The notes under the pieces are model-generated. The model did not search any database and had not been told where the DNA came from. It saw nothing but the letters and a program-made list of their open reading frames with translations. A DNA stretch of 64,000 bases from Haloarchaeobius salinus (GTDB taxonomy: Archaea; Halobacteriota; Halobacteria; Halobacteriales; Natrialbaceae), in NCBI RefSeq assembly GCF_024464185.1, contig NZ_JANHAU010000004.1, positions 62,001 through 126,000 on the forward strand, written 5' to 3'. How positions within the stretch are numbered: the first letter of the stretch is position 1; the number at the start of each line of letters is the position of its first letter. A program made the translations under genes and the position numbers. Positions 1 through 64,000 of the stretch are shown here, piece by piece.

Positions 1-995
1 TTCTCGACGGCACGCCTCGTCTCCTCGTCGATACGCACGAGGTGGCAGAGCGGGTGGCCCGGCTGGGCGAGCGGGTTCTCGAGGATACCGACGATGAGGC
101 CGGTGAACGGCGCGGTGACGACGCGCTCCTCGGTCTGGAAGTGGTCAGACACGGTGCAGATGGTGTCGCCCTCGTGGACGAGCGGGTACGGTCCCCACTC
201 CATGTCGACGAGGCCGCCGGAGTCCGCCCGGAGCCACGTCTTCTCCTTCGCGGAGTCGATGACCTTCCGCCACCCCGGCCAGGTGACGGGCTGGTCGGGC
301 CGGACGCCGTACTCCGCGAGGACGCTCTCGACGCCCTCCAGCGCGCGGTCGATGAGCGGGCGCTGGAACCGGTGGGCCTTCCCCATCTCGACGGTGATGG
401 TCGGGGTTCCGTCCGCGGTCGCGACGGAGCGGAGCATCCCGGACTCGGACTCGCCGGAGAGGACGACGTTCGCGCCGAAGGCGTGGGCGAGCCGCGAGAC
501 CGACTCGTTCCCCATGTCGGCGCGGACGTGGTACATCGTCGTCCGGTTGCGGGTGGAGGTGTGGAAGTCGACGCCGAGGTCGCACTGCGAGACGAACGTC
601 CGGTAGATGGCGCTCGCCATCCGTTCGGCCGTGTTCGAGTGGCTCCTCCCCGGGAACGACCGGTTGAGGTCCTGGTCGTAGATGGGGATGTAGCGCTGCT
701 GGGCGAGGAACCCGGGGACGTTGAGCACGTGCAGACAGACCAGCGTCCCGTGGACGTCACTGGGGTCGTAGCGGTCCGCGATCTCCTGGACGACCTTCAC
801 CCCGTTGAGCTCGTCACCGTGGATGGCTGCGGAGAAGAACACCCGCGGACCGTCGTGGGTGCCGTTGACGATGGTGACGGGTATCTCGACCGGGTCGCCG
901 AGGTACGTCTCGCCGACCTCGTGTTTGAAGTGGCGTTTCTCGCCGGGGGAGACCTCCGCGTCGAACCGGAAGGGGCGTGGCCGACCGTCTGACAT
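1..995 (-). CDS. Succinylglutamate desuccinylase/aspartoacylase family protein (3' end outside window)
   Basis: The gene reads leftwards and is still open at base 1, so the C-terminus is missing; about 331 residues are visible. The N-terminal part holds the M14-type zinc site: a His and a Glu in IHGDELNG near residue 61 and a later His in VDFHTST. A DLNRSFPG stretch lies between them, as in the AstE/AspA family. These enzymes cleave N-acyl amino acids or related amides; the substrate cannot be read here. The ATG at 995 is chosen. An in-frame ATG at 1022 would add nine residues. The gene is divergent from the halocyanin gene at 1104. Confidence 0.85.
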   Translation of the reverse strand, partial: MSDGRPRPFRFDAEVSPGEKRHFKHEVGETYLGDPVEIPVTIVNGTHDGPRVFFSAAIHGDELNGVKVVQEIADRYDPSDVHGTLVCLHVLNVPGFLAQQRYIPIYDQDLNRSFPGRSHSNTAERMASAIYRTFVSQCDLGVDFHTSTRNRTTMYHVRADMGNESVSRLAHAFGANVVLSGESESGMLRSVATADGTPTITVEMGKAHRFQRPLIDRALEGVESVLAEYGVRPDQPVTWPGWRKVIDSAKEKTWLRADSGGLVDMEWGPYPLVHEGDTICTVSDHFQTEERVVTAPFTGLIVGILENPLAQPGHPLCHLVRIDEETRRAVE

Positions 996-1103
996 GGGCC
1001 GCGCTTCAGCGGGACCGGGCATGAAGGTTCAGGTTGTGGGTGGCGGAAACGCCAGCGACGGATACCAGCCTTTTTCGTCGTGACGTTGCAACCATCGAAC
1101 GGT

Positions 1104-1508
1104 ATGGACGCTACCGGACTGTCCCGACGGAAACTGCTCGGTGTCGGTGCATCGGCCCTCACTGTCTCCTTCGCTGGCTGCATGGGCGGTGGCGGCGACG
1201 GAGACGACGACATCCCCGAGAACACGGTCATCGTCGGTCCCGACAACCGCTTCGTCTTCGAACCGGACAGCCTCACCGTCTCCCCCGGGACGGAGGTCAC
1301 CTGGGAGTGGGAGAGCGACACCCACAACATCGTCGTCCAGAGCCAGCCCGACGGTGCCAGCTGGGAGGGGACCGAAGGTGGCGAGACAAACACCTTCAAC
1401 ACGGGCTACGTCTACAGCTACACGTTCGAGACCCCTGGCACCTACGAGTACGACTGTGCACCCCACCGCCAGCAGGGCATGGTCGGCGAGATCATCGTCG
1501 AGGAGTGA
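1104..1508 (+). CDS. Halocyanin-like blue copper lipoprotein
   Basis: 134 residues. The N-terminus has a Tat motif (SRRKLLG) followed by a lipobox ending FAGC, so the protein is probably exported folded and lipid-anchored outside the membrane. An acidic linker is followed by one plastocyanin-like domain. All four type 1 copper ligands are visible: a His in THNIVV, then Cys, His and Met in CAPHRQQGM. Halocyanins are small electron carriers of haloarchaeal membranes. The ATG at 1104 puts the twin arginine at residues 8-9; an in-frame start at 1080 would place it deeper and is less likely. Confidence 0.9.
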   Translation: MDATGLSRRKLLGVGASALTVSFAGCMGGGGDGDDDIPENTVIVGPDNRFVFEPDSLTVSPGTEVTWEWESDTHNIVVQSQPDGASWEGTEGGETNTFNTGYVYSYTFETPGTYEYDCAPHRQQGMVGEIIVEE

Positions 1509-1631
1509 TCAGAGCTCGACCCGGTTCAGCCAGACGAGCACGCCGTAGAACAGGATACCGACCGCGAAGACGGTCGCCGGGATGAGGAACGCGCCGAACG
1601 TGTCGTAGAGGACGCCGACGATGCTCGCCAT
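1509..1631 (-). CDS. Small single-span membrane protein, function unknown
   Basis: A 40-residue frame from ATG 1631 to TGA 1509, directly abutting the halocyanin stop on the opposite strand. Most of the protein is one hydrophobic span (LIPATVFAVGILFYGVLVW) with a short charged tail (LNRVEL). The hydrophobic pattern, third-position GC and close packing suggest a real small gene. I do not recognise a family. It lies downstream of the MscS gene on the same strand (about 50 bases), so it could be co-transcribed with it. Confidence 0.6.
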   Translation of the reverse strand: MASIVGVLYDTFGAFLIPATVFAVGILFYGVLVWLNRVEL

Positions 1632-1681
1632 GTCGGAGACGACGGCCCGGACCTACTTCTACGCTGTCCCTTCCTGGTTGT

Positions 1682-2791
1682 TCAGTCGCCGCCGGATTCG
1701 GCGGCCGCGAGGCCGTCCGCGTCGGCGATGACGCTGCGGTCCGCGTCGGCGAACGAGAGCGTCACGTCGCGCTTCGGGAACGGCATCTCGATCCCCTCGT
1801 CCAGCAGCCGCCGGTAGATGGTCCGGTTGAGCCGGTGGCGGGCCTTCTGCTCGCGGCTCGGGCTCGACACCCAGCAGAGCAGCTCGTACTCCAGTCCGCT
1901 GTCTCCGAACTGCCGGAAGCGCATCCGGGGCTTCGGGGAGTCCTTCACGAGCGACTCGTCCTCGGTCACCCCGACGACCAGGTCCTCGAACACGTCGAGG
2001 TCCGTGCCGTAGCCGACGCTGAGCGGGATGCGGATGCGCTTCCGGCGCTGTGGCGCGGACTCGTTGATGATGCGCGCCGAGTTCAGTACGGAGTTCGGCA
2101 CCGTCACCATCACCTCGTCGCGGGTGAGCAGCGTGGTCGACCGGATGCCGACGCGGACGACGGTGCCGGCGTCGCCGGTGTCGAGCACGACGTAGTCGCC
2201 GATCTTGTACGTGTCGTCGAAGTAGAGCGCGAGGCCGCCGAAGAAGTTCGCGACGGTGTCCTTCGCGGCGAAGCCGATGGCGATGCCGGCGACGCCGGCC
2301 GCGCCCAGCAGCGGGGTTATCTCGATGTTCCAGATGGTGAGCAGGAAGAACGCCGCGCCGACGAGCACGACGAGCGTCCAGACGTTCGAGAAGACGGGCG
2401 CGAAGTCGAACCGTCCGGACTGCTGGACGTTCTCGACGATGCGGTTCACGATGTTGTTCAGCGCCCGTGCCCAGACGACGACGATGAGCGACGCCGAGGG
2501 CCGGCCGAAGAAGTTCGTGAGCTGGTCCTGGTAGATGACGTCGGCCGCGCCGAGGTCCGGCTGGGTCAGCACCCAGACACCGACGAGTGCCGCCGTCACG
2601 ACCATCGGGAGCCGCAGCTCCTCGACGACGATGTTGTCCAGCTCGCTGTCGGTCCCCCTGACGAACCGCCGGGCCAGCCGGAGCACGACCACCTCCAGCA
2701 GTACCGCCGAGACGAGCGAGATGCTCAGGACGAGCGCCGTCCGCTCCGCCAGCGGGAAACCGGACAGAAAGTCGGTAAAACCTTCGAACAT
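1682..2791 (-). CDS. Small-conductance mechanosensitive channel, MscS family
   Basis: 369 residues from the ATG at 2791. About four hydrophobic segments lie in the first half, and the last is the pore-lining TM3 followed by an MscS core: GLALYFDDTYKIGDYV and the conserved beta-domain segment GTVVRVGIRSTTLLTRD with VPNS. MscS channels open under membrane tension and release solutes after osmotic downshock, which matters for a cell with molar internal salt. An in-frame ATG at 2845 would add 18 residues without hydrophobic character and is not preferred. Confidence 0.92.
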   Translation of the reverse strand: MFEGFTDFLSGFPLAERTALVLSISLVSAVLLEVVVLRLARRFVRGTDSELDNIVVEELRLPMVVTAALVGVWVLTQPDLGAADVIYQDQLTNFFGRPSASLIVVVWARALNNIVNRIVENVQQSGRFDFAPVFSNVWTLVVLVGAAFFLLTIWNIEITPLLGAAGVAGIAIGFAAKDTVANFFGGLALYFDDTYKIGDYVVLDTGDAGTVVRVGIRSTTLLTRDEVMVTVPNSVLNSARIINESAPQRRKRIRIPLSVGYGTDLDVFEDLVVGVTEDESLVKDSPKPRMRFRQFGDSGLEYELLCWVSSPSREQKARHRLNRTIYRRLLDEGIEMPFPKRDVTLSFADADRSVIADADGLAAAESGGD

Positions 2792-2888
2792 GACCCTGCT
2801 ACGGTGGGATGGAGCTTCTAGATTCCGCCCGGGAGACGCGAGCACGCAACGAAACGTTGGAATGGCCCGCCGCCGAAGCAGGTGACAG

Positions 2889-3377
2889 ATGTACCGGTCC
2901 GGACACTACGGCGTCTCGTTGCTGCTGTACGCACCCGTCGGGTTCGCGCTGTTGCTCGCGGGCTACCCGGCGGTCGCGCTGCTCGGCGGGGCGGCGATGC
3001 TCTCGCTCGCCCGGCTTCCGGACGTGGACCTCCGGGTCCCGTTCGTCGAACACCGCGGGCCGACACACACGCTCGTGTTCGCCCTGCTCGTCGGTGCCGT
3101 CCTCGGTGGTGCGGGCTACGTGACGGCTCCCGAGCTCGGCCTCGACCCGCGGGTCGCCGGCGTGGTGGGTGCCGTCGTCGGCACCTACGGGATCGTCGCC
3201 CACCTCGTCGGCGACGTACTCACGCCGGCCGGCATCGCGCCGTTCTGGCCGGTCTCCCCGCGGAACTACTCGCTCTCCGTGACCCGCGCCGACAGCACGG
3301 TCGCGAACACCGGCCTGCTCGCCCTCGGCGTCCTCGTCACGGTCGTCGCGGCGGTCGTCGGCGGCCGGATCGGCTGA
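2889..3377 (+). CDS. Membrane-bound metal-dependent hydrolase, YdjM/DUF457 family
   Basis: 162 residues with about four hydrophobic helices. The family signature is present: an N-terminal His in SGHYG, Asp residues in LPDVD, and the HRGPTHT motif near residue 55. These residues are thought to bind metal at the membrane face. A second His in GIVAHLVGDVLTPAGI completes the pattern. The physiological substrate of the family is unknown. The gene is divergent from MscS, and a T-rich stretch around 3418-3426 follows before the next gene. Confidence 0.85.
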   Translation: MYRSGHYGVSLLLYAPVGFALLLAGYPAVALLGGAAMLSLARLPDVDLRVPFVEHRGPTHTLVFALLVGAVLGGAGYVTAPELGLDPRVAGVVGAVVGTYGIVAHLVGDVLTPAGIAPFWPVSPRNYSLSVTRADSTVANTGLLALGVLVTVVAAVVGGRIG

Positions 3378-3449
3378 GTCGAACTCCGGTCGGGTTTCCC
3401 GTCGTTTATTCTGCCCGGTTTTTTGCCCTCCGCCGTGGGAACTAGGGGC

Positions 3450-5222
3450 ATGGACCCCATCGACTACGGTCGGCTCGAGGCCGGTCGACACGTGAACTAC
3501 TTCGAACTCGACCACACCCTCAGGCGGGAGGTCGCCCGCGTGTTCGACGACGACGAGCACGACTGGGCGGAGCCACACCTCCGCGAGTTCGGGGAGGTGG
3601 TGGGCCACACCGTCGCGGACAACGCCGACACCGTCGACGACCACGGGCCGGAGCTCCACACCTACGACGCCCACGGGGACGTGCAGAACGAGGTCGAGTA
3701 CCACCCGAAGCAGTACGAGAACGAGCGCATCGCCTACGGCGCGGGTATCGTCGCCGACGCGTTCGAGGGCCCGCCGGGCCGCGACGAGCCGATGCCGCTG
3801 ACACACCACCTCGCGATGGAGTACCTGCTCTCGTACGCCGACCCGGGCTTCACCTGCCCCGTCTCGATGACCGGCGGCGTCGCGCTCGTGCTGGACAAGT
3901 ACGGTGAGGGCGAGCTGCTGGAGTCGTACTACGAGCGCCTCGTCGCCCGCGACGGCGAGGAGAACGTCGAGGGCGCGATGTTCCTCACCGAGGAGCAGGG
4001 CGGCAGCGACGTGGGCGCGAACGAGACAGTCGCCGAGCACGTCGAGGGACGGGAGTACGAACTGACCGGCGAGAAGTGGTTCTGTTCGAACATCGACGCC
4101 GAGGGGACACTCGCGCTCGCCCGGACGCCCGACGCACCGGACGGCACGAAGGGGCTCTCGCTCTTTCTGGTCCCCCACACGAGGGGTGACGCCTACGAGA
4201 CCGACGAGCTGAACGACCAGCTCTACCGACGGCTGAAGGACAAGCTGGGCACCATCTCCGTGCCGACCGGCGAGGTCGAGCTACGGGGTGCGACGGGCTA
4301 CCTCGTCGGCGAGGAGGAGCGCGGCTTTGCGTACATGACCGACATGCTGAACCTCGAACGGCTCTCGAACGCGACGGCCTCCATCGCGATCATGGGCCGC
4401 TGTCTGCTGGAGGCGAAGGTGCAGGCGGCGAACCGCGAGGCGTTCGGCTCGCCCATCCAGGAGTACCCGTTGATGAAACGGGACCTCGTCGACATGGCCG
4501 TCGACCACGAGGCCGCGACGGCGTACACGTTCGACGCGGGCCGCGTCCTCGCGGAACGCGAGGCCGGCGACGACGAGGCGTACCGGCTGATGCGCGCGCT
4601 GGTCCCGGTCGCGAAGTACCGCACCGCCCGGATGGCGGTCGACACCGCCTCCTACGCGATGGAGATCCTCGGCGGGAACGGCTACGTGAACGACTTCGTC
4701 ACCCACCGGATGCTCCGGGACGCACAGGTCCTCCCCATCTGGGAGGGCACGTCCAACATCCTCTCGCTGGACCTGCTCCGGGCACTCGAGAGCGAGGACG
4801 CCCACGAGCCGCTGCTCGCCGAGATACAGGCGAACCTCGACGCCGTCGAGCACCCCGCGCTCGCGGAGGCCAAGACCGCCGTCGAGGCGGCCAACGCGGA
4901 CCTCGGCGCTGCGATGGCCGCACTCGCGACCGAGGACGGCGAGTACGCACAGCTCCAGGCGAAGGAGCTGGCGGACCTCGTCTTCGACGTCTACACCGCC
5001 GCGCTCCTCTGTCGGGAGGCCCAGACCGAGATCGACGACGCGGACGACGCCCGCACCGCGCTCGTCGCCGAACGCTTCGTCGACCGTCACCTCCGCGAGT
5101 CGGGCGGCGACCGCGGTATCGCGGCCGGCGACCGATTCGCCCTGGAGCACTTCGACTCGGTCGTCCGGTACGGCACGGTCGACCCCCAGTCCCTGATCGA
5201 CGCCGCACCGGCCGACGACTGA
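3450..5222 (+). CDS. Acyl-CoA dehydrogenase, AidB-like
   Basis: 590 residues, long for an acyl-CoA dehydrogenase and close to AidB-type members. The flavoprotein core shows MTGGVALVLDKYG, the FAD-binding stretch MFLTEEQGGSDVGAN, GEKWFCSN and YAMEILGGNGYVNDF, with a C-terminal extension. AidB relatives are FAD enzymes linked to alkylation defence or isovaleryl-CoA oxidation, and I cannot choose between these. The start ATG at 3450 lies about 40 bases after a TATA-like TTTATT; nine further codons upstream are open but unlikely to be used. Confidence 0.88.
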   Translation: MDPIDYGRLEAGRHVNYFELDHTLRREVARVFDDDEHDWAEPHLREFGEVVGHTVADNADTVDDHGPELHTYDAHGDVQNEVEYHPKQYENERIAYGAGIVADAFEGPPGRDEPMPLTHHLAMEYLLSYADPGFTCPVSMTGGVALVLDKYGEGELLESYYERLVARDGEENVEGAMFLTEEQGGSDVGANETVAEHVEGREYELTGEKWFCSNIDAEGTLALARTPDAPDGTKGLSLFLVPHTRGDAYETDELNDQLYRRLKDKLGTISVPTGEVELRGATGYLVGEEERGFAYMTDMLNLERLSNATASIAIMGRCLLEAKVQAANREAFGSPIQEYPLMKRDLVDMAVDHEAATAYTFDAGRVLAEREAGDDEAYRLMRALVPVAKYRTARMAVDTASYAMEILGGNGYVNDFVTHRMLRDAQVLPIWEGTSNILSLDLLRALESEDAHEPLLAEIQANLDAVEHPALAEAKTAVEAANADLGAAMAALATEDGEYAQLQAKELADLVFDVYTAALLCREAQTEIDDADDARTALVAERFVDRHLRESGGDRGIAAGDRFALEHFDSVVRYGTVDPQSLIDAAPADD

Positions 5223-5356
5223 GACGACCTGAACCGGCGACAGCGGACCAGCGGGCACTTCTCACGTCGTCGAGAGATCCACGGGACTCCCCGAAAATCA
5301 CGATTTCGCACGTTTCGACCACGATACCACGTTGTCACGGCGCAGACAACACGGAA

Positions 5357-5368
5357 CCCTTATACGTC
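5357..5368 (+). promoter_or_regulatory. Probable TATA box of the cold-shock gene
   Basis: The sequence CCCTTATACGTC is centred about 29 bases upstream of the cspA ATG at 5392. That spacing fits an archaeal TATA box driving a leaderless or nearly leaderless transcript. Confidence 0.55.
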
Positions 5369-5391
5369 TACCCGGACTCTCTCTATTCGCA

Positions 5392-5586
5392 ATGGCAAAC
5401 GGCAAGGTTGACTTCTTCAACGACACAGGCGGCTACGGTTTCATCGAGACTGAGGACGCGGACGAGGACGTTTTCTTCCACATGGAGGACGTTGGCGGAC
5501 CGGACCTCGAGGAGGGACAGGAGATCGAATTCGACATCGAAGACGCGCCGAAGGGCCCCCGGGCCAAGAACGTCGTCCGCTCGTAA
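5392..5586 (+). CDS. cspA: Cold-shock domain protein
   Basis: 64 residues, the size of a single cold-shock domain. The RNP1-like KVDFFNDTGGYGFI and RNP2-like DVFFHMEDV motifs provide the aromatic nucleic-acid-binding face, and KGPRAKNV ends the last strand. Such proteins act as RNA chaperones. The protein is unusually acidic for a nucleic-acid binder, as is normal in haloarchaea. The ATG at 5392 follows a well-placed TATA box; an upstream in-frame start at 5332 would lie before that promoter and is rejected. Confidence 0.95.
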   Translation: MANGKVDFFNDTGGYGFIETEDADEDVFFHMEDVGGPDLEEGQEIEFDIEDAPKGPRAKNVVRS

Positions 5587-5604
5587 TTTCGTAAACTACC
5601 GCAG

Positions 5605-5830
5605 TTGATTCTGCGACACTTCTTTCGACGCTACACCGAACAGCCGTGGCTCCGCGACGGCGGCCGGATGTACTGGAGTGCGCCGGGGTACGAGTGGACT
5701 CTCGCGGCTCGGCGACACCGGGTTCGACGTCGTGTGGGAGCGCACCGTCACCGACGGGCTCGGTGGGCCCGTGACGGTCGCACTCCTCGCGGCGGGGGTC
5801 GCCGGTCCACTGGTCAGCGTACGCCGATGA
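5605..5830 (+). pseudogene. Possible frameshifted small membrane-protein gene
   Basis: Two reading frames together look like one short protein. Frame 1 from TTG 5605 gives RRYTEQPWLRDGG, then MYWSAPGYEWTL, before turning into arginine-rich nonsense near 5705. Another frame then gives LGDTGFDVVWERTVTDGL and a hydrophobic helix (VALLAAGVAGPLV), ending at TGA 5828-5830. Removing one G near 5710 would join them into about 75 residues. There is no ATG start. Decay, a sequencing error or chance are all possible. The end overlaps the zinc-ribbon gene on the other strand. Confidence 0.35.
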
Positions 5831-5987
5831 CCGAGCCACAGCCGCCACAGACGTACACGTCGGTGCCCTCCCCCTCGATGGCGTAGCTCTCCGGGTCGAG
5901 CTTCGGGACGCCGTCGACCGTCTGCACGTCGCGGTGGTCGAGGTCGCCGCAGTTCTCGCAGGTCAGTGGGTCCGTCTCGATTCGCAT
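5814..5987 (-). CDS. Small zinc-ribbon protein
   Basis: A 57-residue frame from ATG 5987 to TGA 5814. Two cysteine pairs, CENC near residue 10 and CGGC near residue 48, make a CxxC...CxxC zinc ribbon. The spacer is acidic. Haloarchaea carry many such tiny zinc-finger proteins, some involved in regulation, but no specific role can be given here. The last 17 bases overlap the tail of the possible pseudogene on the other strand. Confidence 0.7.
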   Translation of the reverse strand: MRIETDPLTCENCGDLDHRDVQTVDGVPKLDPESYAIEGEGTDVYVCGGCGSVIGVR

Positions 5988-6102
5988 ACCGGCACGTTGG
6001 GGGCGGCGGAGAAGAAGCTACCTCGGACGTGCGTCGACCCCACACGAGAACGTGTGACAGGGCTGGGAAACGCCCTTCAGGGGCTCACGCGTTCGAACGA
6101 AC

Positions 6103-6786
6103 GTGAACGCAGACGACCCGGCCGTCGACGAGGACCTCGCCCAGCGGGACCTCGTCCGCCGCGGCTACGACGAACTCGCCGACACCTACGCCGCCGAGCG
6201 CGGGTCGAACGAGAACGACGTGCTGCTGGACCGACTCCGGGCCGACGCCCCGCCAGGCCGTGTGTTCGACGCGGGCTGTGGCGACGGCGAGAGCGTCCTC
6301 GCCACCCTGGTCGACGACCGGCCGGTCGTCGGGCTCGACGTCTCTCGCGAGCAGGCGACCCGCGCGAACGCGGTCCCACCGGGGACGGTCGTCCAGGGCG
6401 ACATGACCGCGCTCCCGTTCGCGGACGACACCGTCGCGGCCGTCACGGCGTTCTACTCCATCATCCACGTGCCTGCCGCGGAGACCCCCGACGTGTACGA
6501 GGAGTTCGCGCGGGTACTGCGCCCGGGCGGTGTCGCGCTCGTCACCACCGGGACGGAGGACTGGGCCGGCCGGAACGACGATTGGCTGGCGGGTGGCGCA
6601 CCGATGGAGTGGGACATCCTCGGTCTCGAACGGAGCACCGAACTCCTCGAGGCCGCGGGCTTCGAGGTGTACGAGACCGTCGGGGTCGTCGACGGTCTGG
6701 GCGACGACGAGCGGGAGACCAGGCTCGTCGACGCGGATTCCGACGACGCGGAGAAGCTGTTCCTGTTCGCCCGGCTCACGAGCTGA
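6103..6786 (+). CDS. Class I SAM-dependent methyltransferase
   Basis: 227 residues. Motif I for S-adenosylmethionine binding is VFDAGCGDGES near residue 48, the acidic residue after the second strand is in VVGLDVS, and VVQGDMTALPFADDTVAAV is the Methyltransf_11-type motif II/III region. The start is a GTG at 6103; the first residues lead directly into YDELADTYAAE, the usual opening of this family. The substrate is unknown. It converges with the RuBisCO gene, leaving only 15 bases between the two stops. Confidence 0.88.
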   Translation: MNADDPAVDEDLAQRDLVRRGYDELADTYAAERGSNENDVLLDRLRADAPPGRVFDAGCGDGESVLATLVDDRPVVGLDVSREQATRANAVPPGTVVQGDMTALPFADDTVAAVTAFYSIIHVPAAETPDVYEEFARVLRPGGVALVTTGTEDWAGRNDDWLAGGAPMEWDILGLERSTELLEAAGFEVYETVGVVDGLGDDERETRLVDADSDDAEKLFLFARLTS

Positions 6787-6801
6787 CGACCTGCCACGAC
6801 C

Positions 6802-8070
6802 TCACCGCGGGGTCTCCGCGCCCCACTTGTCGAGCGCCGTCGCGAGCTCGGGGTTGCCGTCGGCGGCGTACTCCGAGAGCGAGACCCCCTGCATCGACGC
6901 CTCGACGGACTGCCGGAGCGCGCGGGCACCGGCCTCGGTGCCGTCGGGGTGGCCGTGGATGCCGCCGCCGGCCTGGATGGCGATGTCGGTGCCCAGCGCG
7001 TCGATGAGCGCGTCGACGACACCGGGGTGCAGGCCGCCGGAGGCGACGGGCAGCACGTCGGTCATCCCGTAGAGGTCGGACTTCAGCCAGGCGTTGATGC
7101 CCGGCGTGTCCTCGTTCTCGAGTTTGCCGAGGCCGGCGGTGCCGGTGTGGATGTGGTCGACGCCGCAGAGCCGGGCGACCTGTGCGAGGGTGCGCATCGA
7201 GACGCCGTGGTGGTCCATCCGGTCGAAGGCGGCGTGCATCGCGCGGTGGGCGTGGATGGCGAGGTCGTGCTTTGCGGCGACCTCGCGGACGGTCTGGACG
7301 GCCGACCAGCCCGCGGTGACGACGTCGACCATGATGAAGCCGCCGCCCTGGTCGGCGACGAACTCGGCGCGGCGGACCATCTCGTCGGTCTCGGCGGTGA
7401 TGTTGACGAGGTAGTCCTTCCGCTCGCCGGTCTCCTCGGTGAGCTCGCGGGCGACCGAGAGCGAGCGCTCGACGCGGTCCTCGAACGGGTTGAAGTACTG
7501 GTCGGTGAGGTTCTCGTCGTCCTTCAGGAGGTCGACGCCGCCGCGCCAGGCCTGCTCGGCGATGTCGACGTGGGCGTCCGTCGAGAGTCCGACCTTGGGC
7601 TTCGGAACCGTCGCGAGGACGGGTCGGTCGCCGGCGTCCAGCTTCTCGTGGGCGACCGCGGTCCCGAACTGCGGCCCGGGGAAGCCGTCGACGAGCGTCT
7701 CCGGCCACTTGCAGTCCTCAAGCCGGATGCTGTCGACCGCCTTCATGCCCATGATGTTGCCGGCGATGCAGGAGAGGATCTGGGCCATCGAGCCGTCCTC
7801 GAACAGGTCGGCGGGGTAGGCGACGGTGACGTTGCCGCCGGGGCCGGCGTTCTCGCGGATGTCGCAGGCGACCGCCGAGAGGTCGGTGAGTTCGGCCTCG
7901 TCGACGTGGAGCGCGGCCCACGTGCCGTTGGAGGACTCGGAGGCGACCCGCGAGGCGGCCGCCTCCATCGACATGTCGGTAGCGGGAGCGATGCTGAACT
8001 CGCAGACGAGGTCCGTCGCGGTCGGTTCGTAGTCGAGGTCGAGGAAGTCGTCGTACTCGATTCCGGTCAT
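6802..8070 (-). CDS. rbcL: Form III ribulose-bisphosphate carboxylase, large subunit
   Basis: 422 residues, typical of archaeal form III. The active site is intact: KPKVG (Lys157/159), GGVDLLKDDE with the carbamylated Lys183 and metal ligands Asp185/Glu186, HAHRAMH around 273-279, loop 6 GTAGLGKLE with Lys316, and SGGLHPG near 344. In archaea this enzyme takes ribulose-1,5-bisphosphate made from nucleotides in the AMP pathway and yields 3-phosphoglycerate. The partner genes for AMP phosphorylase and ribose-1,5-bisphosphate isomerase are not in the window. The 96 bases upstream contain CCAAATAG, a possible TATA box, so the gene may have its own promoter. Confidence 0.96.
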   Translation of the reverse strand: MTGIEYDDFLDLDYEPTATDLVCEFSIAPATDMSMEAAASRVASESSNGTWAALHVDEAELTDLSAVACDIRENAGPGGNVTVAYPADLFEDGSMAQILSCIAGNIMGMKAVDSIRLEDCKWPETLVDGFPGPQFGTAVAHEKLDAGDRPVLATVPKPKVGLSTDAHVDIAEQAWRGGVDLLKDDENLTDQYFNPFEDRVERSLSVARELTEETGERKDYLVNITAETDEMVRRAEFVADQGGGFIMVDVVTAGWSAVQTVREVAAKHDLAIHAHRAMHAAFDRMDHHGVSMRTLAQVARLCGVDHIHTGTAGLGKLENEDTPGINAWLKSDLYGMTDVLPVASGGLHPGVVDALIDALGTDIAIQAGGGIHGHPDGTEAGARALRQSVEASMQGVSLSEYAADGNPELATALDKWGAETPR

Positions 8071-8166
8071 TGGAATTCGAGATGTTCGCCGGCCAGCTAT
8101 TTGGTAGTTGCTATGTGCGAACTACTGTCACACGAGGGCGGGCGAGCGACCGTCTCCCACCGGGGG

Positions 8167-8949
8167 TCAGAGCAGGTCCGGCACGGCCGCCAGCGAGTCG
8201 ACGACGTGGTCCGGCTCCACGTCGCTGCGGGCGAGTGCAGCCCGGTCGGTGACGCCCGAGAGCACGAGCACGGTGGTCATCCCGGCGTCCGCGCCGAAGG
8301 CGATGTCCGTGTCGGGGCGGTCGCCGACGACCAGACACCGTTCGGCTGGGACGCCGAGCCGGTCGAGGGCGGCACGGCGGGTCGCCGGATGGGGCTTTCC
8401 GAGCACGGCCTCGGGCTCGCGCTCGCCGACGTCCGCCACCGCGTTGACGATGGCCCCCGACCCCGGGACGTCGCGCTCGGCGGCGGGCACGACCCGGTCC
8501 GGGTCGGTGCCGACGAGTGGGACGTCGCGGTCTTCGAGCGCCCAGAACGCGTCCCGCAGGTCGTCGTAGTGGAACTCGCGGTCCACCGAGGCGACGACCA
8601 CGTCGGCCGCGTCGGGGTCGTCTGTCAGCCGGAGGTCCCGCGCTCGCAACTGCTCCCTGAGGCCGTCCTCGCCGACGACGAACAGGGCCGCGTCGCCGTG
8701 CCGTTCGGAGAGGTAGCCCGCGGTCACCTCGCCCGACGTGAGCACCTGTCCGGCGGTCGCGTCGACGCCAGCGGCGACGAGTCTGTCGGCGTAGCTCGCC
8801 GGCGACCGGGTCGGGTTGTTCGTGACGAACAGCGTGGCGAGCCCGGCGTCCCGGAGCGACCGGATCGCCGCTGGCGCGCCCGGAACCGGCCGCTCGCCAC
8901 GGAGGACAGTCCCATCGACGTCGAGGACGACGCCGTCGAAGCGGGTCAT
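8167..8949 (-). CDS. HAD-superfamily phosphatase, NagD/4-nitrophenylphosphatase type
   Basis: 260 residues. HAD motif I is DVDGTVLRG at the N-terminus (nucleophile Asp10, acid/base Asp12). Motif II is FVTNN, the conserved GKPHP provides the motif III lysine, and GDRPDTDIAFGADAG is motif IV. The cap fits subclass IIA, as in NagD and phosphoglycolate phosphatases. The gene lies immediately upstream of form III RuBisCO on the same strand. A role in removing 2-phosphoglycolate made by the RuBisCO oxygenase reaction is attractive but is inference from position only. Confidence 0.88.
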   Translation of the reverse strand: MTRFDGVVLDVDGTVLRGERPVPGAPAAIRSLRDAGLATLFVTNNPTRSPASYADRLVAAGVDATAGQVLTSGEVTAGYLSERHGDAALFVVGEDGLREQLRARDLRLTDDPDAADVVVASVDREFHYDDLRDAFWALEDRDVPLVGTDPDRVVPAAERDVPGSGAIVNAVADVGEREPEAVLGKPHPATRRAALDRLGVPAERCLVVGDRPDTDIAFGADAGMTTVLVLSGVTDRAALARSDVEPDHVVDSLAAVPDLL

Positions 8950-8972
8950 CGCCCGGGAGTCGGGACCGCAGG

Positions 8973-9959
8973 CTATTGAGTGGTCGCCAGGTCGACGGGC
9001 TCGCCGGCCTCGGCGCTCTCGTACAGGGCGTCGATGGCGACCATGTTGGCGACGGCCTCGTCGGCGTCGGTCCGGGGGCGGCGGTCCCGCTCGACGCAGT
9101 CGACGAAGTGCCGGACCTGCGCTGCGTACTGGTCGACCGGGTCGAACGTCTCGGTGACCTGCCGGCCGTCGACCTGGTAGGTGATGGACTGCGGCTCGCC
9201 GGCGTCGCCGGGGTTGAACGCGCCGTCCACCTCGAGCCAGCCGTTCTCCGCCTCGACTCGGTAGCGCTGTTCGGCCTGCGTGTCGAAGCTGCAGGAGAGC
9301 TGTGCGGTCGCGCCGTCGTACTCGAACGTGCCGGCGAGGTGGGTGTCGACGCCGCAGTCGCGGGTGTCGAGCGTCCGGGCGCTGATCCGGTCGGGTTCGC
9401 CGAGGAGTGTCCGGAGCACGCTGACGGCGTAGCAGCCGACGTCCATCAGCGAGCCGCCCGCGAGGTCGGGGTCGAGTCTGATGTCGTCCGGGCGGCCCCG
9501 GAGCGGGAACTGGAAGGTGGCGAACGCCCCACGGACGTTCTCGAGTTCCTCGGCGACGATCTCGGCGGCACGCTCGGTCTTCGGGTGGTAGCGGTACATG
9601 AACGCCTCCATCAGGGTGACGCCCGCGTCGTCGCAGTAGTCGCCGAGGACACGCGCCTCCTCAGCGTCGACCGCGAGCGGCTTCTCGCAGAGCACGTCGA
9701 GGCCGGCGTCGGCCGCCTTCCGGGTCCACTCGTCGTGGTGGGCGTTCGGGAGCGGGACGTACACAGCGTCGAGGTCCCCGTCCGCGAGCAGGGCCTCGTA
9801 CGAGCCGTAGGCGCGGTCGATGTCGAGGTCGGCGGCGACCGCCTCGGCCCGGTCGCCCGAGCGCGAGCCGATGGCGACGACCTCGTGGCCCGCCGTCCTG
9901 ATACCCGGAATCACCGCCTTCTGTCCGATGTTCGCCGTCGAGAGTACACCGAATCGCAT
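8973..9959 (-). CDS. Gfo/Idh/MocA-family oxidoreductase
   Basis: 328 residues from ATG 9959. The N-terminal Rossmann fold begins MRFGVLSTANIGQ, the CEKPLAVDAEEA motif with its catalytic lysine lies near residue 95, and the C-terminal half (GGSLMDVGCYAVS) is the substrate-binding alpha/beta domain. It resembles haloarchaeal NAD(P)-dependent sugar dehydrogenases, including xylose dehydrogenase, but the sugar cannot be assigned from sequence. Thirty-three further codons upstream are open but start in AT-rich promoter-like DNA. Only 23 bases separate it from the HAD gene downstream, so they are probably co-transcribed. Confidence 0.88.
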   Translation of the reverse strand: MRFGVLSTANIGQKAVIPGIRTAGHEVVAIGSRSGDRAEAVAADLDIDRAYGSYEALLADGDLDAVYVPLPNAHHDEWTRKAADAGLDVLCEKPLAVDAEEARVLGDYCDDAGVTLMEAFMYRYHPKTERAAEIVAEELENVRGAFATFQFPLRGRPDDIRLDPDLAGGSLMDVGCYAVSVLRTLLGEPDRISARTLDTRDCGVDTHLAGTFEYDGATAQLSCSFDTQAEQRYRVEAENGWLEVDGAFNPGDAGEPQSITYQVDGRQVTETFDPVDQYAAQVRHFVDCVERDRRPRTDADEAVANMVAIDALYESAEAGEPVDLATTQ

Positions 9960-10059
9960 ACCTCGCGCTTCAGTCTCCGCGGGTTTTACACCTGCCGGTA
10001 CGGGAACCGTTGGAGGATCAGGCATCGGATTTAACTTTGCAAATTGGTCCTGGGGCATA

Positions 10060-10076
10060 GCAAAAATTTAATTGTG
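10060..10076 (+). promoter_or_regulatory. Probable TATA box of the acidic-protein cluster
   Basis: An A/T run, AAAAATTTAATTG, sits about 30-40 bases before the ATG at 10104, inside an AT-rich divergent intergenic region (9960-10103). The spacing fits a leaderless start for the first gene of the acidic cluster. Confidence 0.5.
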
Positions 10077-10103
10077 TGGAGTCCGAGGTTTCCACATCCC
10101 CCG

Positions 10104-11021
10104 ATGACCAACAGGACGATGGACTCGGGGTCGTCTCGCATGGGTGGTGACGAGGCGAACCTCGACATCGACGACCTCTTCGCCTCCTCGAGCGACGGCG
10201 GCCGCGAAGACGAACCGACGGACGAGAGCACGACACCGGAGGGCACTGACGGCCGCGACGAGATAGAGGACACGACCGCCGGCGAGCTGTTCCAGCAGCT
10301 CAGCGCGGAGGTCGAGGCGGAGGACGATGAGACCGAGGCGGACCCGTTCGACGAGCTGAGCGACGAGTCCCCCGAGGAGATCATCGCGAGCGCGGACGAG
10401 GAGGTCGAGCACGTCGACGAGGTGGACGACGCCATCGCCGCCGACGACGAGCTGTTCGACACGCTCCTGCTCCCCGAGCGCGAGGAGGAGGACGGCTTCC
10501 TCTGGGTCCAGACCGAGGACGACGACGAGGCGACCACCCGGGACGACCCCGACGTGGCAGATGAGACGACGGCCGCGGATGAGCCGCCCGCCGCGACGGA
10601 CGACACGGAGTCGGCTTCGCCCGCGGCCGGCTCGACGGAGGGCGACCTCGACGAGGACGGCTTCTCCTTCGACGTGGACGACGACACCGCGTCCTCGGCT
10701 GCACCCGCGTGGGGTACCGAGAGTCAGGCGGCGGCAGAGGAGGCCGGCGAGTCGGCCGCGGAGCCCGCCGGGGCCGAGACGGACGACGGCGAGACGCCGG
10801 AACTCGACGACGGCTCGACGCTCTCCGCGACGTTCGACGACGACGTCCCGACCGAGGAGGGGACGGAGGCGTCGGATGCGAGCACGGGCGCGGCGGACGA
10901 CACCGATGCTGAGGCGGAGGATGACTCCGATGCAGCGGCTGAGGCCGACGACGGTGACGACGACGAGGACGAGGGCAGCGGCGGCATCGCGAGCAAGATC
11001 CGCTCGATACTCTCGAGCTGA
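10104..11021 (+). CDS. Highly acidic low-complexity protein, first of a four-gene cluster
   Basis: 305 residues, dominated by Asp, Glu, Ala and Thr, so probably largely disordered. Two parts stand out: an N-terminal short motif LDIDDLFASS, with similar pieces later (DDELFDTLL), and a C-terminal GGIASKIRSILSS that can form a small basic amphipathic helix. I do not recognise a family. The three downstream genes are read in the same direction, and two of them share the layout of acidic linker plus C-terminal helix. The ATG at 10104 is chosen from the promoter position; ATG 10119 is also possible. Confidence 0.72.
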   Translation: MTNRTMDSGSSRMGGDEANLDIDDLFASSSDGGREDEPTDESTTPEGTDGRDEIEDTTAGELFQQLSAEVEAEDDETEADPFDELSDESPEEIIASADEEVEHVDEVDDAIAADDELFDTLLLPEREEEDGFLWVQTEDDDEATTRDDPDVADETTAADEPPAATDDTESASPAAGSTEGDLDEDGFSFDVDDDTASSAAPAWGTESQAAAEEAGESAAEPAGAETDDGETPELDDGSTLSATFDDDVPTEEGTEASDASTGAADDTDAEAEDDSDAAAEADDGDDDEDEGSGGIASKIRSILSS

Positions 11022-11074
11022 GGCGGCGGCGGGACTACCTTTTTCTCTCCGAGGTTCGTCTGTGACACCATCGC

Positions 11075-12124
11075 ATGAACAGTGACGCATCCAGGTACGT
11101 GGCGGTCTGCCGGGGACTCGGGCTGGGCGAGCGCGAGATACGTCGGGGCGTGGACGACGACGGACCCGTCGTGGCGCTGTTCGAGCGTTCCTCGCCGCAG
11201 GCCCGGCACGAGCGACTGGTGGCGACGCTCGCCGCCGCCGACCGCGGTGTCGATCTTCCCGGGACCGCCGACGGGACGGCGGTGGCGGCGGCGATCCAGA
11301 CGGTGCTCCGCGAGCTCGGGCGGAGCGACGCCGCGGCTGCCATCGCGGACGCGGAGGGGAGCCTGTTCGAGCGGCTCGCCGCGGTCGAACGGGCGGTGCT
11401 CGACGGAAGCCACCGCGTCGTGAGGCTCGCGGACGACGGACGGTGGCGGTTCGTCGTCGTCGAAGCACGCCGGCTCGCGGGCGTCAGGGAGCAGTTCGGC
11501 CAGCACGTCGAGCTCGACGGCCTGGCGACGTTCCACGCGGACCAGCCGGCGGACCGCTCGCTCGATCCGGCCGACCACCTGCCGCCGGTGTACCGCGACG
11601 CCGGTGCCGAGCTCTCGACACCGGGCGGCGGGCCGAAGCGCGTCGTCTCGGACCGGAGCGTCGACGACGTGCTCGACGCCATCGCTCGGGAGGCCACCGA
11701 AGACGACGAGCCGATGCCGCTCGACGGCGTCACGGAGCAGCACGCACTCGACGCGGCACCGTCCGAGCCGGCGGGGCCACCGCTCGACGAGCCGGCCGTC
11801 GTCGCACCCGGCGAGGTGGACGAGGAGCCCATCGTCGCCAGCGGCGAGGTGCTGGAGGAACCCATCGTCGCACCCGGCCACGTGGAAGTCGACCCCGAGA
11901 CGGACCGCCCGAGCGCGCTCGATGCGCCGGCGGAGCGCCCCGCGTTGGCTGCCCCGCCCACCGAGCCCGCCGGCCCGGCCCTCGACGAGCCACCCATCGT
12001 GGCCAGTGGGAACGTCGCGGACGAGCCCATCGTCGCTCGCGGCGAGGTGGACGAGGAGCCCATCGCCGCACCGGGCAGGGTGGACGACGAGCGGGACGAA
12101 TCTGGGGACAGCCGAGGTACGTAA
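11075..12124 (+). CDS. Unknown protein with cluster N-terminal domain and 11-residue repeats
   Basis: 349 residues. The N-terminal ~150 residues share a pattern with the next two genes: an opening like ASRYVAVCRGLGLGEREI, then DDGRWRFVVVEARRLAGVREQFG. A short GGGPKRVVSDRSVDDVLDAI motif follows. The C-terminal half contains about seven copies of an 11-residue unit approximating EEPIVAxGxVx, in two blocks (about 11780-11890 and 11985-12100). The protein lacks the C-terminal amphipathic helix of its neighbours. No known family is recognised. Confidence 0.78.
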   Translation: MNSDASRYVAVCRGLGLGEREIRRGVDDDGPVVALFERSSPQARHERLVATLAAADRGVDLPGTADGTAVAAAIQTVLRELGRSDAAAAIADAEGSLFERLAAVERAVLDGSHRVVRLADDGRWRFVVVEARRLAGVREQFGQHVELDGLATFHADQPADRSLDPADHLPPVYRDAGAELSTPGGGPKRVVSDRSVDDVLDAIAREATEDDEPMPLDGVTEQHALDAAPSEPAGPPLDEPAVVAPGEVDEEPIVASGEVLEEPIVAPGHVEVDPETDRPSALDAPAERPALAAPPTEPAGPALDEPPIVASGNVADEPIVARGEVDEEPIAAPGRVDDERDESGDSRGT

Positions 12125-12211
12125 CCTGTAGTTTCACAGTAACTATCTGTCGGGGTGCTGGCCGGTCGGTTGGCCGACACGCCTAAGAACGGTTGACTGG
12201 TGACTTGGGAC

Positions 12212-14038
12212 ATGGGCAGTCCCGAGGATCTCGTTTCACACCACGTCACCGTACTCCGGCGGTGCGGCCTCTCCGACGAGGCTATCTGCGAGGTGTACGG
12301 TGTCTCCGACCCTCCAGACGACGTGTCGGTCGGTCGAATCGTGATGGCGTCGCTCGACGGGGAGCCGACACCGCGGAACCTCTACGACCAGACACATCGC
12401 GTGCTGGCGACGGCACCGCGGGGGATCGACGCCCCGCGTGACTACCCGAACCGCGTCGTCCCACAGCAGTTGAACACGGTGATGGGCGCGTTCGGCTTCT
12501 CCATGCACTTCCTCGACGGGAACGGCGAGCCACTGGATTCGGGCGCGGAACCCTCCCAGCCGTTCCGCATCGCGCTCGAGGACCCGAACGGCAACGTCCG
12601 GACGACCACCTTCGAGTACCCGGACACCGGCCTCGGCGAGCACAACTACCCCGCGCTCGTGGCGGCCATCCAGTCGGACCTGCTCGACGGCGTCCCGCTC
12701 ACCTTCGCGATGCTGTCGGACTGGGCCGACGAGCGCTGGCGCTTCGTCCTGCTCGAGGCCGACCGGCTCGACGCGCTCGAACAGCACTACGGCGACGGTA
12801 TCGAGTGCTTCGGCGAGCCGCTCCTCCACGAGCACACGCCCGCTGAGTTCGCCTCGGGGCAGGCCGTCGCGCAGCCGGCCGACGAGGCCGCCGCCGGGAG
12901 CGGGACGAGCGACGCGGGCGACGACGGCGACGGCGACATCGGCGTCGACGAGTCCACCGAGGGCTGGCTCGGCAGCGGTGGGTCGGACCTCAGCGACGTC
13001 GACCTCGATGGCTCCACCGGCGACGACACCGGGGAGACCGACGACGCGGACGACGTGGCGGTCGAGACCGGTCTCGAGGATATCTTCTCGACCATCGAGG
13101 AGGACGCGACCGCCGGCGGCGACAGCGGCGTCGAGATCGAGTCCACGGGGAAGACCGTCGAGGACCTGGTCGGGGCCACGACGGCGGACGCCGACGAGTC
13201 ACCCGCAGCGACGGAGACGGAACCGACGGCCGCGGAGCCGGCCGAGGCGGACCCCGAACCAGCCACCGAGCCAGGACCCACCGCCGACGAGGCGGACACA
13301 GAGCCGGAGCCGGCGACAACGGAGCCCGCCCCCGGTGGCACAGCCGACGCCGACACGCCGGAGCCGGCCGAGGCGGAACCGGCAGCCGCGGAGCCGGCGA
13401 CGGAACCGGGGGCGACAGCGACGGAGAGCGACCCGCTCGATGCGGGCGAGGACGACGACGGCGGCTTCGTCATGGCGGACCCGGAGCCAGCACGAGCGGA
13501 GCCCGAGGAGCCCGCGACGGCGGGCAGTGCGGTCGACACGGCGGACGAACCGGCCGCCGACCCCGAGACGAGTGCAGAGCCGGGCGACGCGGAGCCGGGC
13601 GACGCGGAGCCGGCGACGGAACCGGAGCCGGCACAGGCGGAGACGGAGCCGCCCGAGGCGACGACCACGGAGTCGACGCCCGAACCGACACCCTCCGAAC
13701 CCGCGGAGGTCGAGCCGGAGCCGGCGGGCCCCACTTCGGTCGAGGCGGAGACACCGCAGGAGCCCGCGTCCGGCTCTGCGGGGACGGAAGCGTCCGCGAC
13801 GGCGGACGAGGAGTCGCCCGTGGCGGACGAGCCGACGGCGAGCGCCGACCCGACCGCAGCGACGAACGAGCCCGCCGCGTCCACCGCGGAGACGGCTGCC
13901 GAGACACACACTGCCGAGACGACCGCTGCCGAGGAGACCACGGACCAGTCCACGGAGGACGCTGCAGCCGCGGAGACCAGCGACGACTCGCCGGGATTCG
14001 TCGGGCGCATCGTCGCCGCCATCAAGGGCGTCTTCTGA
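12212..14038 (+). CDS. Unknown protein: cluster N-terminal domain, acidic linker, C-terminal amphipathic helix
   Basis: 608 residues. Residues 1-215 form a folded domain shared with the gene at 14116; landmarks are LGEHNYPALVAAI, ERWRFVLLEADRL and CFGEPLLHEHTP. A VETGLEDIFSTIEED motif lies near residue 285. The next ~280 residues are an Ala/Glu/Pro/Thr-rich low-complexity linker. The last residues, GFVGRIVAAIKGVF, make a basic amphipathic helix of the kind that can touch membranes. An in-frame GTG at 12200 would add four residues. No known family is recognised; the domain is probably haloarchaea-specific. Confidence 0.8.
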   Translation: MGSPEDLVSHHVTVLRRCGLSDEAICEVYGVSDPPDDVSVGRIVMASLDGEPTPRNLYDQTHRVLATAPRGIDAPRDYPNRVVPQQLNTVMGAFGFSMHFLDGNGEPLDSGAEPSQPFRIALEDPNGNVRTTTFEYPDTGLGEHNYPALVAAIQSDLLDGVPLTFAMLSDWADERWRFVLLEADRLDALEQHYGDGIECFGEPLLHEHTPAEFASGQAVAQPADEAAAGSGTSDAGDDGDGDIGVDESTEGWLGSGGSDLSDVDLDGSTGDDTGETDDADDVAVETGLEDIFSTIEEDATAGGDSGVEIESTGKTVEDLVGATTADADESPAATETEPTAAEPAEADPEPATEPGPTADEADTEPEPATTEPAPGGTADADTPEPAEAEPAAAEPATEPGATATESDPLDAGEDDDGGFVMADPEPARAEPEEPATAGSAVDTADEPAADPETSAEPGDAEPGDAEPATEPEPAQAETEPPEATTTESTPEPTPSEPAEVEPEPAGPTSVEAETPQEPASGSAGTEASATADEESPVADEPTASADPTAATNEPAASTAETAAETHTAETTAAEETTDQSTEDAAAAETSDDSPGFVGRIVAAIKGVF

Positions 14039-14115
14039 CCGGTCCCATTCCGGCTCCCGCCGGGCGGTCGTACCGAACGTTAATATTCGTGAGCCGTGAA
14101 ACCGTAATCTAACCG

Positions 14116-15849
14116 ATGACCGACCGCGACCGACGCGAGCGGCTGGCCGAGTACGTGGCCGTCCTGCGCGGGTTCGGCCGCTCGGACGCGGAGATCCTGG
14201 CGGCCCACGGCGAGGAGACGCTGCCGGACGGGCTCTCCCTCCCCGAGTTCTTCGACCACCGGTTCGACGACGCCGACGAATCGACGCTGTACGGGCGACT
14301 CCACGACACGCTCGCGACCGGTGCCGGGGGTATCGACGCCGACCGCGAGTACTGGGCCCACGCCCCCGCCCGCCAGCTCGACGAGGCCTGTCGCGCACAC
14401 GGCTGGCGCGTCGCCCTGTCCGGTGACGACCCAATCGACATCGTCGTCGAGACACCCGATGGCGAGCGCCGGGAATCGACGTTCAGCTACCCCGACTCGG
14501 AGCTCGGACAGCACAACTACCCCGCGCTCGTCGCCGCGGTCGCCGAGCATCTCGACGGTCTGACGTTCGCGCTGCTGACCGACCGCGACGGCCGCTGGCG
14601 GTTCGTCTGCGTCGAGACCGACCTGCTGGCCGGGCTCCGCGACCGGTACGGCGAGCGCGTCCGGGTGTTCCGTCGCCCGCTCCTCCGGGCTGAACAGCCC
14701 CAGGATTTCGCTGCCGACGACGACAGCGAGCGCGACCGCGGCTCCGAGCTGGCCAGCGTCGCCGGCGACGCCTTCGCGGAGTCCGTGGGGACCGGCCCGC
14801 GTGTCCACCGGTCATCGCGGTCCCTGGACACCGGGATGGACGTGGACGCGGGTCCGGAGACGGTCGTGGGTGAGGGCATCGACGAGGTGTTCGAGACCAT
14901 CGAGGCCGGCGCGGACGACGGGCCGACCGAACCCGCAGCAGCGGGGGCGAACGCAGGCGTCGACGAGGACGTGGCGTCGCTCCTGTCGGACCTCGACGAG
15001 CCGACGCACGCGACCGACGAGGACCCCGGTGGTCCGACCGTCACCCGGAGCAGCGCGGACGCGGCCGACGACGACGTACCGCCGACCGACTCCGCCGGAC
15101 TGGTCGGTGGAGGGCCGAAGACGACCGTCGTCGAGGACGGGCTGGACGACGTGTTCGCCGACATGGCGGAGACCAACCCGCGGGTCCGCGAGGACGACCC
15201 CGAGCGCATGACGACGGACGACGTGCTCGACTCCGTCGACGCGGGGCCCGCCGACGCCGGGGTGGCGCAGGACCGGACCGAGGACGCCGAGGTCGGCGAC
15301 TCGCCCGGAACGGAGCTCGCCGAGACGTCGGACGGTCCGGAACCGGTTCGCGACCCTGACGAACTGACGACGCCCGTCGAATCGAGCAGCCCGAGTGAGA
15401 CGCCGGGCACCGAAGCACCGACAGGGCCGGCGACCGAAGGCCCCGGCGAGATGGAGGACTCCCGCGACGCCGACGAGCCGGCGGCGACCCCGAGCATCGA
15501 CGAGCTGGACCTCGACGTCGACGAGGACGACGTCCCCGAGTTCGACGCGGACGCGGAGACGGACACGGCCGGCCCGCTGGCCGGTGGCGTCGGGCCGAGC
15601 GCGGCCGCTCCGCCGTCCGATGCGGGGCCAGAGACGGACGAGCAGTCGGACGGGACGGCCGAGTCCCCCGACATCTCGCCCGCGGACCCCATCGACGCCG
15701 ACCTGCTCGCGGACCCCGACGAGAGCGCGCTCGCCGACGCCGAAGCCGACGACGGGTACGACGACGTCATCGTCGGCCGACTGGACGACGAGAACGGGTC
15801 GCGGGGACCGTTCGGCAGGCTGGCGGCGTGGCTGCGGAACCTGTTCTGA
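14116..15849 (+). CDS. Unknown protein: cluster N-terminal domain, acidic linker, C-terminal amphipathic helix
   Basis: 577 residues, a paralogue of the gene at 12212. Matching landmarks are LGQHNYPALVAAV, DGRWRFVCVETDLLAGL and VFRRPLLRAEQP. The acidic linker contains two copies of a short motif (ETVVGEGIDEVFETIEAG and TTVVEDGLDDVFADMAE). The C-terminus, FGRLAAWLRNLF, is again a basic amphipathic helix. An AT-rich stretch, GTTAATATTCG, lies about 35 bases upstream of the ATG and may give this gene its own promoter. It converges with sucD, 19 bases away. Function unknown. Confidence 0.8.
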   Translation: MTDRDRRERLAEYVAVLRGFGRSDAEILAAHGEETLPDGLSLPEFFDHRFDDADESTLYGRLHDTLATGAGGIDADREYWAHAPARQLDEACRAHGWRVALSGDDPIDIVVETPDGERRESTFSYPDSELGQHNYPALVAAVAEHLDGLTFALLTDRDGRWRFVCVETDLLAGLRDRYGERVRVFRRPLLRAEQPQDFAADDDSERDRGSELASVAGDAFAESVGTGPRVHRSSRSLDTGMDVDAGPETVVGEGIDEVFETIEAGADDGPTEPAAAGANAGVDEDVASLLSDLDEPTHATDEDPGGPTVTRSSADAADDDVPPTDSAGLVGGGPKTTVVEDGLDDVFADMAETNPRVREDDPERMTTDDVLDSVDAGPADAGVAQDRTEDAEVGDSPGTELAETSDGPEPVRDPDELTTPVESSSPSETPGTEAPTGPATEGPGEMEDSRDADEPAATPSIDELDLDVDEDDVPEFDADAETDTAGPLAGGVGPSAAAPPSDAGPETDEQSDGTAESPDISPADPIDADLLADPDESALADAEADDGYDDVIVGRLDDENGSRGPFGRLAAWLRNLF

Positions 15850-15868
15850 AGGAGAACTGCGCGGGAGC

Positions 15869-16738
15869 TTACAGGAAGCTCTCGATGTGGTCGGCGACCT
15901 CCTCCGGGGTGTCACCGACGGGGACGCCCGCGTCGTTCAGCGCGTCGATCTTCGACTGCGCGGTGCCGGTGCCGGAGCCGGAGACGATGGCCCCCGCGTG
16001 GCCCATGCGCTTGCCCGGCGGGGCGGTGCGGCCCGCGATGAAGCCGGCGACGGGCGTGTCGACGTAGTCGTCGATGAACGCGGCGGCCTCCTCCTCGTCC
16101 TCGCCACCGATCTCACCGCACATGACGATGGCGTCGGTGTCGGGGTCGTCCTCGAACAGGCGCAGCGAGTCGACGAAGTCCGTCCCGATGATGGGGTCGC
16201 CGCCGATACCGATGGCGGTCGTCTGACCGATGCCGCGCTCGGTGAGGTTGGAGACGACCTGGTACGTGAGCGTGCCCGAACGGGAGACGAGGCCGACGTT
16301 GCCGGCCTCGAAGATGTTGCCCGGCAGGATGCCCAGCTTCGCCTCGCCCGGGGTGATGATGCCCGGGCAGTTCGGACCGATGAGGCGCGTGTCGACCTCG
16401 GAGAGCCGCTTGTTCACGCGGGCCATGTCCTGCGTCGGGATGCCCTCCGTAATGGCCACGGCGAGGTCGACCGGCGAGTCGAGCGCCTCGAAGATGGCGT
16501 CGGCCGCGAACGCCGGCGGGACGAACACGACGGAGGCGTCGGCGTCCTCCTCGCGCGCCGCCTGGTCGACGGTGTCGTAGACCGGGACGCCGTGGACCTC
16601 CTGGCCGCCCTTGCCCGGCACCGCACCGGCGACCACGTTGGTCCCGTACTCGATCATCTGGCCGGCGTGGAACTTGCCCTCGCCGCCGGTGATGCCCTGT
16701 ACAACCACTCGGGTGTCGTCGTCGACTAGTACGCTCAT
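15869..16738 (-). CDS. sucD: Succinate-CoA ligase (ADP-forming), alpha subunit
   Basis: 289 residues, standard length. The N-terminal CoA-binding domain begins with [14 protein letters not shown], and the phosphorylated catalytic histidine lies in [10 protein letters not shown] near residue 237. [12 protein letters not shown] and SRSGTLTY are family signatures. The enzyme makes ATP from succinyl-CoA in the citric acid cycle. Its ATG overlaps the sucC stop by four bases, so translation is coupled to the beta subunit. Confidence 0.97.
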
Positions 16739-17886
16739 TGGTCCACCTCCTCCGCGTTCGCGACCGCACGCTGGACCGCGTCCTCGAGTGTCTTCTCGAC
16801 CGTGACGAGGTCCTCGTTCAGAATCTCCATCCCCTCCTCCCAGTTCGTGCCCGCGAGGCGGACGACGACCGGCTTGGGGATCTCGTCGAAGCCCTCGAGG
16901 GCCTCGTTGATGCCGCGGGCGACCTCGTCGCCGCGGGTGATGCCGCCGAAGATGTTGAAGACGACCGAGTCGACGTTCTCGTCGGAGAACACCATGTCCA
17001 GCGCGTTGGTGACGCGTTCGGCCTTCGCGCCGCCACCGATGTCGAGGAAGTTGGCCGGCTTGCCGCCGTAGTGGTCGACGAGGTCCAGCGTCGTCATCAC
17101 GAGGCCGGCACCGTTGCCGATGATGCCGACGTTGCCGTCGAGACGGACGTAGTCGAAGCCGTACTCGTCGGCCTTGGCCTCGAGGTCGTCGCCGCCCGCC
17201 GTGGCCTCCGCCTCCATCTCGGCGAGTTCGGGCTGACGGAACAACGCGTCCTCGTCGATGTTCATGACCGCGTCGGCCGCGACGACCTCGCGGTCGCTCG
17301 TGACCATCAGGGGATTGATCTCGGCGTCCGCACCGTCCCGGTCGTCCCAGAGCGTGTACAGCGTCTGGAGGACGCTGGCGACGTCGCGGGCGACGTCGCG
17401 CTCGACGCCGGCGTCGTAGACGGCCTTCCGGGCCTGGTACGGGTGCATCCCGAACGAGGGGTCGACGTGCTCGCGCACGATGGCGTCGGGGTCCTCCTCG
17501 GCGACCTCCTCGATGTTGACGCCGCCGCGGGTCGAGACCATCGCGACGGGCTTGCCCTCGCCGCGGTCCATCGTGACGCCGACGTACAGCTCGTTGACGA
17601 AGTCGACGGCCGCCTCGACGAGGACGCGGTCCACGTGGATGCCCTTGAGGTCCATCCCGAGGATTGCGTCCGCGGCCTCGCGGGCCTCGTCGGCGTCGTC
17701 GACGAGCTTGATGCCGCCCGCCTTCCCACGTCCGCCCACCTGTACCTGCGCCTTGATCGCGACCGGGTAGCCGATCTCCTCGGCCGCCGCGACGGCGTCG
17801 TCGACGTTGTCCGCGAGTGTCGACGACGGCGTCGGGATACCGGCGTCGGCGAAGACCTGCTTCGCCTGGTACTCGTGCAGTTTCAT
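16735..17886 (-). CDS. sucC: Succinate-CoA ligase (ADP-forming), beta subunit
   Basis: 383 residues from ATG 17886, starting [12 protein letters not shown] as in nearly all SucC proteins. The ATP-grasp domain is visible ([16 protein letters not shown] near residue 47), and the C-terminal CoA-ligase domain includes [11 protein letters not shown] and [14 protein letters not shown]. With sucD it forms one operon, beta gene first. Forty-six further codons upstream are open but lie before the natural start and lack homology. Confidence 0.97.
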
Positions 17887-17974
17887 TGTTGGCTCGGTCG
17901 GTAGTTTCGCGGACCCGGAGTTAGTAGTGTCGAAACCATCGGTCGCTTGCGGGAGACTGACCGGTGCGGGAGCG

Positions 17975-18454
17975 TCAGTCCGGGTCCCACACAGCGCCGC
18001 AGTCGGGGCAGACGAGCACCGCACCGTCGTCCCTCGTTTCCACCCGCATCACGTCGTGGTCACACTCCGGACAGGCCACATCCCCGAGGTCCGGCGTCCA
18101 CGAGATGAGCGTCTCGCCGGCCTCCCTCGGCGCACCCAGTGCGAGCACCACGAGGTCCGTCGCGGCGTCGTTGCGACCACGCTGGAACTCGCCCGGGCCG
18201 AACCGTATCGCCTCGCGCTCCCCGACGCTCACCTCGCCGTCGCGCGTCTCGAACGTCGCCTCGCCCGTGAGGACGACGAACACCTCCTCCTGTGCGGTGT
18301 GTGCGTGCCGGGACAGGCTCAGGCGCTCACCGGGCCTGGCGCGATACCGGTTCAGTGAGAGCCGGTCGGTGCCGAGGGCGTCGGAGAGCGACCGACGCCG
18401 CGCACCACCCTCCGTCTCGGTAGCGGGACCATCGTCGACCGAGAGCCGGTCCAT
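17975..18454 (-). CDS. Cupin-domain protein with C-terminal zinc ribbon
   Basis: 159 residues from ATG 18454. The central part is a small beta-barrel cupin: HAHTAQEEVFVVLTGE carries metal-ligand His and Glu, and FGPGEFQRG is the second motif. The last 45 residues have two cysteine pairs, CPEC and CPDC, forming a zinc ribbon. The combination suggests a metal- or ligand-responsive protein, but no substrate can be assigned. The upstream extension to 18532 overlaps the start of the divergent histidine kinase and looks unnatural. Confidence 0.82.
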   Translation of the reverse strand: MDRLSVDDGPATETEGGARRRSLSDALGTDRLSLNRYRARPGERLSLSRHAHTAQEEVFVVLTGEATFETRDGEVSVGEREAIRFGPGEFQRGRNDAATDLVVLALGAPREAGETLISWTPDLGDVACPECDHDVMRVETRDDGAVLVCPDCGAVWDPD

Positions 18455-18525
18455 GGCTCGATTTCGCCCGGTTCCACCATAACCGTTGGCTGCGCGCGAC
18501 CGGCCCGTCCCGACCACCGCTAGCC

Positions 18526-20688
18526 ATGGCACATAAGTTCACTCACACGAAGTTCCTGATGATACTAGTGCCGACATTCGTCGCCGTCGAGAGCATGACG
18601 GCCACCCACGTCGCGTTCGTCGTGCTGCTGTTCGGTGCAGCGATGCTGTCGGCCGGACTCGGCGTGTACGCGCTGTACGTGGCCCGAAGCCAGCCGACCC
18701 ATCGCCGACTGCTCTCGCTGTTCGCCATGCTGATGTTCGGTGCCGCGCTCTGGTCGGCGGGCGACGGTACCCAGCTGCTCGTCGTCGACGAGGAGAGCCA
18801 GATCGCCATCGAGACGGCGATCAACCTCGTCACGGTCGTGCCACCCCTCGCGTGGCTGCTGTTCGCGATGAGCTACGGCGGACGGGAGCAGTGGCTCTCC
18901 CGACGAACGTACGTCCTGCTCGCCGTGGAGCCCGTCCTGTTCGCCGTCCTGCTCGCGACGCATTCGTCCCACGACCTCCTCTGGAGCGCCGCGGCCCTGA
19001 CAGAGACGCAGTCGGGGAGCCTTCCCCTGCTCCAGCGCGAGCTCGGACCGGCGTACATCGCTCACGCGCTCTACTCGTACGCTCTCGTCATCTTCGGGGC
19101 GTACGTGCTGCTGTTCCGGGCGCGCACGCAGGACACGACGTTCCGCGGGCAGGCCACCCTCCTGACCGTCGGCGCGCTCGTCCCGATGCTCTCGAACGTG
19201 GGACACCTCTCCGGGGCCGGTACTGCTCTCAACCTCACCGGAGCCGCGTTCACCGTCTCCGGAGTCGCCTTCTGGCTGGCCATCACCCGCTACCGGCTGC
19301 TCGACGTGGTCCCGGTCGCTCGCGAGTCCGTCATCGAGGAGATGCGCGACGGCTACGTCGTCCTCGACGAGTCGGACCGGGTCGTCGACGCCAACCCCGC
19401 CGCGGAACAGCTCCTCTCGACGTCGCTGTCCGTCGGCCAGCCCGTCGCCGACGTGCTCCCGGCCGATGCCGACGTGCTCGACGACGACGATGCCGACGAG
19501 CGCACCGAGTTCGTCGTGGGTGAGGGGGCCGACCGACGGTTCGTCGACGCCACCATCTCCCCCGTCGGCCGGGACGACGCGAGTCGGCTGCTCGTCCTGC
19601 GCGACGTGACCGAGACGCGGGAGACCGAACAGCGGTTCCAGGCGCTCATCGAGAACGCCTCCGACATCGTCGCCGTCCTCGACGACGACGGTACCGTCCA
19701 GTACCAGAGCCCGTCGACGAAGCAGGTGCTCGGCTACGACCCCGAGGAGATGGTCGGCGGGAACGCCTTCGACTACATCCACCCGGCGGATCAGGCCGAC
19801 CTCGCCACGGAGTTCGCGAAGGGCATCGAGGAGGATCGTCCCATCGAGCGCGTGGAGTACCGCGTCCAGCACGCCGACGGCTCCTGGCGCGTCCACGAGT
19901 CCGTCGCCCGGAACCTCCTCGACGACCCGGCCGTCGAGGGGATCGTCATCAACACCCGCGACGTGACCGAGCACCGGGCGCGCGAGCAGGAGCTGGCGGC
20001 GACGAACGAGCGGCTCGACCGGTTCGCGAGCGTCGTCAGCCACGACCTCCGCAACCCGCTGAACGTCGCCGAGGGCTACGTCGAGCTCCTGGAGGACCAC
20101 GTCGAGGACGAGACGGCCCTCCAGTACCTCAAGGAGGTCTCGACGAGCCACGACCGCATGGACCGCATCGTCGACGACGTGCTCGCACTCGCACGGCAGG
20201 GTGGCGAGATAACCGAGACGATGCCGATCGAACTCGAGTCGGCCGCCCGCGCCGCCTGGTCGGGTGTCGACACCGACGGTGGGACCCTCGACGTGGTCGA
20301 GTCCACGACGGTCGACGCCGACCGGGACCAGCTCGCACGACTGCTCGAGAACCTCTTCCGCAACGCTATCGAGCACGGAGCCACCGCCGGCCCATCCGCG
20401 TCCGAGAACGTCCCACGGGAGACGACAGATGGTGGTGTACACGGCGGTGAGGTCACCGTGACCGTCGGCACGCTCCCCGAGCGGGACGGCTTCTACGTCG
20501 CGGACGACGGTCCCGGCCTCCCGCCGGAGCTCAGGGAGCGCGTGTTCGAACCGGGCGTCACCTCACGCGAGGGCGGAACCGGCCTCGGGCTGGCCATCGT
20601 CGCCGATATCGCGGAGGCACACGGCTGGACCGTCGAACTCGGCGACACGGACGGCGGTGCTCGCTTCGAATTCGTCACCAAAAACTGA
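18526..20688 (+). CDS. Membrane sensor histidine kinase (7TM-PAS-PAS-HisKA-HATPase)
   Basis: 720 residues. About seven hydrophobic helices in the first ~260 residues match the histidine-kinase 7TM sensor type. A first PAS region (GYVVLDESDRVVDANPA) and a second (ASDIVAVLDDDGTVQYQSPS with PAC) follow. The phosphoacceptor His, near residue 506, is in VVSHDLRNPLN. The ATPase shows the N box NLFRNAIEH, G1 DDGPGLP and G2 GGTGLGLAI. No response regulator lies nearby. The ATG at 18526 may be too far upstream: TATA-like GATACTAG near 18560 would suit the in-frame ATG at 18595, which begins immediately before the first helix. Confidence 0.92.
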   Translation: MAHKFTHTKFLMILVPTFVAVESMTATHVAFVVLLFGAAMLSAGLGVYALYVARSQPTHRRLLSLFAMLMFGAALWSAGDGTQLLVVDEESQIAIETAINLVTVVPPLAWLLFAMSYGGREQWLSRRTYVLLAVEPVLFAVLLATHSSHDLLWSAAALTETQSGSLPLLQRELGPAYIAHALYSYALVIFGAYVLLFRARTQDTTFRGQATLLTVGALVPMLSNVGHLSGAGTALNLTGAAFTVSGVAFWLAITRYRLLDVVPVARESVIEEMRDGYVVLDESDRVVDANPAAEQLLSTSLSVGQPVADVLPADADVLDDDDADERTEFVVGEGADRRFVDATISPVGRDDASRLLVLRDVTETRETEQRFQALIENASDIVAVLDDDGTVQYQSPSTKQVLGYDPEEMVGGNAFDYIHPADQADLATEFAKGIEEDRPIERVEYRVQHADGSWRVHESVARNLLDDPAVEGIVINTRDVTEHRAREQELAATNERLDRFASVVSHDLRNPLNVAEGYVELLEDHVEDETALQYLKEVSTSHDRMDRIVDDVLALARQGGEITETMPIELESAARAAWSGVDTDGGTLDVVESTTVDADRDQLARLLENLFRNAIEHGATAGPSASENVPRETTDGGVHGGEVTVTVGTLPERDGFYVADDGPGLPPELRERVFEPGVTSREGGTGLGLAIVADIAEAHGWTVELGDTDGGARFEFVTKN

Positions 20689-20702
20689 GTGACTGGACCG
20701 GG

Positions 20703-22055
20703 TCAGGCCGACGGCTGGCCCGAATCGTCGGTTCCGTCGCCGGAGGTGTCATCGCTGCTGTCGTCGGTTCCGGTGTCGGAGGTGTCATCGCTGCTGTCGT
20801 CGGTTCCGGTGTCGGAGGTGTCATCGCTGCTGTCGTCGGTTCCGGTGTCGGAGGTGTCATCGCTGCTGTCGTCGGAGCCGTCGTCGCTGCTGTCGTCGGT
20901 TCCAGTATCGGAGCCGTTGTCAGTCGCGGTGTCGGTCCCGTCGTCAGTTCCCGCGTCAGTCCCGTCGTCAGCACCCTCATCCTCGGTACCGTCGCCGTCA
21001 CCGACGGAGACGTTGTCGCCGGAGCCGCTGTCGGGGTCGTCGGGCTCCTGGACGGTGCTGTTGTCGCTGCCCTCGCTGACCGGGGTGTCACCCTCGTCGA
21101 CACTGCCATTCCCGTCGGCGCTGTCGTCGACACCGACGTTCTCGTCACCCGAATCACCGACGCTCGAATTGTCGACGGTAGTGGTCCCGTCCTCGACGCT
21201 GACGTTGCCGTCACCCGAGCCGCCGACGCCCGGGTTGTCGGCGGTGCTGTTGTCATCACCGACACTGACGTTCCCGTCGCCGGAATTGTCGACGGTACTG
21301 TTGCCGTCGTCGACGCTGACGTTCCCATCACCGGAATCGTCGACGGTGCTGTTGCCGTCGTCGACGGTACTGTTGCCGTCGTCGACGCTGACGTTCCCGT
21401 CACCCGAGTCGCCGACGGTCGAGTTGTCGACGGTACTGTTGTCGTCATCGACGCTGACGTTCCAGTCACCCGAATCACCGACGGTCGAGTTGTCGACGGT
21501 GTTGTTGCCATCGTCGACGCTGACGTTCCCGTCGCCCGAATCGTCCACCGTCGAGTTGTCGACGGCGGGCGCGACCGACTCGAACCCGACAGAGTGGGTC
21601 GAGAACGACGCCATGTGGAACGTCGCCCACGAGTAGCCGTCGACGTCGAGACGGTCGTACGGGGACGACTGTCCGTCGACGAGCAGCTGGAACGCCGTGA
21701 TGTCCATCCCGACGGCTGCGAGCGCGTCGAGCCGGACCATCACGGTCGCGGGCGAGTCCTCGACCCGGGAGACGGTGAACTCGACCACGCCGCCGGTGTC
21801 GGTGACGATGGAGACGACGGCCACGTCGTCGCCGTCGTGGAGGACCCGGATCGAGTCCTCCCAGGCGGGGTCGTCCGAGCCGGTGACCTGGACGGTTCCG
21901 GTATCGGGGGCCGGGGCTCCGGAGCCACCGACGGAGACGGCGAGGTTCTCGCGGTCCGCGAACAGCCCCGTGGTGACGCTGCCGCCGGCGACGGCGGCGA
22001 GCACGACGAGCACCGTGGCGAGCACGGCCAGCGCCGAGCTGTGTCTACTGCTCAT
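20703..22055 (-). CDS. Secreted Asp-rich glycoprotein with SipW-type N-terminus
   Basis: 450 residues. One N-terminal hydrophobic segment ends GGSVTTGLFADRENLAVSV, matching the T-x-A-x-F-x-D-x-E pattern of SipW-dependent (TasA/camelysin-like) signal peptides. A beta-rich region follows to about residue 165. The rest is repeats: first NSTV/GNVSV units with about twenty N-x-S/T glycosylation sites, then Asp/Ser/Thr units. It has no Tat motif and no C-terminal anchor. The ATG lies inside the end of the signal-peptidase gene (11-base overlap), so it is the last gene of that operon. The 36-base repeats at 20745-20875 are prone to slippage. Confidence 0.8.
   Translation of the reverse strand: MSSRHSSALAVLATVLVVLAAVAGGSVTTGLFADRENLAVSVGGSGAPAPDTGTVQVTGSDDPAWEDSIRVLHDGDDVAVVSIVTDTGGVVEFTVSRVEDSPATVMVRLDALAAVGMDITAFQLLVDGQSSPYDRLDVDGYSWATFHMASFSTHSVGFESVAPAVDNSTVDDSGDGNVSVDDGNNTVDNSTVGDSGDWNVSVDDDNSTVDNSTVGDSGDGNVSVDDGNSTVDDGNSTVDDSGDGNVSVDDGNSTVDNSGDGNVSVGDDNSTADNPGVGGSGDGNVSVEDGTTTVDNSSVGDSGDENVGVDDSADGNGSVDEGDTPVSEGSDNSTVQEPDDPDSGSGDNVSVGDGDGTEDEGADDGTDAGTDDGTDTATDNGSDTGTDDSSDDGSDDSSDDTSDTGTDDSSDDTSDTGTDDSSDDTSDTGTDDSSDDTSGDGTDDSGQPSA
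20745..20875. repeat. Perfect 36-bp tandem repeat, about 3.6 copies
   Basis: Units starting GGTGTCATCG begin at 20745, 20781, 20817 and 20853. The first three are identical over 36 bases and the fourth is partial. Each encodes a 12-residue Asp/Ser/Thr unit near the C-terminus of the secreted glycoprotein. The identity suggests recent amplification or homogenisation. Confidence 0.9.
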
Positions 22056-23256
22056 CGGACTCACCTCCGTCGGGCCGCGCGTCGCGAGCCGGGAACGTGT
22101 ACTCCAGCCCCTCGGCGTCGAACGCGTCGCCGAAGAGCGCGGCCCACGCAGCCTCCTCCGTGTCGACGGCGTCGTCGGTGTCGGCGGCTCCGTCCGTCGT
22201 GGGCTCCTCGTCGGCAGCGATGACCGCGGTCTCGACGTCGCCGTCGGTCGGCGCGTCGCAGACGTACAGCATCGTGCCGTCCGAGTAGCTGAGCCGGTCA
22301 GCCGCTTCGTCGTGGACGATCCAGCGCCCGGCCGCGGCGGCCATGGCGCGGAGCTCGTCCACGCTGGCGACGGTGACCGACGGCAGCGAGCGGGTCGCCT
22401 CGTCGAGCGAGCCCCGGAGCACGCCGCCCCCGGTGGCGGGCGTGTCGGCTGTCGGGCTGACGAACAGCCGCATACCGAGGAGCACCGCGAAGGCGACGGC
22501 GAACGCCGCGAACGCGGAGACGCTCAGCTGGAGCAACCGGAAGTAGGTGACGGACCCGTCGTAGACGAGGTAGGCCACCACGCCGGAGTAGACGGCTGCG
22601 ACGCCGGCGACCGCCATCGTCGCGGTCAGGTCCTGGACGCCGATGCTCCAGCCGTCGGTTTCGTCGTCGTCGACGACGGCCGCCACGGTTCCCACGCCGT
22701 CGGTCGCCGACCCGTCCCCGGTCCCGTCGGACTCGTCCTCGTTCTCTTCGCGGGCGCGCTTGACGAGGGCCCACAGTTCGGTGAGGACGAGCAGCGCGAT
22801 GGGTGCCGCGACGAGCAGCGCGAAGCCGGTCGTCGTCCCGACGAACTCGACCACGTACCCGATGAGCGGGATGGTGAGCATCACGCGGCCGACCAGCCGG
22901 TCGGGCGTGACGGTGCTCGCGTCGGGGTCCTCGTTGTTGTCGCCCTGTGTGACGAACTCGGGTCCGGCGGCGGTCTGCTGGATGTCGATGACCCGGTGGG
23001 TCGTCGGGACGGAGCGGTCCGCCGTGACGTACGTGATGACGTCGCCGACGCGCACGTCGTCGCCGTCCACCTCCGCGACCACGACCGCGTCGCCGACGGA
23101 GATCGCGGGCTCCATGCTGCCGGAGACCACCACGAAGCTCGCGTCACCGCCCGCGACCTGCGGGACGGCGAAGACGACGAACGGGACGACCAGCGCCACC
23201 ACGAGGAGCAGCGCGACGGCCCGGAGCACACCCCCGCGGGTCAGCTCGGGCGTCAT
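22045..23256 (-). CDS. Type I signal peptidase (SipW/Sec11-like) with large C-terminal extension
   Basis: 403 residues. An N-terminal helix is followed by the peptidase core: catalytic Ser in VVSGSMEPAI and His in PTTHRVIDI in place of the bacterial lysine, with Asp in QGDNNEDPD, as in archaeal and ER enzymes. A second membrane helix follows. About 220 extra residues then hold two more helices and a soluble acidic domain, resembling the DUF5305-type tails of some haloarchaeal signal peptidases (unconfirmed). Its start overlaps the upstream subunit gene by four bases and its end overlaps the glycoprotein gene, so it is probably dedicated to this operon's SipW-type substrates. Confidence 0.88.
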   Translation of the reverse strand: MTPELTRGGVLRAVALLLVVALVVPFVVFAVPQVAGGDASFVVVSGSMEPAISVGDAVVVAEVDGDDVRVGDVITYVTADRSVPTTHRVIDIQQTAAGPEFVTQGDNNEDPDASTVTPDRLVGRVMLTIPLIGYVVEFVGTTTGFALLVAAPIALLVLTELWALVKRAREENEDESDGTGDGSATDGVGTVAAVVDDDETDGWSIGVQDLTATMAVAGVAAVYSGVVAYLVYDGSVTYFRLLQLSVSAFAAFAVAFAVLLGMRLFVSPTADTPATGGGVLRGSLDEATRSLPSVTVASVDELRAMAAAAGRWIVHDEAADRLSYSDGTMLYVCDAPTDGDVETAVIAADEEPTTDGAADTDDAVDTEEAAWAALFGDAFDAEGLEYTFPARDARPDGGESDEQ

Positions 23257-24425
23257 CGGTTGCCACCTCCGTTGCCGGGGCCACCGGTAGCCGGCGGCCC
23301 ACCCGGACCCTCGTCGTCACCGTCCTTCTCGGGTGCACCGAGCACTCCCAGGGTCCCGTTGCCGTCGAGGTCACCGGGGCCGTAGTAGGCGACGCCACGG
23401 CCGCCCTTGATGGCGACCTGACAGAGCGTCGGGTCCGGCGTGTCGCCGTCTCCCTCGACGTGGAAGGCGAGCGCGACGACCTCGTCGCGGCCCCCGTCCT
23501 CGCCGGGCTTCGTCGCCGTCTCGGTCACGACGATGTCGTAGCCGGTGTCCTCGCAGTCGTCGTCGACCGGGAGGGTGTAGCGTCCGGGGACGACGTGGTT
23601 CTCCCCGAGCGTCGCGGGCGTGCCGATGCCGCAGTCCTCGGGGAGCGTGTCGTCGAGTTCGAGCTTCCCGAGGAGGACGCAGTCACAGCCGGGCGCACCG
23701 TCGTCGCAGACGTACACCTCGACGTAGCTGACGCCGTGTCTGTCCGGGCCGCAGTAGCAGTCGACCGGGACGACAGCCACGAACGGGCCGTCGTCGGTCG
23801 GGTCCGCGTGCCGGCACGCGACGGCCGCGAACTCGAAGCCGAGGCCGACGGTCTCCTCCCCGACGTAGTCGTCGGCGAGCTCGTAGTCGAGCCGCAGGTG
23901 GAGCGGCCCGTCCTCGCCGGCGTTCAGGCAGCCGGGAACGGTCGCGTTCGGGTCCTGGGACGGGTCCAGCGGCAGGCCGGTCTGGTACGTACGCGCCACG
24001 TCACAGAGCGTCCCCTCGAACAGGGGGTCGCTCGTGTACGCGCCGGTCCCGTCGACGTACCGGAGGCTGACGGTGAGCGCGCTCGCGAGTCGTCCGGTCG
24101 TCGACGGACAGAACGTCCGCAGCCAGGTGTAGGCAGGGTTGTTGACGCCGTCGTCGGACTCGGGCAGGTCCACGGTGAACAGGACGAACCCCCGTCTGCC
24201 GGGCGAGAGCGTCCCGAGGTCGATGGACACCTGTCCGTCGCTCGCGCCCGTGTCGCCGTCGTGCTCCCACCCGACCAGCAGGTCGAGCAGGCCGGCCCGC
24301 AGCGAGTTCCCGGTGAACCGCTCCAGGTCGGCCAGCGCGCCGTAGGTGCTCGCCGTCGAGATGGCACCTGCGCCGCCGATGACGGAGGCCCCGACGAGGA
24401 TCTCCCGGCGGGTGAGGCCGCTCAT
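23253..24425 (-). CDS. Tat-exported SipW-dependent (TasA-like) surface protein
   Basis: 390 residues. The N-terminus has a Tat motif (TRREILVG), a hydrophobic stretch and then GALADLERFTGNSLRAGLLDL, the SipW-type cleavage region leading into the first strand of a camelysin-like fold. The core ends with LGFEFAAVACRH near residue 195, as in the paralogues. A second, cysteine-rich region follows (CYCGPD, CDCVLLG) and ends in a Gly/Pro-rich tail. It overlaps both neighbours by ATGA. By analogy with bacterial TasA and archaeal bundling-pilus proteins it may be a fibre or matrix subunit; that is inference. Confidence 0.82.
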   Translation of the reverse strand: MSGLTRREILVGASVIGGAGAISTASTYGALADLERFTGNSLRAGLLDLLVGWEHDGDTGASDGQVSIDLGTLSPGRRGFVLFTVDLPESDDGVNNPAYTWLRTFCPSTTGRLASALTVSLRYVDGTGAYTSDPLFEGTLCDVARTYQTGLPLDPSQDPNATVPGCLNAGEDGPLHLRLDYELADDYVGEETVGLGFEFAAVACRHADPTDDGPFVAVVPVDCYCGPDRHGVSYVEVYVCDDGAPGCDCVLLGKLELDDTLPEDCGIGTPATLGENHVVPGRYTLPVDDDCEDTGYDIVVTETATKPGEDGGRDEVVALAFHVEGDGDTPDPTLCQVAIKGGRGVAYYGPGDLDGNGTLGVLGAPEKDGDDEGPGGPPATGGPGNGGGNR

Positions 24426-25162
24426 TCCGCACCTCCACAGCCGACGGCCTCGCAGACCAGGTCGAACGTGACGCTGTCGGTCTGGGTGTCGGCGCTGTCC
24501 GGGTCGAACCGCCAGGCCAGCCCGAGACAGCGGTTCTCGCCGCCGTCGAGACAGCCGAGGTCGATCCCCTCGGGGCCGTACTCGTCGCTCACACTCTGGA
24601 GCGAGCCCGTCGTGAGGGTCGTGTCGCCGAGCCCGCGACGGCCGTCGCAGCCGCCGAACAGGCTGGAGTCGCGCCAGATCTCGACGAGCAGGGCGTCCTG
24701 TAGCTCGCCGACGTCGGTCGTCGTGTCTCCCGCGACGGCCTCCGGCTCGACGATTCCGTTCTCGTCGGTCGCGGAGAGCTGCGGGAGAAGGCGGACCTGT
24801 GCCGGCGTGTCCACCGCCTGGAAGCCGACGACGAGGGTTCCCTCGTCACCCGGCATCAGGTTGTCGAGCGTCACGACGGGTCCGGAGACGCCGTCGACGT
24901 ACGCCGGCGATTCGGCCGGGTCGAGGACGGCGGTCCCGTTGGTCACCGTCGAGCCGTTCTGTCCCGCGAGGACGCCACCGTTGTACGTCTCGAACCAGGC
25001 GATCCGGACCAGCGAGTTCGGCGCGGCGTACGTGTAGTGCGTGTACGCCGGGGCATCGCCGAGATCGCCCGTCACTCCCGAGAGTGTGGCGATCCCGACG
25101 GCACCGGCACCGATGCCGGCGAGCAGGTCGCGTCGATTCAGTTGTTTCTGTGTAGATGTCAC
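24422..25162 (-). CDS. Tat-exported SipW-dependent (TasA-like) surface protein, first gene of the peptidase operon
   Basis: 246 residues from a GTG at 25162, preceded by GGGGGGAGACAC, the same G-run leader seen before the three genes further upstream. The Tat motif is NRRDLLAGIG. After the hydrophobic region comes a beta-rich domain with DNLMPGDEGTLVVGF, and the C-terminal QTDSVTFDLVCEA matches the last strand of the paralogues. The usual F-x-D-x-E segment is poorly conserved (VTGDLGDAPAYTHY). The stop overlaps the start of the next gene, which begins the four-gene run of overlapping frames down to 20703. Confidence 0.78.
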   Translation of the reverse strand: MTSTQKQLNRRDLLAGIGAGAVGIATLSGVTGDLGDAPAYTHYTYAAPNSLVRIAWFETYNGGVLAGQNGSTVTNGTAVLDPAESPAYVDGVSGPVVTLDNLMPGDEGTLVVGFQAVDTPAQVRLLPQLSATDENGIVEPEAVAGDTTTDVGELQDALLVEIWRDSSLFGGCDGRRGLGDTTLTTGSLQSVSDEYGPEGIDLGCLDGGENRCLGLAWRFDPDSADTQTDSVTFDLVCEAVGCGGAE

Positions 25163-25607
25163 GTGTCTCCCCCCTGCCGCCCCCCAGGCGGCGTGTCGGA
25201 CTCGACGACGTGACCGGGCGACCGACCACTGTCGGTCCACCGGGTCCGTTCGTCGTCGTTTCTCGCCTGTCGGGAGGACAGCGACGGGCTTAGGTATGGG
25301 TCGCCCGCCACCGGGATACGGACCACTTCCGACCGCTCGTGGAGCGGTCGGCTGACCCTGCCGGTCCGGTACGGCGACCCTGGAACCGTTCGCCCGAAGC
25401 GACGTCGGCGACCTCGGTGGGTCCGCGTCGTCGGTCGTCGGTCGAGAGTTGTCCCCGTCCGCGGGGAGGACCCGGCGACGGAGTCGAACCGTCGTGTGAC
25501 CGCTCCGGGTCGATGTGTTCGATGACGGCGGCCGCCCCCGTCATCGGGCTACGGGGTCATGGTAGCGGGATGGCCGGCTCGGTCGAGCCGGACGTGGCCG
25601 GTTCAGC
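25163..25607. other. 445-bp intergenic region holding T-arm-like element A
   Basis: No convincing gene is seen. The region contains the T-arm-like element at 25469-25511 and a following CCCC/GGGG hairpin around 25452-25466. It also holds a GCCGCC/GGCGGC hairpin just before the GTG at 25162. A possible minus-strand TATA region lies near 25290-25300 (CCATACCTAAGC). It separates the vWA-subunit genes from the signal-peptidase operon. Confidence 0.6.
25469..25511 (-). promoter_or_regulatory. tRNA T-arm-like RNA element, copy A
   Basis: Read on the minus strand: a 7-bp outer stem GACCCGG/CCGGGTC encloses 11 unpaired bases, then a 5-bp stem GACGG/CCGTC closing a 7-base loop TTCGACT, then one spacer base. 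The inner hairpin has the exact geometry and consensus of a tRNA T-arm. It is about 300 bases upstream of the gene starting at 25162. Confidence 0.6.
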
Positions 25608-27131
25608 TCAGGCGGCGGAACCGAACGGGTTCGCGTTCTCGTCGTTGTGCCGGCACTGCACGGCGGCGAAGTCCAGGTCGAACTTCACGGAGTCGGTCTG
25701 GATCTCGTTGCCCACCTCGCGCGGGATGCACCACTCCATCGCGACGCAGTGGGTGCCCGGCAGGAAGCAGTACTCGTCGTCGTCGCTGGACTGGGCCAGC
25801 AGCGGGAGCGCCTCCAGCTTGAGGCCGCTCGACGCGGCGTCGTTGAACTCCGCCAGGGTGCCCTCGAAGAACACCACCTCGCCCACCACGACGGACTCGA
25901 TGATGGACTCGTAGATGACCGGAAGGACGACCGCGAGGTCGTCGGCCGAGGTGTTGTAGTAGTCGGTCCCGTCGCCGTCGCCGGGGTTGTTGACGGCCGT
26001 CCCGGCCATGTCCCGGAGCAGCTGGGGATCGCCGTCGCCGGGGTCGTTGATGTCGATGACGATGATGCGGGTGCCGCCGGCCTTCGCGTCGTTGGCGGCC
26101 TGCAGCTCGTCGACGTTGCTCTCGAACTGCTCGCCGTCGGTGAGCAGGATCATGATCTTCTGTGCGCCCGAGCGAGCGTTCGCGCTCAGGTAGTTGTCGC
26201 CCTCCTGCACCGCGAGCCCGAGGGCCGTGCCGGTCACGCCCTCCGGGACCGCGTCGACGCTGGAGATGGCGTTCTGTACGTCGGTCTCGTCGTCGGACGG
26301 GCCGAACGCGATACCGGGAGCCTGGTCGTCGCCGATGTAGTCCTCGTTGCCGAACGTGAACACGCCGATCTCGGTGTCGGCGGTCTCGTCGAAGACGATG
26401 GTGGCGAAGTCACCCATCGCGTCCTTCGCGACGGCGAGCTTGGTGGTCGTGCCACCCTGGCCGTCGGAGATATCGCCGCCGTACTGGTCGTACTCCATCG
26501 AGCCGGAGATGTCCTGCACGACGAGGATGTCGCTCGTGCCGACGCCCTCCGTGATGGTGTTCGAACAGTCCTCGTCGTACCAGAGGGTCACGTCGATGTT
26601 CTCCGCGAGTTCGCCCACGTCGGGCGTGTCGTCGACCTCGCCCTCGGGCTCGGTGAGTCCGTTGTCGAGGTCGTCGTAGACGCTCCCGCGCATCCAGAGG
26701 TAGGCGGGGTTGTCACAGATGTGGAGGCTGACGGTGACCTCACCGCAGTCGCCGGGCTTGACGTCGTCGAGCTCGAAGACGGGGATCGCCTCGCCGTCGA
26801 TGAAGCCCTCGGTGTCGCAGGCGAAGCCGAGGTCCGCGCGCTCCTCCCAGGTCATCGGACCCTCGGCCATGTCGATGAGCCCCTGGTCGATGAGCTGCTG
26901 CTCGGTCGGTGCCTGGCCGATCATCTCGACGCCGTTCGGGCCGTCGTAGGTGGCCTTGTAGTCGAGCTGGAGATCGAGCCGGCCGGCGGCGAGGCTGTTG
27001 CCGACGAAGCCCTCGCGGTCGTTGAACAGTGCGGTCGTGCCGAGGCCCGCGCCCGCGGCAGCGATGCCGGCCGTTCCGAGACCGGCGAGGACCGTCCGCC
27101 GGGTGATGTCGTATGTCTGTTTGTCGCTCAT
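25608..27131 (-). CDS. TasA-like surface protein with inserted von Willebrand A domain (paralogue 1)
   Basis: 507 residues from ATG 27131. The Tat motif is TRRTVLAG at 10-17; GTTALFNDREGFVGNSLAAG (31-50) is a clear SipW-type region. The fibre-like fold runs to VTLWYDEDCSN (~181-191), is interrupted by a vWA domain (about 198-412), and resumes at VVFFEGTLAEF (419-429), ending QTDSVKFDLDFAAVQCRH. The MIDAS metal site is complete: DISGS (207-211), Thr in TGTALG (~302), and TDG (331-333). Conserved cysteines could form disulfides. A metal-dependent adhesive head on a surface fibre is the simplest reading, but it is inferred. A GGGGGGAG leader precedes the start. Confidence 0.88.
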   Translation of the reverse strand: MSDKQTYDITRRTVLAGLGTAGIAAAGAGLGTTALFNDREGFVGNSLAAGRLDLQLDYKATYDGPNGVEMIGQAPTEQQLIDQGLIDMAEGPMTWEERADLGFACDTEGFIDGEAIPVFELDDVKPGDCGEVTVSLHICDNPAYLWMRGSVYDDLDNGLTEPEGEVDDTPDVGELAENIDVTLWYDEDCSNTITEGVGTSDILVVQDISGSMEYDQYGGDISDGQGGTTTKLAVAKDAMGDFATIVFDETADTEIGVFTFGNEDYIGDDQAPGIAFGPSDDETDVQNAISSVDAVPEGVTGTALGLAVQEGDNYLSANARSGAQKIMILLTDGEQFESNVDELQAANDAKAGGTRIIVIDINDPGDGDPQLLRDMAGTAVNNPGDGDGTDYYNTSADDLAVVLPVIYESIIESVVVGEVVFFEGTLAEFNDAASSGLKLEALPLLAQSSDDDEYCFLPGTHCVAMEWCIPREVGNEIQTDSVKFDLDFAAVQCRHNDENANPFGSAA

Positions 27132-27160
27132 TGTATGTGTACTCCCCCCTTTCGGGGAAC

Positions 27161-27212
27161 GACCCACCGACGGAGTCGAACCGTCGTCGTCGGTCCCTGC
27201 GACCGATGGGCC
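27161..27212 (-). promoter_or_regulatory. tRNA T-arm-like RNA element, copy B
   Basis: The inner hairpin GACGG-TTCGACT-CCGTC is identical to the other copies. The outer stem differs (GGCCCAT pairing with GTGGGTC, including G-U pairs) but still forms seven pairs. The 20-base interior contains its own small hairpin, CGGTC/GACCG. It lies 30-81 bases upstream of the start of vWA paralogue 1. Between them is a CCCC-GAAA-GGGG hairpin that overlaps the G-run before the ATG. Confidence 0.6.
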
Positions 27213-27262
27213 ACCGTCGCGCCCCCAGGCACGACGGACGAGGCAGTCAGTCTTCGGTCGGT

Positions 27263-28741
27263 TCAGTTCGCAGCCGTGGTCGTGGGCGGCGTGCTGTTGC
27301 CACTGTCGGTGCTGTTGTTCTCACCACCGGGGTTGTCGTTGTGGCGCGACTGTTCGGCGTCGACCACGAGGTCGAACATGATGGAGTCGGTCTGGACCTC
27401 GTTGCCGACCTCCGCGGGCAGGCACCATTCGAAGCCGATGCACTGCGTGGTCACGGCCGCGTACGGGTCGCGCTCCTCGGAGGTGCGGTCGCCGTCGAGC
27501 GGGACGCCCTCGGCGAGTGCAGCGAACACCTCGGCCATCGTGCCCTCGAGGATCTTCACCTCGCCCTCGAGGACGATCTGTGCGATCTCCTCGTAGATGG
27601 TGTCGAGGTCGGCGGCGTCCGGGGCGATGAACGCGTCCCCGGGGTTGCTCGCGATGTTGTTCGCGAGGTACGTCTGGTCGGCACCGGCACCGAGCGCGAT
27701 GGTGAAGATGCGGATACCGTTGTTCTTCGCGTCGGTCGCGGCCTGCGCCGCGGCCGACGGGTCGTTGACGACGCCGTCGGTCAGGACGATCATGACCTTC
27801 GACGCCGAGGGCGTCGCGTTCGTGCCACCCATGAGCTCGTCGTCGGCGATCGAGATGCCGGCGGTCATGTTCGTTGCGCCACCCGCGGTGTAGTTGTTGA
27901 TGGCGTCCTTGACGGCCTGGTAGTTGGTCGTGAGCTCCTGGTCGAGGCTCCCACTGCCGTTGAACGAGACCGCGGCAACTTCGTCGGGCTGTGCGAGGTT
28001 GTCGACGAAGTCGGTGGCCGCGTTCCGGAGTGCGGCGATCTTCGAACCGCTCATCGAGCCGGAGGTGTCGCTGACGAGTGCGACCTCGAGCTCCTGGCCC
28101 TCGCCCTCGCCGCCGGGCTCGTAGACGTTGTCGCAGTCCTCGTCGTACCAGACGCATACCTCGATGAGGTCGGCGAGCTCGCCCATGCCGTCCGTGTCCT
28201 CGCCCTCGTCGGCGAGCTCGGGCTCGGTCTGGCCGTTCTCGTTGTTGGCGTAGACACTCCCGGAGAGGTCGAGCCACGCCGGGTTGTCACAGATGTGGAA
28301 GCTGATGGTGACCTCGCCGCAGTCACCGGGCTTGACGTCCGAGAGGTTGAAGACGGGCAGCTCGTCGCCGTTGACGAGGAACTCGTCGGCCTCGTCCGAA
28401 CAGAACTGGAACTGCTCGCCCATGACGAGGTCCTCCCACGCCTGCATGTCGGCCGGGCTGGGTGCCTGGTCGAGCAGGTACCGCCCGTCGCCGAGGTCCT
28501 CGGCGTCCGGGTAGCCCATGGCGACGACATCGTCGAGGCGGCCCGCACCGCCGAGGTAGGTCGCCTTGTAGTCGAGCTTCAGGTCGAGCGAACCAGCCGT
28601 GAGGCTGTTGCCGATGAACCCCTCGCGGTCGTTGAACAGTGCGGTGGTGCCGAGGCCCGCGCCCGCGGCCGCCACGCCGACGGTCCCCAGTCCGGCGAGG
28701 ACTGTCCGTCGGGAGATGGTGTGTTGTCTGTCGTTGGTCAT
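27263..28741 (-). CDS. TasA-like surface protein with inserted von Willebrand A domain (paralogue 2)
   Basis: 492 residues from ATG 28741. The N-terminus is nearly the same as paralogue 1: SRRTVLAGLGT, then GTTALFNDREGFIGNSLTAG. The fibre-like fold is interrupted after VCVWYDEDCDN (~195-205) by a vWA domain (about 216-390) and resumes at EVKILEGTMAEVF, ending QTDSIMFDLVVDAEQSRH. MIDAS residues are present: DTSGS (225-229), Thr in TNMTAG, and TDG (321-323). The vWA sequence is only distantly like that of paralogue 1 although the flanks are close. It ends in a short Asn/Ser/Thr tail with N-glycosylation sites. Confidence 0.88.
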   Translation of the reverse strand: MTNDRQHTISRRTVLAGLGTVGVAAAGAGLGTTALFNDREGFIGNSLTAGSLDLKLDYKATYLGGAGRLDDVVAMGYPDAEDLGDGRYLLDQAPSPADMQAWEDLVMGEQFQFCSDEADEFLVNGDELPVFNLSDVKPGDCGEVTISFHICDNPAWLDLSGSVYANNENGQTEPELADEGEDTDGMGELADLIEVCVWYDEDCDNVYEPGGEGEGQELEVALVSDTSGSMSGSKIAALRNAATDFVDNLAQPDEVAAVSFNGSGSLDQELTTNYQAVKDAINNYTAGGATNMTAGISIADDELMGGTNATPSASKVMIVLTDGVVNDPSAAAQAATDAKNNGIRIFTIALGAGADQTYLANNIASNPGDAFIAPDAADLDTIYEEIAQIVLEGEVKILEGTMAEVFAALAEGVPLDGDRTSEERDPYAAVTTQCIGFEWCLPAEVGNEVQTDSIMFDLVVDAEQSRHNDNPGGENNSTDSGNSTPPTTTAAN

Positions 28742-28767
28742 TGCTGTTTACTCCCCCCTGAGGGGAC

Positions 28768-28811
28768 GACCCGGCGACGGAGTCGAACCGTCGGCCGAAC
28801 CACTCCGGGTC
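28768..28811 (-). promoter_or_regulatory. tRNA T-arm-like RNA element, copy C
   Basis: Outer stem GACCCGG/CCGGGTC, 12 interior bases, inner hairpin GACGG-TTCGACT-CCGTC, one spacer base. It is located 27-70 bases upstream of the start of vWA paralogue 2. A CCCC/GGGG hairpin lies between the element and the ATG and again includes the G-run preceding the start. Confidence 0.62.
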
Positions 28812-28836
28812 AGTTGTTTCGGGCCGGAGCCCGGGT

Positions 28837-30168
28837 TTACTCGAAGGCGAGGTCGAGCGCGACGCCCTCCTCGGCGGAGCTGTCGTAGTCGCCCTGCACC
28901 GTTCCAGTCAGGTCGCCCGTCACGGTGAACGGCCCGGAGACCTGTGCTGCGCTCGTGTTGACGACGAGGTGCTGGATGTCGCGGTCAGTGCCGTCGTCGT
29001 CGTTCGACGCGGTCATCGTGTTGGGACCGACCAGGCCGATCGAGTCGCCGCCGACGTTGAGTGCGAGGTTGTCGACCGTCACGGTTGCCTCGTCGGCCTT
29101 GCCGACGAACGCGAAGCGTCCAGCGGGTGCCGGAATCGAGTCGCTAACGGTCACGCCGTCGACCGAGAAGGCTGCGGAGCCCGCACCATCGTACTCGTAG
29201 GTGAACGGGACCGTCGCACCGGAGGTCCAGGTGTAGTCCGCCTCGTCGGCGTTACCGGGTGCGGTACCGACCGCGAGTTCCCAGGTGTTCACGCCGCCGT
29301 AGCGGGCCCGTGCGAACGAGGACTTCTGGAACGGTTCGAAGCCCTCGCCCTGGCTGGTCGTCACGACGGGGTTGTGCCGCGACTGCTCGGCGTCGAAGGT
29401 CAGGTCGAACTTCACGGAGTCGGTCTGGACCTCGTTGCCCACGTCGATGGGCAGCTCCCAGTAGAAGCCGATGCAGTAGGTGCTCGCGCCGGGGACCGGG
29501 TCGAACTCCGGGGTGCTGGCGTCGCCGTCGAGGCCGATGCCGGCCTCGAGCGCGGCGAACGCGTCGGTCATGCTCCCCTCGAAGATGACGACCTCGTCCT
29601 CGTCGAGGACGTTGTTGCAGTCCGGGTCGTACCACATGGTGACCTGGATGGCGTCGGCGAGCTCGCCCACGCCGTCGGTGTCCTCGCCCTCGTCGGCGAG
29701 TTCGGGCTCCGTCTGGCCGTTCTCTGCGTTCTCGACCAGCTCACCGGACATCGTCACCCACGCGGGGTTGTCGCAGATGTGGAGGCTGACGGTGACTTCG
29801 CCGGAGTCGCCTGGCTTGACGTCGTCGAGGTCGAAGACGGGGATCTCGTCGCCGTTGATGAGCATCGCCTTGCCGTCGTCCGAACAGTAGTCGATCTCGC
29901 TGCCCTCGCCGAACTGGTCCTCCCACGCCTGTTCCTCGTCCGGGGTGGGGCGCTGTCCGAGGATCTCGACGCCGTTCGGGCCGTCGTAGGTCGCCTTGTA
30001 GTCGAGCAGGAGGTCCAGCGAACCCGCGGTGAGGAGGTTCTCGCTGAACCCCTCGCGGTCGTTGAACAGTGCGGTGGTGCCGAGGCCAGCCCCCGCGGCT
30101 GCGACGCCGACGGTGCCGAGTCCCGCGAGTACGGTACGCCGAGTGAGGTGTTGTCTTTCGTCTGTCAT
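28837..30168 (-). CDS. TasA-like surface protein without vWA, with a C-terminal beta domain (paralogue 3)
   Basis: 443 residues from ATG 30168. The Tat motif TRRTVLAGLGT and SipW region GTTALFNDREGFSENLLTAG match the other paralogues. Here VTMWYDPDCNN (~176-186) runs straight into VVIFEGSMTDAF, so the fibre-like fold is uninterrupted and shows where the vWA domains were inserted in the others. The fold ends QTDSVKFDLTFDAEQSRH at ~265. A further ~175-residue beta-rich domain follows (VNTWELAVGT, TWTSGATVPFTYEYDG), vaguely like bacterial choice-of-anchor domains. This is probably the first gene of the three-subunit set. Confidence 0.85.
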   Translation of the reverse strand: MTDERQHLTRRTVLAGLGTVGVAAAGAGLGTTALFNDREGFSENLLTAGSLDLLLDYKATYDGPNGVEILGQRPTPDEEQAWEDQFGEGSEIDYCSDDGKAMLINGDEIPVFDLDDVKPGDSGEVTVSLHICDNPAWVTMSGELVENAENGQTEPELADEGEDTDGVGELADAIQVTMWYDPDCNNVLDEDEVVIFEGSMTDAFAALEAGIGLDGDASTPEFDPVPGASTYCIGFYWELPIDVGNEVQTDSVKFDLTFDAEQSRHNPVVTTSQGEGFEPFQKSSFARARYGGVNTWELAVGTAPGNADEADYTWTSGATVPFTYEYDGAGSAAFSVDGVTVSDSIPAPAGRFAFVGKADEATVTVDNLALNVGGDSIGLVGPNTMTASNDDDGTDRDIQHLVVNTSAAQVSGPFTVTGDLTGTVQGDYDSSAEEGVALDLAFE

Positions 30169-30193
30169 TGATGTGTTTCCCCCCCTTGGGGAG

Positions 30194-30234
30194 GACCTGG
30201 TGACGGAGTCGAACCGTCTGTCCCACTCCAGGTC
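30194..30234 (-). promoter_or_regulatory. tRNA T-arm-like RNA element, copy D
   Basis: Outer stem GACCTGG/CCAGGTC, which differs from copies A and C by one compensated base pair. The interior is nine bases, and the inner hairpin GACGG-TTCGACT-CCGTC is unchanged. The spacer base is A instead of G. It lies 26-66 bases upstream of the start of paralogue 3, with a CCCC/GGGG hairpin over the G-run next to the ATG. Confidence 0.62.
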
Positions 30235-30354
30235 GGAGTGCCCGTCTTCGTATGCAGCGCACACGGGTCGGGGGTGCGACGGCGTGTCGCGCCCCGAAGC
30301 CCCCGGTGTGTCTGCTCCCCCTTCGACGGGCTATCCTTCCCTCCGCCACGTATC

Positions 30355-30366
30355 GTATTACTTATG
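30355..30366 (-). promoter_or_regulatory. Possible promoter of the subunit genes
   Basis: Minus-strand CATAAGTAATAC is the most TATA-like sequence upstream of paralogue 3. If used, it would give a leader of roughly 160-170 bases that includes T-arm-like element D, long for a haloarchaeal transcript. Confidence 0.3.
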
Positions 30367-30714
30367 TCCTGCTTTCGTCCTCTCAGTGTGCCGTTGCGTT
30401 CCGGTCCGGTCCTGCTACCACCGAAATTGCCGCGACCGGTATGGTGACCCGGCCCGGGTCGTCGGACCCGTTAGCAGGCCGCAGTCTCTCGGTTTCGCCG
30501 CGAGAACAGCTCCAGAACGACACGGCGACCGTACTGGCAGTATGAGTACCGGAATGCGACGCCTGCCGGTTCGAACGCCCCGAACTATCCGAGACCCGAT
30601 AGCTTCAATCCGGCCTTGCGTACTCCGACCCACCGGTGTCCGCTCTCCATACCTATCCCCCCTGCGCGCGATACGTACTTCCGGAGACGCGAATCGCCGC
30701 GTCGTGGGGGGACA

Positions 30715-31239
30715 ATGCTAACCAAGACACACACAGTACCGGATTCGGACGTGTTCGCCATTCTCAGCAACCAACGCCGCCGTCACACGCTGGAGTACCT
30801 GCGTCGCCACGACGACGGCGTCGCGCTCCGGGACCTCGCGGAGGCCATCGCGACGGTCGAATCGGGCGAGTCGCCTGCACCGCGGGACGTGCGGCACACG
30901 GTGTACGTCTCGCTCCACCAGACGCACCTCCCGATGCTCGACGCGGCCGGCGTGCTGGCCTACGACGCGGACCGCAAGCTCGTCGAACTCCTCGACTCCG
31001 CCCGCGACGTGGAGCGCTACATGACCATGACGACCGCCTTCGGCGTCAGCTGGGCCGAGTACTACCGGGCCCTCGGCGTCGTCGGACTGTTCCTCGTCGT
31101 CGCCGCCCTCGCGAACCTCCCGGTCATCTCCGCGGTCCCGCCGCTGGCCTTGGCCTCCGCCTTCCTCGCGACGTTCGCCGTCTCCTCGGCCTACCAGCTC
31201 TGGGGACAGCGTCGCGGCCTGCTGCGTGCGCTGTTCTGA
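30715..31239 (+). CDS. DUF7344-type winged-helix protein with C-terminal membrane helices
   Basis: 174 residues. The N-terminal ~100 residues are a winged-helix domain opening DVFAILSNQRRRHTLEYL and containing YVSLHQTHLPMLDAAGVLAYD, the pattern of haloarchaeal DUF7344 proteins. Two hydrophobic helices (GLFLVVAALANLP and LALASAFLATFAV) end the protein, so it may be a membrane-tethered regulator. It is divergent from the subunit genes and is the nearest candidate regulator of them. The ATG at 30715 follows GGGGGGACA; longer frames upstream are not favoured. Confidence 0.82.
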   Translation: MLTKTHTVPDSDVFAILSNQRRRHTLEYLRRHDDGVALRDLAEAIATVESGESPAPRDVRHTVYVSLHQTHLPMLDAAGVLAYDADRKLVELLDSARDVERYMTMTTAFGVSWAEYYRALGVVGLFLVVAALANLPVISAVPPLALASAFLATFAVSSAYQLWGQRRGLLRALF

Positions 31240-31291
31240 CTCAGTTTTCTGTCGAACGCATCTGAAACGACCGTTCGGTGTCGCTGCGTCG

Positions 31292-31561
31292 TTATCGGTG
31301 CGATTCGATCTTGATGCGCGGGTCGCCACGGCGGTCGGCGATGATCGTCACCGTCGTCCCGTCGGCCTCGAACTGGAGGGTCATATTGAGATTGCGTTCC
31401 TGGAAGAGTCCGTCGAGTGCGTCCGTGTTGATGTCTTTACTGATGAGCCACTCCTGCTCGATCACATCCTCGTCGTGAGCCTTCGCAACCGCCGTTACGA
31501 CCTCTGTACTTAGCGATTCGCCTTCGGCTGGCTCGTAGTAGAACTCCTTTGAATCTCCCAC
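31292..31561 (-). CDS. Orphan HalOD1-type output domain protein
   Basis: 89 residues if started at GTG 31561. The sequence LSTEVVTAVAKAHDEDVIEQEW, then DALDGLFQ and VTIIADRRGDPRIKI fits the HalOD1 output domain, usually found in haloarchaeal signalling proteins, here standing alone. The frame stays open to an ATG at 31663 (123 residues), but TATA-like CGTATAACGGTAATAAC lies between the two starts, which favours the shorter form. Base composition is less GC-rich than its neighbours, suggesting transfer. Function unknown. Confidence 0.65.
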   Translation of the reverse strand: MGDSKEFYYEPAEGESLSTEVVTAVAKAHDEDVIEQEWLISKDINTDALDGLFQERNLNMTLQFEADGTTVTIIADRRGDPRIKIESHR

Positions 31562-31737
31562 CCAAGACAGTTGGACCGGGGTTTGCAAACCAGTTATTAC
31601 CGTTATACGTCCGAGTAGTTCATCGCGACCCCCGTTCCACGCTGAACACTGCAGTCCCTCCATCGACCAGGTCCGCCAGTCGAACTCGTAGACGGCCCCA
31701 CCCCTGGTTCGGTTCCCTCCCCCGGAAAACTCTCGGT

Positions 31738-32565
31738 TCAGACCGGCGTCGCGGCCATCGACTCGTCGAAGGGCAGCTCGAACAGGCGGGCGTCACAGCC
31801 CGAACAGTTCGCGGCCACCACGTCGTACGACCGGCAGCAGGACTCCACCACGTCGGTCCCGAAGGTCACGTCGCCGTCGCAGGTCGGACACCGGTCCAGG
31901 AACAGCCGGAGTCCGGCCAGCAGTTCGCTCCGGTACGCGACCGGCATGGACTCCCAGTCCTCGAGCCGGGTCGCGAGCACCGGCGCGGCCGCCATGTCCG
32001 CGACGAACGCGGCACGGGACTCCCACTGCCCGAGCCACTCGCCGTCGTACCACGCGACGAAGCGACCCGGTCTGGCGTCCAGCCGGATCTCGTCGACGTC
32101 GAGGTCCGCGAGCTCGGCCAGCGCCGCACGCTGGCTCGGCTCGTCGTGGACCCGCTCCATCTCGCCGTACCACTCCGTGGCGAACGTCGCGTCGAGCTCT
32201 ACGTCCGCCTCGCCCGGCACCACCGCGCCGGCCTCGAGGAGCAGCCCCTCGACCGCGAACGACTCCGCGTCGAACGGGACCGGCCCCCTGTCGAACCACG
32301 ACAGCAGCCAGTCCGGGAAGTACCGCTTGGTCAGCTCGGGCGTGCCCGGCACGAGGTAGCCCCGCAGGTAGATCGCCGTTACCGAGACCAGCGCGACCCC
32401 GGCGGCGAGCCACGACGAGAGCAGGAACGCCCCCGCCGAGAGCACCACCGCGATACCGAGGTTCGTCACGGTACACGGTATGCAGCGGTTCTCGCCCGTG
32501 TACTCCGGGCGGCGTAGCTGTTCGACGAACGATTCCCCTCCCCTGCGTGCTGTCGTCCCTTCCAT
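31738..32565 (-). CDS. Membrane-anchored cysteine-rich protein, function unknown
   Basis: 275 residues from ATG 32565. After ~30 residues comes NRCIPCTVTNLGIAVV, a CxxC next to two hydrophobic helices (~35-80). A soluble domain follows, and the C-terminus has CPTCDGDVTFG then CCRSYDVVAANCSGC, a likely zinc ribbon. I recall similar proteins in many haloarchaea without assigned function. It lies between the two DUF7344-type genes on the opposite strand. Seventy-four open codons upstream (to 32787) run through the intergenic region and are unlikely to be used. Confidence 0.72.
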   Translation of the reverse strand: MEGTTARRGGESFVEQLRRPEYTGENRCIPCTVTNLGIAVVLSAGAFLLSSWLAAGVALVSVTAIYLRGYLVPGTPELTKRYFPDWLLSWFDRGPVPFDAESFAVEGLLLEAGAVVPGEADVELDATFATEWYGEMERVHDEPSQRAALAELADLDVDEIRLDARPGRFVAWYDGEWLGQWESRAAFVADMAAAPVLATRLEDWESMPVAYRSELLAGLRLFLDRCPTCDGDVTFGTDVVESCCRSYDVVAANCSGCDARLFELPFDESMAATPV

Positions 32566-32814
32566 CGTCGGTTCTCCCGGAACGGTCGCTCGATGCGCCG
32601 ATTCCTCGGTATGATTACACCTCTGGCCGGCATAGGTATGACACCAGTACCGGTGGTACGGTCGCGTGACCGGATTCCGGAAAATTACGCACTTGAACGG
32701 CTCGAACGCCACGTTTTCGCCTCCTCGTCGCTCGATTCCCGCCCGGTGGCAACGACCTTGTAAACCACCGGCACGGTTATTACTCACAGACGCCCTTTAA
32801 TATTCAGGGGGAAA

Positions 32815-33453
32815 ATGGATACTGTAGCCGAAGGTGATGGGGGGAGCAGCGCGACGCTCGAATCACCAGACACATCGACGACCGGACGCGAGCCGACCAC
32901 CGACGTGGTGTACCAGACCCTGAGCAACCAGCGCCGCCGGTCCGTCCTGCGGGCGCTGCTGGTGACGGAGCAGTTGACGGTCCGCGAGCTGACGGCCTAC
33001 GTCGCTGCGCGGGAGTGTGACGTCCCGGTGCCGTCGCTGGAGTACAAGCAGCGAAAGCGCGTCTACACCTCGCTCGTCCAGACGCACCTGCCGGCGCTGT
33101 CGAAGAACGGCGTCGTCGACTACGACAAGTCACGCGGCACCGTCGCGCGGACCGACGCGACCGCGACGTTCGCACCGTACCTGGGCGACAGACCGGTCGA
33201 GTCCGACGCGCCCGGCACTGACTGGAGCAAGCGGTACCTCGCGCTCGCCGGGGCCTTCGCGGTCGTCGTCGCTCTTGGCTGGCTGGGCGTGCCGCCGCTC
33301 GGGTCGATGCCGGGGTTCGTCTACGGCGGGCTGTTCGCCGGGACGCTCGCGGTCACCGCGGGCGTCCACCTCCGTACCGAGCGACGGACCGGCGAGACGG
33401 ACCCGGAGATGGAACGGCCGCGGGACTGGGCGTTCTGGCGTCGCGACGGATAG
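32815..33453 (+). CDS. DUF7344-type winged-helix protein with C-terminal membrane helices
   Basis: 212 residues, similar in layout to the protein at 30715. An acidic start leads to VVYQTLSNQRRRSVLRALL and YTSLVQTHLPALSKNGVVDYD, the DUF7344-type winged helix. Two hydrophobic helices follow (YLALAGAFAVVVALGWLGV and FVYGGLFAGTLAVTAGV). The ATG is preceded by CAGGGGGAAA, again a G-run leader, and by AT-rich TTATTAC and TTTAATATT. It may regulate the surface-protein locus, but that is inferred from position. Confidence 0.82.
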   Translation: MDTVAEGDGGSSATLESPDTSTTGREPTTDVVYQTLSNQRRRSVLRALLVTEQLTVRELTAYVAARECDVPVPSLEYKQRKRVYTSLVQTHLPALSKNGVVDYDKSRGTVARTDATATFAPYLGDRPVESDAPGTDWSKRYLALAGAFAVVVALGWLGVPPLGSMPGFVYGGLFAGTLAVTAGVHLRTERRTGETDPEMERPRDWAFWRRDG

Positions 33454-33472
33454 CAGAAAGCGGGCGGCGGGG

Positions 33473-34003
33473 TTACGCGATGAGTTTCTCCTCGCCGCGC
33501 TCGACGACGACGCGACAGGGCGGGGAGATCTTGTTGTAGGCGCGGCGGAAGGCGTCCTTGACCTCGGGGGCCTGTTCGACGGTGCACCAGCAGGTGAACA
33601 GTCGCTCACCGTTCGGGACGCGGGCGGCGGTGCCGACGATCTTCCCGAAGGACTGGCGCATGCCGTCGGAGACACGGTCGGCACCCGCGCCGGTGGCCTG
33701 CTTGTTCTCGCGGATGACGTGGTGCGGGAACTTCCGGAGGATCATGTAGTAGTTGCCCTCGCCGAGGGTCTTGATGAGGTGGCGGTTGGCCGACAGCCGG
33801 GAGGCCTCAAGCGAGCCGTGACGGAGCTGGCACTCCTCTTCGAGGACGAGGCTGATCTGGACGGGCCAGTCGTCGGGGTCGCTGGCGGTGTCGCCCATCT
33901 TGTGCTGTGCGATCTTCGAGCCGGGGATGCCGGTGATGTACTCGCGTCGGGTGTACGCGGGTTTGGAGATCTCCCGGTACATCGACGCCGGTTTGTCGGA
34001 CAT
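33473..34003 (-). CDS. rpl10e: 50S ribosomal protein L10e
   Basis: 176 residues, the normal archaeal length. It opens [23 protein letters not shown] and contains [13 protein letters not shown], the rRNA-contacting loop region with [12 protein letters not shown], and ends [14 protein letters not shown]10e/uL16 binds the large subunit near the A site and peptidyl-transferase centre. It is transcribed alone, convergent with the DUF7344-type gene to its left. Confidence 0.98.
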
Positions 34004-34152
34004 GGTCTTGCCGTAGCCTCGCGCCTACGCCGGTAAAGTACTTTCGAGGCCGTCTCGCTACTCCTCGGCCACCCGCTCGAGACGGACGAAGGCTCGGCTC
34101 GCGGTCGCAGGCCACGATACCCTGATACCGGTCCGCCCCCTCTCCGTACGGG

Positions 34153-34998
34153 ATGCCCACCGTCCGGACCGACGACATCGAGACGTACTACGTCCAGCAG
34201 GGCGACGGACCGCCGGTCGTGTTCGTCCACGGGATGCTCATGAGCTCGACCATGTGGGAGCACCAGCTGGCGGCCCTCGGCGACGAGTTCACCGTCATCG
34301 CCCACGACGTGCGTGGGCACGGCCACACCGGCGGTTCGGCGCGGTCGACGTACTCGATCGGGCTGTTCGCGGACGACCTCGCCGCACTGCTGGACGCGCT
34401 CGCCGTCGACCGGGCGGTCGTCTGTGGCCTCTCGATGGGCGGGGCCATCGCGCAGGCGTTCGCCGCGGCCCACCCCGAGCGGGTCGCCGGGCTCGTCCTC
34501 GCGGACACGTTCCCCGCAGGCCCGCTCCCGCTCGCCGGCAGACTCGCCATGGCGAACGTCCGGTTCCTCGCCCGACTCGGCCGGTTCGTCGACTACCGCA
34601 CGCTGAACCGGTGGCAGCTCCGCGTCGGCAACCTGCTCCTCCCCGGCATCTCGGGCGACGAGGAGACCGTCCAGCGGCTACTGGAGGAGGCCCCACACAT
34701 CGCCCACGAGGAGTTCGTCAAGGTCGCCGACGCGACCGCGGGCTTCTCCAGGGAACCCGTCGACCTCTCAGCGGTCACCGCACCGACGCTCGTGCTCCAC
34801 GGGGAACACCTTCCCACGGCCAACGAGGAGACGACCGAGCGACTGCTGGCCCAGCTCGAGCACAGCGAGACGGCGGTTCACGTCGTCCCGAACAGCGGGC
34901 ACGCCTCGAACCTCGACAACCCCCCGTTCTTCACGGTGCGGCTCCGCGAACTCCTGACCCAGCGAGCCTACCCCGAGACCATCAGTTCTGGCGGCTAG
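34153..34998 (+). CDS. Alpha/beta-hydrolase fold enzyme
   Basis: 281 residues. The oxyanion-hole region is FVHGMLM near residue 24, the nucleophile elbow is CGLSMGGA (Ser ~98), the acid residue lies in the strand before LHGEHLP, and the catalytic His is in PNSGHASNLDNP near the C-terminus. It resembles 3-oxoadipate enol-lactonase and related small esterases, but the substrate is not evident. It stands alone. Confidence 0.88.
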   Translation: MPTVRTDDIETYYVQQGDGPPVVFVHGMLMSSTMWEHQLAALGDEFTVIAHDVRGHGHTGGSARSTYSIGLFADDLAALLDALAVDRAVVCGLSMGGAIAQAFAAAHPERVAGLVLADTFPAGPLPLAGRLAMANVRFLARLGRFVDYRTLNRWQLRVGNLLLPGISGDEETVQRLLEEAPHIAHEEFVKVADATAGFSREPVDLSAVTAPTLVLHGEHLPTANEETTERLLAQLEHSETAVHVVPNSGHASNLDNPPFFTVRLRELLTQRAYPETISSGG

Positions 34999-35024
34999 GC
35001 TGGTCGGTCTGACGGTCGTGAAAA

Positions 35025-35090
35025 TGCTCGGTAGGGGATTTGAACCTCACTCGCAAATCGGAGATTTGCTCGCTGGTTCAAATCCCTACG
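35025..35090. repeat. Partial duplication of the tRNA-Glu 3' end, with inverted pieces
   Basis: Bases 35025-35046 repeat exactly the 22 bases at 35126-35147, which encode the T-arm and acceptor 3' half of tRNA-Glu. A hairpin GCAAATC/GATTTGC follows at about 35050-35067, and then an inverted, one-base-shorter copy of the same T-arm segment (GGTTCAAATCCCTAC) near 35074-35088. This looks like a remnant attachment site or an integration scar. Confidence 0.6.
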
Positions 35091-35125
35091 CTGCGCTCCT
35101 CTCTCACTGTAGCACGTTCGAGAAG

Positions 35126-35200
<75 letters not shown>

Positions 35201-35323
35201 GCATCAGTTCGTTCCCGGTCGGCAATTTTAAACCTTCCGTTCCCACCGGATTCCGGCGGGGCGACACACGCGGAACTCACCGGGTTCTCAACCCTTAACC
35301 GGGCTCCGACCGACGGACCGACT

Positions 35324-36061
35324 ATGAGACGCGTACGCTTCCGCGACCCGGCCGGTGCGGTCCGGTACGGCGAGTGGGACGACGGAACGATCGAGTTCGG
35401 CGACCGGACGTTCGACGAGGACGAGGTGGACGTGCTCGCGCCGTGTGAGCCCTCGAAGGTCGTCTGCGTCGGACGGAACTACGTCGCACACGCCGACGAG
35501 TTCGGCAACGAGGTGCCGGACCGACCGCTGCTGTTCCTGAAGGGGCCCAACACCGTGGCCAGCCACGGGAGCGAGGTGACGCTCCCGGCGGGCAAGGACC
35601 GGCTCGACTTCGAGGCGGAGCTGGGCGTCGTCATCGGCGAGCAGGCGAAGGACGTCGACGAGGCGGACGCGATGGACGTGGTCGCGGGCTTTACCTGCGT
35701 GAACGACCTCTCGAACCGCGACGACCAGAACCGGGAGACGAACTGGGTGCGCGGGAAGGCGTTCGACGGGGCCGCACCCATCGGCCCGGTGCTCGCGTCG
35801 CCCGACGAGGTCCCCGAGGACGCCGCCGTGCGGTCGTACTGCAACGGCGAGCTCCGCCAGGACTCGACCCGCGAGCTGATGATCTTCTCCGTGCCCGAAC
35901 TCATCGCGGAGATCACGAGCTACATGACCCTCGAGCCGGGCGACGTCGTCGCGACCGGGACGCCGGAGGGCGTCGGCAAGCTCGAGGACGGCGACGAGGT
36001 GGTCATCGAGGTCGAGGGCGTCGGCCGCCTCGAACACACCGTGGAGATTCCCAGCGCTTAA
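35324..36061 (+). CDS. Fumarylacetoacetate hydrolase family protein
   Basis: 245 residues from ATG 35324. The small N-terminal domain is followed by the FAH catalytic domain: VGRNYVAHADE, the metal-binding acidic residues in DFEAELGVVIG, NDLSNRD, and GTPEGVG with the final strand. The family includes acylpyruvate hydrolases and 2-keto-acid decarboxylating enzymes of catabolism; which applies here cannot be read. The start is placed after TATA-like CCTTAACC; the longer frame would overlap the tRNA gene. Confidence 0.9.
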   Translation: MRRVRFRDPAGAVRYGEWDDGTIEFGDRTFDEDEVDVLAPCEPSKVVCVGRNYVAHADEFGNEVPDRPLLFLKGPNTVASHGSEVTLPAGKDRLDFEAELGVVIGEQAKDVDEADAMDVVAGFTCVNDLSNRDDQNRETNWVRGKAFDGAAPIGPVLASPDEVPEDAAVRSYCNGELRQDSTRELMIFSVPELIAEITSYMTLEPGDVVATGTPEGVGKLEDGDEVVIEVEGVGRLEHTVEIPSA

Positions 36062-36089
36062 GTTTTAGGTCGGCCTAATCGGCCCAGAG

Positions 36090-36620
36090 ATGGAGCTGAC
36101 GCGGCGGGACGCGATGGCCGTGCTGACCTCGACCGGCATCGTCGTCGGGGCCGGCGCGGCCGCGCTCTCGCAGGAGCGACTCGACGACCAGCGTGCGGAC
36201 CCCGACGTGGACGTCGAGACGCTGGTCGCCGTCGCCGAGGTCCTGTATCCGAGCGAGGTCGGGGGCGTCCGAGAGTTCGTCGAGACGTACGTCGCCGGCC
36301 GGACCGCGGACAGGCCGGACTACCGCGACGGGATGGCAGACGTGCTCACCGTCGTCGACGAGCGGGCCGAGAGCTGGTTCGACGCCCCCTACGCGGCGCT
36401 CGACCGGGCAGACCGGGACGCGACGCTCCGCCAGCTCGGGGCCGACGCCATCGAGCCCGACCCCGAAGGACGGCCGCCGGCGCGGGTCCGCTACTACGTC
36501 GTCAACGAACTGCTGTACGCCTTCTACACGTCGCCGACGGGCGGGTCGCTGGTCGGCACCGAGAACCCCATCGGCCACCCCGGTGGAACGGCGAGCTATC
36601 GTCGGGGGGCGGACGAATGA
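36090..36620 (+). CDS. Gluconate 2-dehydrogenase subunit 3-like protein
   Basis: 176 residues. A twin arginine (LTRRDAMAV) precedes a hydrophobic stretch, so the protein is probably exported through Tat and may carry its catalytic partner along. The body matches the small gamma subunit of membrane gluconate 2-dehydrogenases (VETLVAVAEVLYPSEVGGV, YYVVNELLYAFYTSPTGG). Its stop overlaps the start of the GMC flavoprotein gene by four bases, so the two are translated together. Confidence 0.88.
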   Translation: MELTRRDAMAVLTSTGIVVGAGAAALSQERLDDQRADPDVDVETLVAVAEVLYPSEVGGVREFVETYVAGRTADRPDYRDGMADVLTVVDERAESWFDAPYAALDRADRDATLRQLGADAIEPDPEGRPPARVRYYVVNELLYAFYTSPTGGSLVGTENPIGHPGGTASYRRGADE

Positions 36621-38242
36621 GCCGGAGCAGTGCCGGCGACGACGTCGACCGCACCCCGTCGCCACGGGCCGACGTCTGCATCGTCGGAGCCGGGCCCGCC
36701 GGGGCGCTCGTCGCGCACCGACTCGCCAGCCAGGGACACGACGTGGTCGTGCTGGAGGCCGGACCGCGGTTCGATCCCGCCGACCGACTCGAACGGATGG
36801 AGCGCCACATCCGACCCAGCCACGGTCCGGAGGAGGTGTGGGACATGGGCGGCCCGCGCGACGCGTACACGAACGCAGGGGGACGGTTCTACCCCCTCAA
36901 CGCGGCGCGGGTGAAGGGCGTCGGCGGGACGACGCTGCACTGGCAGGGGATGGTGTTCCGGCTGCACGAGGACGACTTCGAGCGCCGGAGCAGACACGGC
37001 GTCGAGCGCGACTGGCCCATCGGCTACGACGACCTCCAGCCGTACTACGCCGAGGCCGAGGCCGAACTCGGGGTCGCCGGAGCCGACGACAACCCGTTCG
37101 CCCCGCCGCGCGAGGAGCCGTTCCCGATGCCGGGCTTCCGCCCGTCGTACTCGGACTCGCTGTTCGCCGGAGCCTGCGAGGAGCTGGGAATCGCGATGCA
37201 CTCGGCCCCCAACGCGCGGAACTCCGAGGCGTTCGACGGCCGGAGCCCCTGCCAGGGCTACGGCACCTGCAAGCCCGTCTGTCCCTCGGGCGCGAAGTAC
37301 GACGCGACGGTCCACGTCGCGAAGGCCGAGGACGAGGGGGCCCGCATCGTCGACCGCGTGCCGGTCCAGCGCATCGAGCACGACCGGTCCGGCGAGACGG
37401 TCGACGCCGTCGTCTACGCGACGCCCGACGGCGAGGAGCACCGACAGGAGGCCCGCCAGTTCGTGCTCGCCGCGGGCGGCATCGAGACCCCGCGGCTGCT
37501 CCTGCTCTCGCGCTCCGAGCAGCACCCCGACGGGCTCGCGAACTCCTCCGGCGCGGTCGGCCGGTACTTCATGGACCACCTGTTCGCCGGGATGGGCGGC
37601 GAGCTGGACGAGCCGACCAGACAGAAGCACGTCGGCTTCATCACCAGCGAGTGCCACCAGTTCTACGACGACGTGGACGACTCGGTCGGGCCGTACAAGC
37701 TGGAGTTCCTCAACTACGCGGGCCCGTCCCCGGTGGATATCGCGCTCTCGACCGAGAGCGAGGCGGCCTGGGGCGACGCGCTCGCCGACGAGATACGCGG
37801 GGCGTACGGCAACCGACTCGCGATGGGCGGGCTCTGCGGGCAGCCGCCACGCGCGGAGAACCGCGTGACGCTGAACCCGGACGTGACAGACGACCACGGC
37901 AATCCCGTCCCGGAGATACACTGGTCGCTCGGCGCGCGCGAGCGGCGGACGATCGAGGCGGCGAACGAGCGACAGGCGGCCATCATGGACGAGCTCGGCG
38001 TCGACGTGGACTGGGTGACCGGCCCCGACGCGACCGGGCCGGCGTTCCACCACATGGGAACGACGCGGATGGGGACCGATCCCGCCGAGAGCGTCGTCCG
38101 GCCCGACCTGCGGACCCACGACCTCGACAACTGCTGGATCGCCTCCTCCTCGACGTTCGTCACCGGCGGCGCGCTGAACCCCACGCTCACCATCGCCGCG
38201 CTGGCGCTCCGGGCGGCCGACGCGGTGTCGGAGACGCTCTAG
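36617..38242 (+). CDS. GMC-family flavoprotein oxidoreductase (gluconate dehydrogenase-like large subunit)
   Basis: 541 residues. The FAD Rossmann motif is CIVGAGPAGALVAHRLA near residue 22. KGVGGTTLHWQGM is the FAD-binding region, CQGYGTCKPVCPSGAKYD is the Cys-rich loop typical of this subgroup, and HHMGTTRMGTDP near residue 480 carries the active-site His. It has no signal of its own, so export with the Tat-bearing small subunit is likely. The usual cytochrome c subunit is absent here, so another electron acceptor must be used. The substrate (sugar or sugar acid) is not certain. Confidence 0.9.
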   Translation: MSRSSAGDDVDRTPSPRADVCIVGAGPAGALVAHRLASQGHDVVVLEAGPRFDPADRLERMERHIRPSHGPEEVWDMGGPRDAYTNAGGRFYPLNAARVKGVGGTTLHWQGMVFRLHEDDFERRSRHGVERDWPIGYDDLQPYYAEAEAELGVAGADDNPFAPPREEPFPMPGFRPSYSDSLFAGACEELGIAMHSAPNARNSEAFDGRSPCQGYGTCKPVCPSGAKYDATVHVAKAEDEGARIVDRVPVQRIEHDRSGETVDAVVYATPDGEEHRQEARQFVLAAGGIETPRLLLLSRSEQHPDGLANSSGAVGRYFMDHLFAGMGGELDEPTRQKHVGFITSECHQFYDDVDDSVGPYKLEFLNYAGPSPVDIALSTESEAAWGDALADEIRGAYGNRLAMGGLCGQPPRAENRVTLNPDVTDDHGNPVPEIHWSLGARERRTIEAANERQAAIMDELGVDVDWVTGPDATGPAFHHMGTTRMGTDPAESVVRPDLRTHDLDNCWIASSSTFVTGGALNPTLTIAALALRAADAVSETL

Positions 38243-38371
38243 CCCTCCGCGTGCTGTGCGAACTCACGCCAATATAAGTCCATAAAATCCGATTATATTC
38301 TGGGAGGTTCCTTTCCCACCGGACTGGAATCGCCTGCCCTTTATACGTACTACCCGGCCGCACGTCGGAGT

Positions 38372-39529
38372 ATGAGCGAAAATCAGATAGGCGCTCCCGG
38401 TACCGGAATCTCGAGGCGGCGGTTCATGGCAGCGACGGGAACCACGGGACTCGCGGCTGCTGCAGGCTGTTTGACGACGACGACCTCCCCCTCCACCCGG
38501 CAGGTGAACCCCGGCGCGGCGACGCAGAACCGGGCGATGCAGGACCTCCCGACGACGAGCAAGCCGGAGGTCGTCGACCTGGACGAGCGGGGCCACGAGG
38601 TCACGCTGAAGCCCGTGCAGGCACGCCACGACATGCACCCGCTTGAGACGATGGGCGGCCCCGTCGGGCTCCCGACGACGTGGGCGTTCGCCGCCGACGA
38701 CGGCGACCCGAGCGTCCCGGCACCCATCCTCCGCTGTACGGAGGGTGCGGAGCTCGAGGTCACGCTCGACAACACCGACGCCGACGCCCCGCACACGCTG
38801 CACTTCCACGGCGTGACGAAGGCCTGGGAGGACGACGGCGTGCCGACGACGACCGGCATCACGGTGATGCCCGGCGAGACGCACACGTACACCATCCCCG
38901 CGAACGTGGCCGGCACGCACCTCTACCACTGCCACTACCAGACCCCCATGCACATGGAGATGGGGATGTTCGGCATCCTCCGGGTCGACCCCGAGGGCTA
39001 CGAGGAAGCGGACAAGGAGTACTTCATGACCGTCAAGGAGTGGGACACCCGCCTCGCCCGACAGCACGCCGGCGAGGACGTCCAGTTCGACCTGACGAAC
39101 CGCCGCCCCGACGCGTTCACGGTCAACGGGAAGTGCGCGCCCCGGACGCTCCACCCCGAGGAGGGGTCGCCGATGATCGTCGACCGGGGCGACACCGTCC
39201 GTGTCCACTGGGTCAACGGCGGGTTCATGAGCCACCCGCTGCACATCCACAACCACCGGTTCAAGGTGGTCGAGAAAGATGGCGCGGAGTACCCCGAGGG
39301 GATGCAGTTCAAGCAGGACGTGCTGAACGTCGCACCCGCCGAACGCTACACCATCGAGTTCGAGGCGGACGCCGACCCCGGCATCTACCTGATGCACTGC
39401 CACAAGGTCGACCACGTCCGCAACGGGAACAGCTACCCGGGCGGGATGCTCTCGGGCATCGTCTACACGGAGGCGATGGACACGGAGATCTTCGCGAACC
39501 TGATGGACTACGCGGGCTACGAGGGCTGA
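38372..39529 (+). CDS. Two-domain multicopper oxidase, Tat lipoprotein
   Basis: 385 residues. The N-terminus has SRRRFMAA (Tat) and a lipobox ending AAAGC. Copper motifs: HFHG near residue 148, YHCHYQTPMHMEMGMFG near residue 190 (trinuclear His plus a type 1 site), HPLHIHNH near 290, and MHCHKVDH near 340. Two cupredoxin domains with these sites fit the two-domain laccase/oxidase class rather than the copper nitrite reductase pattern. The substrate is unknown. The double halocyanin gene begins four bases after the stop, so electron transfer between them is likely. Confidence 0.85.
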   Translation: MSENQIGAPGTGISRRRFMAATGTTGLAAAAGCLTTTTSPSTRQVNPGAATQNRAMQDLPTTSKPEVVDLDERGHEVTLKPVQARHDMHPLETMGGPVGLPTTWAFAADDGDPSVPAPILRCTEGAELEVTLDNTDADAPHTLHFHGVTKAWEDDGVPTTTGITVMPGETHTYTIPANVAGTHLYHCHYQTPMHMEMGMFGILRVDPEGYEEADKEYFMTVKEWDTRLARQHAGEDVQFDLTNRRPDAFTVNGKCAPRTLHPEEGSPMIVDRGDTVRVHWVNGGFMSHPLHIHNHRFKVVEKDGAEYPEGMQFKQDVLNVAPAERYTIEFEADADPGIYLMHCHKVDHVRNGNSYPGGMLSGIVYTEAMDTEIFANLMDYAGYEG

Positions 39530-39533
39530 GACC

Positions 39534-40505
39534 ATGCGTAGACGACAGTTCATGACCGCGGCCGGCACCGTCGCCCTCGGGACGGCGGCATCGGGGCTGG
39601 CCGCCGGCCAGCAGGACGAGGAGGTATCGCTCGCCGACTGGTTCGACGGCGTCGGTAACCTCGACGGCCTGGTCGACCGCACCGGCGAGTCGGAGGTGAC
39701 CATCACGGTCGGCTCCGAAGGCAACGGCGGCGCGTTCGCCTTCGATCCGCCGGCCGTCCGCATCGATCCCGGGACGACCGTCGTCTGGGAGTGGTCCGGC
39801 AACGGCGGCGTCCACGACGTCGCCGCCGAGGACGGTAGCTTCGCGTCCGAGATGAAAAGCGAGGATGGCGCGACCTTCGAGCGCACGTTCGAGGAGACCG
39901 GTGTCGTCCGGTACGCCTGCAACCCGCACAAGAGCATGGGGATGCGGGCCGCGCTCGTCGTCGGCGACGTCTCGGTCACGCTGACCGACGGCACCGCGAC
40001 CGAGACCAGCACCGGGACCGAGGAGTCCGAGTCGACCGGCCCGACGTTCGACGGCTGGCTCGAGGGCGTCGAGAACTACGAGGGCGTCGTCGACAAGCGC
40101 GGGCAGGACACCGTGACGGTCACCGTCGGTGCGGACGGTAACGGCGGCCCGTACGCCTTCGACCCGCCCGCCATGCGGGTCGACCCCGAGACGACCGTCG
40201 TCTGGGAGTGGGCCGGTACGGAGGGCCCCTACAGCGTGGTCGACGATACGCTCGGCTTCGCGAGCGAGCACACGACCGACGTCGGGAACAGGTACGCGAT
40301 GGAGTTCTCGGGCTCCGGCCTGAGCAAGTACTACTGCGAGGACTATCGGGACCGCGGCATGCGCGGGGTCGTCCTCGTCGGTGACGGCCCGCAGGAGGTG
40401 ATGTCGAAGTCCGCGCTGGCGGCCGGTGGCGGCCTGCTCGCGCTCGTCTCGGCACCGATGCTGTTCGGCCTGCGCGAGCACCTGCGGGACACCAAAGAGG
40501 ACTGA
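39534..40505 (+). CDS. Double halocyanin-domain protein; second domain lacks copper ligands
   Basis: 323 residues. It starts with a Tat-like RRRQFMTAAG signal. Two halocyanin domains follow (about 40-145 and 170-285), each starting with a short D-W-F/L-x-G-V segment. Domain 1 has a full copper set: His in GGVHDV and CNPHKSMGM. In domain 2 the matching positions read GPYSVV and CEDYRDRGM, so both His ligands are replaced by Tyr and only Cys and Met remain. A C-terminal hydrophobic helix (ALAAGGGLLALVSAPMLFGL) anchors the protein. It probably works with the adjoining multicopper oxidase. Confidence 0.87.
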   Translation: MRRRQFMTAAGTVALGTAASGLAAGQQDEEVSLADWFDGVGNLDGLVDRTGESEVTITVGSEGNGGAFAFDPPAVRIDPGTTVVWEWSGNGGVHDVAAEDGSFASEMKSEDGATFERTFEETGVVRYACNPHKSMGMRAALVVGDVSVTLTDGTATETSTGTEESESTGPTFDGWLEGVENYEGVVDKRGQDTVTVTVGADGNGGPYAFDPPAMRVDPETTVVWEWAGTEGPYSVVDDTLGFASEHTTDVGNRYAMEFSGSGLSKYYCEDYRDRGMRGVVLVGDGPQEVMSKSALAAGGGLLALVSAPMLFGLREHLRDTKED

Positions 40506-40889
40506 GCGCCCCCACCGATTTCGTATAGTGGATTAAGGTTTATTTGTCCCGCATCGGGCGAGCGCCCGGGCACACAACTGTCGGTCTATCGACCATTTTT
40601 CCCGCCGAGCCACCAGTTTTCGTCCCCAGCTCGACCACCGCGCCGAGCGTGTCAACCGGTCTCTCCCCGACCGAAGCTTGAAGTGCCAGCACAGCGACAT
40701 CCCGTCACGGCCACGATGGAGACCCTATCCACTTTCTGAGGCGACCTCGGACGCCGGTTCCGTGAGAGCCGGGTCACGAGCCCGCAGGCTGCTGGACCGC
40801 CAGCGGCGTCTCCGTCGTGCGATTGCGTCGACCAGCTGTCACCCGTGACGTGCGACGCCGCAGAACCGCCATCCCCAGATACACATCAC
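40506..40889. other. 384-bp intergenic region before hflX
   Basis: No supported gene is seen. It holds an AT-rich stretch, GATTAAGGTTTATTTG (40532-40547), that could be a terminator for the halocyanin gene. The remainder is ordinary GC-rich sequence with only a few short open frames. Confidence 0.5.
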
Positions 40890-42197
40890 ATGTCACGACG
40901 GACAGTACTCGCAGCACGAACCGCAGACGACCGACCCGACACGACCGAGATCCGTGCCCTCGCAGAATCCGCGGGCCACGAGGTCGTCGCAGAACACACA
41001 CAGACACGCGCAGCGGACGCCACGTTCAACCTCGGCCGCGGAAAGGTCGAGCAGGTCGCCGAGAGCGTCCGCGACCACGACGCGGGCTACGTGGTCGTGG
41101 ACAACGAGCTCACGCCGTCACAGTTCTTCGCGTGGACCGACCGGCTGCCCGACGGCGTCGAGGTCCGGGACCGCTTCCGGCTCGTCCTCGACATCTTCGA
41201 GGCGCGTGCGAGCACCCGGCGGGCGACGCTCCAAGTCGAGCTCGCGCGTCTCCAGCACGAGCTCCACCGTCGTCGCGAGGTGCAGAGCCACGATGACGAG
41301 TACAACTGGTTCCCCACGCACGACCCCGAGGGCGAGTGGATCCGCGAGGTCAAACTGCGCATCGACCGGGTGCAGAACCGGCTGAAGGAGCTCCCGGAGG
41401 AGGGCGACGGGAACCGCGAGCGCAGGCACGACGCCGGCTTCGACTTCGTCGCGCTCGCGGGCTACACGAACGCCGGCAAGTCGACCCTGCTGCACCGGCT
41501 GGCCGACGAGCTGTCGCTCGAAGATCTCGGGGCGGGGCCGAACGACCTCGCCGAGACCGCCACCGTCGAGGACCGGCTGTTCGAGACGCTCGACACGACG
41601 ACGCGCCGGTGTACAGTCGACGGCCGCCGGCTCCTCGTCTCCGACACGGTCGGGTTCATCCGCGACCTGCCCCACGACCTCGTCGAGGCGTTCCGTTCCA
41701 CGCTGGTCGAGGCACGCGAGGCCGACGTGGTCGTCCTCGTCGTCGACGCGAGCAAGCCCGTGGACGCGCTGTGCGAGCGGGTCACGACCGTGCTCGACGA
41801 GGTCGGTGACGGACCCGTCGTCCCGGCGTTCAACAAGGCCGACTGCGTCGACGAGGACGAACTCCGCCGCAAGTCCGCGGTACTCCCCGACGACCTCGGC
41901 GAGCCGGTCCCCATCAGCGCGACCGAGGGGACCGGACTGAAGGACCTGCAAACGCGCGTCCTCGCGGAACTCCCGGCGACGACCGAGACGTTCGAGCTTC
42001 CGCAGGGCGACGACACGATGGGCTTCGTCGCGTGGTGCCACGACCACGGTACCGTCGAGGCCGTCGAGTACGGGGAGCACGTCCGGCTCCAACTGAGGGC
42101 ACGACCGACGGTCGTCGAGCAGGCCCACGCCCGGGCGGCGACGCTCACGGAGGGCACCACGGACACCGCCGGGTCGTCCTCCGACAGCAGTGCTTGA
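40890..42197 (+). CDS. hflX: GTPase HflX
   Basis: 435 residues from ATG 40890. The HflX N-terminal domain includes FNLGRGKVEQV and DNELTPSQ, and a helical linker with ELARLQHELHRRREV follows. The G domain has G1 GYTNAGKST, G3 DTVGF with IRDLP, and G4 NKAD. HflX binds large ribosomal subunits and rescues stalled ribosomes under stress. An in-frame ATG at 40845 is open but lies before the conserved start. The neighbouring gene hisC begins 36 bases after the stop with its own TATA-like CTTAAGG. Confidence 0.95.
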   Translation: MSRRTVLAARTADDRPDTTEIRALAESAGHEVVAEHTQTRAADATFNLGRGKVEQVAESVRDHDAGYVVVDNELTPSQFFAWTDRLPDGVEVRDRFRLVLDIFEARASTRRATLQVELARLQHELHRRREVQSHDDEYNWFPTHDPEGEWIREVKLRIDRVQNRLKELPEEGDGNRERRHDAGFDFVALAGYTNAGKSTLLHRLADELSLEDLGAGPNDLAETATVEDRLFETLDTTTRRCTVDGRRLLVSDTVGFIRDLPHDLVEAFRSTLVEAREADVVVLVVDASKPVDALCERVTTVLDEVGDGPVVPAFNKADCVDEDELRRKSAVLPDDLGEPVPISATEGTGLKDLQTRVLAELPATTETFELPQGDDTMGFVAWCHDHGTVEAVEYGEHVRLQLRARPTVVEQAHARAATLTEGTTDTAGSSSDSSA

Positions 42198-42232
42198 CTA
42201 CGCTTAAGGGCTCACGGCCCGGGCTTTCGAGC

Positions 42233-43321
42233 ATGAAACCACGCGACCTCTCGGCTCACGTCGCCTACGAGGCGGGGCGCGGCATCGAGGAGGTCGCCAG
42301 GGACCTCGGCGTGGACCCGGCGGCACTCACGAAGCTCGCGTCGAACGAGAACCCCCACGGCACCTCGCCGGCGGCGGTCGAGGCCATCCGGGGGACCGCC
42401 CCGGGCGTCTCCTCGTATCCGAAGGCGGCCCACGCCGACCTGCGGGACGCCCTGGCCGACCGCTGGGACTGCGACGCAGCGCAGGTCTGGCTCGCCAACG
42501 GCGGCGACGGCGCGCTCGACTACCTCGCCCGGGCGATGCTCGACCCGGGCGACACCGTCCTCGTCCCGGATCCGGGCTTCGCCTACTACGGGATGAGCGC
42601 CCGCTACCACCACGGCGAGGTCGAGACGTACGAGCTGGCGTGCCCGGAGCTCGCACTGACGCCCGAGACGGTGCTCTCCGACTACGACGGCGAGCGCATC
42701 GTCTACCTCACCAGCCCGCACAACCCCACCGGTGGGACGTTCACGCTCGACGCCATCGAGCACATCGCCGACGAGACCGCCGAGGAGACGCTCGTCCTCG
42801 TCGACGAGGCCTACGGCGAGTACGCCGACGTCGAGAGCGCACGGGGCCTGCTCGAGGAGCGCGACGACGTGGCCATCCTCCGGACGTTCTCGAAGGCCTA
42901 CGGACTGGCCGGCGTGCGGCTGGGCTACGCGCTGGTCCCCCGGGACTGGGCCGACGCCTACGCACGCGTGAACACGCCGTTCGCGGCGAGCGAGCTGGCC
43001 TGCCGCGCCGGACTCGCCGCCCTCGAAGACGACGCACACGTCGAGAAATCGGTCGAGACGGCCCGCTGGGCGCGCGAGTACATGCGCGAGGAGATCGACG
43101 CGCCGGTGTGGCCCTCGGAGGGCAACTTCGTCCTCGTCGACGTGAGCGAGGCTCGCGGTCCCGAGAGTGCCGGTGCCGTCGCCGACGAGATGCAACGCGC
43201 GGGCGTCATCGTCCGTGACTGCACGAGCTTCGGGCTGCCCGGCTGCGTGCGGATCACGTGCGGTACCGAGGACGGGACCCGCGAGGCGGTCGAGACGCTG
43301 AACGAGGTGCTCGGGAAGTGA
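42233..43321 (+). CDS. hisC: Histidinol-phosphate aminotransferase
   Basis: 362 residues from ATG 42233. It is a fold-type I PLP aminotransferase: ASNENPHG near the N-terminus, ANGGDGALDYLARA for cofactor-phosphate binding, TSPHNPTGG, DEAYGEY, and the PLP-binding lysine in TFSKAYGLAGVRLGY. It converts imidazole-acetol phosphate to histidinol phosphate in histidine synthesis, although some HisC relatives act on other amino acids. Its TGA overlaps the GTG start of the next gene, making a tight three-gene unit. Confidence 0.93.
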   Translation: MKPRDLSAHVAYEAGRGIEEVARDLGVDPAALTKLASNENPHGTSPAAVEAIRGTAPGVSSYPKAAHADLRDALADRWDCDAAQVWLANGGDGALDYLARAMLDPGDTVLVPDPGFAYYGMSARYHHGEVETYELACPELALTPETVLSDYDGERIVYLTSPHNPTGGTFTLDAIEHIADETAEETLVLVDEAYGEYADVESARGLLEERDDVAILRTFSKAYGLAGVRLGYALVPRDWADAYARVNTPFAASELACRAGLAALEDDAHVEKSVETARWAREYMREEIDAPVWPSEGNFVLVDVSEARGPESAGAVADEMQRAGVIVRDCTSFGLPGCVRITCGTEDGTREAVETLNEVLGK

Positions 43322-43857
43322 GGGTCGCCGTGACCGGCACGCCCGGGACGGGTAAGACGACCGCCACGGAGCTGCTCGCCGAGGCCCGGGACGACGTGGA
43401 CGTGGTCCACCTGAACGAGATCATCGAGCGGGAGGAGCTGTACGAGACGGTCGACGAGGAGCGCGACAGCGTCGTCGCGGACCTCGACGCGCTCGCGGCG
43501 TGGGTGGAGGAGTACGAGGCAGCCGGCGACGCCGGAGCGGCCATCCTGGTGCTCGACTCCCACCTCGCGCACCACCTCGACGCGGACCGCGTGGCCGTCC
43601 TGCGCTGTGCGCCCGAAGCACTCGCGACACGGCTGCGCGACCGGGGCGAGTCCGACGCGAAGGCCGCCGAGAACGCCGAGAGCGAGGCGCTCGACGTCGT
43701 GCTCTCGGAGGCTGTCGAGACCCACGGGCTGGACTCGGTGTACGAGATCGAGACGACCCGGTCGAGCCCCGAGGCGGTCGCCGACGCCCTCGCGGCTGTC
43801 GTCGACGGAACGCGAGAACCGAGTGCGGGCGACGTGGACTACCTCGACTACCTATGA
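43318..43857 (+). CDS. AK6/Fap7-like adenylate kinase family NTPase
   Basis: 179 residues from a GTG at 43318 that overlaps the hisC stop. The P-loop is TGTPGTGKTT at the very N-terminus, followed by HLNEIIEREELYETVDEERDS, the pattern of AK6/Fap7 proteins. AK6/Fap7 has adenylate kinase and ATPase activity and helps small-subunit ribosome maturation through uS11. DSHLAHHL occupies the Walker B region. It overlaps the next gene by four bases. Confidence 0.88.
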   Translation: MRVAVTGTPGTGKTTATELLAEARDDVDVVHLNEIIEREELYETVDEERDSVVADLDALAAWVEEYEAAGDAGAAILVLDSHLAHHLDADRVAVLRCAPEALATRLRDRGESDAKAAENAESEALDVVLSEAVETHGLDSVYEIETTRSSPEAVADALAAVVDGTREPSAGDVDYLDYL

Positions 43858-44486
43858 CGCTCGACCAGCTCAGACCACGCATCCAGGCGCTGCTCGACCC
43901 GTTCGTCAGGCTCGCCGACCGGCTCGGGCTGACCCCCAACGCCGTCAGCGTCATCGCGTTCGGGCTCGCTGGCGCGGCCGCCGTCGCGTTCGCCCTCGGC
44001 GGCCCTGCCGTCGAGGCCCCCGCCGGGAGCCGTGCCGTCTGGTACGCCCTCGGCGCGGTCTGTGTCGGCCTCAACGGCTGGCTGGACGTCATCGACGGCG
44101 AGCTGGCCCGGGCGCAGGACGTGGCCAGCGAGGCGGGCGACGTGCTCGACCACGTGCTCGACCGGTACGCCGACCTCGTCATCATCGCCGGCTTCGCCGC
44201 CGGTATCGGCCGCTACGACCTCGGGCTCGCGGCCGTCACGGGCGTCCTGATGACCTCCTACCTCGGCACGCAGGCACAGGCGGTCGGCGTCGGCCGGCTC
44301 TACGCGGGCGTGCTCGGCCGTGCGGACCGGCTCGCGCTCTCCGGCCTCGTCGGCTTTGCGGCGGCCGGCGTCTCCCGGACCGTATACGGGCTCGATGTCG
44401 TCGGCTGGCTGCTCGTCGTCTTCGCCGTCGTCGGGCACCTCACCGCGCTCCAGCGGTTCCACGAGGTCTGGGGCCAGCTGGACTGA
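43854..44486 (+). CDS. CDP-alcohol phosphatidyltransferase family enzyme
   Basis: 210 residues from ATG 43854. The catalytic signature D-x2-D-G-x2-A-R-x8-G-x3-D-x3-D is visible from VIDGELAR to DHVLDRYAD (about residues 80-105). About six membrane helices surround it. Such enzymes move a phosphatidyl (here archaetidyl) group from CDP-archaeol to an alcohol such as myo-inositol phosphate, serine or glycerol phosphate. The acceptor is not clear from sequence; archaetidylinositol-phosphate synthesis is a possibility. Translation is coupled to the AK6-like gene. Confidence 0.9.
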   Translation: MTLDQLRPRIQALLDPFVRLADRLGLTPNAVSVIAFGLAGAAAVAFALGGPAVEAPAGSRAVWYALGAVCVGLNGWLDVIDGELARAQDVASEAGDVLDHVLDRYADLVIIAGFAAGIGRYDLGLAAVTGVLMTSYLGTQAQAVGVGRLYAGVLGRADRLALSGLVGFAAAGVSRTVYGLDVVGWLLVVFAVVGHLTALQRFHEVWGQLD

Positions 44487-44528
44487 GCCGTCGTATCTTT
44501 TATCACTGCACGCGACGAACGGCCGCGT

Positions 44529-45065
44529 ATGGTTCAGTGTGAGATGTGTGGTGCCGAGACGGCGTCGCCGAAGACGGTGAAGGTCGAGGGCGCAGAGCTG
44601 GACGTCTGCGACGACTGTGCCGACTTCGGAACCGAAGTGAAGACCCAGCAGTCCTCGAGCACTTCCACGAAGTACTCGACCAGCAGCTCGAGTTCTTCCT
44701 CGTCCTCCTCGAGCTCGTCCAGCTCGTCCGGCGGTTCTGGCGGCGGCGGCTCCTCCCGGCGTCGGTCGGACATGTTCGACGACATGGACGAGCTCGCCCA
44801 GGACTACGACGAACGCATCCGACGGGCGCGCGAGGACCGCGGGCTGAGCCAGTCCGACCTCGCGAACGAACTCAACGAGAAGGCCAGCCTCATCCGCAAG
44901 CTCGAACGCGGCGACACGCTGCCGAGCGACAAGGTGCAGTCCAAGCTGGAGCGGTTCCTCGAGATCAACCTCGATATGGGTGGCGGCAGCGACGAGGACA
45001 GCGACTGGGACTCCGGTTCCTCGACGACCACGACGCTCGGCGACGTGGTCAAGCGCAAGGACTGA
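44529..45065 (+). CDS. mbf1: Multiprotein bridging factor 1 (MBF1)
   Basis: 178 residues. An N-terminal zinc ribbon (CEMCGAE, CDDC) is followed by a long Ser-rich linker with more than fifteen serines in a row apart from a few Gly/Ser changes. The C-terminal XRE-type helix-turn-helix reads IRRAREDRGLSQSDLANELNEKASLIRKLERG. This is the archaeal MBF1 layout; the protein bridges the transcription machinery and in archaea also associates with ribosomes. The poly-Ser linker is longer than usual. Confidence 0.95.
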   Translation: MVQCEMCGAETASPKTVKVEGAELDVCDDCADFGTEVKTQQSSSTSTKYSTSSSSSSSSSSSSSSSSGGSGGGGSSRRRSDMFDDMDELAQDYDERIRRAREDRGLSQSDLANELNEKASLIRKLERGDTLPSDKVQSKLERFLEINLDMGGGSDEDSDWDSGSSTTTTLGDVVKRKD

Positions 45066-45195
45066 CGGGAGCGGACCTGTCACCGCCGTTCTCCCCGTCC
45101 GTCAGACGGGCGTCATGCGCGCGTACGACCGTCTTTTTTCAGGATGAATACGCTTAACCAAACAGTCATGAGAGATGACGCTGTATTGGGCGACA

Positions 45196-46164
45196 ATGGC
45201 CGACGAGGAATCACCGACTGCGGCGACAGGACCGGAGGAGTCGCCACCGGACAACCCGTTATACAATCTGTACCGCGAGTACATCGGCGAACCGGAGGAG
45301 GAGACGGACGTCTACCTGGGCTTCGGGCTGTTCTTCGGGGGCATCGCCGTCGGTATCATCGCGCTGCTGTTGACCGTGGTCAGCTTCACGAGCTTCGAGG
45401 CGGGGACGGACCCGTTCTGGAACTGGACGCGCATCGCGTACGCCCTCGGAATGCTCTCGCTCCCCGCGACCATCACCGGTATCGTGGTCCTGCTCCCGGT
45501 CGAACGCCGGGCGGTCTACGCGTCCGCGGCGGGCGGCGTCATCGACCTGGCCGCCGTCGTCTGGTTCGTCTCCGTCTACCCCGGGCAGTGGAACGAGTAC
45601 GGCGTCGGGGCGACCCTCGGCGTCATCGGCCTCTACGCGCTCGGGCTGGTCCTCGTCGTCGGCTCGACCGGCGCGGCGCTGGTCGCGGACCAGCTCGAAC
45701 GCTACCGCAAGCCCGGGCCGGCCGACATCGAGCCGATGGAGGAGGAGGAGGCCGAGCCCGAGGAGTCCTACTCCGACGCCGAGATCCAGGCGGACATCGA
45801 CCAGGCGATGTCGGGCGTCGACCTCTCGTGGGGCGGCGTCGAGAAGAGCGACAACCGTCGCCTCCAGTTCAGCGTCGACGAGGAGATGGACACCTCGGCG
45901 TTCAGCCAGCAGAGCGCGAAGGTGACGCGCTCGCAGGGCGTCGACTCGCAGATACAGAACCTCAAGGCGATGAAGGGCGGCGAGAAGAAGACCGCCACCT
46001 CGAACACCACGGTCGACGACCAGACCCAGAAGCTCAAGGAACTCCGCGAGCGTCGACAGCGCGAGGAGCAGCGCAAGACCGAGGAGTCCACGAGCATCGC
46101 CGCGGCGACCGGCGGTAGTGGTGGGTTATTCGCCCGCATCAAGCGGGCACTCGGCCTCAGCTGA
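45196..46164 (+). CDS. Four-helix membrane protein with coiled tail (DUF7139-like), upstream of the actin homologue
   Basis: 322 residues from ATG 45196. Four hydrophobic helices lie between residues 45 and 170. A cytosolic tail follows with an acidic stretch, VDLSWGGVEKSD, QGVDSQIQNLKAMKGG and a charged helix TQKLKELRERRQREEQRK. It ends in LFARIKRALGLS, a basic amphipathic helix. I believe it belongs to the haloarchaeal DUF7139 group; the function is unknown. It sits about 100 bases upstream of the salactin-like gene in the same direction, so a membrane role beside the filament is plausible. Confidence 0.78.
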   Translation: MADEESPTAATGPEESPPDNPLYNLYREYIGEPEEETDVYLGFGLFFGGIAVGIIALLLTVVSFTSFEAGTDPFWNWTRIAYALGMLSLPATITGIVVLLPVERRAVYASAAGGVIDLAAVVWFVSVYPGQWNEYGVGATLGVIGLYALGLVLVVGSTGAALVADQLERYRKPGPADIEPMEEEEAEPEESYSDAEIQADIDQAMSGVDLSWGGVEKSDNRRLQFSVDEEMDTSAFSQQSAKVTRSQGVDSQIQNLKAMKGGEKKTATSNTTVDDQTQKLKELRERRQREEQRKTEESTSIAAATGGSGGLFARIKRALGLS

Positions 46165-46215
46165 CCTGCGTCGGACGATTCGGTAACGCCTTGCTAATAT
46201 CATGTCCGATAGTGA

Positions 46216-46242
46216 TGAAATAATTTCACATAGTTTTATTAT
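46216..46242 (+). promoter_or_regulatory. TATA box and palindrome upstream of the actin homologue
   Basis: TTTTATTA (46235-46242) is centred about 27 bases before the ATG at 46266, giving a leaderless start. Immediately upstream, TGAAAT-A-ATTTCA (46216-46228) is a perfect 6-bp dyad in an AT-rich patch, well placed for a regulator to bind beside the TATA box. Confidence 0.45.
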
Positions 46243-46265
46243 TCGGTGGGTTAGAATGGGCAAAT

Positions 46266-47297
46266 ATGGCTAAAGGCCTGGACGTTGGGACGATGAACAT
46301 TCTGTCGGCCCAACAAGATGGGAACGACACGGTGTTCGTACAGCAGCGGAACTCCTTCGTGGAGATCGAGTACTCGGACATGGCCGAGCAGATGCTCTCT
46401 CGCTCGGAAGTGCTCCACATCCGGAAGGACGACAAGGTGTACGTCGTCGGTGACGACGCCCTGAACTTCGCGAACATCTTCAACAAGGAGACACGCCGCC
46501 CGATGAAGCACGGCATCCTCTCCTCCTCGGAGAAGTCCGCGATCCCGATGATGAAGCTCATCATCGAGCAGGTCGTCGGCGAGCCGAACCACCCCGACGA
46601 GAAGCTCTACTTCTCGGTGCCGGCCGACCCGATCGACTCCGAACTGTCGACGCTCTACCACCAGAAGACCATCGAGAGCTTCCTCGGCAACATGGGCTAC
46701 GACGCCGAACCCATCAACGAGGGGATGGCCGTCATCTACAGCGAGCTCGCGGACAACAACTTCACCGGGCTGGGCATCAGCTTCGGCGCGGGCATGACGA
46801 ACGTCTGTCTCGCGTACTACGCGGTGCCGGTCATGAAGTTCTCCGTCGCCCGCGGTGGCGACTGGATCGACGAGCAGGCCGCACAGGCCACGGGCACGCC
46901 CGTCGACAAGGTCACCTCCATCAAGGAGAACGACTTCGAGCTCGACTTCACCACCGACGTCGGTGGCGTCGAGGGTGCACTCAGCATCTACTACGAGAAC
47001 CTGCTCGACTACGTCATCGAGAACGTCGTCCGCGAGGTCGACGAGGAGGACGTCGAGGAAGGGCTGGACGTGCCCGTCGTCGTCACCGGCGGCACCTCCA
47101 GCCCGGACGGCTTCGAGGCGCTGTTCCGCGACCACCTCGAGGACGCGAACATTCCGTTCTCCATCAGTGGCGTCCAGCACGCCAACGAGCCGCTGTACTC
47201 CGTCGCACGTGGCTCGCTCGTCGCCGCCCGCTCCGACGAGGACGTCGACGAGCGCGAGGCCGGGGCAGAGGCCGAAGCACCCGCCGCCGACGAGTAG
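46266..47297 (+). CDS. Actin homologue, salactin-like
   Basis: 343 residues. The actin/Hsp70 fold shows phosphate 1 motif [10 protein letters not shown] at the N-terminus, phosphate 2 motif [13 protein letters not shown] near residue 173, ARGGDWIDE, and the adenosine motif [14 protein letters not shown] near 275. Length and composition agree with the crenactin-independent haloarchaeal actin called salactin in Halobacterium and its relative volactin in Haloferax; I assign it to that group from memory. These form dynamic filaments. A short acidic tail ends the protein. Confidence 0.85.
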
Positions 47298-47390
47298 AGT
47301 CCACACACACCACTTCTTTCGCTCGCTCACGACCGACCAGTGGGAGCGCTCGCTAACGGTGAGCAGAACAGAGTACCGTCGGTGGGCTCC

Positions 47391-48023
47391 CTACTGGCCG
47401 GAGCCGTCCGCAGCGACCTCGACCTCTTCGTCGGTCTCCTCGTGGGTGCCGTCGCCGGCCGGTGCGTCTTCGGCGTCGTCCTCCACGTCCTCTTCGGCCT
47501 CGGTGCCGTCTCCCTGGGCCTCGTCCCCCTCGGTGTTGGAGTCGGCTTCGGCCCCGTCGCCGGCCTCGCTCTCGACCGCTTCGTCGTCCGCAACCTCGGT
47601 CTCCTCCACCGCTTCGTCGTCCGCGTCCTCCGCTGCATCGTCGCTCGCGTCCGCTGGTTCGTCGGTCTCTCCAGACGCGGTCTCTGCGCTCTCGGACTCG
47701 CCAGCCTCCGCAGCCGAGTCGTCAGCGCCCTCGACGTCGGCGCGCTCGTCGTCCGGCTCGGGCTCCTCCTCGACGTCGCCGTTCACCGCATCGCGTCGGG
47801 CCTGCTCGATCCGCTCCAGCCGCTCGGCGTGTTCGTCGAGTCCGTCGGCGGCGAACTTCTGCTGGAACCGCTGGATGGCGTCCTGCCAGGACTCGAGTCG
47901 CTTCGGTTCGCTCTGGTGGTCGACCGGCACGCCGACCCACCCACACGAGTCACAGCCGTAGGCTTCCACGTCGCTCAGGGAGTACGCGCTGAGCGAGGAA
48001 CCACACCGCGGGCACTCTTTCAT
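47391..48023 (-). CDS. Zinc-ribbon protein with long acidic tail
   Basis: 210 residues from ATG 48023. The first 40 residues are a zinc ribbon, CPRCGSSL and CDSCGWVGV. A helical part follows (SWQDAIQRFQQKFAADGLDEHAERLERIEQARRDAV), and the last ~120 residues are almost only Glu, Asp, Ala and Thr. ATTATT, about 28 bases upstream of the start, is a likely TATA element. It converges with the actin-homologue gene and may belong to the same conserved neighbourhood. Function unknown. Confidence 0.8.
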   Translation of the reverse strand: MKECPRCGSSLSAYSLSDVEAYGCDSCGWVGVPVDHQSEPKRLESWQDAIQRFQQKFAADGLDEHAERLERIEQARRDAVNGDVEEEPEPDDERADVEGADDSAAEAGESESAETASGETDEPADASDDAAEDADDEAVEETEVADDEAVESEAGDGAEADSNTEGDEAQGDGTEAEEDVEDDAEDAPAGDGTHEETDEEVEVAADGSGQ

Positions 48024-48068
48024 ACAGGAACGTGAACGACCGGAATAATAAGCGTGTTCCATCCTCTC

Positions 48069-48100
48069 ACGGTTCCGGTACGTGTACCATACCGAACCGG
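48069..48100. promoter_or_regulatory. Nested dyad in a divergent promoter region
   Basis: Between the divergent genes at 48023 and 48158, CGGTTCCGGTA (48070-48080) mirrors TACCGAACCG (48090-48099) apart from one extra C, and a palindrome GGTAC-GT-GTACC lies at its centre. The position midway between two TATA-like elements suits an operator controlling both genes. Confidence 0.4.
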
Positions 48101-48157
48101 GTATTACTACTGGACATTTACAAACCTTTTTGTATTCCCATAATGTATGTGGCGTCA

Positions 48158-48559
48158 ATGAGTGCGACCCCGTCCGCGAACGTCGAACGAACCATCGAAC
48201 AGTGTCGCCCGGAGGACCTCCAGCCCGTATCGCTGGACGCTCAGGCGCTCGACTCGACGGCACCGGAGTACCTGCGCGACCTCAAGCACGAGCTCACCGA
48301 GTCCGGCTACGTCCCGTCCGTCCTGACGGTGCGGGCCTGCTTCGACGAGGACTGCTCGCTCGAGACCCAGCGCGAGGTCGACCGCGTGCGCGGGTTCGTC
48401 CGCGCGGCGGCGTTCCTCGGCGCGGCCCGGATCACCGTCGAATGCGGCGACGTGGCCGACGCGGACAAGGTCGAGCCCGCGCTCTCGGCGTGTGCAGAAC
48501 GCGCACGTCGCGAGGGGGTCGGCTTCGAACTCGACGGGCCTATCAGCCTCGACGACTGA
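48158..48559 (+). CDS. Conserved hypothetical protein
   Basis: 133 residues from ATG 48158. CTTTTTGTA about 27 bases upstream suggests a leaderless transcript starting here; an alternative ATG at 48143 adds five residues. The sequence has alternating strands and helices (YVPSVLTVRACFDEDCSLETQ, AARITVECGDV), resembling part of a TIM-barrel or other alpha/beta fold, but I do not recognise the family. The methyltransferase gene begins 10 bases after the stop, so the two are probably co-transcribed. Confidence 0.75.
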   Translation: MSATPSANVERTIEQCRPEDLQPVSLDAQALDSTAPEYLRDLKHELTESGYVPSVLTVRACFDEDCSLETQREVDRVRGFVRAAAFLGAARITVECGDVADADKVEPALSACAERARREGVGFELDGPISLDD

Positions 48560-48569
48560 TTCTTCGCCG

Positions 48570-49202
48570 ATGAGCACACGGCGCGCGCTGGCCCAGCAAC
48601 TCGGCGTGGTCGCCGGCTTCGACTCGCCGCGGACCGACCTCGAACAGTACCCGACACCGCCCGAGGTAGCCGCCTCCATCGTCCACGTCGCCGACACGCA
48701 GGGCGACATCGCCGGTGCGACGGTGCTGGACCTCGGCACCGGGACGGGGATGCTCGCACTCGGGACCGCACTCAGGGGCGCAGAGCGGGTCGTCGGCGTC
48801 GACCTCGACCGGGACGCACTCGCGACCGCCCTGGAGAACGAACGACGCGTGGGCGCACGCACAACCGTCGAGTGGTGCTGTGGCGACGCGACGAACCCGC
48901 CGCTGTGTCCCTCGGGGGCGACGACGGTGCTGATGAACCCCCCGTTCGGTGCACAGGACGGCAACGAGCACGCGGACCGGGCGTTCCTGACCGCAGCAGC
49001 ATCGCTCGCGGAGGTCTCCTACTCCGTCCACAACGAGGGTAGCCGGACGTTCGTCGAGTCCTTCGCGGCCGACAACGCGGGCGAGGTCACCCACGCCTTC
49101 GCGGCGGAGCTCGACCTCGACCGGCAGTTCCCCTTCCACGAGTCAGCGACCCACACCGTCGACGCGGAGGTGTTCAGGATCGAGTGGCACCGCGACGACT
49201 GA
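48570..49202 (+). CDS. METTL5-like N6-adenine RNA methyltransferase
   Basis: 210 residues from ATG 48570. The SAM-binding motif is VLDLGTGTGMLALG near residue 52 and the catalytic N6-adenine motif NPPFGAQ is near residue 117, preceded by EQYPTPPEVAA. The pattern matches the archaeal homologues of METTL5, which methylates an adenosine in small-subunit rRNA. The rRNA target is inferred from the family. Confidence 0.88.
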   Translation: MSTRRALAQQLGVVAGFDSPRTDLEQYPTPPEVAASIVHVADTQGDIAGATVLDLGTGTGMLALGTALRGAERVVGVDLDRDALATALENERRVGARTTVEWCCGDATNPPLCPSGATTVLMNPPFGAQDGNEHADRAFLTAAASLAEVSYSVHNEGSRTFVESFAADNAGEVTHAFAAELDLDRQFPFHESATHTVDAEVFRIEWHRDD

Positions 49203-49230
49203 GCGACGGGCGGGCCGCACCGGCTGCCCG

Positions 49231-50877
49231 CTACCGGTACGTCTCCTCGGCGAACACGCGGACCCGTGTATCGCCGACGACCGCGTAGATGCGGTCCCCG
49301 TCGCCGCGTTCCTCGCGGACGAACTCGATGCCGCCGACGGTCACCGAGTCGTTCACCCGCGGCACCGCATCGCGCCCGACGACAGAACCGTTCTGGCTGA
49401 CGACGAGCTGGTACGGCGCACCACCAGCAGGCATGATGGAGACGTTCTTCCCGTCCAGCCTAGGCTCGGCCGTCACCGCGTTGCTCTCGTGGACCAGCGT
49501 CCAGTCGCCGTCGGGCGGCCGGAGGAACACCCGGTACGACGTGCCGCCGCCGACGGCAGACCAGCCGTCGCGGTCGACGCCGACGTCGGCGCTCCAGCCG
49601 ACGCCGCCGACCCGGACCCGGGTGTAGCCAGTATAGGCGAGCCGTCCGGCCGAGACGCTCTCGTACCAGATGCTCCGGTCCTGGTTGACGACGATGACAC
49701 CCGAGGAACTCACGTTCGTCTGCTGGGAGAGCGGCCCCACATCGATGACCGGGATGAGCTCGTTGCGGACGTCCTCGGCGTAGGTCACCTGGTAGCCCTC
49801 CACCTCGACGGCTCCCTCGCCCGGCACGGAGTCGTCCGACACCGTGGTCAGGTTGCTGTACACCGCCGGTCCGGTCATCACCGCCGCGACGACCACGAGC
49901 ACCGTCACCGCGCCGGTCCGGAGCGTGAAGGCGTCGAAGTCCCGCTCGGTCACGTCGAGCGCCAGCGCGACCACCACCGCGAGCCCGACGACGAGCACCA
50001 GCCCCACGCCGCGGTAGAGGACGTACTCGTCGTTGCCGAGGTACCAGTACACCGCCCAGAGGTTCTTCGCGACCGCGAAGAACAGTACACCCAGCCAGAG
50101 CCGTAGCGCGCTCGGTCGGTCGCTCCGCCGGTAGAACACAGCCACGCCGAGCAGGAAGCCCACGAACAGCCCGAACGCGTGGCCCTGGATGGCGATGCCG
50201 GCCCACCACGGCGGCGACGGCGGGCTCGGCGACGCCCCCTGCACCAGCACGGGGTCCCGGAGCACGTCGTACAGCAGCGAGAGGAACCGCTGGCCGCCCA
50301 GCACCGCCACGACGGTCGTCAGCGGGTACCGGACCAGCGCGAAGCCCGCGAACGCGAACACGACACCCGAGAAGCCGATGACCGCGCCGATGGAGAACAG
50401 CGCCGTCAGCAGCCCCACGGCGACGACCACGGTGGGATAGACGACGAGTGCCCGGATCCAGGGGTTCGTCCGCCACGACGCGAACGACTCCGACCCGCGG
50501 TTCTCGGGAAAGTGGCCCCACGCGTACTCCGCCAGCGGGCTCAACACGAGCGTACCGATGAGGTTGCCCGTCAGGTGCCCCGGACTGGCGTGCGAGAACC
50601 CCGCGGTCAGCAGCCCCGTCGGGTAGAGGTACGACCACGCCCGGAACGGGAGCACCACCGGGTCCCGCCAGTGGTCCCAGCCGCCCTGCACGAACAGGTA
50701 CACCGCCAGCACGAAGCCGACGACCACGAGCGTCCCCCACGGCACGCCCATCACCCAGCGCGAACGGAGCCGCGCCCCCCACTCCCCGCCCGGCCGGTCG
50801 ATCCGGGCGACGATGCCCACCGAGACGGCGAGCGAAACCAGCACGAAGCCGACGAGGGCGGTCGACAGCAGATCCAT
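49231..50877 (-). CDS. Rhomboid-family intramembrane serine protease with C-terminal extracellular domain
   Basis: 548 residues. The N-terminal ~310 residues contain several membrane helices with the rhomboid residues: SHASPGHLTGNLIGT (conserved His/Asn helix), catalytic Ser in IGFSGVVFAF near residue 169, and catalytic His in AIQGHAFGLF near 230. The last ~200 residues, after another helix, are beta-rich with several N-glycosylation sites (LTTV, NVSS, NGSV, NDSV) and should lie outside the cell. Rhomboids cut single-span membrane proteins; haloarchaeal rhomboids have been linked to surface glycoprotein modification. Fusion to such a large domain is uncommon. Confidence 0.9.
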   Translation of the reverse strand: MDLLSTALVGFVLVSLAVSVGIVARIDRPGGEWGARLRSRWVMGVPWGTLVVVGFVLAVYLFVQGGWDHWRDPVVLPFRAWSYLYPTGLLTAGFSHASPGHLTGNLIGTLVLSPLAEYAWGHFPENRGSESFASWRTNPWIRALVVYPTVVVAVGLLTALFSIGAVIGFSGVVFAFAGFALVRYPLTTVVAVLGGQRFLSLLYDVLRDPVLVQGASPSPPSPPWWAGIAIQGHAFGLFVGFLLGVAVFYRRSDRPSALRLWLGVLFFAVAKNLWAVYWYLGNDEYVLYRGVGLVLVVGLAVVVALALDVTERDFDAFTLRTGAVTVLVVVAAVMTGPAVYSNLTTVSDDSVPGEGAVEVEGYQVTYAEDVRNELIPVIDVGPLSQQTNVSSSGVIVVNQDRSIWYESVSAGRLAYTGYTRVRVGGVGWSADVGVDRDGWSAVGGGTSYRVFLRPPDGDWTLVHESNAVTAEPRLDGKNVSIMPAGGAPYQLVVSQNGSVVGRDAVPRVNDSVTVGGIEFVREERGDGDRIYAVVGDTRVRVFAEETYR

Positions 50878-51074
50878 ATCCGCCGGGAGGGACGGCTCGT
50901 ACTAATGCGTTCGTGCCGTGGTCGGGGTCGTCGTACGGTGGGGCGGCCGCTGCAACGAACTGCCGGTTCTCGCCCCTCGCGTGGTGTCTCGACGTCCTCG
51001 CTTCGCTCTCCCAGTCTCGACAGATGCGTGCCGGTGGTGGGGACGTGAACCTCCGAGAACGAGCGGAGCGCCGG

Positions 51075-51908
51075 TTACACGTCGACGCGGTCGCCGATCT
51101 CACCGATCTCGAGCCGTTCGGGGTACGCGAAGCTCTTGGCGTGGTGGTGCAGCACCTTCGGGTCGCTCGTCAGGCCCTTCCACATGTCCCAGTGGCTCGG
51201 CAGGAGCCGGTCGAACTGGAGGTCGCTGGCGGCCTCGACGACCTGGTTCTCGTCGTTGTACCAGCGCGTGCGCTTCGGTTCGCGGGTCTCCTTGTCCGGA
51301 ATCTGGCCGACGGTGCCGAAGGCGAGGATGCCGAGGTCGATATCGTAGCGCTCGCCGAGGGCGGCGAACTCGTCGCTGGGTTTGGTGTCGCCCCCGTGGA
51401 ACACGGTGTGGCCGTCGTGCTCGAACACGTAGCTGACGGGGTGGGTGGCGTCGGGGTCGTTCGCGGGCTCGACGTGGACGGTGAAGCCGCCGACCTCGAC
51501 GGTGTCGCCCTCCCTGACCTCGTGGAACTGGTGCTCGTCGATGTCGTGGTCGTCGGTCCAGACCTCCGCCTCGCGGGCGACGACGAGGCTGTCGTCGGGC
51601 GCGTAGAACGTCGCGCCGGTCCGTTCGAGGATTGGGGCCTGGCTCGGCCCGTGGACGTGGTCGGTGTGCTCGTGGGTGGCGAACACCGCGTCGGCCTCGG
51701 TCACGTCCTCGGGGTCGAACGGCACCGGGATCATACGGACGGTGCGCGGCGGGTCGCCGAGTCCGACGTAGGGGTCGACGAACAGGGTCGTCCCGTCGCT
51801 GGCTTTCAGTACGAAGCCGTTACAGCCCAGATACCAGACCGCGATTCCATCCGGCGACGCGTCCTCGACGGCACGGGGCAGCCAGTCGCCCCAGTCGCTC
51901 ACTGTCAT
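51075..51908 (-). CDS. Metallo-beta-lactamase-fold hydrolase, UlaG-like
   Basis: 277 residues from ATG 51908. Metal-binding motif HEHTDHVHG lies near residue 90, with further ligands in HPVSYVF and HGGDTKPSDE and the final LPSHWDMWKG. The closest pattern is the UlaG (L-ascorbate-6-phosphate lactonase) group, but haloarchaeal members probably act on other compounds. The in-frame ATG at 51947 would add thirteen residues with no support. Confidence 0.88.
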   Translation of the reverse strand: MTVSDWGDWLPRAVEDASPDGIAVWYLGCNGFVLKASDGTTLFVDPYVGLGDPPRTVRMIPVPFDPEDVTEADAVFATHEHTDHVHGPSQAPILERTGATFYAPDDSLVVAREAEVWTDDHDIDEHQFHEVREGDTVEVGGFTVHVEPANDPDATHPVSYVFEHDGHTVFHGGDTKPSDEFAALGERYDIDLGILAFGTVGQIPDKETREPKRTRWYNDENQVVEAASDLQFDRLLPSHWDMWKGLTSDPKVLHHHAKSFAYPERLEIGEIGDRVDV

Positions 51909-52006
51909 ACCCGACCGTGTGCGAGCCGCCGCCCTAAGGATTGTCACTCCGGCCGCCAGCGGTCGTGCCCGTTTCCTTTATGTTCGTGGTGCAGGTACGT
52001 GGCTGT

Positions 52007-53647
52007 ATGAGTAGCGAGGTCGACGAGGAGACAACAATCGAGGTCGACGCGGACGGGGTCTCGGTCGCGAAGTCGTTCGAGGCCGACGAGTTCCCGGTCC
52101 CCGCCATCCGGTTCGGCATCACGTCCGACCGGGCGGAGACCGTCACCATCAGGATCCACGAGGAGATACCCGAGGAGTTCCCGATGGACGGTGTCGGCTT
52201 CCACCCCGACTACGAGAGCGAGAACTGGACAGCCTTCCAGGACCACCACGTCGAGTACGAGCGCACGCTCGACCCCGGCGAGGAGGTGACCACCGTCTAC
52301 GGCATCCGTATCGACGACGGGGCGGAGGCCGCCAAGTTCCTCACGGAGCCACAGCTCACCGAGGTCGACGCCGAGGGCGCGGCAGCCGACGCGGGAGAGG
52401 GCGAAGAGGAGGTCGAGGACGACAACACCATCGACGACATCGTCTCCAACGACTCGAACCAGGTCGTCAAGGACATGCTCGCCGGCGAGGACGAGATGCC
52501 CGGCCTCGAGGACGACGAGCCCGCCGCGGCAGCGGCGGAGGCCGACACCACCGAAGCGTCGGGCGACGGCGGCTCCATCGACCTCGACCTCGGCGACGCG
52601 GACGCCGCCGAGGCCGACGAAGCCGCTGACGAGGACACGCCGGAGATCGAACTCGACCTCGAGGCCGCCGAGGAGGAGGTCGGGGCGACCGAGAGCGAGG
52701 CCGACGACGAACCCGAGATCGATCTCGATATCGACGACCCCGGCGCGGAGACCGACGAGACCGCGGAGGCCGAAGCCGACGCAGAGGCGGCCGAATCGGA
52801 GATGGAAACCGCGACCGACGCGGAAGCCGACGCAGAGACCGAAGCGGAGGTAGCGCCGGCTGAGGACGTCGAGCTGGACGCGGAGGTCGAGACCGAGGCC
52901 GACGACGAGGCCGACGCGGAACCCGAAGTCGCCGGCGAAACGGCCGACACGGAACCCGAGGCAGTCGACGACGCGGACGACACGGAACCCGAGGCAGTCG
53001 ACGACACGGACGACGCTCCGTCCGCACCTGCCGTCGATGGGAGCGTCGCCACCGCACTCGTCGAGGAGCTCCGGAACGGCACGCTGACCGAGAACGAGCG
53101 CCGCGAGCTCCGGCAGGCCCTCGACGTGGAGGCCGCCGGCACCGACATCGCGAAGGTAGAGCACCTCCAGTCCCGCGTCGAGGAGGTCGCCGCCTACACC
53201 GACGCGCTGGCGGAGTTCCTCGACGAGGAGGGCACCGCCCAGCAGCTCCTCGAGGAGTACGAGCGCGAGGTCAGCTCCCTGCGCGACGAGGTCTCGACAC
53301 TCACGGAGGACATCGACGGGCATGACGAGGAGATCACCTCGCTGTACGGCGACGTCGACGACGTGCGTTCGTCCGTCGAGAGCGTCGAGGCCGACGTGAC
53401 CGGGCTCGAGGACGACCTCGAATCGGTCTCCAGTGACGTCTCCGGACTCCGCACCGACCTCGACGAGTCGACCGACTCCCTGGAGAACGACATCGCCGAC
53501 GCCACCGACAGCATCGACGACGTGCAGGCCGACGTGACCGGGCTCGAGGACGACCTCGACGCGGTCGAGTCCCGCGTCGACGAGGTCGAGGAGGAGGTCA
53601 CCGAGGTCCAGGAGTGGCGCGACCAGCTCGGCGAGATGTTCAGCTGA
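52007..53647 (+). CDS. Acidic protein with N-terminal beta domain and long C-terminal coiled coil
   Basis: 546 residues from ATG 52007, behind TATA-like CTTTATG at 51977. Residues 1-120 form a compact beta-rich domain (VPAIRFGITSDRAETVTIRI, DPGEEVTTVYGIRI). An IDDIVSNDSNQVVKDMLAGEDE motif follows, then ~190 acidic low-complexity residues. The C-terminal ~190 residues are a heptad-rich coiled coil, including two nearly equal units with VEADVTGLEDDLESV and VQADVTGLEDDLDAV. I do not recognise the family. A structural or scaffolding role is possible. Confidence 0.78.
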   Translation: MSSEVDEETTIEVDADGVSVAKSFEADEFPVPAIRFGITSDRAETVTIRIHEEIPEEFPMDGVGFHPDYESENWTAFQDHHVEYERTLDPGEEVTTVYGIRIDDGAEAAKFLTEPQLTEVDAEGAAADAGEGEEEVEDDNTIDDIVSNDSNQVVKDMLAGEDEMPGLEDDEPAAAAAEADTTEASGDGGSIDLDLGDADAAEADEAADEDTPEIELDLEAAEEEVGATESEADDEPEIDLDIDDPGAETDETAEAEADAEAAESEMETATDAEADAETEAEVAPAEDVELDAEVETEADDEADAEPEVAGETADTEPEAVDDADDTEPEAVDDTDDAPSAPAVDGSVATALVEELRNGTLTENERRELRQALDVEAAGTDIAKVEHLQSRVEEVAAYTDALAEFLDEEGTAQQLLEEYEREVSSLRDEVSTLTEDIDGHDEEITSLYGDVDDVRSSVESVEADVTGLEDDLESVSSDVSGLRTDLDESTDSLENDIADATDSIDDVQADVTGLEDDLDAVESRVDEVEEEVTEVQEWRDQLGEMFS

Positions 53648-53688
53648 GAACGAACACGTTTTCTTCCCCGAAGCCGTTCGTCCGGGAA

Positions 53689-54588
53689 ATGGCCGAGACG
53701 ACAGCCGTCGCAGTCCCACGGAAGGGACGTCCGCTCGAAGCCGTCCTCGAGCGGGTCGCATCACGCGCCGACGCGACCGAACTCGCCGACTCGATCATCT
53801 CCACGCTCCGGTACGAGAAGGCGATCACGAAGGGGAACACGGACGACCCCCGAGACGTGTACGAACGGCTCGCGGACTACAGCGACCTCGGCCATCCCCA
53901 TCGACCGGAGTTCACCCTGCTCCGGGACGACCGCGACGGGCTGCCCCGCCGGGTCGTCTTCGACAGCGTCACCGTCGAGACCGGCTCCGGGCGCATCCAG
54001 CTCGTCGGCCGCGAGGAGCCGTTCCGCTCGCTTCGGACCCACTCGTTCGCGTTCGGCTTCGACAGTGCGGACCTCGTCCTCGAGGAGGTCGTCGCGCTCC
54101 GTCCGGACCCCCTCGACACCATCGCCGACGTGAACGCCCGCATCGACCCGCACGACACGGACGTCCGCGTCGTCACCGGCCTGGGCGATACGGTGTACCA
54201 CACGCTGATGGCGACGCCGGAGCTCCTCGACAGCTACCGTGCCGACGGTGCGACCCGCGAGTTCGTCGCCGAGTACGAGGGCGAGCTCTGCATCTCGCCC
54301 CGGTACGAGCGACTGGTCGAGGCCGTCCTCGGCACGGATGCGATGCGGGACGTCGAGTTCTGCTACCCGGACGACGGCCAGGAGGAGGAGGCCGGCATCG
54401 CCGACACGGGCGTCGGTGTGTACCTCACGATGACCGGCGGCACCGCCCGGGACCACGGGCTCGAACTCGGCACGCAGCTGTTCCCCAGCGAGACCGTCCT
54501 GATGGAGAACGTCGCGGAATCGACAGACGGCGACGAGGACGTGCGGGAGCTGTTCGGCGAGGTCGAGACGGAACTGGCAGTGAGATGA
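53689..54588 (+). CDS. Conserved protein of unknown function, weakly HisG-like at the N-terminus
   Basis: 299 residues from ATG 53689. The opening VAVPRKGRPLEAVLERVA resembles the first strand-helix of ATP phosphoribosyltransferase, and the middle (RRVVFDSVTVETGSGRIQLVG, LRTHSFAFGFDSADLVLEEVVAL) has alternating strands and helices. The later catalytic motifs of HisG are not evident, so this is not called as HisG. It follows the coiled-coil gene by 41 bases in the same direction, and the two may form a unit. The DNA changes to AT-rich just after the stop. Confidence 0.68.
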   Translation: MAETTAVAVPRKGRPLEAVLERVASRADATELADSIISTLRYEKAITKGNTDDPRDVYERLADYSDLGHPHRPEFTLLRDDRDGLPRRVVFDSVTVETGSGRIQLVGREEPFRSLRTHSFAFGFDSADLVLEEVVALRPDPLDTIADVNARIDPHDTDVRVVTGLGDTVYHTLMATPELLDSYRADGATREFVAEYEGELCISPRYERLVEAVLGTDAMRDVEFCYPDDGQEEEAGIADTGVGVYLTMTGGTARDHGLELGTQLFPSETVLMENVAESTDGDEDVRELFGEVETELAVR

Positions 54589-55347
54589 GTTCGCTCCCGA
54601 CCGCCAATTGGATATAGCGATATTAGATTTATCAGCTGGTGCTCGAACGGACCTTCTGAACCGCGAGTTCCCCGGCGAGCGCCCTCGGCAGCGGATAGAG
54701 CCACCGAATCCGAGCCTCGTGCAACTCGATGACGGGGTTCGGATCGTGCATCGAACATCGGCTTTACGAGTCCAGTGCCGACTACGCCAGTACCGGGCCA
54801 CTTCGATGCAGTAGAGACCGTCTCGGTTCAGCCACCAGCTCCAGCCACCTCATCGAACTGATGCCCACTCAGTTGCCAGTGCCAACCTGCCAGGTTGATG
54901 CACCTCGGCAGTACACCGAAGCAACCACCGTTGACCACTCAAATTCCGTCCGCCCAGAAAGGACAGGATATGGTTTTAGTATCAACTATTATGGCCCTAC
55001 AAAATGCAAATAGTGCTACCAGATAATTGGATATTGCGTTCGACCGCCGGATATTACAGACATACATAGGAAGATAAGGGCTCTTATCCCAGATTGTAGG
55101 GGTAGATTGATTACCGGGGCGCGAGTCGCCCCGAACGGATGAGTGGACCACTCGATCCGACGTTCGGTCACAGGTTCGAACCGTCCGGACGGCGACCCGG
55201 AACCAGTCGTTTGGAAGGCAACGGATTTCCGCTGGAACCCCGTTTCGGCGAACCCCGTCCTGAGCACGTAACCCCGGGGGTTCGTCCCTCCAGAACAGGG
55301 TTGCAGACGCCCGGGGACTCCTGTCGCCCGGCGGAGGTGTTCGAGGT
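54589..55347. other. 759-bp AT-richer region without a convincing gene
   Basis: Base composition drops compared with the neighbours. Short frames here (for example 54608-54814 and 54729-55013) lack ribosome or promoter signals and look random. The region contains two of the three AATTGsATAT motifs (54606, 55025) and a GGGGCG/CGCCCC hairpin at 55118-55134. A GGTTCGAACC palindrome lies near 55172. It probably belongs to the integrated module that carries the recombinase. Confidence 0.5.
54606..54633. repeat. Left copy of AATTGsATATnGC repeat; arm of a 23-bp inverted repeat
   Basis: AATTGGATATAGCG at 54606-54619 has relatives at 55025-55038 (AATTGGATATTGCG) and 56848-56860 (AATTGCATATCGC). Bases 54611-54633 match the reverse complement of 56844-56866 at 20 of 23 positions. 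The two outer copies bracket the DUF5805/integrase genes. Confidence 0.55.
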
Positions 55348-55758
55348 ATGAGCGAGGACGAGACGGCTCGCACCGCAGTCCGGACCTACGTTCCGACCTA
55401 CCAGAAGCAACAGTGGGCCGAGGAGGCCGACGCGCTGGACATGAGCCACAGCGAGTTCGTCCGGACGATGGTCCAGGCCGGCCGCCGGTCGTTCGACCTC
55501 GACGAGTCACCCGATAGCGACGACAGCGGGGACACGAACGAGTCGATAGCGGACGACACCGACGGGGCCGAGCTGGCCGACCGGGTGCTGACCATCCTAG
55601 ACGACCGCGACGACCCCCAGACGTGGGACGACCTCGTCGCCGCAGTGACCAACGACGTCGAGGAACGACTGGACGAGGCGCTGGGAGACCTCCAGGAGGC
55701 GGGGGAGCTCCGGTACAGCGGCCGTGACGGTGGCTACGTTCCAACTGGTGACCGATGA
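55348..55758 (+). CDS. DUF5805-type small DNA-binding-like protein
   Basis: 136 residues. The N-terminus TAVRTYVPTYQKQQWAEEADALDMSHSEFVRTMVQAGRRS, read in parts, looks like a ribbon-helix-helix and matches the haloarchaeal DUF5805 pattern. The acidic middle is followed by a C-terminal winged-helix-like part (TWDDLVAAVTNDVEERLDEAL). Its stop overlaps the integrase start by four bases, the standard pairing for these two genes, so it is probably a recombination directionality or regulatory partner. Confidence 0.82.
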   Translation: MSEDETARTAVRTYVPTYQKQQWAEEADALDMSHSEFVRTMVQAGRRSFDLDESPDSDDSGDTNESIADDTDGAELADRVLTILDDRDDPQTWDDLVAAVTNDVEERLDEALGDLQEAGELRYSGRDGGYVPTGDR

Positions 55759-56783
55759 CCGACGCGGTCTCGTACTACCTCGAGGACCAGGAGTACCACG
55801 GGAAGTCAGAGCGGACGCGAGAGGCCTACGAGCGGGTCCTCAGGCGGTTCGAGTCGTTCCTGGCCGACGAGGGCAGCGGCCCCAGCGGACGGTCGCTCAC
55901 GCCCGAGGAGGCGGGGCGCAGGGCGTGCATGGCGTGGGTCCACTCCCTCAGAGGCGAGCACGCACCCAGCACTGTCGCGTCCTACGCCTCCTACGTCCAT
56001 CGGTTCTACGCCTACATGACCCAGGTCGGGGAGTTCGATTCGAACCCGATGGCGCTCGTCGTCGAGGAGATGGACGAGTCCATCGACAAGGACCCGACGC
56101 GACGGGAGATCTCGGTGCCGAAGATGCGGGGGTTCGTCGGGGCGATATCGCACCCGCTGGAGCGGGCGCTCGTCATCACGCTGCTGAAGACCGGCGTGCG
56201 TGTCGGCGAGCTGTGCAACCTCGACCTGCGAGACCTCTCGCTCTCTGACCCCGAGTTGGTGGCCGAGTTCGATCTCGGTGGGCGCGTCCAGCTGGACGGT
56301 CGGCCCGAATCGCTGTACGTGGCTGCCGAACCCGCCCGTGGCTATTCCTACAACGGCGAGGAGCGGACGGCCTCGAACAAGCGAAAGCGGGCGACCGTCA
56401 TCCCCGTCGACGGCGAGCTGGCAGCGGTGTTGAAGTCGTGGCTGGCCATCCGGCCGGACGCCAGATCGCCCGCAGAGCCGCTCTTCCTCTCCACGAGCGG
56501 TGACTGGGGCGGGCGGCTCAGTCCACAGGCGGTCAGGAACGTCGTCGAGCGACACGCCAGGGCCCACGGGTGGTATACGGACGGTGGTGGGGCGACGGAG
56601 AACGTCACCCCCCATTACTTCCGGCACTTCTTCACGACCCACCTCAGGGACAGGACGGGCGACCGTGGTATCGTCAAGTACCTCCGGGGAGACGTTGCGA
56701 GCGACATCATCGACACGTACACCCACAACTGGGGCGGCCAGGTGCGGGACGTCTACGAATCGAACGTCTATCGGCTGCTCTGA
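55755..56783 (+). CDS. Tyrosine recombinase/integrase (XerC/D-like)
   Basis: 342 residues. An N-terminal SAM-like DNA-binding domain (residues ~10-100: SERTREAYERVLRRFESFL) precedes the catalytic domain. Catalytic residues visible: Arg in KTGVRVGELCNL, His-x-x-Arg in HYFRHFFTTHL, the later His in DTYTHNW, and the nucleophile Tyr probably in DVYESNVY near the C-terminus. No tRNA or clear attachment site adjoins it; the flanking repeats at 54606 and 56844 are candidates. It is translationally coupled to the DUF5805 gene. Confidence 0.92.
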   Translation: MTDAVSYYLEDQEYHGKSERTREAYERVLRRFESFLADEGSGPSGRSLTPEEAGRRACMAWVHSLRGEHAPSTVASYASYVHRFYAYMTQVGEFDSNPMALVVEEMDESIDKDPTRREISVPKMRGFVGAISHPLERALVITLLKTGVRVGELCNLDLRDLSLSDPELVAEFDLGGRVQLDGRPESLYVAAEPARGYSYNGEERTASNKRKRATVIPVDGELAAVLKSWLAIRPDARSPAEPLFLSTSGDWGGRLSPQAVRNVVERHARAHGWYTDGGGATENVTPHYFRHFFTTHLRDRTGDRGIVKYLRGDVASDIIDTYTHNWGGQVRDVYESNVYRLL

Positions 56784-56843
56784 GCCGTTCTGGCGGCCTC
56801 TCTTGAAGTATTTCCGACATCTGCTGACGTGTGGTGCCGAACA

Positions 56844-56866
56844 GATAAATTGCATATCGCTATATC
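56844..56866. repeat. Right arm of the 23-bp imperfect inverted repeat around the integrase module
   Basis: GATAAATTGCATATCGC and the following TATATC are the reverse complement of 54611-54633 with three mismatches. It lies 60 bases after the integrase stop, in an otherwise empty 212-base gap. Confidence 0.55.
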
Positions 56867-56995
56867 AAATCCGGGGGTCGGCCGGTAGTGAAATGCAGGA
56901 ACGAGAGCCTGTACTCACGTCTCACGCGAGGGGCCGGCTCGTCGGTCGGGCCGGCCCGGCGGTAGACTGATTCCTCGCCGCGCGCTATCGGCCGT

Positions 56996-57418
56996 ATGCC
57001 ACTCGAATCGCCGGACGATCTCCGGCGAGTACTCGCCTACGACCGCGTCGCCGTAGTCGGTGCGTCCACATCGTTCGAGAAGGCAGCCCACATCGTCCCG
57101 GCGTACCTGCAGCGTCACGGCTACGAACTGTGGCCCGTCAATCCGACAGCCGACGAGATATTCGGTCGGCGAGCGTTCGACTCGCTGACCGACGTTCCGG
57201 CTTCCGTGGACATCGTCGAGATATTCCGCCCGAGCGAGGAGGTTCCGGGGATCGTCGGCGAGGCTCTCGACCGGGACGACGTGAGGGCAATCTGGATGCA
57301 GCCGGGTGTCGGAGACGACGACGCGGCGCGAAAGGCCGAGGCGGCCGGAATCGACGTCGTACAGGACCGGTGCATGAAGGTCGAACACGGCCAGCTCGTC
57401 CGCAACCCGATGGACTGA
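56996..57418 (+). CDS. CoA-binding domain protein
   Basis: 140 residues. It is a single Rossmann-like CoA-binding domain (YccU type): VAVVGASTSFEKAAHIVPAYLQRHGY, VWPVNPTADEIFG-like segment, VDIVEIFRPSEEV, and AIWMQPGV with DRCMKVEHG at the end. Such proteins bind CoA or nucleotides and are common alone in archaea; no reaction is known. It is followed after 50 bases by the eIF1 homologue. Confidence 0.9.
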   Translation: MPLESPDDLRRVLAYDRVAVVGASTSFEKAAHIVPAYLQRHGYELWPVNPTADEIFGRRAFDSLTDVPASVDIVEIFRPSEEVPGIVGEALDRDDVRAIWMQPGVGDDDAARKAEAAGIDVVQDRCMKVEHGQLVRNPMD

Positions 57419-57468
57419 GACGCTGCGGCCAACGTTCTTACGTCGTGACCGCCAACGGTCCCATCTGT

Positions 57469-57762
57469 ATGAGTGACAACGACCCCTTCGAGGGTCTCGA
57501 CGTCTCCGACGACCCGACGGCCGACCTCGACCGCGCGACCCAGACACTGGCGGTTCGGACCGAGGAACGTCGGTACGGCAAGAAGATGGTGGTCATCGAG
57601 GGATTCGAGGGCGACGGCGACCTCGGCGACCTCGCCAGCGACCTCAAGTCCGCGCTCGGGACCGGTGGCACGGTCAAGGAGAATCACATCGAGGTCCAGG
57701 GCGACCACGCCCAGCGCGTCGAGGAACTGCTCCGGGAGCGCGGCTACTCCATCGAATCGTAG
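57469..57762 (+). CDS. Translation initiation factor eIF1/SUI1 homologue
   Basis: 97 residues. The SUI1 domain covers residues 25-95: VRTEERRYGKKMVVIEGFEG, DLASDLKSALGTGGTVKENHIEVQGDHAQRV, read in parts. Archaeal aIF1 helps select start codons on the small ribosomal subunit. The acidic N-terminal ~20 residues are an ordinary haloarchaeal extension. Confidence 0.95.
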   Translation: MSDNDPFEGLDVSDDPTADLDRATQTLAVRTEERRYGKKMVVIEGFEGDGDLGDLASDLKSALGTGGTVKENHIEVQGDHAQRVEELLRERGYSIES

Positions 57763-57768
57763 GGGTGA

Positions 57769-58665
57769 TTAGCGAACGGCCGTCGTCGTGTTGTTCGTGC
57801 CCCACGTCGACGGCACGGCTACGGTCGTCGTCCCCACGTTGCGGTAGATGAGTCGCCGGGAGACGGTGAGGTGCGTTCCGTCCTCCCGCACGACGGTGTA
57901 CTCGATCCTGTACTCGTAGACGAAGCCATCGCTGGCGACGATCGCTTCCAGCGTCGCGTTCTCGACGCCGGCGTCGTCCCCGCCGGTGAACGCGTTGTTG
58001 ACGAGGGTGTCCGGCTGCGTGACCTCCGTGGCGCGGACGTAGAACAGCTGGTCGCTGACGCCCGCGGGGACCCTGTCGAGCTCACGCACGACGGTCACGT
58101 TCATCGACGAGAAGCCGTTGTAGAGGAACTCGGGACGGAGCGCCCGGAGCGTCACGCCTTCCCCGGGCGGGACCGGCGTCCCGTCGGCGGTCCGGGCGAT
58201 CGAGAAGTTCGCGGCCGATGGTGAGAGGCCAGCCGGCCCGCGCGCGGCGTACAGGCGGCTCCCGTTGACGTACGCGAGCCTGGTCACGTTCAGTGCCCGG
58301 CCGCGCTGGGTCACGTTCGAGACGTAGATGCTCTGGTTCCGGGCGAACCGGGCGTCGACCACGACGTTGTTCCACCTCGTCCCGTTGTCGTACCTGACGT
58401 CGAGTTCGTAGTCCAGACTGTAGCTCGTCCCCTCGAGGCGGCGCGCCTGGGAGTCCAGGAACACGGCCGGGTCACCGAGGGTGTCCGTCTCCGGGTCGGG
58501 CGAGAACGGTGGGGTGGCCCGCATCGACTCCGTCTCCGAGGGGTCGGGTACGGACGTCTCTGGCACCGAGAACGGGTCCCGTGTCTGGACGCCAGCGGTG
58601 CCACCACAGCCGGCGAGCACCATCGAGAGCACCAGTACGAGCGCGAGCCACGGCCCCCTGTCCAT
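57769..58665 (-). CDS. Conserved haloarchaeal lipoprotein
   Basis: 298 residues. The signal ends in a lipobox, MVLAGCGG (Cys ~20), without a Tat motif. A Pro/Ser/Asp-rich linker leads to a beta-rich domain starting near residue 68 (LEGTSYSLDYELDVRY) with many N-glycosylation sites (NQSI, NVTQ, NVTR, NGSR). It is similar in layout to haloarchaeal lipoproteins of the DUF7537 kind, from memory only. Function unknown. It converges with the eIF1 gene, six bases apart. Confidence 0.8.
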   Translation of the reverse strand: MDRGPWLALVLVLSMVLAGCGGTAGVQTRDPFSVPETSVPDPSETESMRATPPFSPDPETDTLGDPAVFLDSQARRLEGTSYSLDYELDVRYDNGTRWNNVVVDARFARNQSIYVSNVTQRGRALNVTRLAYVNGSRLYAARGPAGLSPSAANFSIARTADGTPVPPGEGVTLRALRPEFLYNGFSSMNVTVVRELDRVPAGVSDQLFYVRATEVTQPDTLVNNAFTGGDDAGVENATLEAIVASDGFVYEYRIEYTVVREDGTHLTVSRRLIYRNVGTTTVAVPSTWGTNNTTTAVR

Positions 58666-58708
58666 CGTTCGCGGTTAGGACGGCCGGCGCTTGAACGTTG
58701 GGACGCCC

Positions 58709-59947
58709 TCAGTCGTCCGTCGCTTCCACGAGCCGTTTCGCGCGTGCAATCGCGTCGGCGACCCCGCGTACGTCGGTCACCTCGCCCCGTCGTCGGAGCG
58801 TTTCGGCGCGTGACGCGGCGCGCCTGGGTGGCTGCTGCTCTCCACCCGATTCATCGACGACGACCAGCGGCGAGCGGCCGTCCAGGAGCCCGTACACCTG
58901 GTCGTCGCCGGCGACGAGCGCGGGGTTCGCGACGGCGACCACGGCAGCACGGTCGACGGCCTCGCGGGTGGCCGACAGGGTCGCGTCGTCGAGGGGTTCG
59001 TGGGGGTAGCGCTCGATGGTCTCGACGTCGAGGAGAGCCGCCGTCTCGGCCAGCGCATCGCCCTGGGTGACGGGCCCGACTGAGACGCTCGCGTCCGCGC
59101 CGACGAGTCGTTCCAGCGTCCGGGCGGCGACCGAGCCGGAGCCGACGAGGTGGACCGAGCGGTCGACGGCCCCGGGCTGGCGTGCGAGCGTGGTCACACC
59201 GAGGCTCTCGGTGACCGGGTCGCGCCGGAGCACCGTGCGGGCGTCGAACGAGTCGGCGAGACGGTCGCGTGTCAGCACCGACTCCGGTAAACCAGTAGCC
59301 ACGATATCTCCGTCGGCGAGCAGCGCCAGTTCGTCGCAGTACCTGGCCGCGAGCGAGAGGTCGTGGATGGCCGCGACGACGGTCTTCCCGTCGGCGACGA
59401 GGTCCGCGACCAGTTCCAGCGTCTCGACCTGGTGGTTCACGTCGAGGCTCGCCGTCGGCTCGTCGAGCAGGAGGATCGGTGTCTCCTGTGCGAGTGCACG
59501 GGCGATGGTCACGGTCTGTCGTTCCCCGCCGCTCAGCTCGTCGATCCGGCGGTCCGCGAGGTGCTCGGCGTCGACGCGGGCGAGTGCGTCGTCGACCGCC
59601 TGTCGGTCCGTCCGGGTGGAGGGCTCGAACCGTCCCCGGTGCGGTGTGCGTCCCATCGCGACCACATCGCGCGCGGTGAACCCGAAGGAGACCGTGGTGT
59701 CCTGCGGGACGACGGCGACCCGCCGGCTGGCGGCTTTCGAGCCCAGTTTGTCGAGCCGGTCGTCGTCGAGAGAGACGGTGCCGCCGTCGGGGTCGAGCGC
59801 GCCGCTGACGGTCCGGAGGAGCGTCGTCTTCCCCGCCCCGTTCGGGCCGACGAGTCCGAGGAAGGTGCCGGGTTCGACGGCGAGCGATACGTCATCGAGG
59901 ACGGTCGCGTTGCCGAACGAGACGGTGACGCCGTCGATGTCGATCAC
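58709..59947 (-). CDS. btuD: Corrinoid (heme/B12-type) ABC transporter ATPase with C-terminal extra domain
   Basis: 412 residues. The ATPase has Walker A GPNGAGKTT, Q-loop VVPQDTTVSF, signature LSGGERQ, Walker B ILLLDEPTASLD and the H-loop AAIHDLSL. About 150 extra residues follow, with Rossmann-like VHLVGSGSVAARTLERLVGAD, which is not part of the transporter core. The FecCD/BtuCD-type sequence and the operon with BtuC and a divergent BtuF point to vitamin B12 or corrinoid uptake. Its ATG overlaps the btuC stop by four bases. Confidence 0.9.
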   Translation of the reverse strand: MIDIDGVTVSFGNATVLDDVSLAVEPGTFLGLVGPNGAGKTTLLRTVSGALDPDGGTVSLDDDRLDKLGSKAASRRVAVVPQDTTVSFGFTARDVVAMGRTPHRGRFEPSTRTDRQAVDDALARVDAEHLADRRIDELSGGERQTVTIARALAQETPILLLDEPTASLDVNHQVETLELVADLVADGKTVVAAIHDLSLAARYCDELALLADGDIVATGLPESVLTRDRLADSFDARTVLRRDPVTESLGVTTLARQPGAVDRSVHLVGSGSVAARTLERLVGADASVSVGPVTQGDALAETAALLDVETIERYPHEPLDDATLSATREAVDRAAVVAVANPALVAGDDQVYGLLDGRSPLVVVDESGGEQQPPRRAASRAETLRRRGEVTDVRGVADAIARAKRLVEATDD

Positions 59948-61071
59948 AGTGCGTGCACCTCCCGGCGGCTGAGCAGGAACAGGAAGAACGGCGCACCGAC
60001 GGCGGCGGTGACGACGCCGACGGGGAGCACCTCAGCGGTCGAGCGCGCGAGCGTGTCCGCGACGACGAGGAACGTCGCCCCGGCGAGCGCGCTCGTCGGC
60101 AGGAGCACCCGGTGGTCGGGGCCGACGACGAGGCGCATCGCGTGCGGGACGACGAGCCCGACGAAGCCGATGACCCCTGCGACGGCGACGCCGGCGGCCG
60201 TGATGGCGCTGGACACCGCGAGCAGGATCTGTTTCGTGCGTTCGACCTCGATGCCGAGGTGGTGGGCGTCCTCCTCGCCGAGCATCAGGACGTTCAGGTC
60301 CCGCGTGAACGGCAGGAGCAGGAGGAAGCAGGCGGCGACGGCGACGAACGCGACGCCGACCGGCTCCCAGGCGGCGTTCATGCCGAGGTCGCCGAGCAGC
60401 CAGTAGTACGCCCGCTGGAGCGTGCCCTCGGGGCTGGTGACCATGAGGAACGAGACGACCGCCCCGAGGAACGTCTGGACGGCGACCCCGGCGAGCAGCA
60501 GGGTCGCGACGGGGGTGCGGCCGCCCTCGGTCGCGATGGTGTAGACGAGGAACGCGGCGGCGACCGCGCCGACGAACGCTGCGCCCTCGATGCCGAACGG
60601 GACGGCGGTCCCGACCAGCGGGATGGCACCGCCGAGCGTGATGAACGCGACCGCACCGACCGCCGCACCGGAGGAGACGCCGACGATGGAGGGGTCGGCC
60701 ATCGGGTTCCGGAAGAACCCCTGCATGACGGTGCCGGCGGCGGCGAGCGCGAAGCCGACGACGGCGGCGAGTGCGATGCGCGGCAGCCGCAACGAGATGA
60801 CGATGACCCGGGTGGTCTCGGCCACGTGGAACGAGAACGGGTGTGTCGTCTCGACCCCGACGCCGAACGGGAGGAGCGTCACGCCGAGGAGGCCAGTCGA
60901 GCCCTCCGTCGCGTGCACGCCCGTCGGAATCCAGAGCGCGTTGAGGATGGCCGCGGCGACGGCGGTCGGTGCGATGTCGACGGGGCCGACGGTCGTACAG
61001 ACAGCGACGGTGGCGAACAGCAGGGCTACGAGGCCGCAGGACCACACGACTGCTCTGAGGTCGGTACGCAT
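59944..61071 (-). CDS. btuC: Corrinoid/iron-chelate ABC transporter permease, FecCD/BtuC family
   Basis: 375 residues with about ten membrane helices. Family signatures include LRLPRIALAAVVGFALAAAGTVMQGFFRNPMADPSIVGVSSGAAVGA (read in parts) and the ATPase-contact region GEEDAHHLGIEVERTK. FecCD-type permeases take up B12, heme or iron siderophores. Co-translation with the ATPase and a divergent binding-protein gene supports a complete importer. Confidence 0.92.
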   Translation of the reverse strand: MRTDLRAVVWSCGLVALLFATVAVCTTVGPVDIAPTAVAAAILNALWIPTGVHATEGSTGLLGVTLLPFGVGVETTHPFSFHVAETTRVIVISLRLPRIALAAVVGFALAAAGTVMQGFFRNPMADPSIVGVSSGAAVGAVAFITLGGAIPLVGTAVPFGIEGAAFVGAVAAAFLVYTIATEGGRTPVATLLLAGVAVQTFLGAVVSFLMVTSPEGTLQRAYYWLLGDLGMNAAWEPVGVAFVAVAACFLLLLPFTRDLNVLMLGEEDAHHLGIEVERTKQILLAVSSAITAAGVAVAGVIGFVGLVVPHAMRLVVGPDHRVLLPTSALAGATFLVVADTLARSTAEVLPVGVVTAAVGAPFFLFLLSRREVHAL

Positions 61072-61141
61072 CGCTGGCGCTTGTTCACAATTCTACTTGC
61101 TTTAGGTAAATACTTATTGCATACGTCGCGAGTTGGGTGTG
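61072..61141. promoter_or_regulatory. Divergent promoter between btuC and btuF
   Basis: An AT-rich 70-base gap contains TTTAGGTAAATACTTATTGC (61101-61120), which can supply TATA elements in both directions. TTTAGG is half of the type of dyad bound by DtxR-like metal regulators, but the second half is poor. I see no cobalamin riboswitch. Confidence 0.45.
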
Positions 61142-62323
61142 ATGACAGGTACACGGACGACGCTCGTGGTGGCACTGTTGCTGGTCGGTTCACTCGCGGC
61201 CGTCGTGGCCCCCGTCGGTGGGGCCACGGCAGCCATGGAACCGACCAGTGCGACGGCCGCCACCGCACAGGAGGACTGCTCGTTCCCGTTCTCCGCGACG
61301 GACGCGACGGGAACCGAAGTGACGGTCGAGGAAGCACCTGACTCGGTGGTGACGCTCGGACCCGCCGCCGCACAGACGATGGTCGAGATCGGTGCCGGCT
61401 CGAAGGTCGTCGGGGCGACCCAGTACGCGAGCTATCTGGACGGCTCCGACGCGTGGGCGAACATCTCCGGCTCCGGTCGGGCGTTCGTCAGCGTCGAGCG
61501 CGTCGTCGCCCAGCAGCCCAAGCTCGTGCTCGCGGAGAACATCGTGAGCGACGACACCGTCGAACGCCTCCGCGACGCCGGCATCACGGTGTACAAGTTC
61601 CGGAGCGCGAGCAGCATGGACGCCGTCCTCGAGAAGGTCGAGGTGACCGGTCAGCTCGTCGGTGCCTGCGAGGGTGCGAGCGAGACGCGCGACTGGATGG
61701 AGACCGAACTCGAGGTCGTCCAGCGCGCCGCCGAGGGACAGGAGTCCCCGCAGGCGCTGTACGTCTTCTACGGGACGACGCCCGGCCCGGACACGTACAT
61801 CAACGACCTGATGACGACCGCTGGCGCGGAGAACCTGGCGGCATCGGCCGACCTGGAGTACAGCCAGGCGGGCTACGCCCGCATCAATCCCGAGGTTGTC
61901 GCGAACATGACCGTCGAGTGGTTGCTGCTGAACGGCGGCCAGCCCGAACCCCGGATTCCAGAGTCCGAGGCCTACCAGAACACCATCGCAGTGCAGGAGG
62001 ACCAGACGATCGTCCTGAACGAGAACTACGTGAGCCAGCCCGCCCCCCGCAGCGTCTACGTGATGCGGAACCTCTCGCAGGCGTGGTTCCCGGAGGCGTA
62101 CGCGGAGGCCAACGCGAGCATCCGCGGTGAGGCCTCGACTGGGACGACCGCGACGTCCGGTGGCCCCACCGCGACGGCAACCGACGGCAGTCAGACGGAC
62201 GCGGACACGAACACACCGACCGCATCGACCGACGGCAGTGACGACGGCGGCTCGCCCGGCTTCGGCGTCGTGGCGGCACTCGTCGCCGCGCTCTCGCTCG
62301 CCGGCATCGCCCGCCGGACGTAA
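61142..62323 (+). CDS. btuF: Corrinoid ABC transporter substrate-binding protein with PGF-CTERM anchor
   Basis: 393 residues from ATG 61142. A Sec signal peptide (VVALLLVGSLAAVVAP) precedes a periplasmic-binding-protein fold of the BtuF/FepB type (TEVTVEEAPDSVVTLGPAAAQTMVEIGAGSKVVGA, split). A Thr/Asp-rich linker with probable O-glycosylation leads to the C-terminal PGFGVVAALVAALSLAGIARR: a PGF-CTERM sorting signal normally cut by an archaeosortase and replaced with lipid. It is divergent from btuC and btuD. Confidence 0.92.
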   Translation: MTGTRTTLVVALLLVGSLAAVVAPVGGATAAMEPTSATAATAQEDCSFPFSATDATGTEVTVEEAPDSVVTLGPAAAQTMVEIGAGSKVVGATQYASYLDGSDAWANISGSGRAFVSVERVVAQQPKLVLAENIVSDDTVERLRDAGITVYKFRSASSMDAVLEKVEVTGQLVGACEGASETRDWMETELEVVQRAAEGQESPQALYVFYGTTPGPDTYINDLMTTAGAENLAASADLEYSQAGYARINPEVVANMTVEWLLLNGGQPEPRIPESEAYQNTIAVQEDQTIVLNENYVSQPAPRSVYVMRNLSQAWFPEAYAEANASIRGEASTGTTATSGGPTATATDGSQTDADTNTPTASTDGSDDGGSPGFGVVAALVAALSLAGIARRT

Positions 62324-62368
62324 CGCGACTCCGAAAGGCCGATACGACCCCCGCCCCTCGGTCGGGGC

Positions 62369-62650
62369 ATGGTCGAGAACGTCATCTACCCCGCGTACTT
62401 CGACGCGGGCCTCACGCGGTCGAAGGGACGACGTGTCCCGGACGACCTCGCGGTCGAGGAGCCGGACGTCGAGGAGATCGCGAAGGCCGTCCAGCAGGTC
62501 GGCTACGACGCGGTCATCGAGCGCGAGAAGAGCTACTCCCGCGAGGGCCACCGCCAGCGCGGCCGCGTCCTCGTGAAGAACCCCGACGACGACTCGAAGA
62601 ACGACATCGTCCAGGCCGTCGCGGCGTACGTCAACGCCCTCCGCGAATGA
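62369..62650 (+). CDS. srp19: Signal recognition particle subunit SRP19
   Basis: 93 residues, standard archaeal length. It starts [23 protein letters not shown], as in SRP19, with [14 protein letters not shown] and RGRVLVKN later. SRP19 binds the 7S RNA and helps SRP54 load. It overlaps the Gar1 gene by four bases, a linkage often seen in haloarchaea. Confidence 0.97.
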
Positions 62651-62868
62651 AGCGCGTCGGCGAGGTCGTCCGCGTCGCACAGGGGCTCGCGGTCGCACGG
62701 AGCGAGGGCGACGAGTACCCCGACATCGGCACCGAGGCGGTCGACGAATCGCTCAACGCGGTCGGCCGTGTTGTCGACGTCTTCGGCCCGGTCTCGAAGC
62801 CGTACGTCGCCGTCACCACCGACGACGACCCCGCGCTGTTGCTCGGACAGACCCTGTACGCCCGGTAG
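62647..62868 (+). CDS. gar1: H/ACA RNP protein Gar1
   Basis: 73 residues. A short beta-barrel reads [19 protein letters not shown], then [18 protein letters not shown], the Gar1 core that contacts Cbf5 in H/ACA pseudouridylation particles. It is compact, without the RGG tails of eukaryotes. Translation is coupled to srp19. Confidence 0.95.
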
Positions 62869-62925
62869 CGGCGGGGGCGTCCAGCGAACGGAAAGCCGAT
62901 AAACCGCCGGCCGGAACGGACGGCC

Positions 62926-63951
62926 ATGAACGACCGGACGCGCGTCCTCGGGGCCGTCGGCCTCGTCGTCGCCATCTTCCTCCTCGTCCAGCTCGGGGCG
63001 CTCTCCCTGGTCCAGCCCTTCGAGGCGCAGGACCGGCAGGTCGTCGAGAACCCGAACGACCCGACGAACAGCATCGTCTACGTCGCCGCCATCCTCGTCG
63101 CGACCGCGCTGATGCTGCTCGCCTTCCGGTACGACCTCCAGTGGCTCATCCGCGGGTTCATTATCCTCACGAGCGGGATGCTCTCGTGGTACGTCTTCGC
63201 GGCGTTCCTCGCCCCGCTCGTCGCCGCGGTCCCCGCTGCGCTCATCGCGGTCGGCCTGCTCGTCTACCCCGAATGGTGGGTCATCGACGCAGCCGGCGTG
63301 GTGATGGGTGCGGCCGCCGCCGGCCTGTTCGGCATCTCGTTCGGCCTGTTCCCCGCCATCCTCCTGCTGACGGTGCTCGCGGTGTACGACGCCATCTCGG
63401 TGTACGGCACCGAACACATGCTCACGCTCGCGGAGGGCGTCATGGACATGAAGGTGCCCGTCGTGCTCGTCGCACCGACGACGCTCTCGTTCTCCTTCCG
63501 GAAGCTGGGGAGCGGCCAGGACGGGGGGGAGGCCGGCGGGCCCGACGAGACAGCCACCGGCGACGGTGGGCGGCCCGACACGGCCGAGACGGACAGCCCG
63601 GAGGACGACGACGAGGGCGTGACCGACCAGTCGCCGATGGAGCGCGACGCGTTCTTCATCGGCCTCGGCGACGCCGTCATGCCGAGCATCATCGTCGTCT
63701 CCGCGGTGCACTTCCACACCGCCGTCCCCGGTGGGACCGTCGACGCGCTGGTCACCGACCCCATCCTGCTCAACCTGCCCGGGCTGACCGCGATGGTCGG
63801 CACCATCCTGGGCCTGCTCGTGCTGATGTGGATGGTGCTGAAGGGTCGCGCCCACGCCGGCCTCCCGCTGCTCAACGGCGGTGCCATCGGCGGCTACCTC
63901 GTCGGCGCGCTCGCCAGCGGTGTCCCCCTGATGGCCGCGCTCGGGCTCTGA
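62926..63951 (+). CDS. Presenilin-type intramembrane aspartyl protease (PSH)
   Basis: 341 residues with about nine membrane helices. The two catalytic aspartates are in the YD motif (AVYDAISVYGTEHM near residue 158) and the GxGD motif (FIGLGDAVMPS near 243). The third signature, PAL-like GLPLLNGG, is near residue 310. The loop between the two motifs is long and acidic (residues ~190-238). PSH proteins cut membrane helices; substrates in haloarchaea are unknown. It follows gar1 by 57 bases. Confidence 0.93.
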   Translation: MNDRTRVLGAVGLVVAIFLLVQLGALSLVQPFEAQDRQVVENPNDPTNSIVYVAAILVATALMLLAFRYDLQWLIRGFIILTSGMLSWYVFAAFLAPLVAAVPAALIAVGLLVYPEWWVIDAAGVVMGAAAAGLFGISFGLFPAILLLTVLAVYDAISVYGTEHMLTLAEGVMDMKVPVVLVAPTTLSFSFRKLGSGQDGGEAGGPDETATGDGGRPDTAETDSPEDDDEGVTDQSPMERDAFFIGLGDAVMPSIIVVSAVHFHTAVPGGTVDALVTDPILLNLPGLTAMVGTILGLLVLMWMVLKGRAHAGLPLLNGGAIGGYLVGALASGVPLMAALGL

Positions 63952-64000
63952 ACCGGCCCGGACTGCCGCGGTCCGAACGTGTTTTGACTGTTCGCTCCTC

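Follow-up and report, generated by a model that had tools for sequence, protein, structure and literature searches.

We identified a haloarchaeal operon that probably encodes a surface fibre of the TasA/camelysin type. It lies on the minus strand of the window (the whole stretch analysed, 64,000 nucleotides of contig 4 of a 3.85 Mb genome). The fold of the subunits, their Tat signals and their genomic coupling to a peptidase are well supported, and on these we build a model in which fibre formation, cleavage, adhesion and RNA processing would be linked. The features of the locus are:

tRNA-like leader element of W, 30169-30234, minus strand
W, 28837-30168, minus strand: Tat and SipW-type signal, TasA-type domain (about residues 50-270), C-terminal choice-of-anchor W domain (NF041928, 61.5 bits)
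tRNA-like leader element of V2, 28742-28811, minus strand
V2, 27263-28741, minus strand: Tat and SipW-type signal, VWA domain (8e-23) inserted in the TasA-type domain, MIDAS residues present
tRNA-like leader element of V1, 27132-27211, minus strand: partly called tRNA-Leu by ARAGORN, outside the model-building set
V1, 25608-27131, minus strand: Tat and SipW-type signal, VWA domain (4.5e-12) inserted in the TasA-type domain
Free-standing tRNA-like element in the interval between V1 and C, 25446-25511, minus strand: outside the model-building set
C, 24422-25162, minus strand: Tat-signal protein with TasA-type domain, lacking the SipW F-x-D motif
B, 23253-24425, minus strand: cysteine-rich (12 Cys), Tat and SipW-type signal, TasA-type domain
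S, 22045-23256, minus strand: SipW-like ER/archaeal-type signal peptidase I (S47, H87, D106)
A, 20703-22064, minus strand: N-terminal segment hydrophobic and lacking RR, SipW-like motif recognised by eye, long acidic tail bearing 20 sequons
D, 30616-31239, plus strand: divergent DUF7344 protein, a conserved neighbour and putative regulator, start codon uncertain
Histidine kinase, 18526-20688: converges on the operon from its far side

Layout of the locus and its export signals

On the minus strand, from 30234 to 20703, the order is RNA element, W, element, V2, element, V1, element, C, B, S and A. The frames of C and B overlap by 4 bases, those of B and S by 4 and those of S and A by 20, so that 25162 to 20703 is indeed the single run of four overlapping genes that the initial annotation had described. 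A sigma-70 scan gave nothing of use.

The same annotation had counted five secreted proteins with a SipW-type signature or its remnants, a fair description of what we found. Using the SipW-type signal model TIGR04088, which has a cut-off of 19 bits, hmmscan scored V1 at 20.4, W at 19.9 and V2 at 15.9 bits; in a six-frame genome search V2 reached 20.7 bits, and W, V1 and V2 were all above the cut-off. B and A gave no hmmscan match at E 0.1. The variant signal of B was recognised through profile alignment, and the SipW-like motif of A (TTGLFADREN) by eye only. Across the whole 3.85 Mb genome the cut-off is passed at just eight sites, three here and five in a paralogous locus on contig 2, so the signature is more than a chance resemblance. 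Residues A33, F35, D37, F41, N44, A48 and G49 are invariant among 16 W-type proteins (alignment A1), and A34, F36, D38, N45, A49 and G50 are kept among 21 V-type proteins. The invariant phenylalanine (35 in W, 36 in V2) stands at the position of the TasA P2′ Phe. Cleavage of TasA leaves this residue at P2′, where it impedes LepB, the ordinary signal peptidase I of E. coli, whereas SipW copes with it (PMC10269814). Judging from the alignment, W may be cut at A33/L34.

A twin arginine precedes a mild hydrophobic region in W, V2, V1, B and C, giving all of them predicted Tat signals. The initial annotation had counted four proteins that combine the SipW-type signature with a twin arginine; Tat-type proteins number five, since C, which lacks the SipW motif, was missed as one, and the RNA elements were missed as well. 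To see how general the combination is, we consider 201 SipW-type ORFs in 80 peptidase-anchored loci, found with a profile that omits the RR itself. Of the 177 haloarchaeal ORFs, 170 have a Tat-type RR, and in at least two of the seven that miss it an RR is present behind a different residue; none of the 24 ORFs from elsewhere (methanogens, Bathyarchaeota, Thermoplasmata, candidate-phylum bacteria and similar) has one. The profile derives from W and V proteins of haloarchaea, so A-type proteins without RR fall largely outside these 177 matches. The suggestion that Tat export combined with a SipW-type signal makes a distinct haloarchaeal version of such systems is borne out across the class by this survey.

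The common domain of the subunits and their coupling to the peptidase

W, V1, V2, B and C have a common domain, and its likeness to TasA is well supported by the predicted fold of W and by motif order. The structure of W was predicted without templates. Overall confidence in the model is middling (mean pLDDT 64.7); within the domain at residues 50-270 ten-residue means are mostly 64 to 91, with two blocks at 52 and 61. Its top Foldseek match was 8aur_A, a TasA fibre solved by cryo-EM (E 2.1e-5, probability 1.00), and a single other match fell under 1e-3 (probability 0.44). VIA-align gave Z scores of 9.0 over 151 residues for 5of1, 9.0 over 145 for 5of2 and 8.5 over 150 for 8aur, and the best unrelated chain, at 6.2, lay below all three TasA entries. 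No entry named AbpA or bundling pilus was among the fold matches listed for W by either program.

The TasA jelly-roll was thus found in the predicted model of W, to which the other subunits are tied by profile comparison. When the alignments made from fetched loci (A1 for W-type, A4 for V-type, A5 for B and A6 for C) were compared with their signals trimmed, all six pairs matched at 98 to 100% probability, versus 0.1% for the control comparison of subunits with the peptidase alignment. From sequence alone the link to TasA is weak: searched against the PDB, profile A1 ranks TasA 5of1 third (E 0.49 for the chain, 8.2 for the best stretch), the KPGD and N-x-x-Q-G...F-E-A-x-Q blocks lining up, and its best match, the pilin 9p0a, covers only the Tat signal. 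In the model of V2, residues 218-392 form a confidently predicted VWA domain, which sits between two strands of the sheet domain around it; VWA proteins dominate the V2 Foldseek list, in which Mfa5, the tip protein of a type V pilus, ranks 25th. All five MIDAS residues occur in 12 of the 21 V-type proteins, V1 and V2 of the window among them, in an alignment made without one row, L062. Mean cysteine content is 3.33% in B-type proteins, 1.25 to 1.57% in the other subunits and 0.96% (median 0.64%) in 341 other called genes, values compatible with disulfides and no more.

The peptidase S passed the archaeal signal peptidase I model TIGR02228 (112.5 bits), and it reached 93.3 bits against the NCBI equivalog for Bacillus SipW, which has a cut-off of 190; S is a relative and not that equivalog. 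The archaeal Ser/His/Asp arrangement proposed for it holds among 24 homologues, in which S47 and H87 are invariant and D106 is kept in at least 90%. At 23 of 26 loci, judged by eye, the peptidase gene is followed by one for an A-type protein: its N-terminus is hydrophobic and lacks RR, it has a SipW-like motif, and in most cases its tail is acidic and rich in sequons. At one locus, L055, the A-type protein is fused to the peptidase. Since the N-terminal strand of TapA suffices to promote TasA assembly (PMC10151520), A may be an analogue of TapA, in role and not in family.

The initial annotation had also noted that the fibre reading would suffer if the peptidase occurred widely without these subunits, and the gene neighbourhoods show the opposite. 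Among 61 related genomes, 20 have the peptidase and 23 a TIGR04088 signal, with all 20 in common; SipW-type signals are therefore present in 20 of 20 genomes with the peptidase versus 3 of 41 without it (Fisher P 2.8e-13, uncorrected for genome relatedness). Restricted to the 50 genomes that are at least 90% complete, the counts are 20 of 20 versus 0 of 30 (P 2.1e-14, relatedness again uncorrected), and the three signal-bearing genomes without a peptidase are 53 to 86% complete. Most of the signals (78 of 90) lie within 12 kb of a peptidase match. The remaining 12 comprise three within 18 kb in one genome, five on short contigs of two incomplete genomes, one in a third, and three lone genes far from any peptidase in Haloarchaeobius genomes. 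Conversely, a TIGR04088 signal lies no more than 12 kb away at 27 of the 28 peptidase loci in the 20 genomes, and the exception (L050 in genome G001) has W/V-like proteins by blastp, in a comparison whose ORFs were called by a simple composition rule that misses some genes, such as the L062 and L065 peptidases. In the genome_contigs collection, of which the best 80 of 517 relatives were kept, 74 of these 80 peptidase loci carry a SipW-type ORF in the 10 kb flanking them on each side. S-type peptidases are thus coupled in genomes to SipW-type substrates.

The same arrangement recurs in this genome. The paralogous locus on contig 2 has a SipW-like peptidase with 39% identity to S, together with B-like, C-like and W-like proteins, three large Tat/SipW proteins, at least one with a VWA-type motif by eye, and divergent DUF7344-type genes. 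Signal peptidase I-like places number four in the genome; of the three that pass TIGR02228, the third lies in a locus of another kind, DUF1102-type (L176).

tRNA-like elements between the genes

Four elements in the operon resemble the acceptor stem and T-arm of a tRNA, in most cases with a hairpin behind them at the ribosome-binding site. In order, the leaders share a first 7-nt strand, a linker, a stem of 5 or 6 bp capped by the loop TTCGAxT, a second 7-nt strand, a C-run/G-run hairpin and the start codon. They are tRNA-like in having a 7-bp acceptor-like stem and a T-arm with this loop, and they differ from tRNA by one extra base pair between the two stems. We found the T-arm in 103 of 259 distinct leaders, where shuffles predict 0.45; many subunit genes thus lack the element. 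A strict acceptor partner occurred within 90 nt in only 44 of 98 elements, compared with a shuffled mean of 13.7 and maximum of 23. With fixed gaps and no selection of elements by eye, the excess over the shuffled mean was seen for gaps of 7-15 (22 of 98 versus 1.5), 16-24 (6 versus 1.6) and 25-45 (14 versus 3.3), and was absent for 46-90 (6 versus 7.4).

The RNA structure is well supported by covariation. Alignment A7 holds 30 elements chosen by eye from 73 for a good acceptor partner, some with starts shifted by one base, a choice that favours pairing in the acceptor helix; in it, both sides change in 9 of 13 pairs, as in 0 of 500 shuffles, and 94.9% of cells pair, dropping to 34-54% when columns are slid by 1 to 3. 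Among 91 distinct matches (A8, fitted to the model), both sides change in 11 of 13 pairs, again with 0 of 500 shuffles. Folding energies of single sequences are often unremarkable, and the minimum-energy fold of the W element is a different one. An Rfam scan of the locus found no family at gathering score; the best two minus-strand matches within 25400-30300 were to tRNA-Sec, at 24.7 and 17.6 bits versus a gathering score of 47, and fell at two of the four elements. By Rfam, then, the element appears to be undescribed. ARAGORN called a tRNA-Leu at 27160-27235, overlapping the V1 element; a tRNA gene there was excluded by the Rfam gathering score.

The element is closely associated with loci of this kind. 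A genome scan gave seven matches at E below 1e-5, all in the two TasA-type loci and five of them outside the model-building set, and an eighth, weaker match (E 0.001) in the third locus, L176. There the element stands between a Tat-signal protein and a 555-aa CARDB protein, which is followed by an S26 peptidase; the Tat-signal protein matches PDB entry 9p0a, ‘Pilin’, over residues 1-117 (E 2.5e-14), the locus also has a second Tat-signal protein, of DUF1102, and a divergent DUF7344 gene. A further match at position 990207 of contig C1 (E 0.16, L177) was taken as noise, with no pilin-type gene beside it among the ORFs listed. In the set of 61 genomes the element has 45 matches with E no higher than 0.001, spread over 14 genomes, every one of which has SipW-type signals; 40 were assigned to SipW loci and five to DUF1102-type loci. 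Comparable DUF1102-like loci with the element were seen in two more Haloarchaeobius genomes and one further genome, the family being judged by eye from N-termini, and no peptidase was listed in the stretch examined at the further genome's locus. The element thus accompanies two kinds of Tat-exported pilin-like loci.

In the 80 loci, 92 of 93 matches lie on the strand of the peptidase (17 of the 93 are A7 rows and six more are the same places in duplicate contigs), and 80 of the 92 sense matches directly precede the start of an RR protein. We tentatively propose that this tRNA-mimicking element, placed between genes of two Tat fibre-subunit families (TasA-type and DUF1102-type), may be a signal for processing and dosage. 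RNase P and/or tRNase Z, the enzymes that mature tRNAs, would recognise it as tRNA and cut the polycistronic message into cistrons, each of which would begin with a hairpin holding the ribosome-binding site, and subunit ratios would be set in this way. The element may instead, though less probably, be a translation switch without processing, in which the hairpin that contains the ribosome-binding G run would be toggled by a bound protein or by the tRNA-like fold itself. The C-run/G-run hairpin behind 87 of 98 elements, and a start codon at a median of 0 nt from the model end, would suit such a switch. However, the element favours internal genes and avoids first ones: where a locus has an element together with two or more RR genes, it stands at 6 of 34 first genes versus 67 of 107 later genes (Fisher P 4e-6), although W of Haloarchaeobius, a first gene, has one. 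The free-standing copy lies 284 nt before C with no start codon directly behind it. This copy and the internal-gene bias fit processing between cistrons better than a switch.

A model of fibre assembly and its relation to known systems

In the model that we favour for the proteins, Tat would export a pre-folded jelly-roll whose N-terminus stays held in the membrane, and S would cut ahead of the segment L-F-N-D-x-E. The N-terminal stretch released in this way would serve the next subunit as the donor strand completing it, and cleavage would thus trigger polymerisation. V subunits could offer their metal-binding VWA domain for adhesion, and A, which has neither a TasA-type domain nor a Tat signal, may start or anchor the fibre as TapA does.

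It is unlikely that the proteins are instead Tat-exported, peptidase-processed adhesins, monomeric or bound to the S-layer, in which the TasA-like domain is a mere module and no fibre is made. The great differences in size among the subunits, their extra domains (VWA and choice-of-anchor W) and the stability of self-complemented TasA monomers (PMC9674648) agree with monomers. Five TasA-type subunits in a single operon argue against them, as does the recurrence of the arrangement in this genome and in other genera, and the segment after the predicted cleavage site is highly conserved, at 0.63 versus 0.29 for the domain in W-type and 0.66 versus 0.36 in V-type proteins. Residues 1-49 of the W model are unpaired, with pLDDT under 50, which may reflect only shallow input. 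The initial annotation had allowed that homologues might prove to be monomeric wall proteins, but the nearest solved fold is that of TasA, which forms donor-strand fibres (PMC9674648). A camelysin-like metalloprotease system (Peptidase M73) in place of fibres is highly improbable: although the N-termini give weak matches to Pfam M73 (E 0.013 to 0.045) and one paralogue on contig 2 scores above the Pfam cut-off, the matches span only about the first 50 profile positions, which are the signal region.

The operon is a clear candidate for a surface fibre of haloarchaea that is not a type IV pilus. The donor-strand fibres treated in the work cited here are made of Sec-exported subunits, and a whole archaeal class seems to have shifted the same fibre family to the route for folded proteins. 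This raises the question of how a subunit that is already folded would hold its groove accessible until cleavage by the peptidase releases the donor strand. The element, covarying and without an Rfam family, marks such loci genome-wide; it can be used to find further ones and is itself open to direct test. Among the papers listed by a literature search for a haloarchaeal SipW/TasA system none described one; the putative fibre system would be new as a haloarchaeal variant of the TasA/SipW fibre family, which is already known.

For the RNA element, the closest likeness is to elements of Haloferax volcanii, where a tRNA-like fold is likewise found in a haloarchaeal transcript; these are reportedly cut by tRNase Z or RNase P, in work by Hoelzle et al. 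2012, and to our knowledge they do not form a conserved family before pilin-type genes. The DUF1102-type Tat pilin loci (9p0a) share with the operon a Tat-type signal, an S26 signal peptidase, a divergent DUF7344 gene and the same RNA element. They differ in having another subunit family: 9p0a resembles the protein of the third locus, and the TasA-type profile matches it over the signal only. The archaeal bundling pili (AbpA, Pyrobaculum calidifontis) are archaeal TasA-type donor-strand fibres (PMC9674648, PMC10151520), as the present system may be; the descriptions of AbpA in the portions of these papers cited here mention neither Tat signals nor this operon layout. With tapA-sipW-tasA of Bacillus subtilis the operon shares the TasA-type jelly-roll, the SipW-type signal with its P2′ Phe, a dedicated ER-type peptidase within the operon and an extra protein whose gene overlaps that of the peptidase, A being likened to TapA by role only. 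Unlike the Bacillus operon, it has Tat-type rather than Sec signals, five subunit paralogues, VWA insertions, a cysteine-rich subunit and tRNA-like RNA elements.

tRNA-like RNA elements

ARAGORN predicted a tRNA-Leu at 27160-27235 of the window (minus strand), which overlaps the tRNA-like leader of V1, one of the Tat-signal subunit genes. A tRNA-Gly was likewise predicted in the related locus L048 (8411-8497), where it overlaps the copy of the element matched at 8455-8519 in that operon. One copy of the element, at 25446-25511 of the window (minus strand), lacks a start codon immediately after it and the subunit gene C starts 284 nt downstream, and comparable copies with no twin-arginine gene directly behind were found in L078, L079, L096 and other loci.

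Peptidase variants and orphan genes

In L055 (11710-13278), the C-terminal part of an A-type protein, with a SipW-like motif, is fused to the peptidase, and in L070 (7829-8958) the peptidase gene is made up of two overlapping frames, reflecting a frameshift or a sequencing error. Three genomes of the genus carry an orphan W-like gene distant from any peptidase (L072, L073 and L074); outside its two loci, this genome has no such counterpart above the cut-off of the SipW-type signal model TIGR04088.

A third locus

L176, G000:C1:1091001-1103000, third locus of this genome: DUF7344, DUF1102-type Tat proteins, RNA element and S26 peptidase

One of its DUF1102-type Tat proteins resembles the solved structure PDB 9p0a, ‘Pilin’.

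Follow-up and report, generated by a model that had tools for sequence, protein, structure and literature searches.

The window analysed here, a stretch of 64,000 nucleotides from Haloarchaeobius salinus, contains on its minus strand an operon of fimbrial genes and, in the same gene cluster, a gene for a signal peptidase I (Table 1). Four short elements, A to D, accompany these genes. In minus-strand direction, each begins with a strand of 7 bases and an interior of 9-20 bases; a T-arm hairpin with a TTCGACT loop follows, and a second 7-base strand pairs with the first. Another hairpin (TCCCC...GGGGA; TTCCCC... in B), referred to below as the second hairpin, starts one base past the outer stem. 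The 3' arm of this hairpin bears the Shine-Dalgarno sequence in B, C and D.

Table 1. Features of the fimbrial operon in the window, in order of transcription on the minus strand.
Feature	Positions	Strand	Description	Basis or associated positions
Element D	30194..30234	-	Outer stem GACCTGG/CCAGGTC and T arm, ahead of the operon's first gene	Predicted discriminator base 30193; inferred cut between 30193 and 30192
Hairpin after D	30178..30192	-	TCCCC..GGGGGGGA with Shine-Dalgarno sequence, flush after D	Fold; relatives' hairpin statistics
Gene 1	28837..30168	-	SipW-type signal peptide, C-terminal choice-of-anchor W domain
Element C	28768..28811	-	Outer stem GACCCGG/CCGGGTC, starts 25 nt past gene 1 stop codon	Predicted discriminator base 28767
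Hairpin after C	28752..28766	-	Shine-Dalgarno hairpin
Gene 2	27263..28741	-	SipW-type signal, von Willebrand factor A domain
Element B	27161..27212	-	Outer stem GGCCCAT/GTGGGTC, middle hairpin, starts 50 nt past gene 2 stop codon	Predicted discriminator base 27160
Hairpin after B	27143..27159	-	Shine-Dalgarno hairpin
Gene 3	25608..27131	-	SipW-type signal, von Willebrand factor A domain
Element A	25469..25511	-	Outer stem GACCCGG/CCGGGTC, between genes 3 and 4
Hairpin after A	25452..25467	-	TCCCC GCGGAC GGGGA, conserved in the genus
Gene 4	24422..25162	-	Twin-arginine/SipW-like exported protein, downstream of A
Signal peptidase I	22045..23256	-	Archaeal/SipW-type, same gene cluster	TIGR02228 112.5 bits, cut-off 51.85

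An earlier note on this DNA had reported the 17-mer GACGG-TTCGACT-CCGTC at four minus-strand sites, and the exact sequence is indeed present at all of them. With up to three mismatches allowed, the window holds seven matches to the 17-mer while 2.06 are expected, and none of 100 shuffles reaches seven. The four elements are not a product of chance. Their 7-bp outer stems also have the strands that had been described for A, B, C and D, varied in sequence yet paired. The T stem, which had been equated with the exact 5-bp stem of a tRNA, has this length in D, where A faces A at the position of an additional pair. In A, B and C, however, an additional C-G pair closes the stem and makes it 6 bp long, so that the 6 and 7 bp of the two stems can stack without a gap. 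Element B and the longer relatives have an additional middle hairpin in the predicted fold. When the sequences are folded by themselves, the structure of minimum free energy is the proposed one for A and B, and a competing GGAG/CUCC fold is better by 0.9-1.4 kcal/mol for C and D; z-scores of single copies against shuffled sequences are not significant. The support for the predicted structure is comparative and comes from related sequences. Placement 25-80 bases upstream of paralogous genes, as first proposed, holds for B, C and D, which end 25-29 nt before start codons, but not for A, at about 305 nt. The interval between A and gene 4 is well conserved, and A is kept in four genomes of Haloarchaeobius.

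Several known identities can be set aside. The elements are not true tRNA genes, as had been recognized before: they lack the D and anticodon arms of a cloverleaf, and none reaches the gathering score of an Rfam tRNA family. ARAGORN makes a call on B alone, which it labels tRNA-Leu; B is not a cloverleaf and the call is false. No other Rfam family scores above its gathering score either, the best match being a sub-threshold tRNA-Sec on B. A T run as in an intrinsic terminator is absent after the elements and after the second hairpins, and a TATA-like motif as in a promoter-type DNA element is absent within them.

The H. salinus genome carries five further convincing copies, four of which lie within a second fimbria operon on contig C2. 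This cluster contains the same kinds of genes, its outer stems differ from those in the window (GACCCAC/GTGGGTC and similar), and three of the four copies have a predicted middle hairpin. The first gene of the C2 operon is preceded by a Shine-Dalgarno hairpin alone, without an element. The ninth element of the genome (L072) is located ahead of another exported protein gene. A search of this genome with the covariance model R2 returns nine placements at E<=1.3e-4, most of which belong to the training set of R2, followed by a doubtful one at 8.5e-4 and the next at 1.46. The model R1, built from seven of the nine copies, recovers the other two at E 0.0012 and 0.0077. The doubtful, weak match of R2, which lies at C1:990230 (GGTCCGACTCC) and is itself a member of the R2 training set, is probably false. 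Among the eight strongest SipW-type genes of the genome, six have an element.

Comparison across species argues for the fold. An alignment of 143 distinct sequences has 95.3% of its cells paired, a value biased toward the structure because the alignment was fitted to it; sliding the partner by 1-3 columns lowers the paired cells to 21.7-54.7%. Two-sided changes are found in 10 of 12 pairs and amount to 103 cells, compared to 30.8 in shuffles (0 of 500 shuffles reach this value). Base pairing of the outer stem, which the earlier note had singled out for checking, is kept in relatives, and both stems covary. Its description of an RNA structure shaped like an acceptor stem plus T arm, with covarying stems and located at surface-fibre genes, thus stands. 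In addition, 114 of 142 copies have a GG 2-4 nt after the outer stem (33.5 expected), a count raised by model columns that favour GG, although 5S rRNA-leader elements have the GG too. The same N3-GG occurs in these 5S elements and in ACCGATATTGG, a primer for a construct with the tRNA-like element (t-element) of Haloferax volcanii (PMC4326828). In tRNA, G18/G19 of the D loop and the T loop form the elbow, which is recognized by RNase P and RNase Z, the latter with a flexible arm (PMC4810234). By analogy, the GG of the elements could be a stand-in for the tRNA D loop.

An exact degenerate pattern, scanned across a species collection of bacteria and archaea, matches 24 stretches, all from haloarchaea. 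The genera include Halorubrum, Halobellus, Halolamina, Halobaculum, Halobacterium, Haloglomus, Halosimplex, Salinigranum, Halomicroarcula and Halorussus. With R2, the element turns up in 132 of 391 Halobacteria genomes, from 40 of 86 genera; a few of the matches are 5S-leader elements. The usual place of the element is 15-35 nt ahead of a gene that encodes a SipW-type signal peptide, or of a Taf-like fimbrial gene. Element and SipW-type genes occur together in 111 genomes, the element alone in 21, SipW-type genes alone in 60 and neither in 199, which corresponds to an odds ratio of 17.5 across the 391 genomes with kinship ignored. Outside the genus, 67 of 95 copies sampled from the high-scoring matches precede SipW-type genes, and the covariance models hold no gene information. 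Most of the remaining sampled copies precede other exported proteins, including relatives of TafA/C/E/F below NCBIfam cut-offs. A scattered repeat is thereby rejected: the covariance-model search, which had been suggested as a check, places the matches mostly at SipW-type and Taf-like genes in haloarchaeal genomes. For three genes behind elements in L053, an attempt at identification gave no identity. One copy, in L096, lies ahead of a SipW-type signal peptidase gene. A literature search found no report of RNA elements in SipW or Taf operons of haloarchaea.

The closest known counterpart is found at a different type of gene. R1, although trained on fimbrial elements only, matches elements that end 1-2 nt before 5S rRNA in other genera, and the 5S gene of H. 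salinus is itself preceded by ACCGACGCCAGGTTGGCGTAGGCAACGGTTCGAATCCGTTGGTCGGCG, which has the same architecture. In H. volcanii, tRNase Z cleaves the t-element ahead of 5S rRNA at the 3' side (Hoelzle et al., 2008, 2012, cited in PMC4326828 and PMC7714728). The fimbrial elements share the structure of a t-element, i.e., an acceptor-like stem around a T arm with a TTCRANY loop and no full cloverleaf, and one model recovers both fimbrial and 5S-leader elements. The copies in the window precede fimbrial genes and not 5S rRNA, as the founding example does. This position is the location of the type example and not a structural criterion; hence, we claim a common type of structure and a likely common mechanism but do not equate the fimbrial elements with the 5S element.

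By analogy with the 5S leader, we consider it probable that the four elements are an mRNA-borne form of the haloarchaeal t-element type, at which tRNase Z cuts and gives fimbrial cistrons their own 5' ends. RNase P had been proposed as the reader, with a possible role of the cut in setting subunit ratios. A tRNA-processing enzyme is still the best candidate, but the precedent favours tRNase Z, since the same architecture directly before 5S rRNA is cut by this enzyme in H. volcanii; RNase P might act on the 5' side. The H. salinus genome encodes a tRNase Z (339 bits, well above the family cut-off). The enzyme would bind the elbow of the element and cut the polycistronic fimbrial transcript after the discriminator base that follows the outer stem. 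The freed mRNA would then begin flush with a GC-rich hairpin, often one that bears the Shine-Dalgarno sequence, and an additional cut by RNase P on the 5' side may release the element. As a result, cistrons would obtain separate, defined 5' ends, and each could be protected and translated individually. None of 119 copies has CCA after the predicted discriminator. A CCA in this position hinders tRNase Z, and its absence is weak evidence given the C-rich context.

The leaders downstream of the element are in line with a new 5' end at this site. A hairpin starts 0-1 nt past the element in 99 of 117 leaders, and 108 of the 117 have one of such quality at any position (37 expected). No TATA-like motif is found in element and leader in 113 cases, suggesting that transcripts probably begin upstream; initiation downstream of the element, which had been named as evidence against an RNA role, is thus not indicated by sequence. 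In several relatives, the ATG lies 1-4 nt past the element, and the predicted cut would leave a practically leaderless mRNA. On the other side, D precedes the operon's first gene, where separation of cistrons is unneeded, so the element is more than a separator between cistrons, and some SipW-type genes of H. salinus have no element. A stable hairpin right past the cut site might also hinder the enzyme. Further points against cleavage are the T stem, which exceeds that of tRNA by one pair although 5S elements have this too, and the slightly better alternative fold of C and D. Hoelzle and colleagues, in a 2012 article (Biochimie 94:940), are said to have predicted 47 further tRNA-like structures in H. 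volcanii, and those that were tested reportedly remained uncut in vitro.

The main rival is a role in translation without cleavage, in which the tRNA-like domain, as a docking site, would control whether the adjacent Shine-Dalgarno hairpin is open or closed; the partner could be a T-arm-binding protein, a ribosome factor or a fimbrial regulator. In 85 of 117 leaders, the second hairpin carries the Shine-Dalgarno sequence in its 3' arm; the median distance from the end of the element to the start codon is 23 nt, and alternative folds are available to C and D. All of this would suit such a switch. However, the same element fronts 5S rRNA, which is untranslated, and a Shine-Dalgarno hairpin cannot fit where the start codon follows the element within 1-4 nt. 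We regard translational control as unlikely. Less likely still, and improbable in our view, is that RNase P acts instead of tRNase Z, cutting the minihelix on its 5' side so that the downstream mRNA keeps it as a protective cap. Acceptor stem plus T arm is a minimal substrate of RNase P. Artificial t-element constructs are substrates of RNase P as well as of tRNase Z in H. volcanii (PMC4326828), but the native 5S t-element is used for a 3' cut (PMC4326828, PMC7714728), and the second hairpin abuts the 3' side of the fimbrial elements, an arrangement to be expected with a new 5' end at this side. A last option is that the elements have no function as RNA and are palindromic repeats or DNA sites that multiplied when fimbrial genes were duplicated. 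This would agree with their position before paralogous genes and their duplication with them, but is very improbable because both stems show compensatory changes with strict spacing across many genera and the T-loop sequence stays constant while the stems vary.

Cleavage by tRNase Z at a t-element-like structure is hence the reading we prefer. The element itself is real and widespread, and in form it is a t-element, known before 5S rRNA, that is placed in mRNA leaders. It is even conceivable, if not quite probable, that haloarchaea punctuate their mRNAs with tRNA mimics, and that tRNA-maturing enzymes split fimbrial operons into single-gene mRNAs by a code common to 5S rRNA maturation. For archaea, few specific signals of mRNA cleavage have been described. 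Transcriptomes of H. salinarum and H. volcanii contain thousands of processing sites, and the internal ones lack a unifying motif (PMC8303175). A structured, searchable element together with a candidate enzyme makes part of this question directly testable. It would furthermore tie the expression of surface fimbriae to the maturation of tRNA, and it accounts for one kind of false tRNA call.

Among known systems, the 5S t-element of H. volcanii resembles the fimbrial elements most closely in its acceptor-like stem, its T arm with a TTCGANY loop, its early GG and its position directly before the RNA to be released. A T stem one pair longer than that of tRNA is likewise common to the fimbrial and 5S elements. 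In contrast to the 5S t-element, the fimbrial copies front protein-coding cistrons, are followed by a Shine-Dalgarno hairpin and often contain a middle hairpin, and their cleavage is predicted. The model minihelices of RNase P also combine acceptor stem and T arm but are laboratory constructs that are cut on the 5' side. In mitochondria, tRNAs within polycistronic transcripts are cut by RNase P and RNase Z, which frees the mRNAs. The arrangement of tRNA-shaped units between genes is similar, whereas the haloarchaeal units do not function as tRNAs and mainly serve one set of surface genes. Finally, t-elements have been used by engineers to free crRNAs in H. volcanii, which shows that the element is functional when moved into a foreign transcript and that RNA flanked by two copies is released (PMC4326828, PMC4946936). 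While these flanking elements were placed artificially, the fimbrial copies are natural.

Element A is separated from gene 4, which encodes a twin-arginine/SipW-like exported protein, by ~290 nt that are ~90% conserved across four Haloarchaeobius genomes and might constitute a structured leader or a small RNA. At element B, ARAGORN calls a tRNA-Leu(cag), which is probably a false annotation in databases.

Outside the window, each of three consecutive genes in L053 is preceded by a t-element-like element, and no Pfam or NCBIfam family was matched by these genes. An AglG-related glycosyltransferase gene in L036 starts ~60 nt downstream of an element, and the stretch separating the two contains a second T-arm-like hairpin. 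In L093, the second element of a tandem pair is followed by a SipW-type gene start that is apparently broken. In the second fimbrial operon, the first gene has no element and retains a strong hairpin ahead of the Shine-Dalgarno sequence.

Coordinates of the features (local to each stretch)
Stretch	Position	Feature
Window	25163-25451	Element A-gene 4 interval
Window	27160-27235	tRNA-Leu(cag) call
L053	709-1540	Three elements
L036	1501-1542	Element
L093	2713-2884	Tandem pair
L011	9080-9120	Second fimbrial operon, first gene
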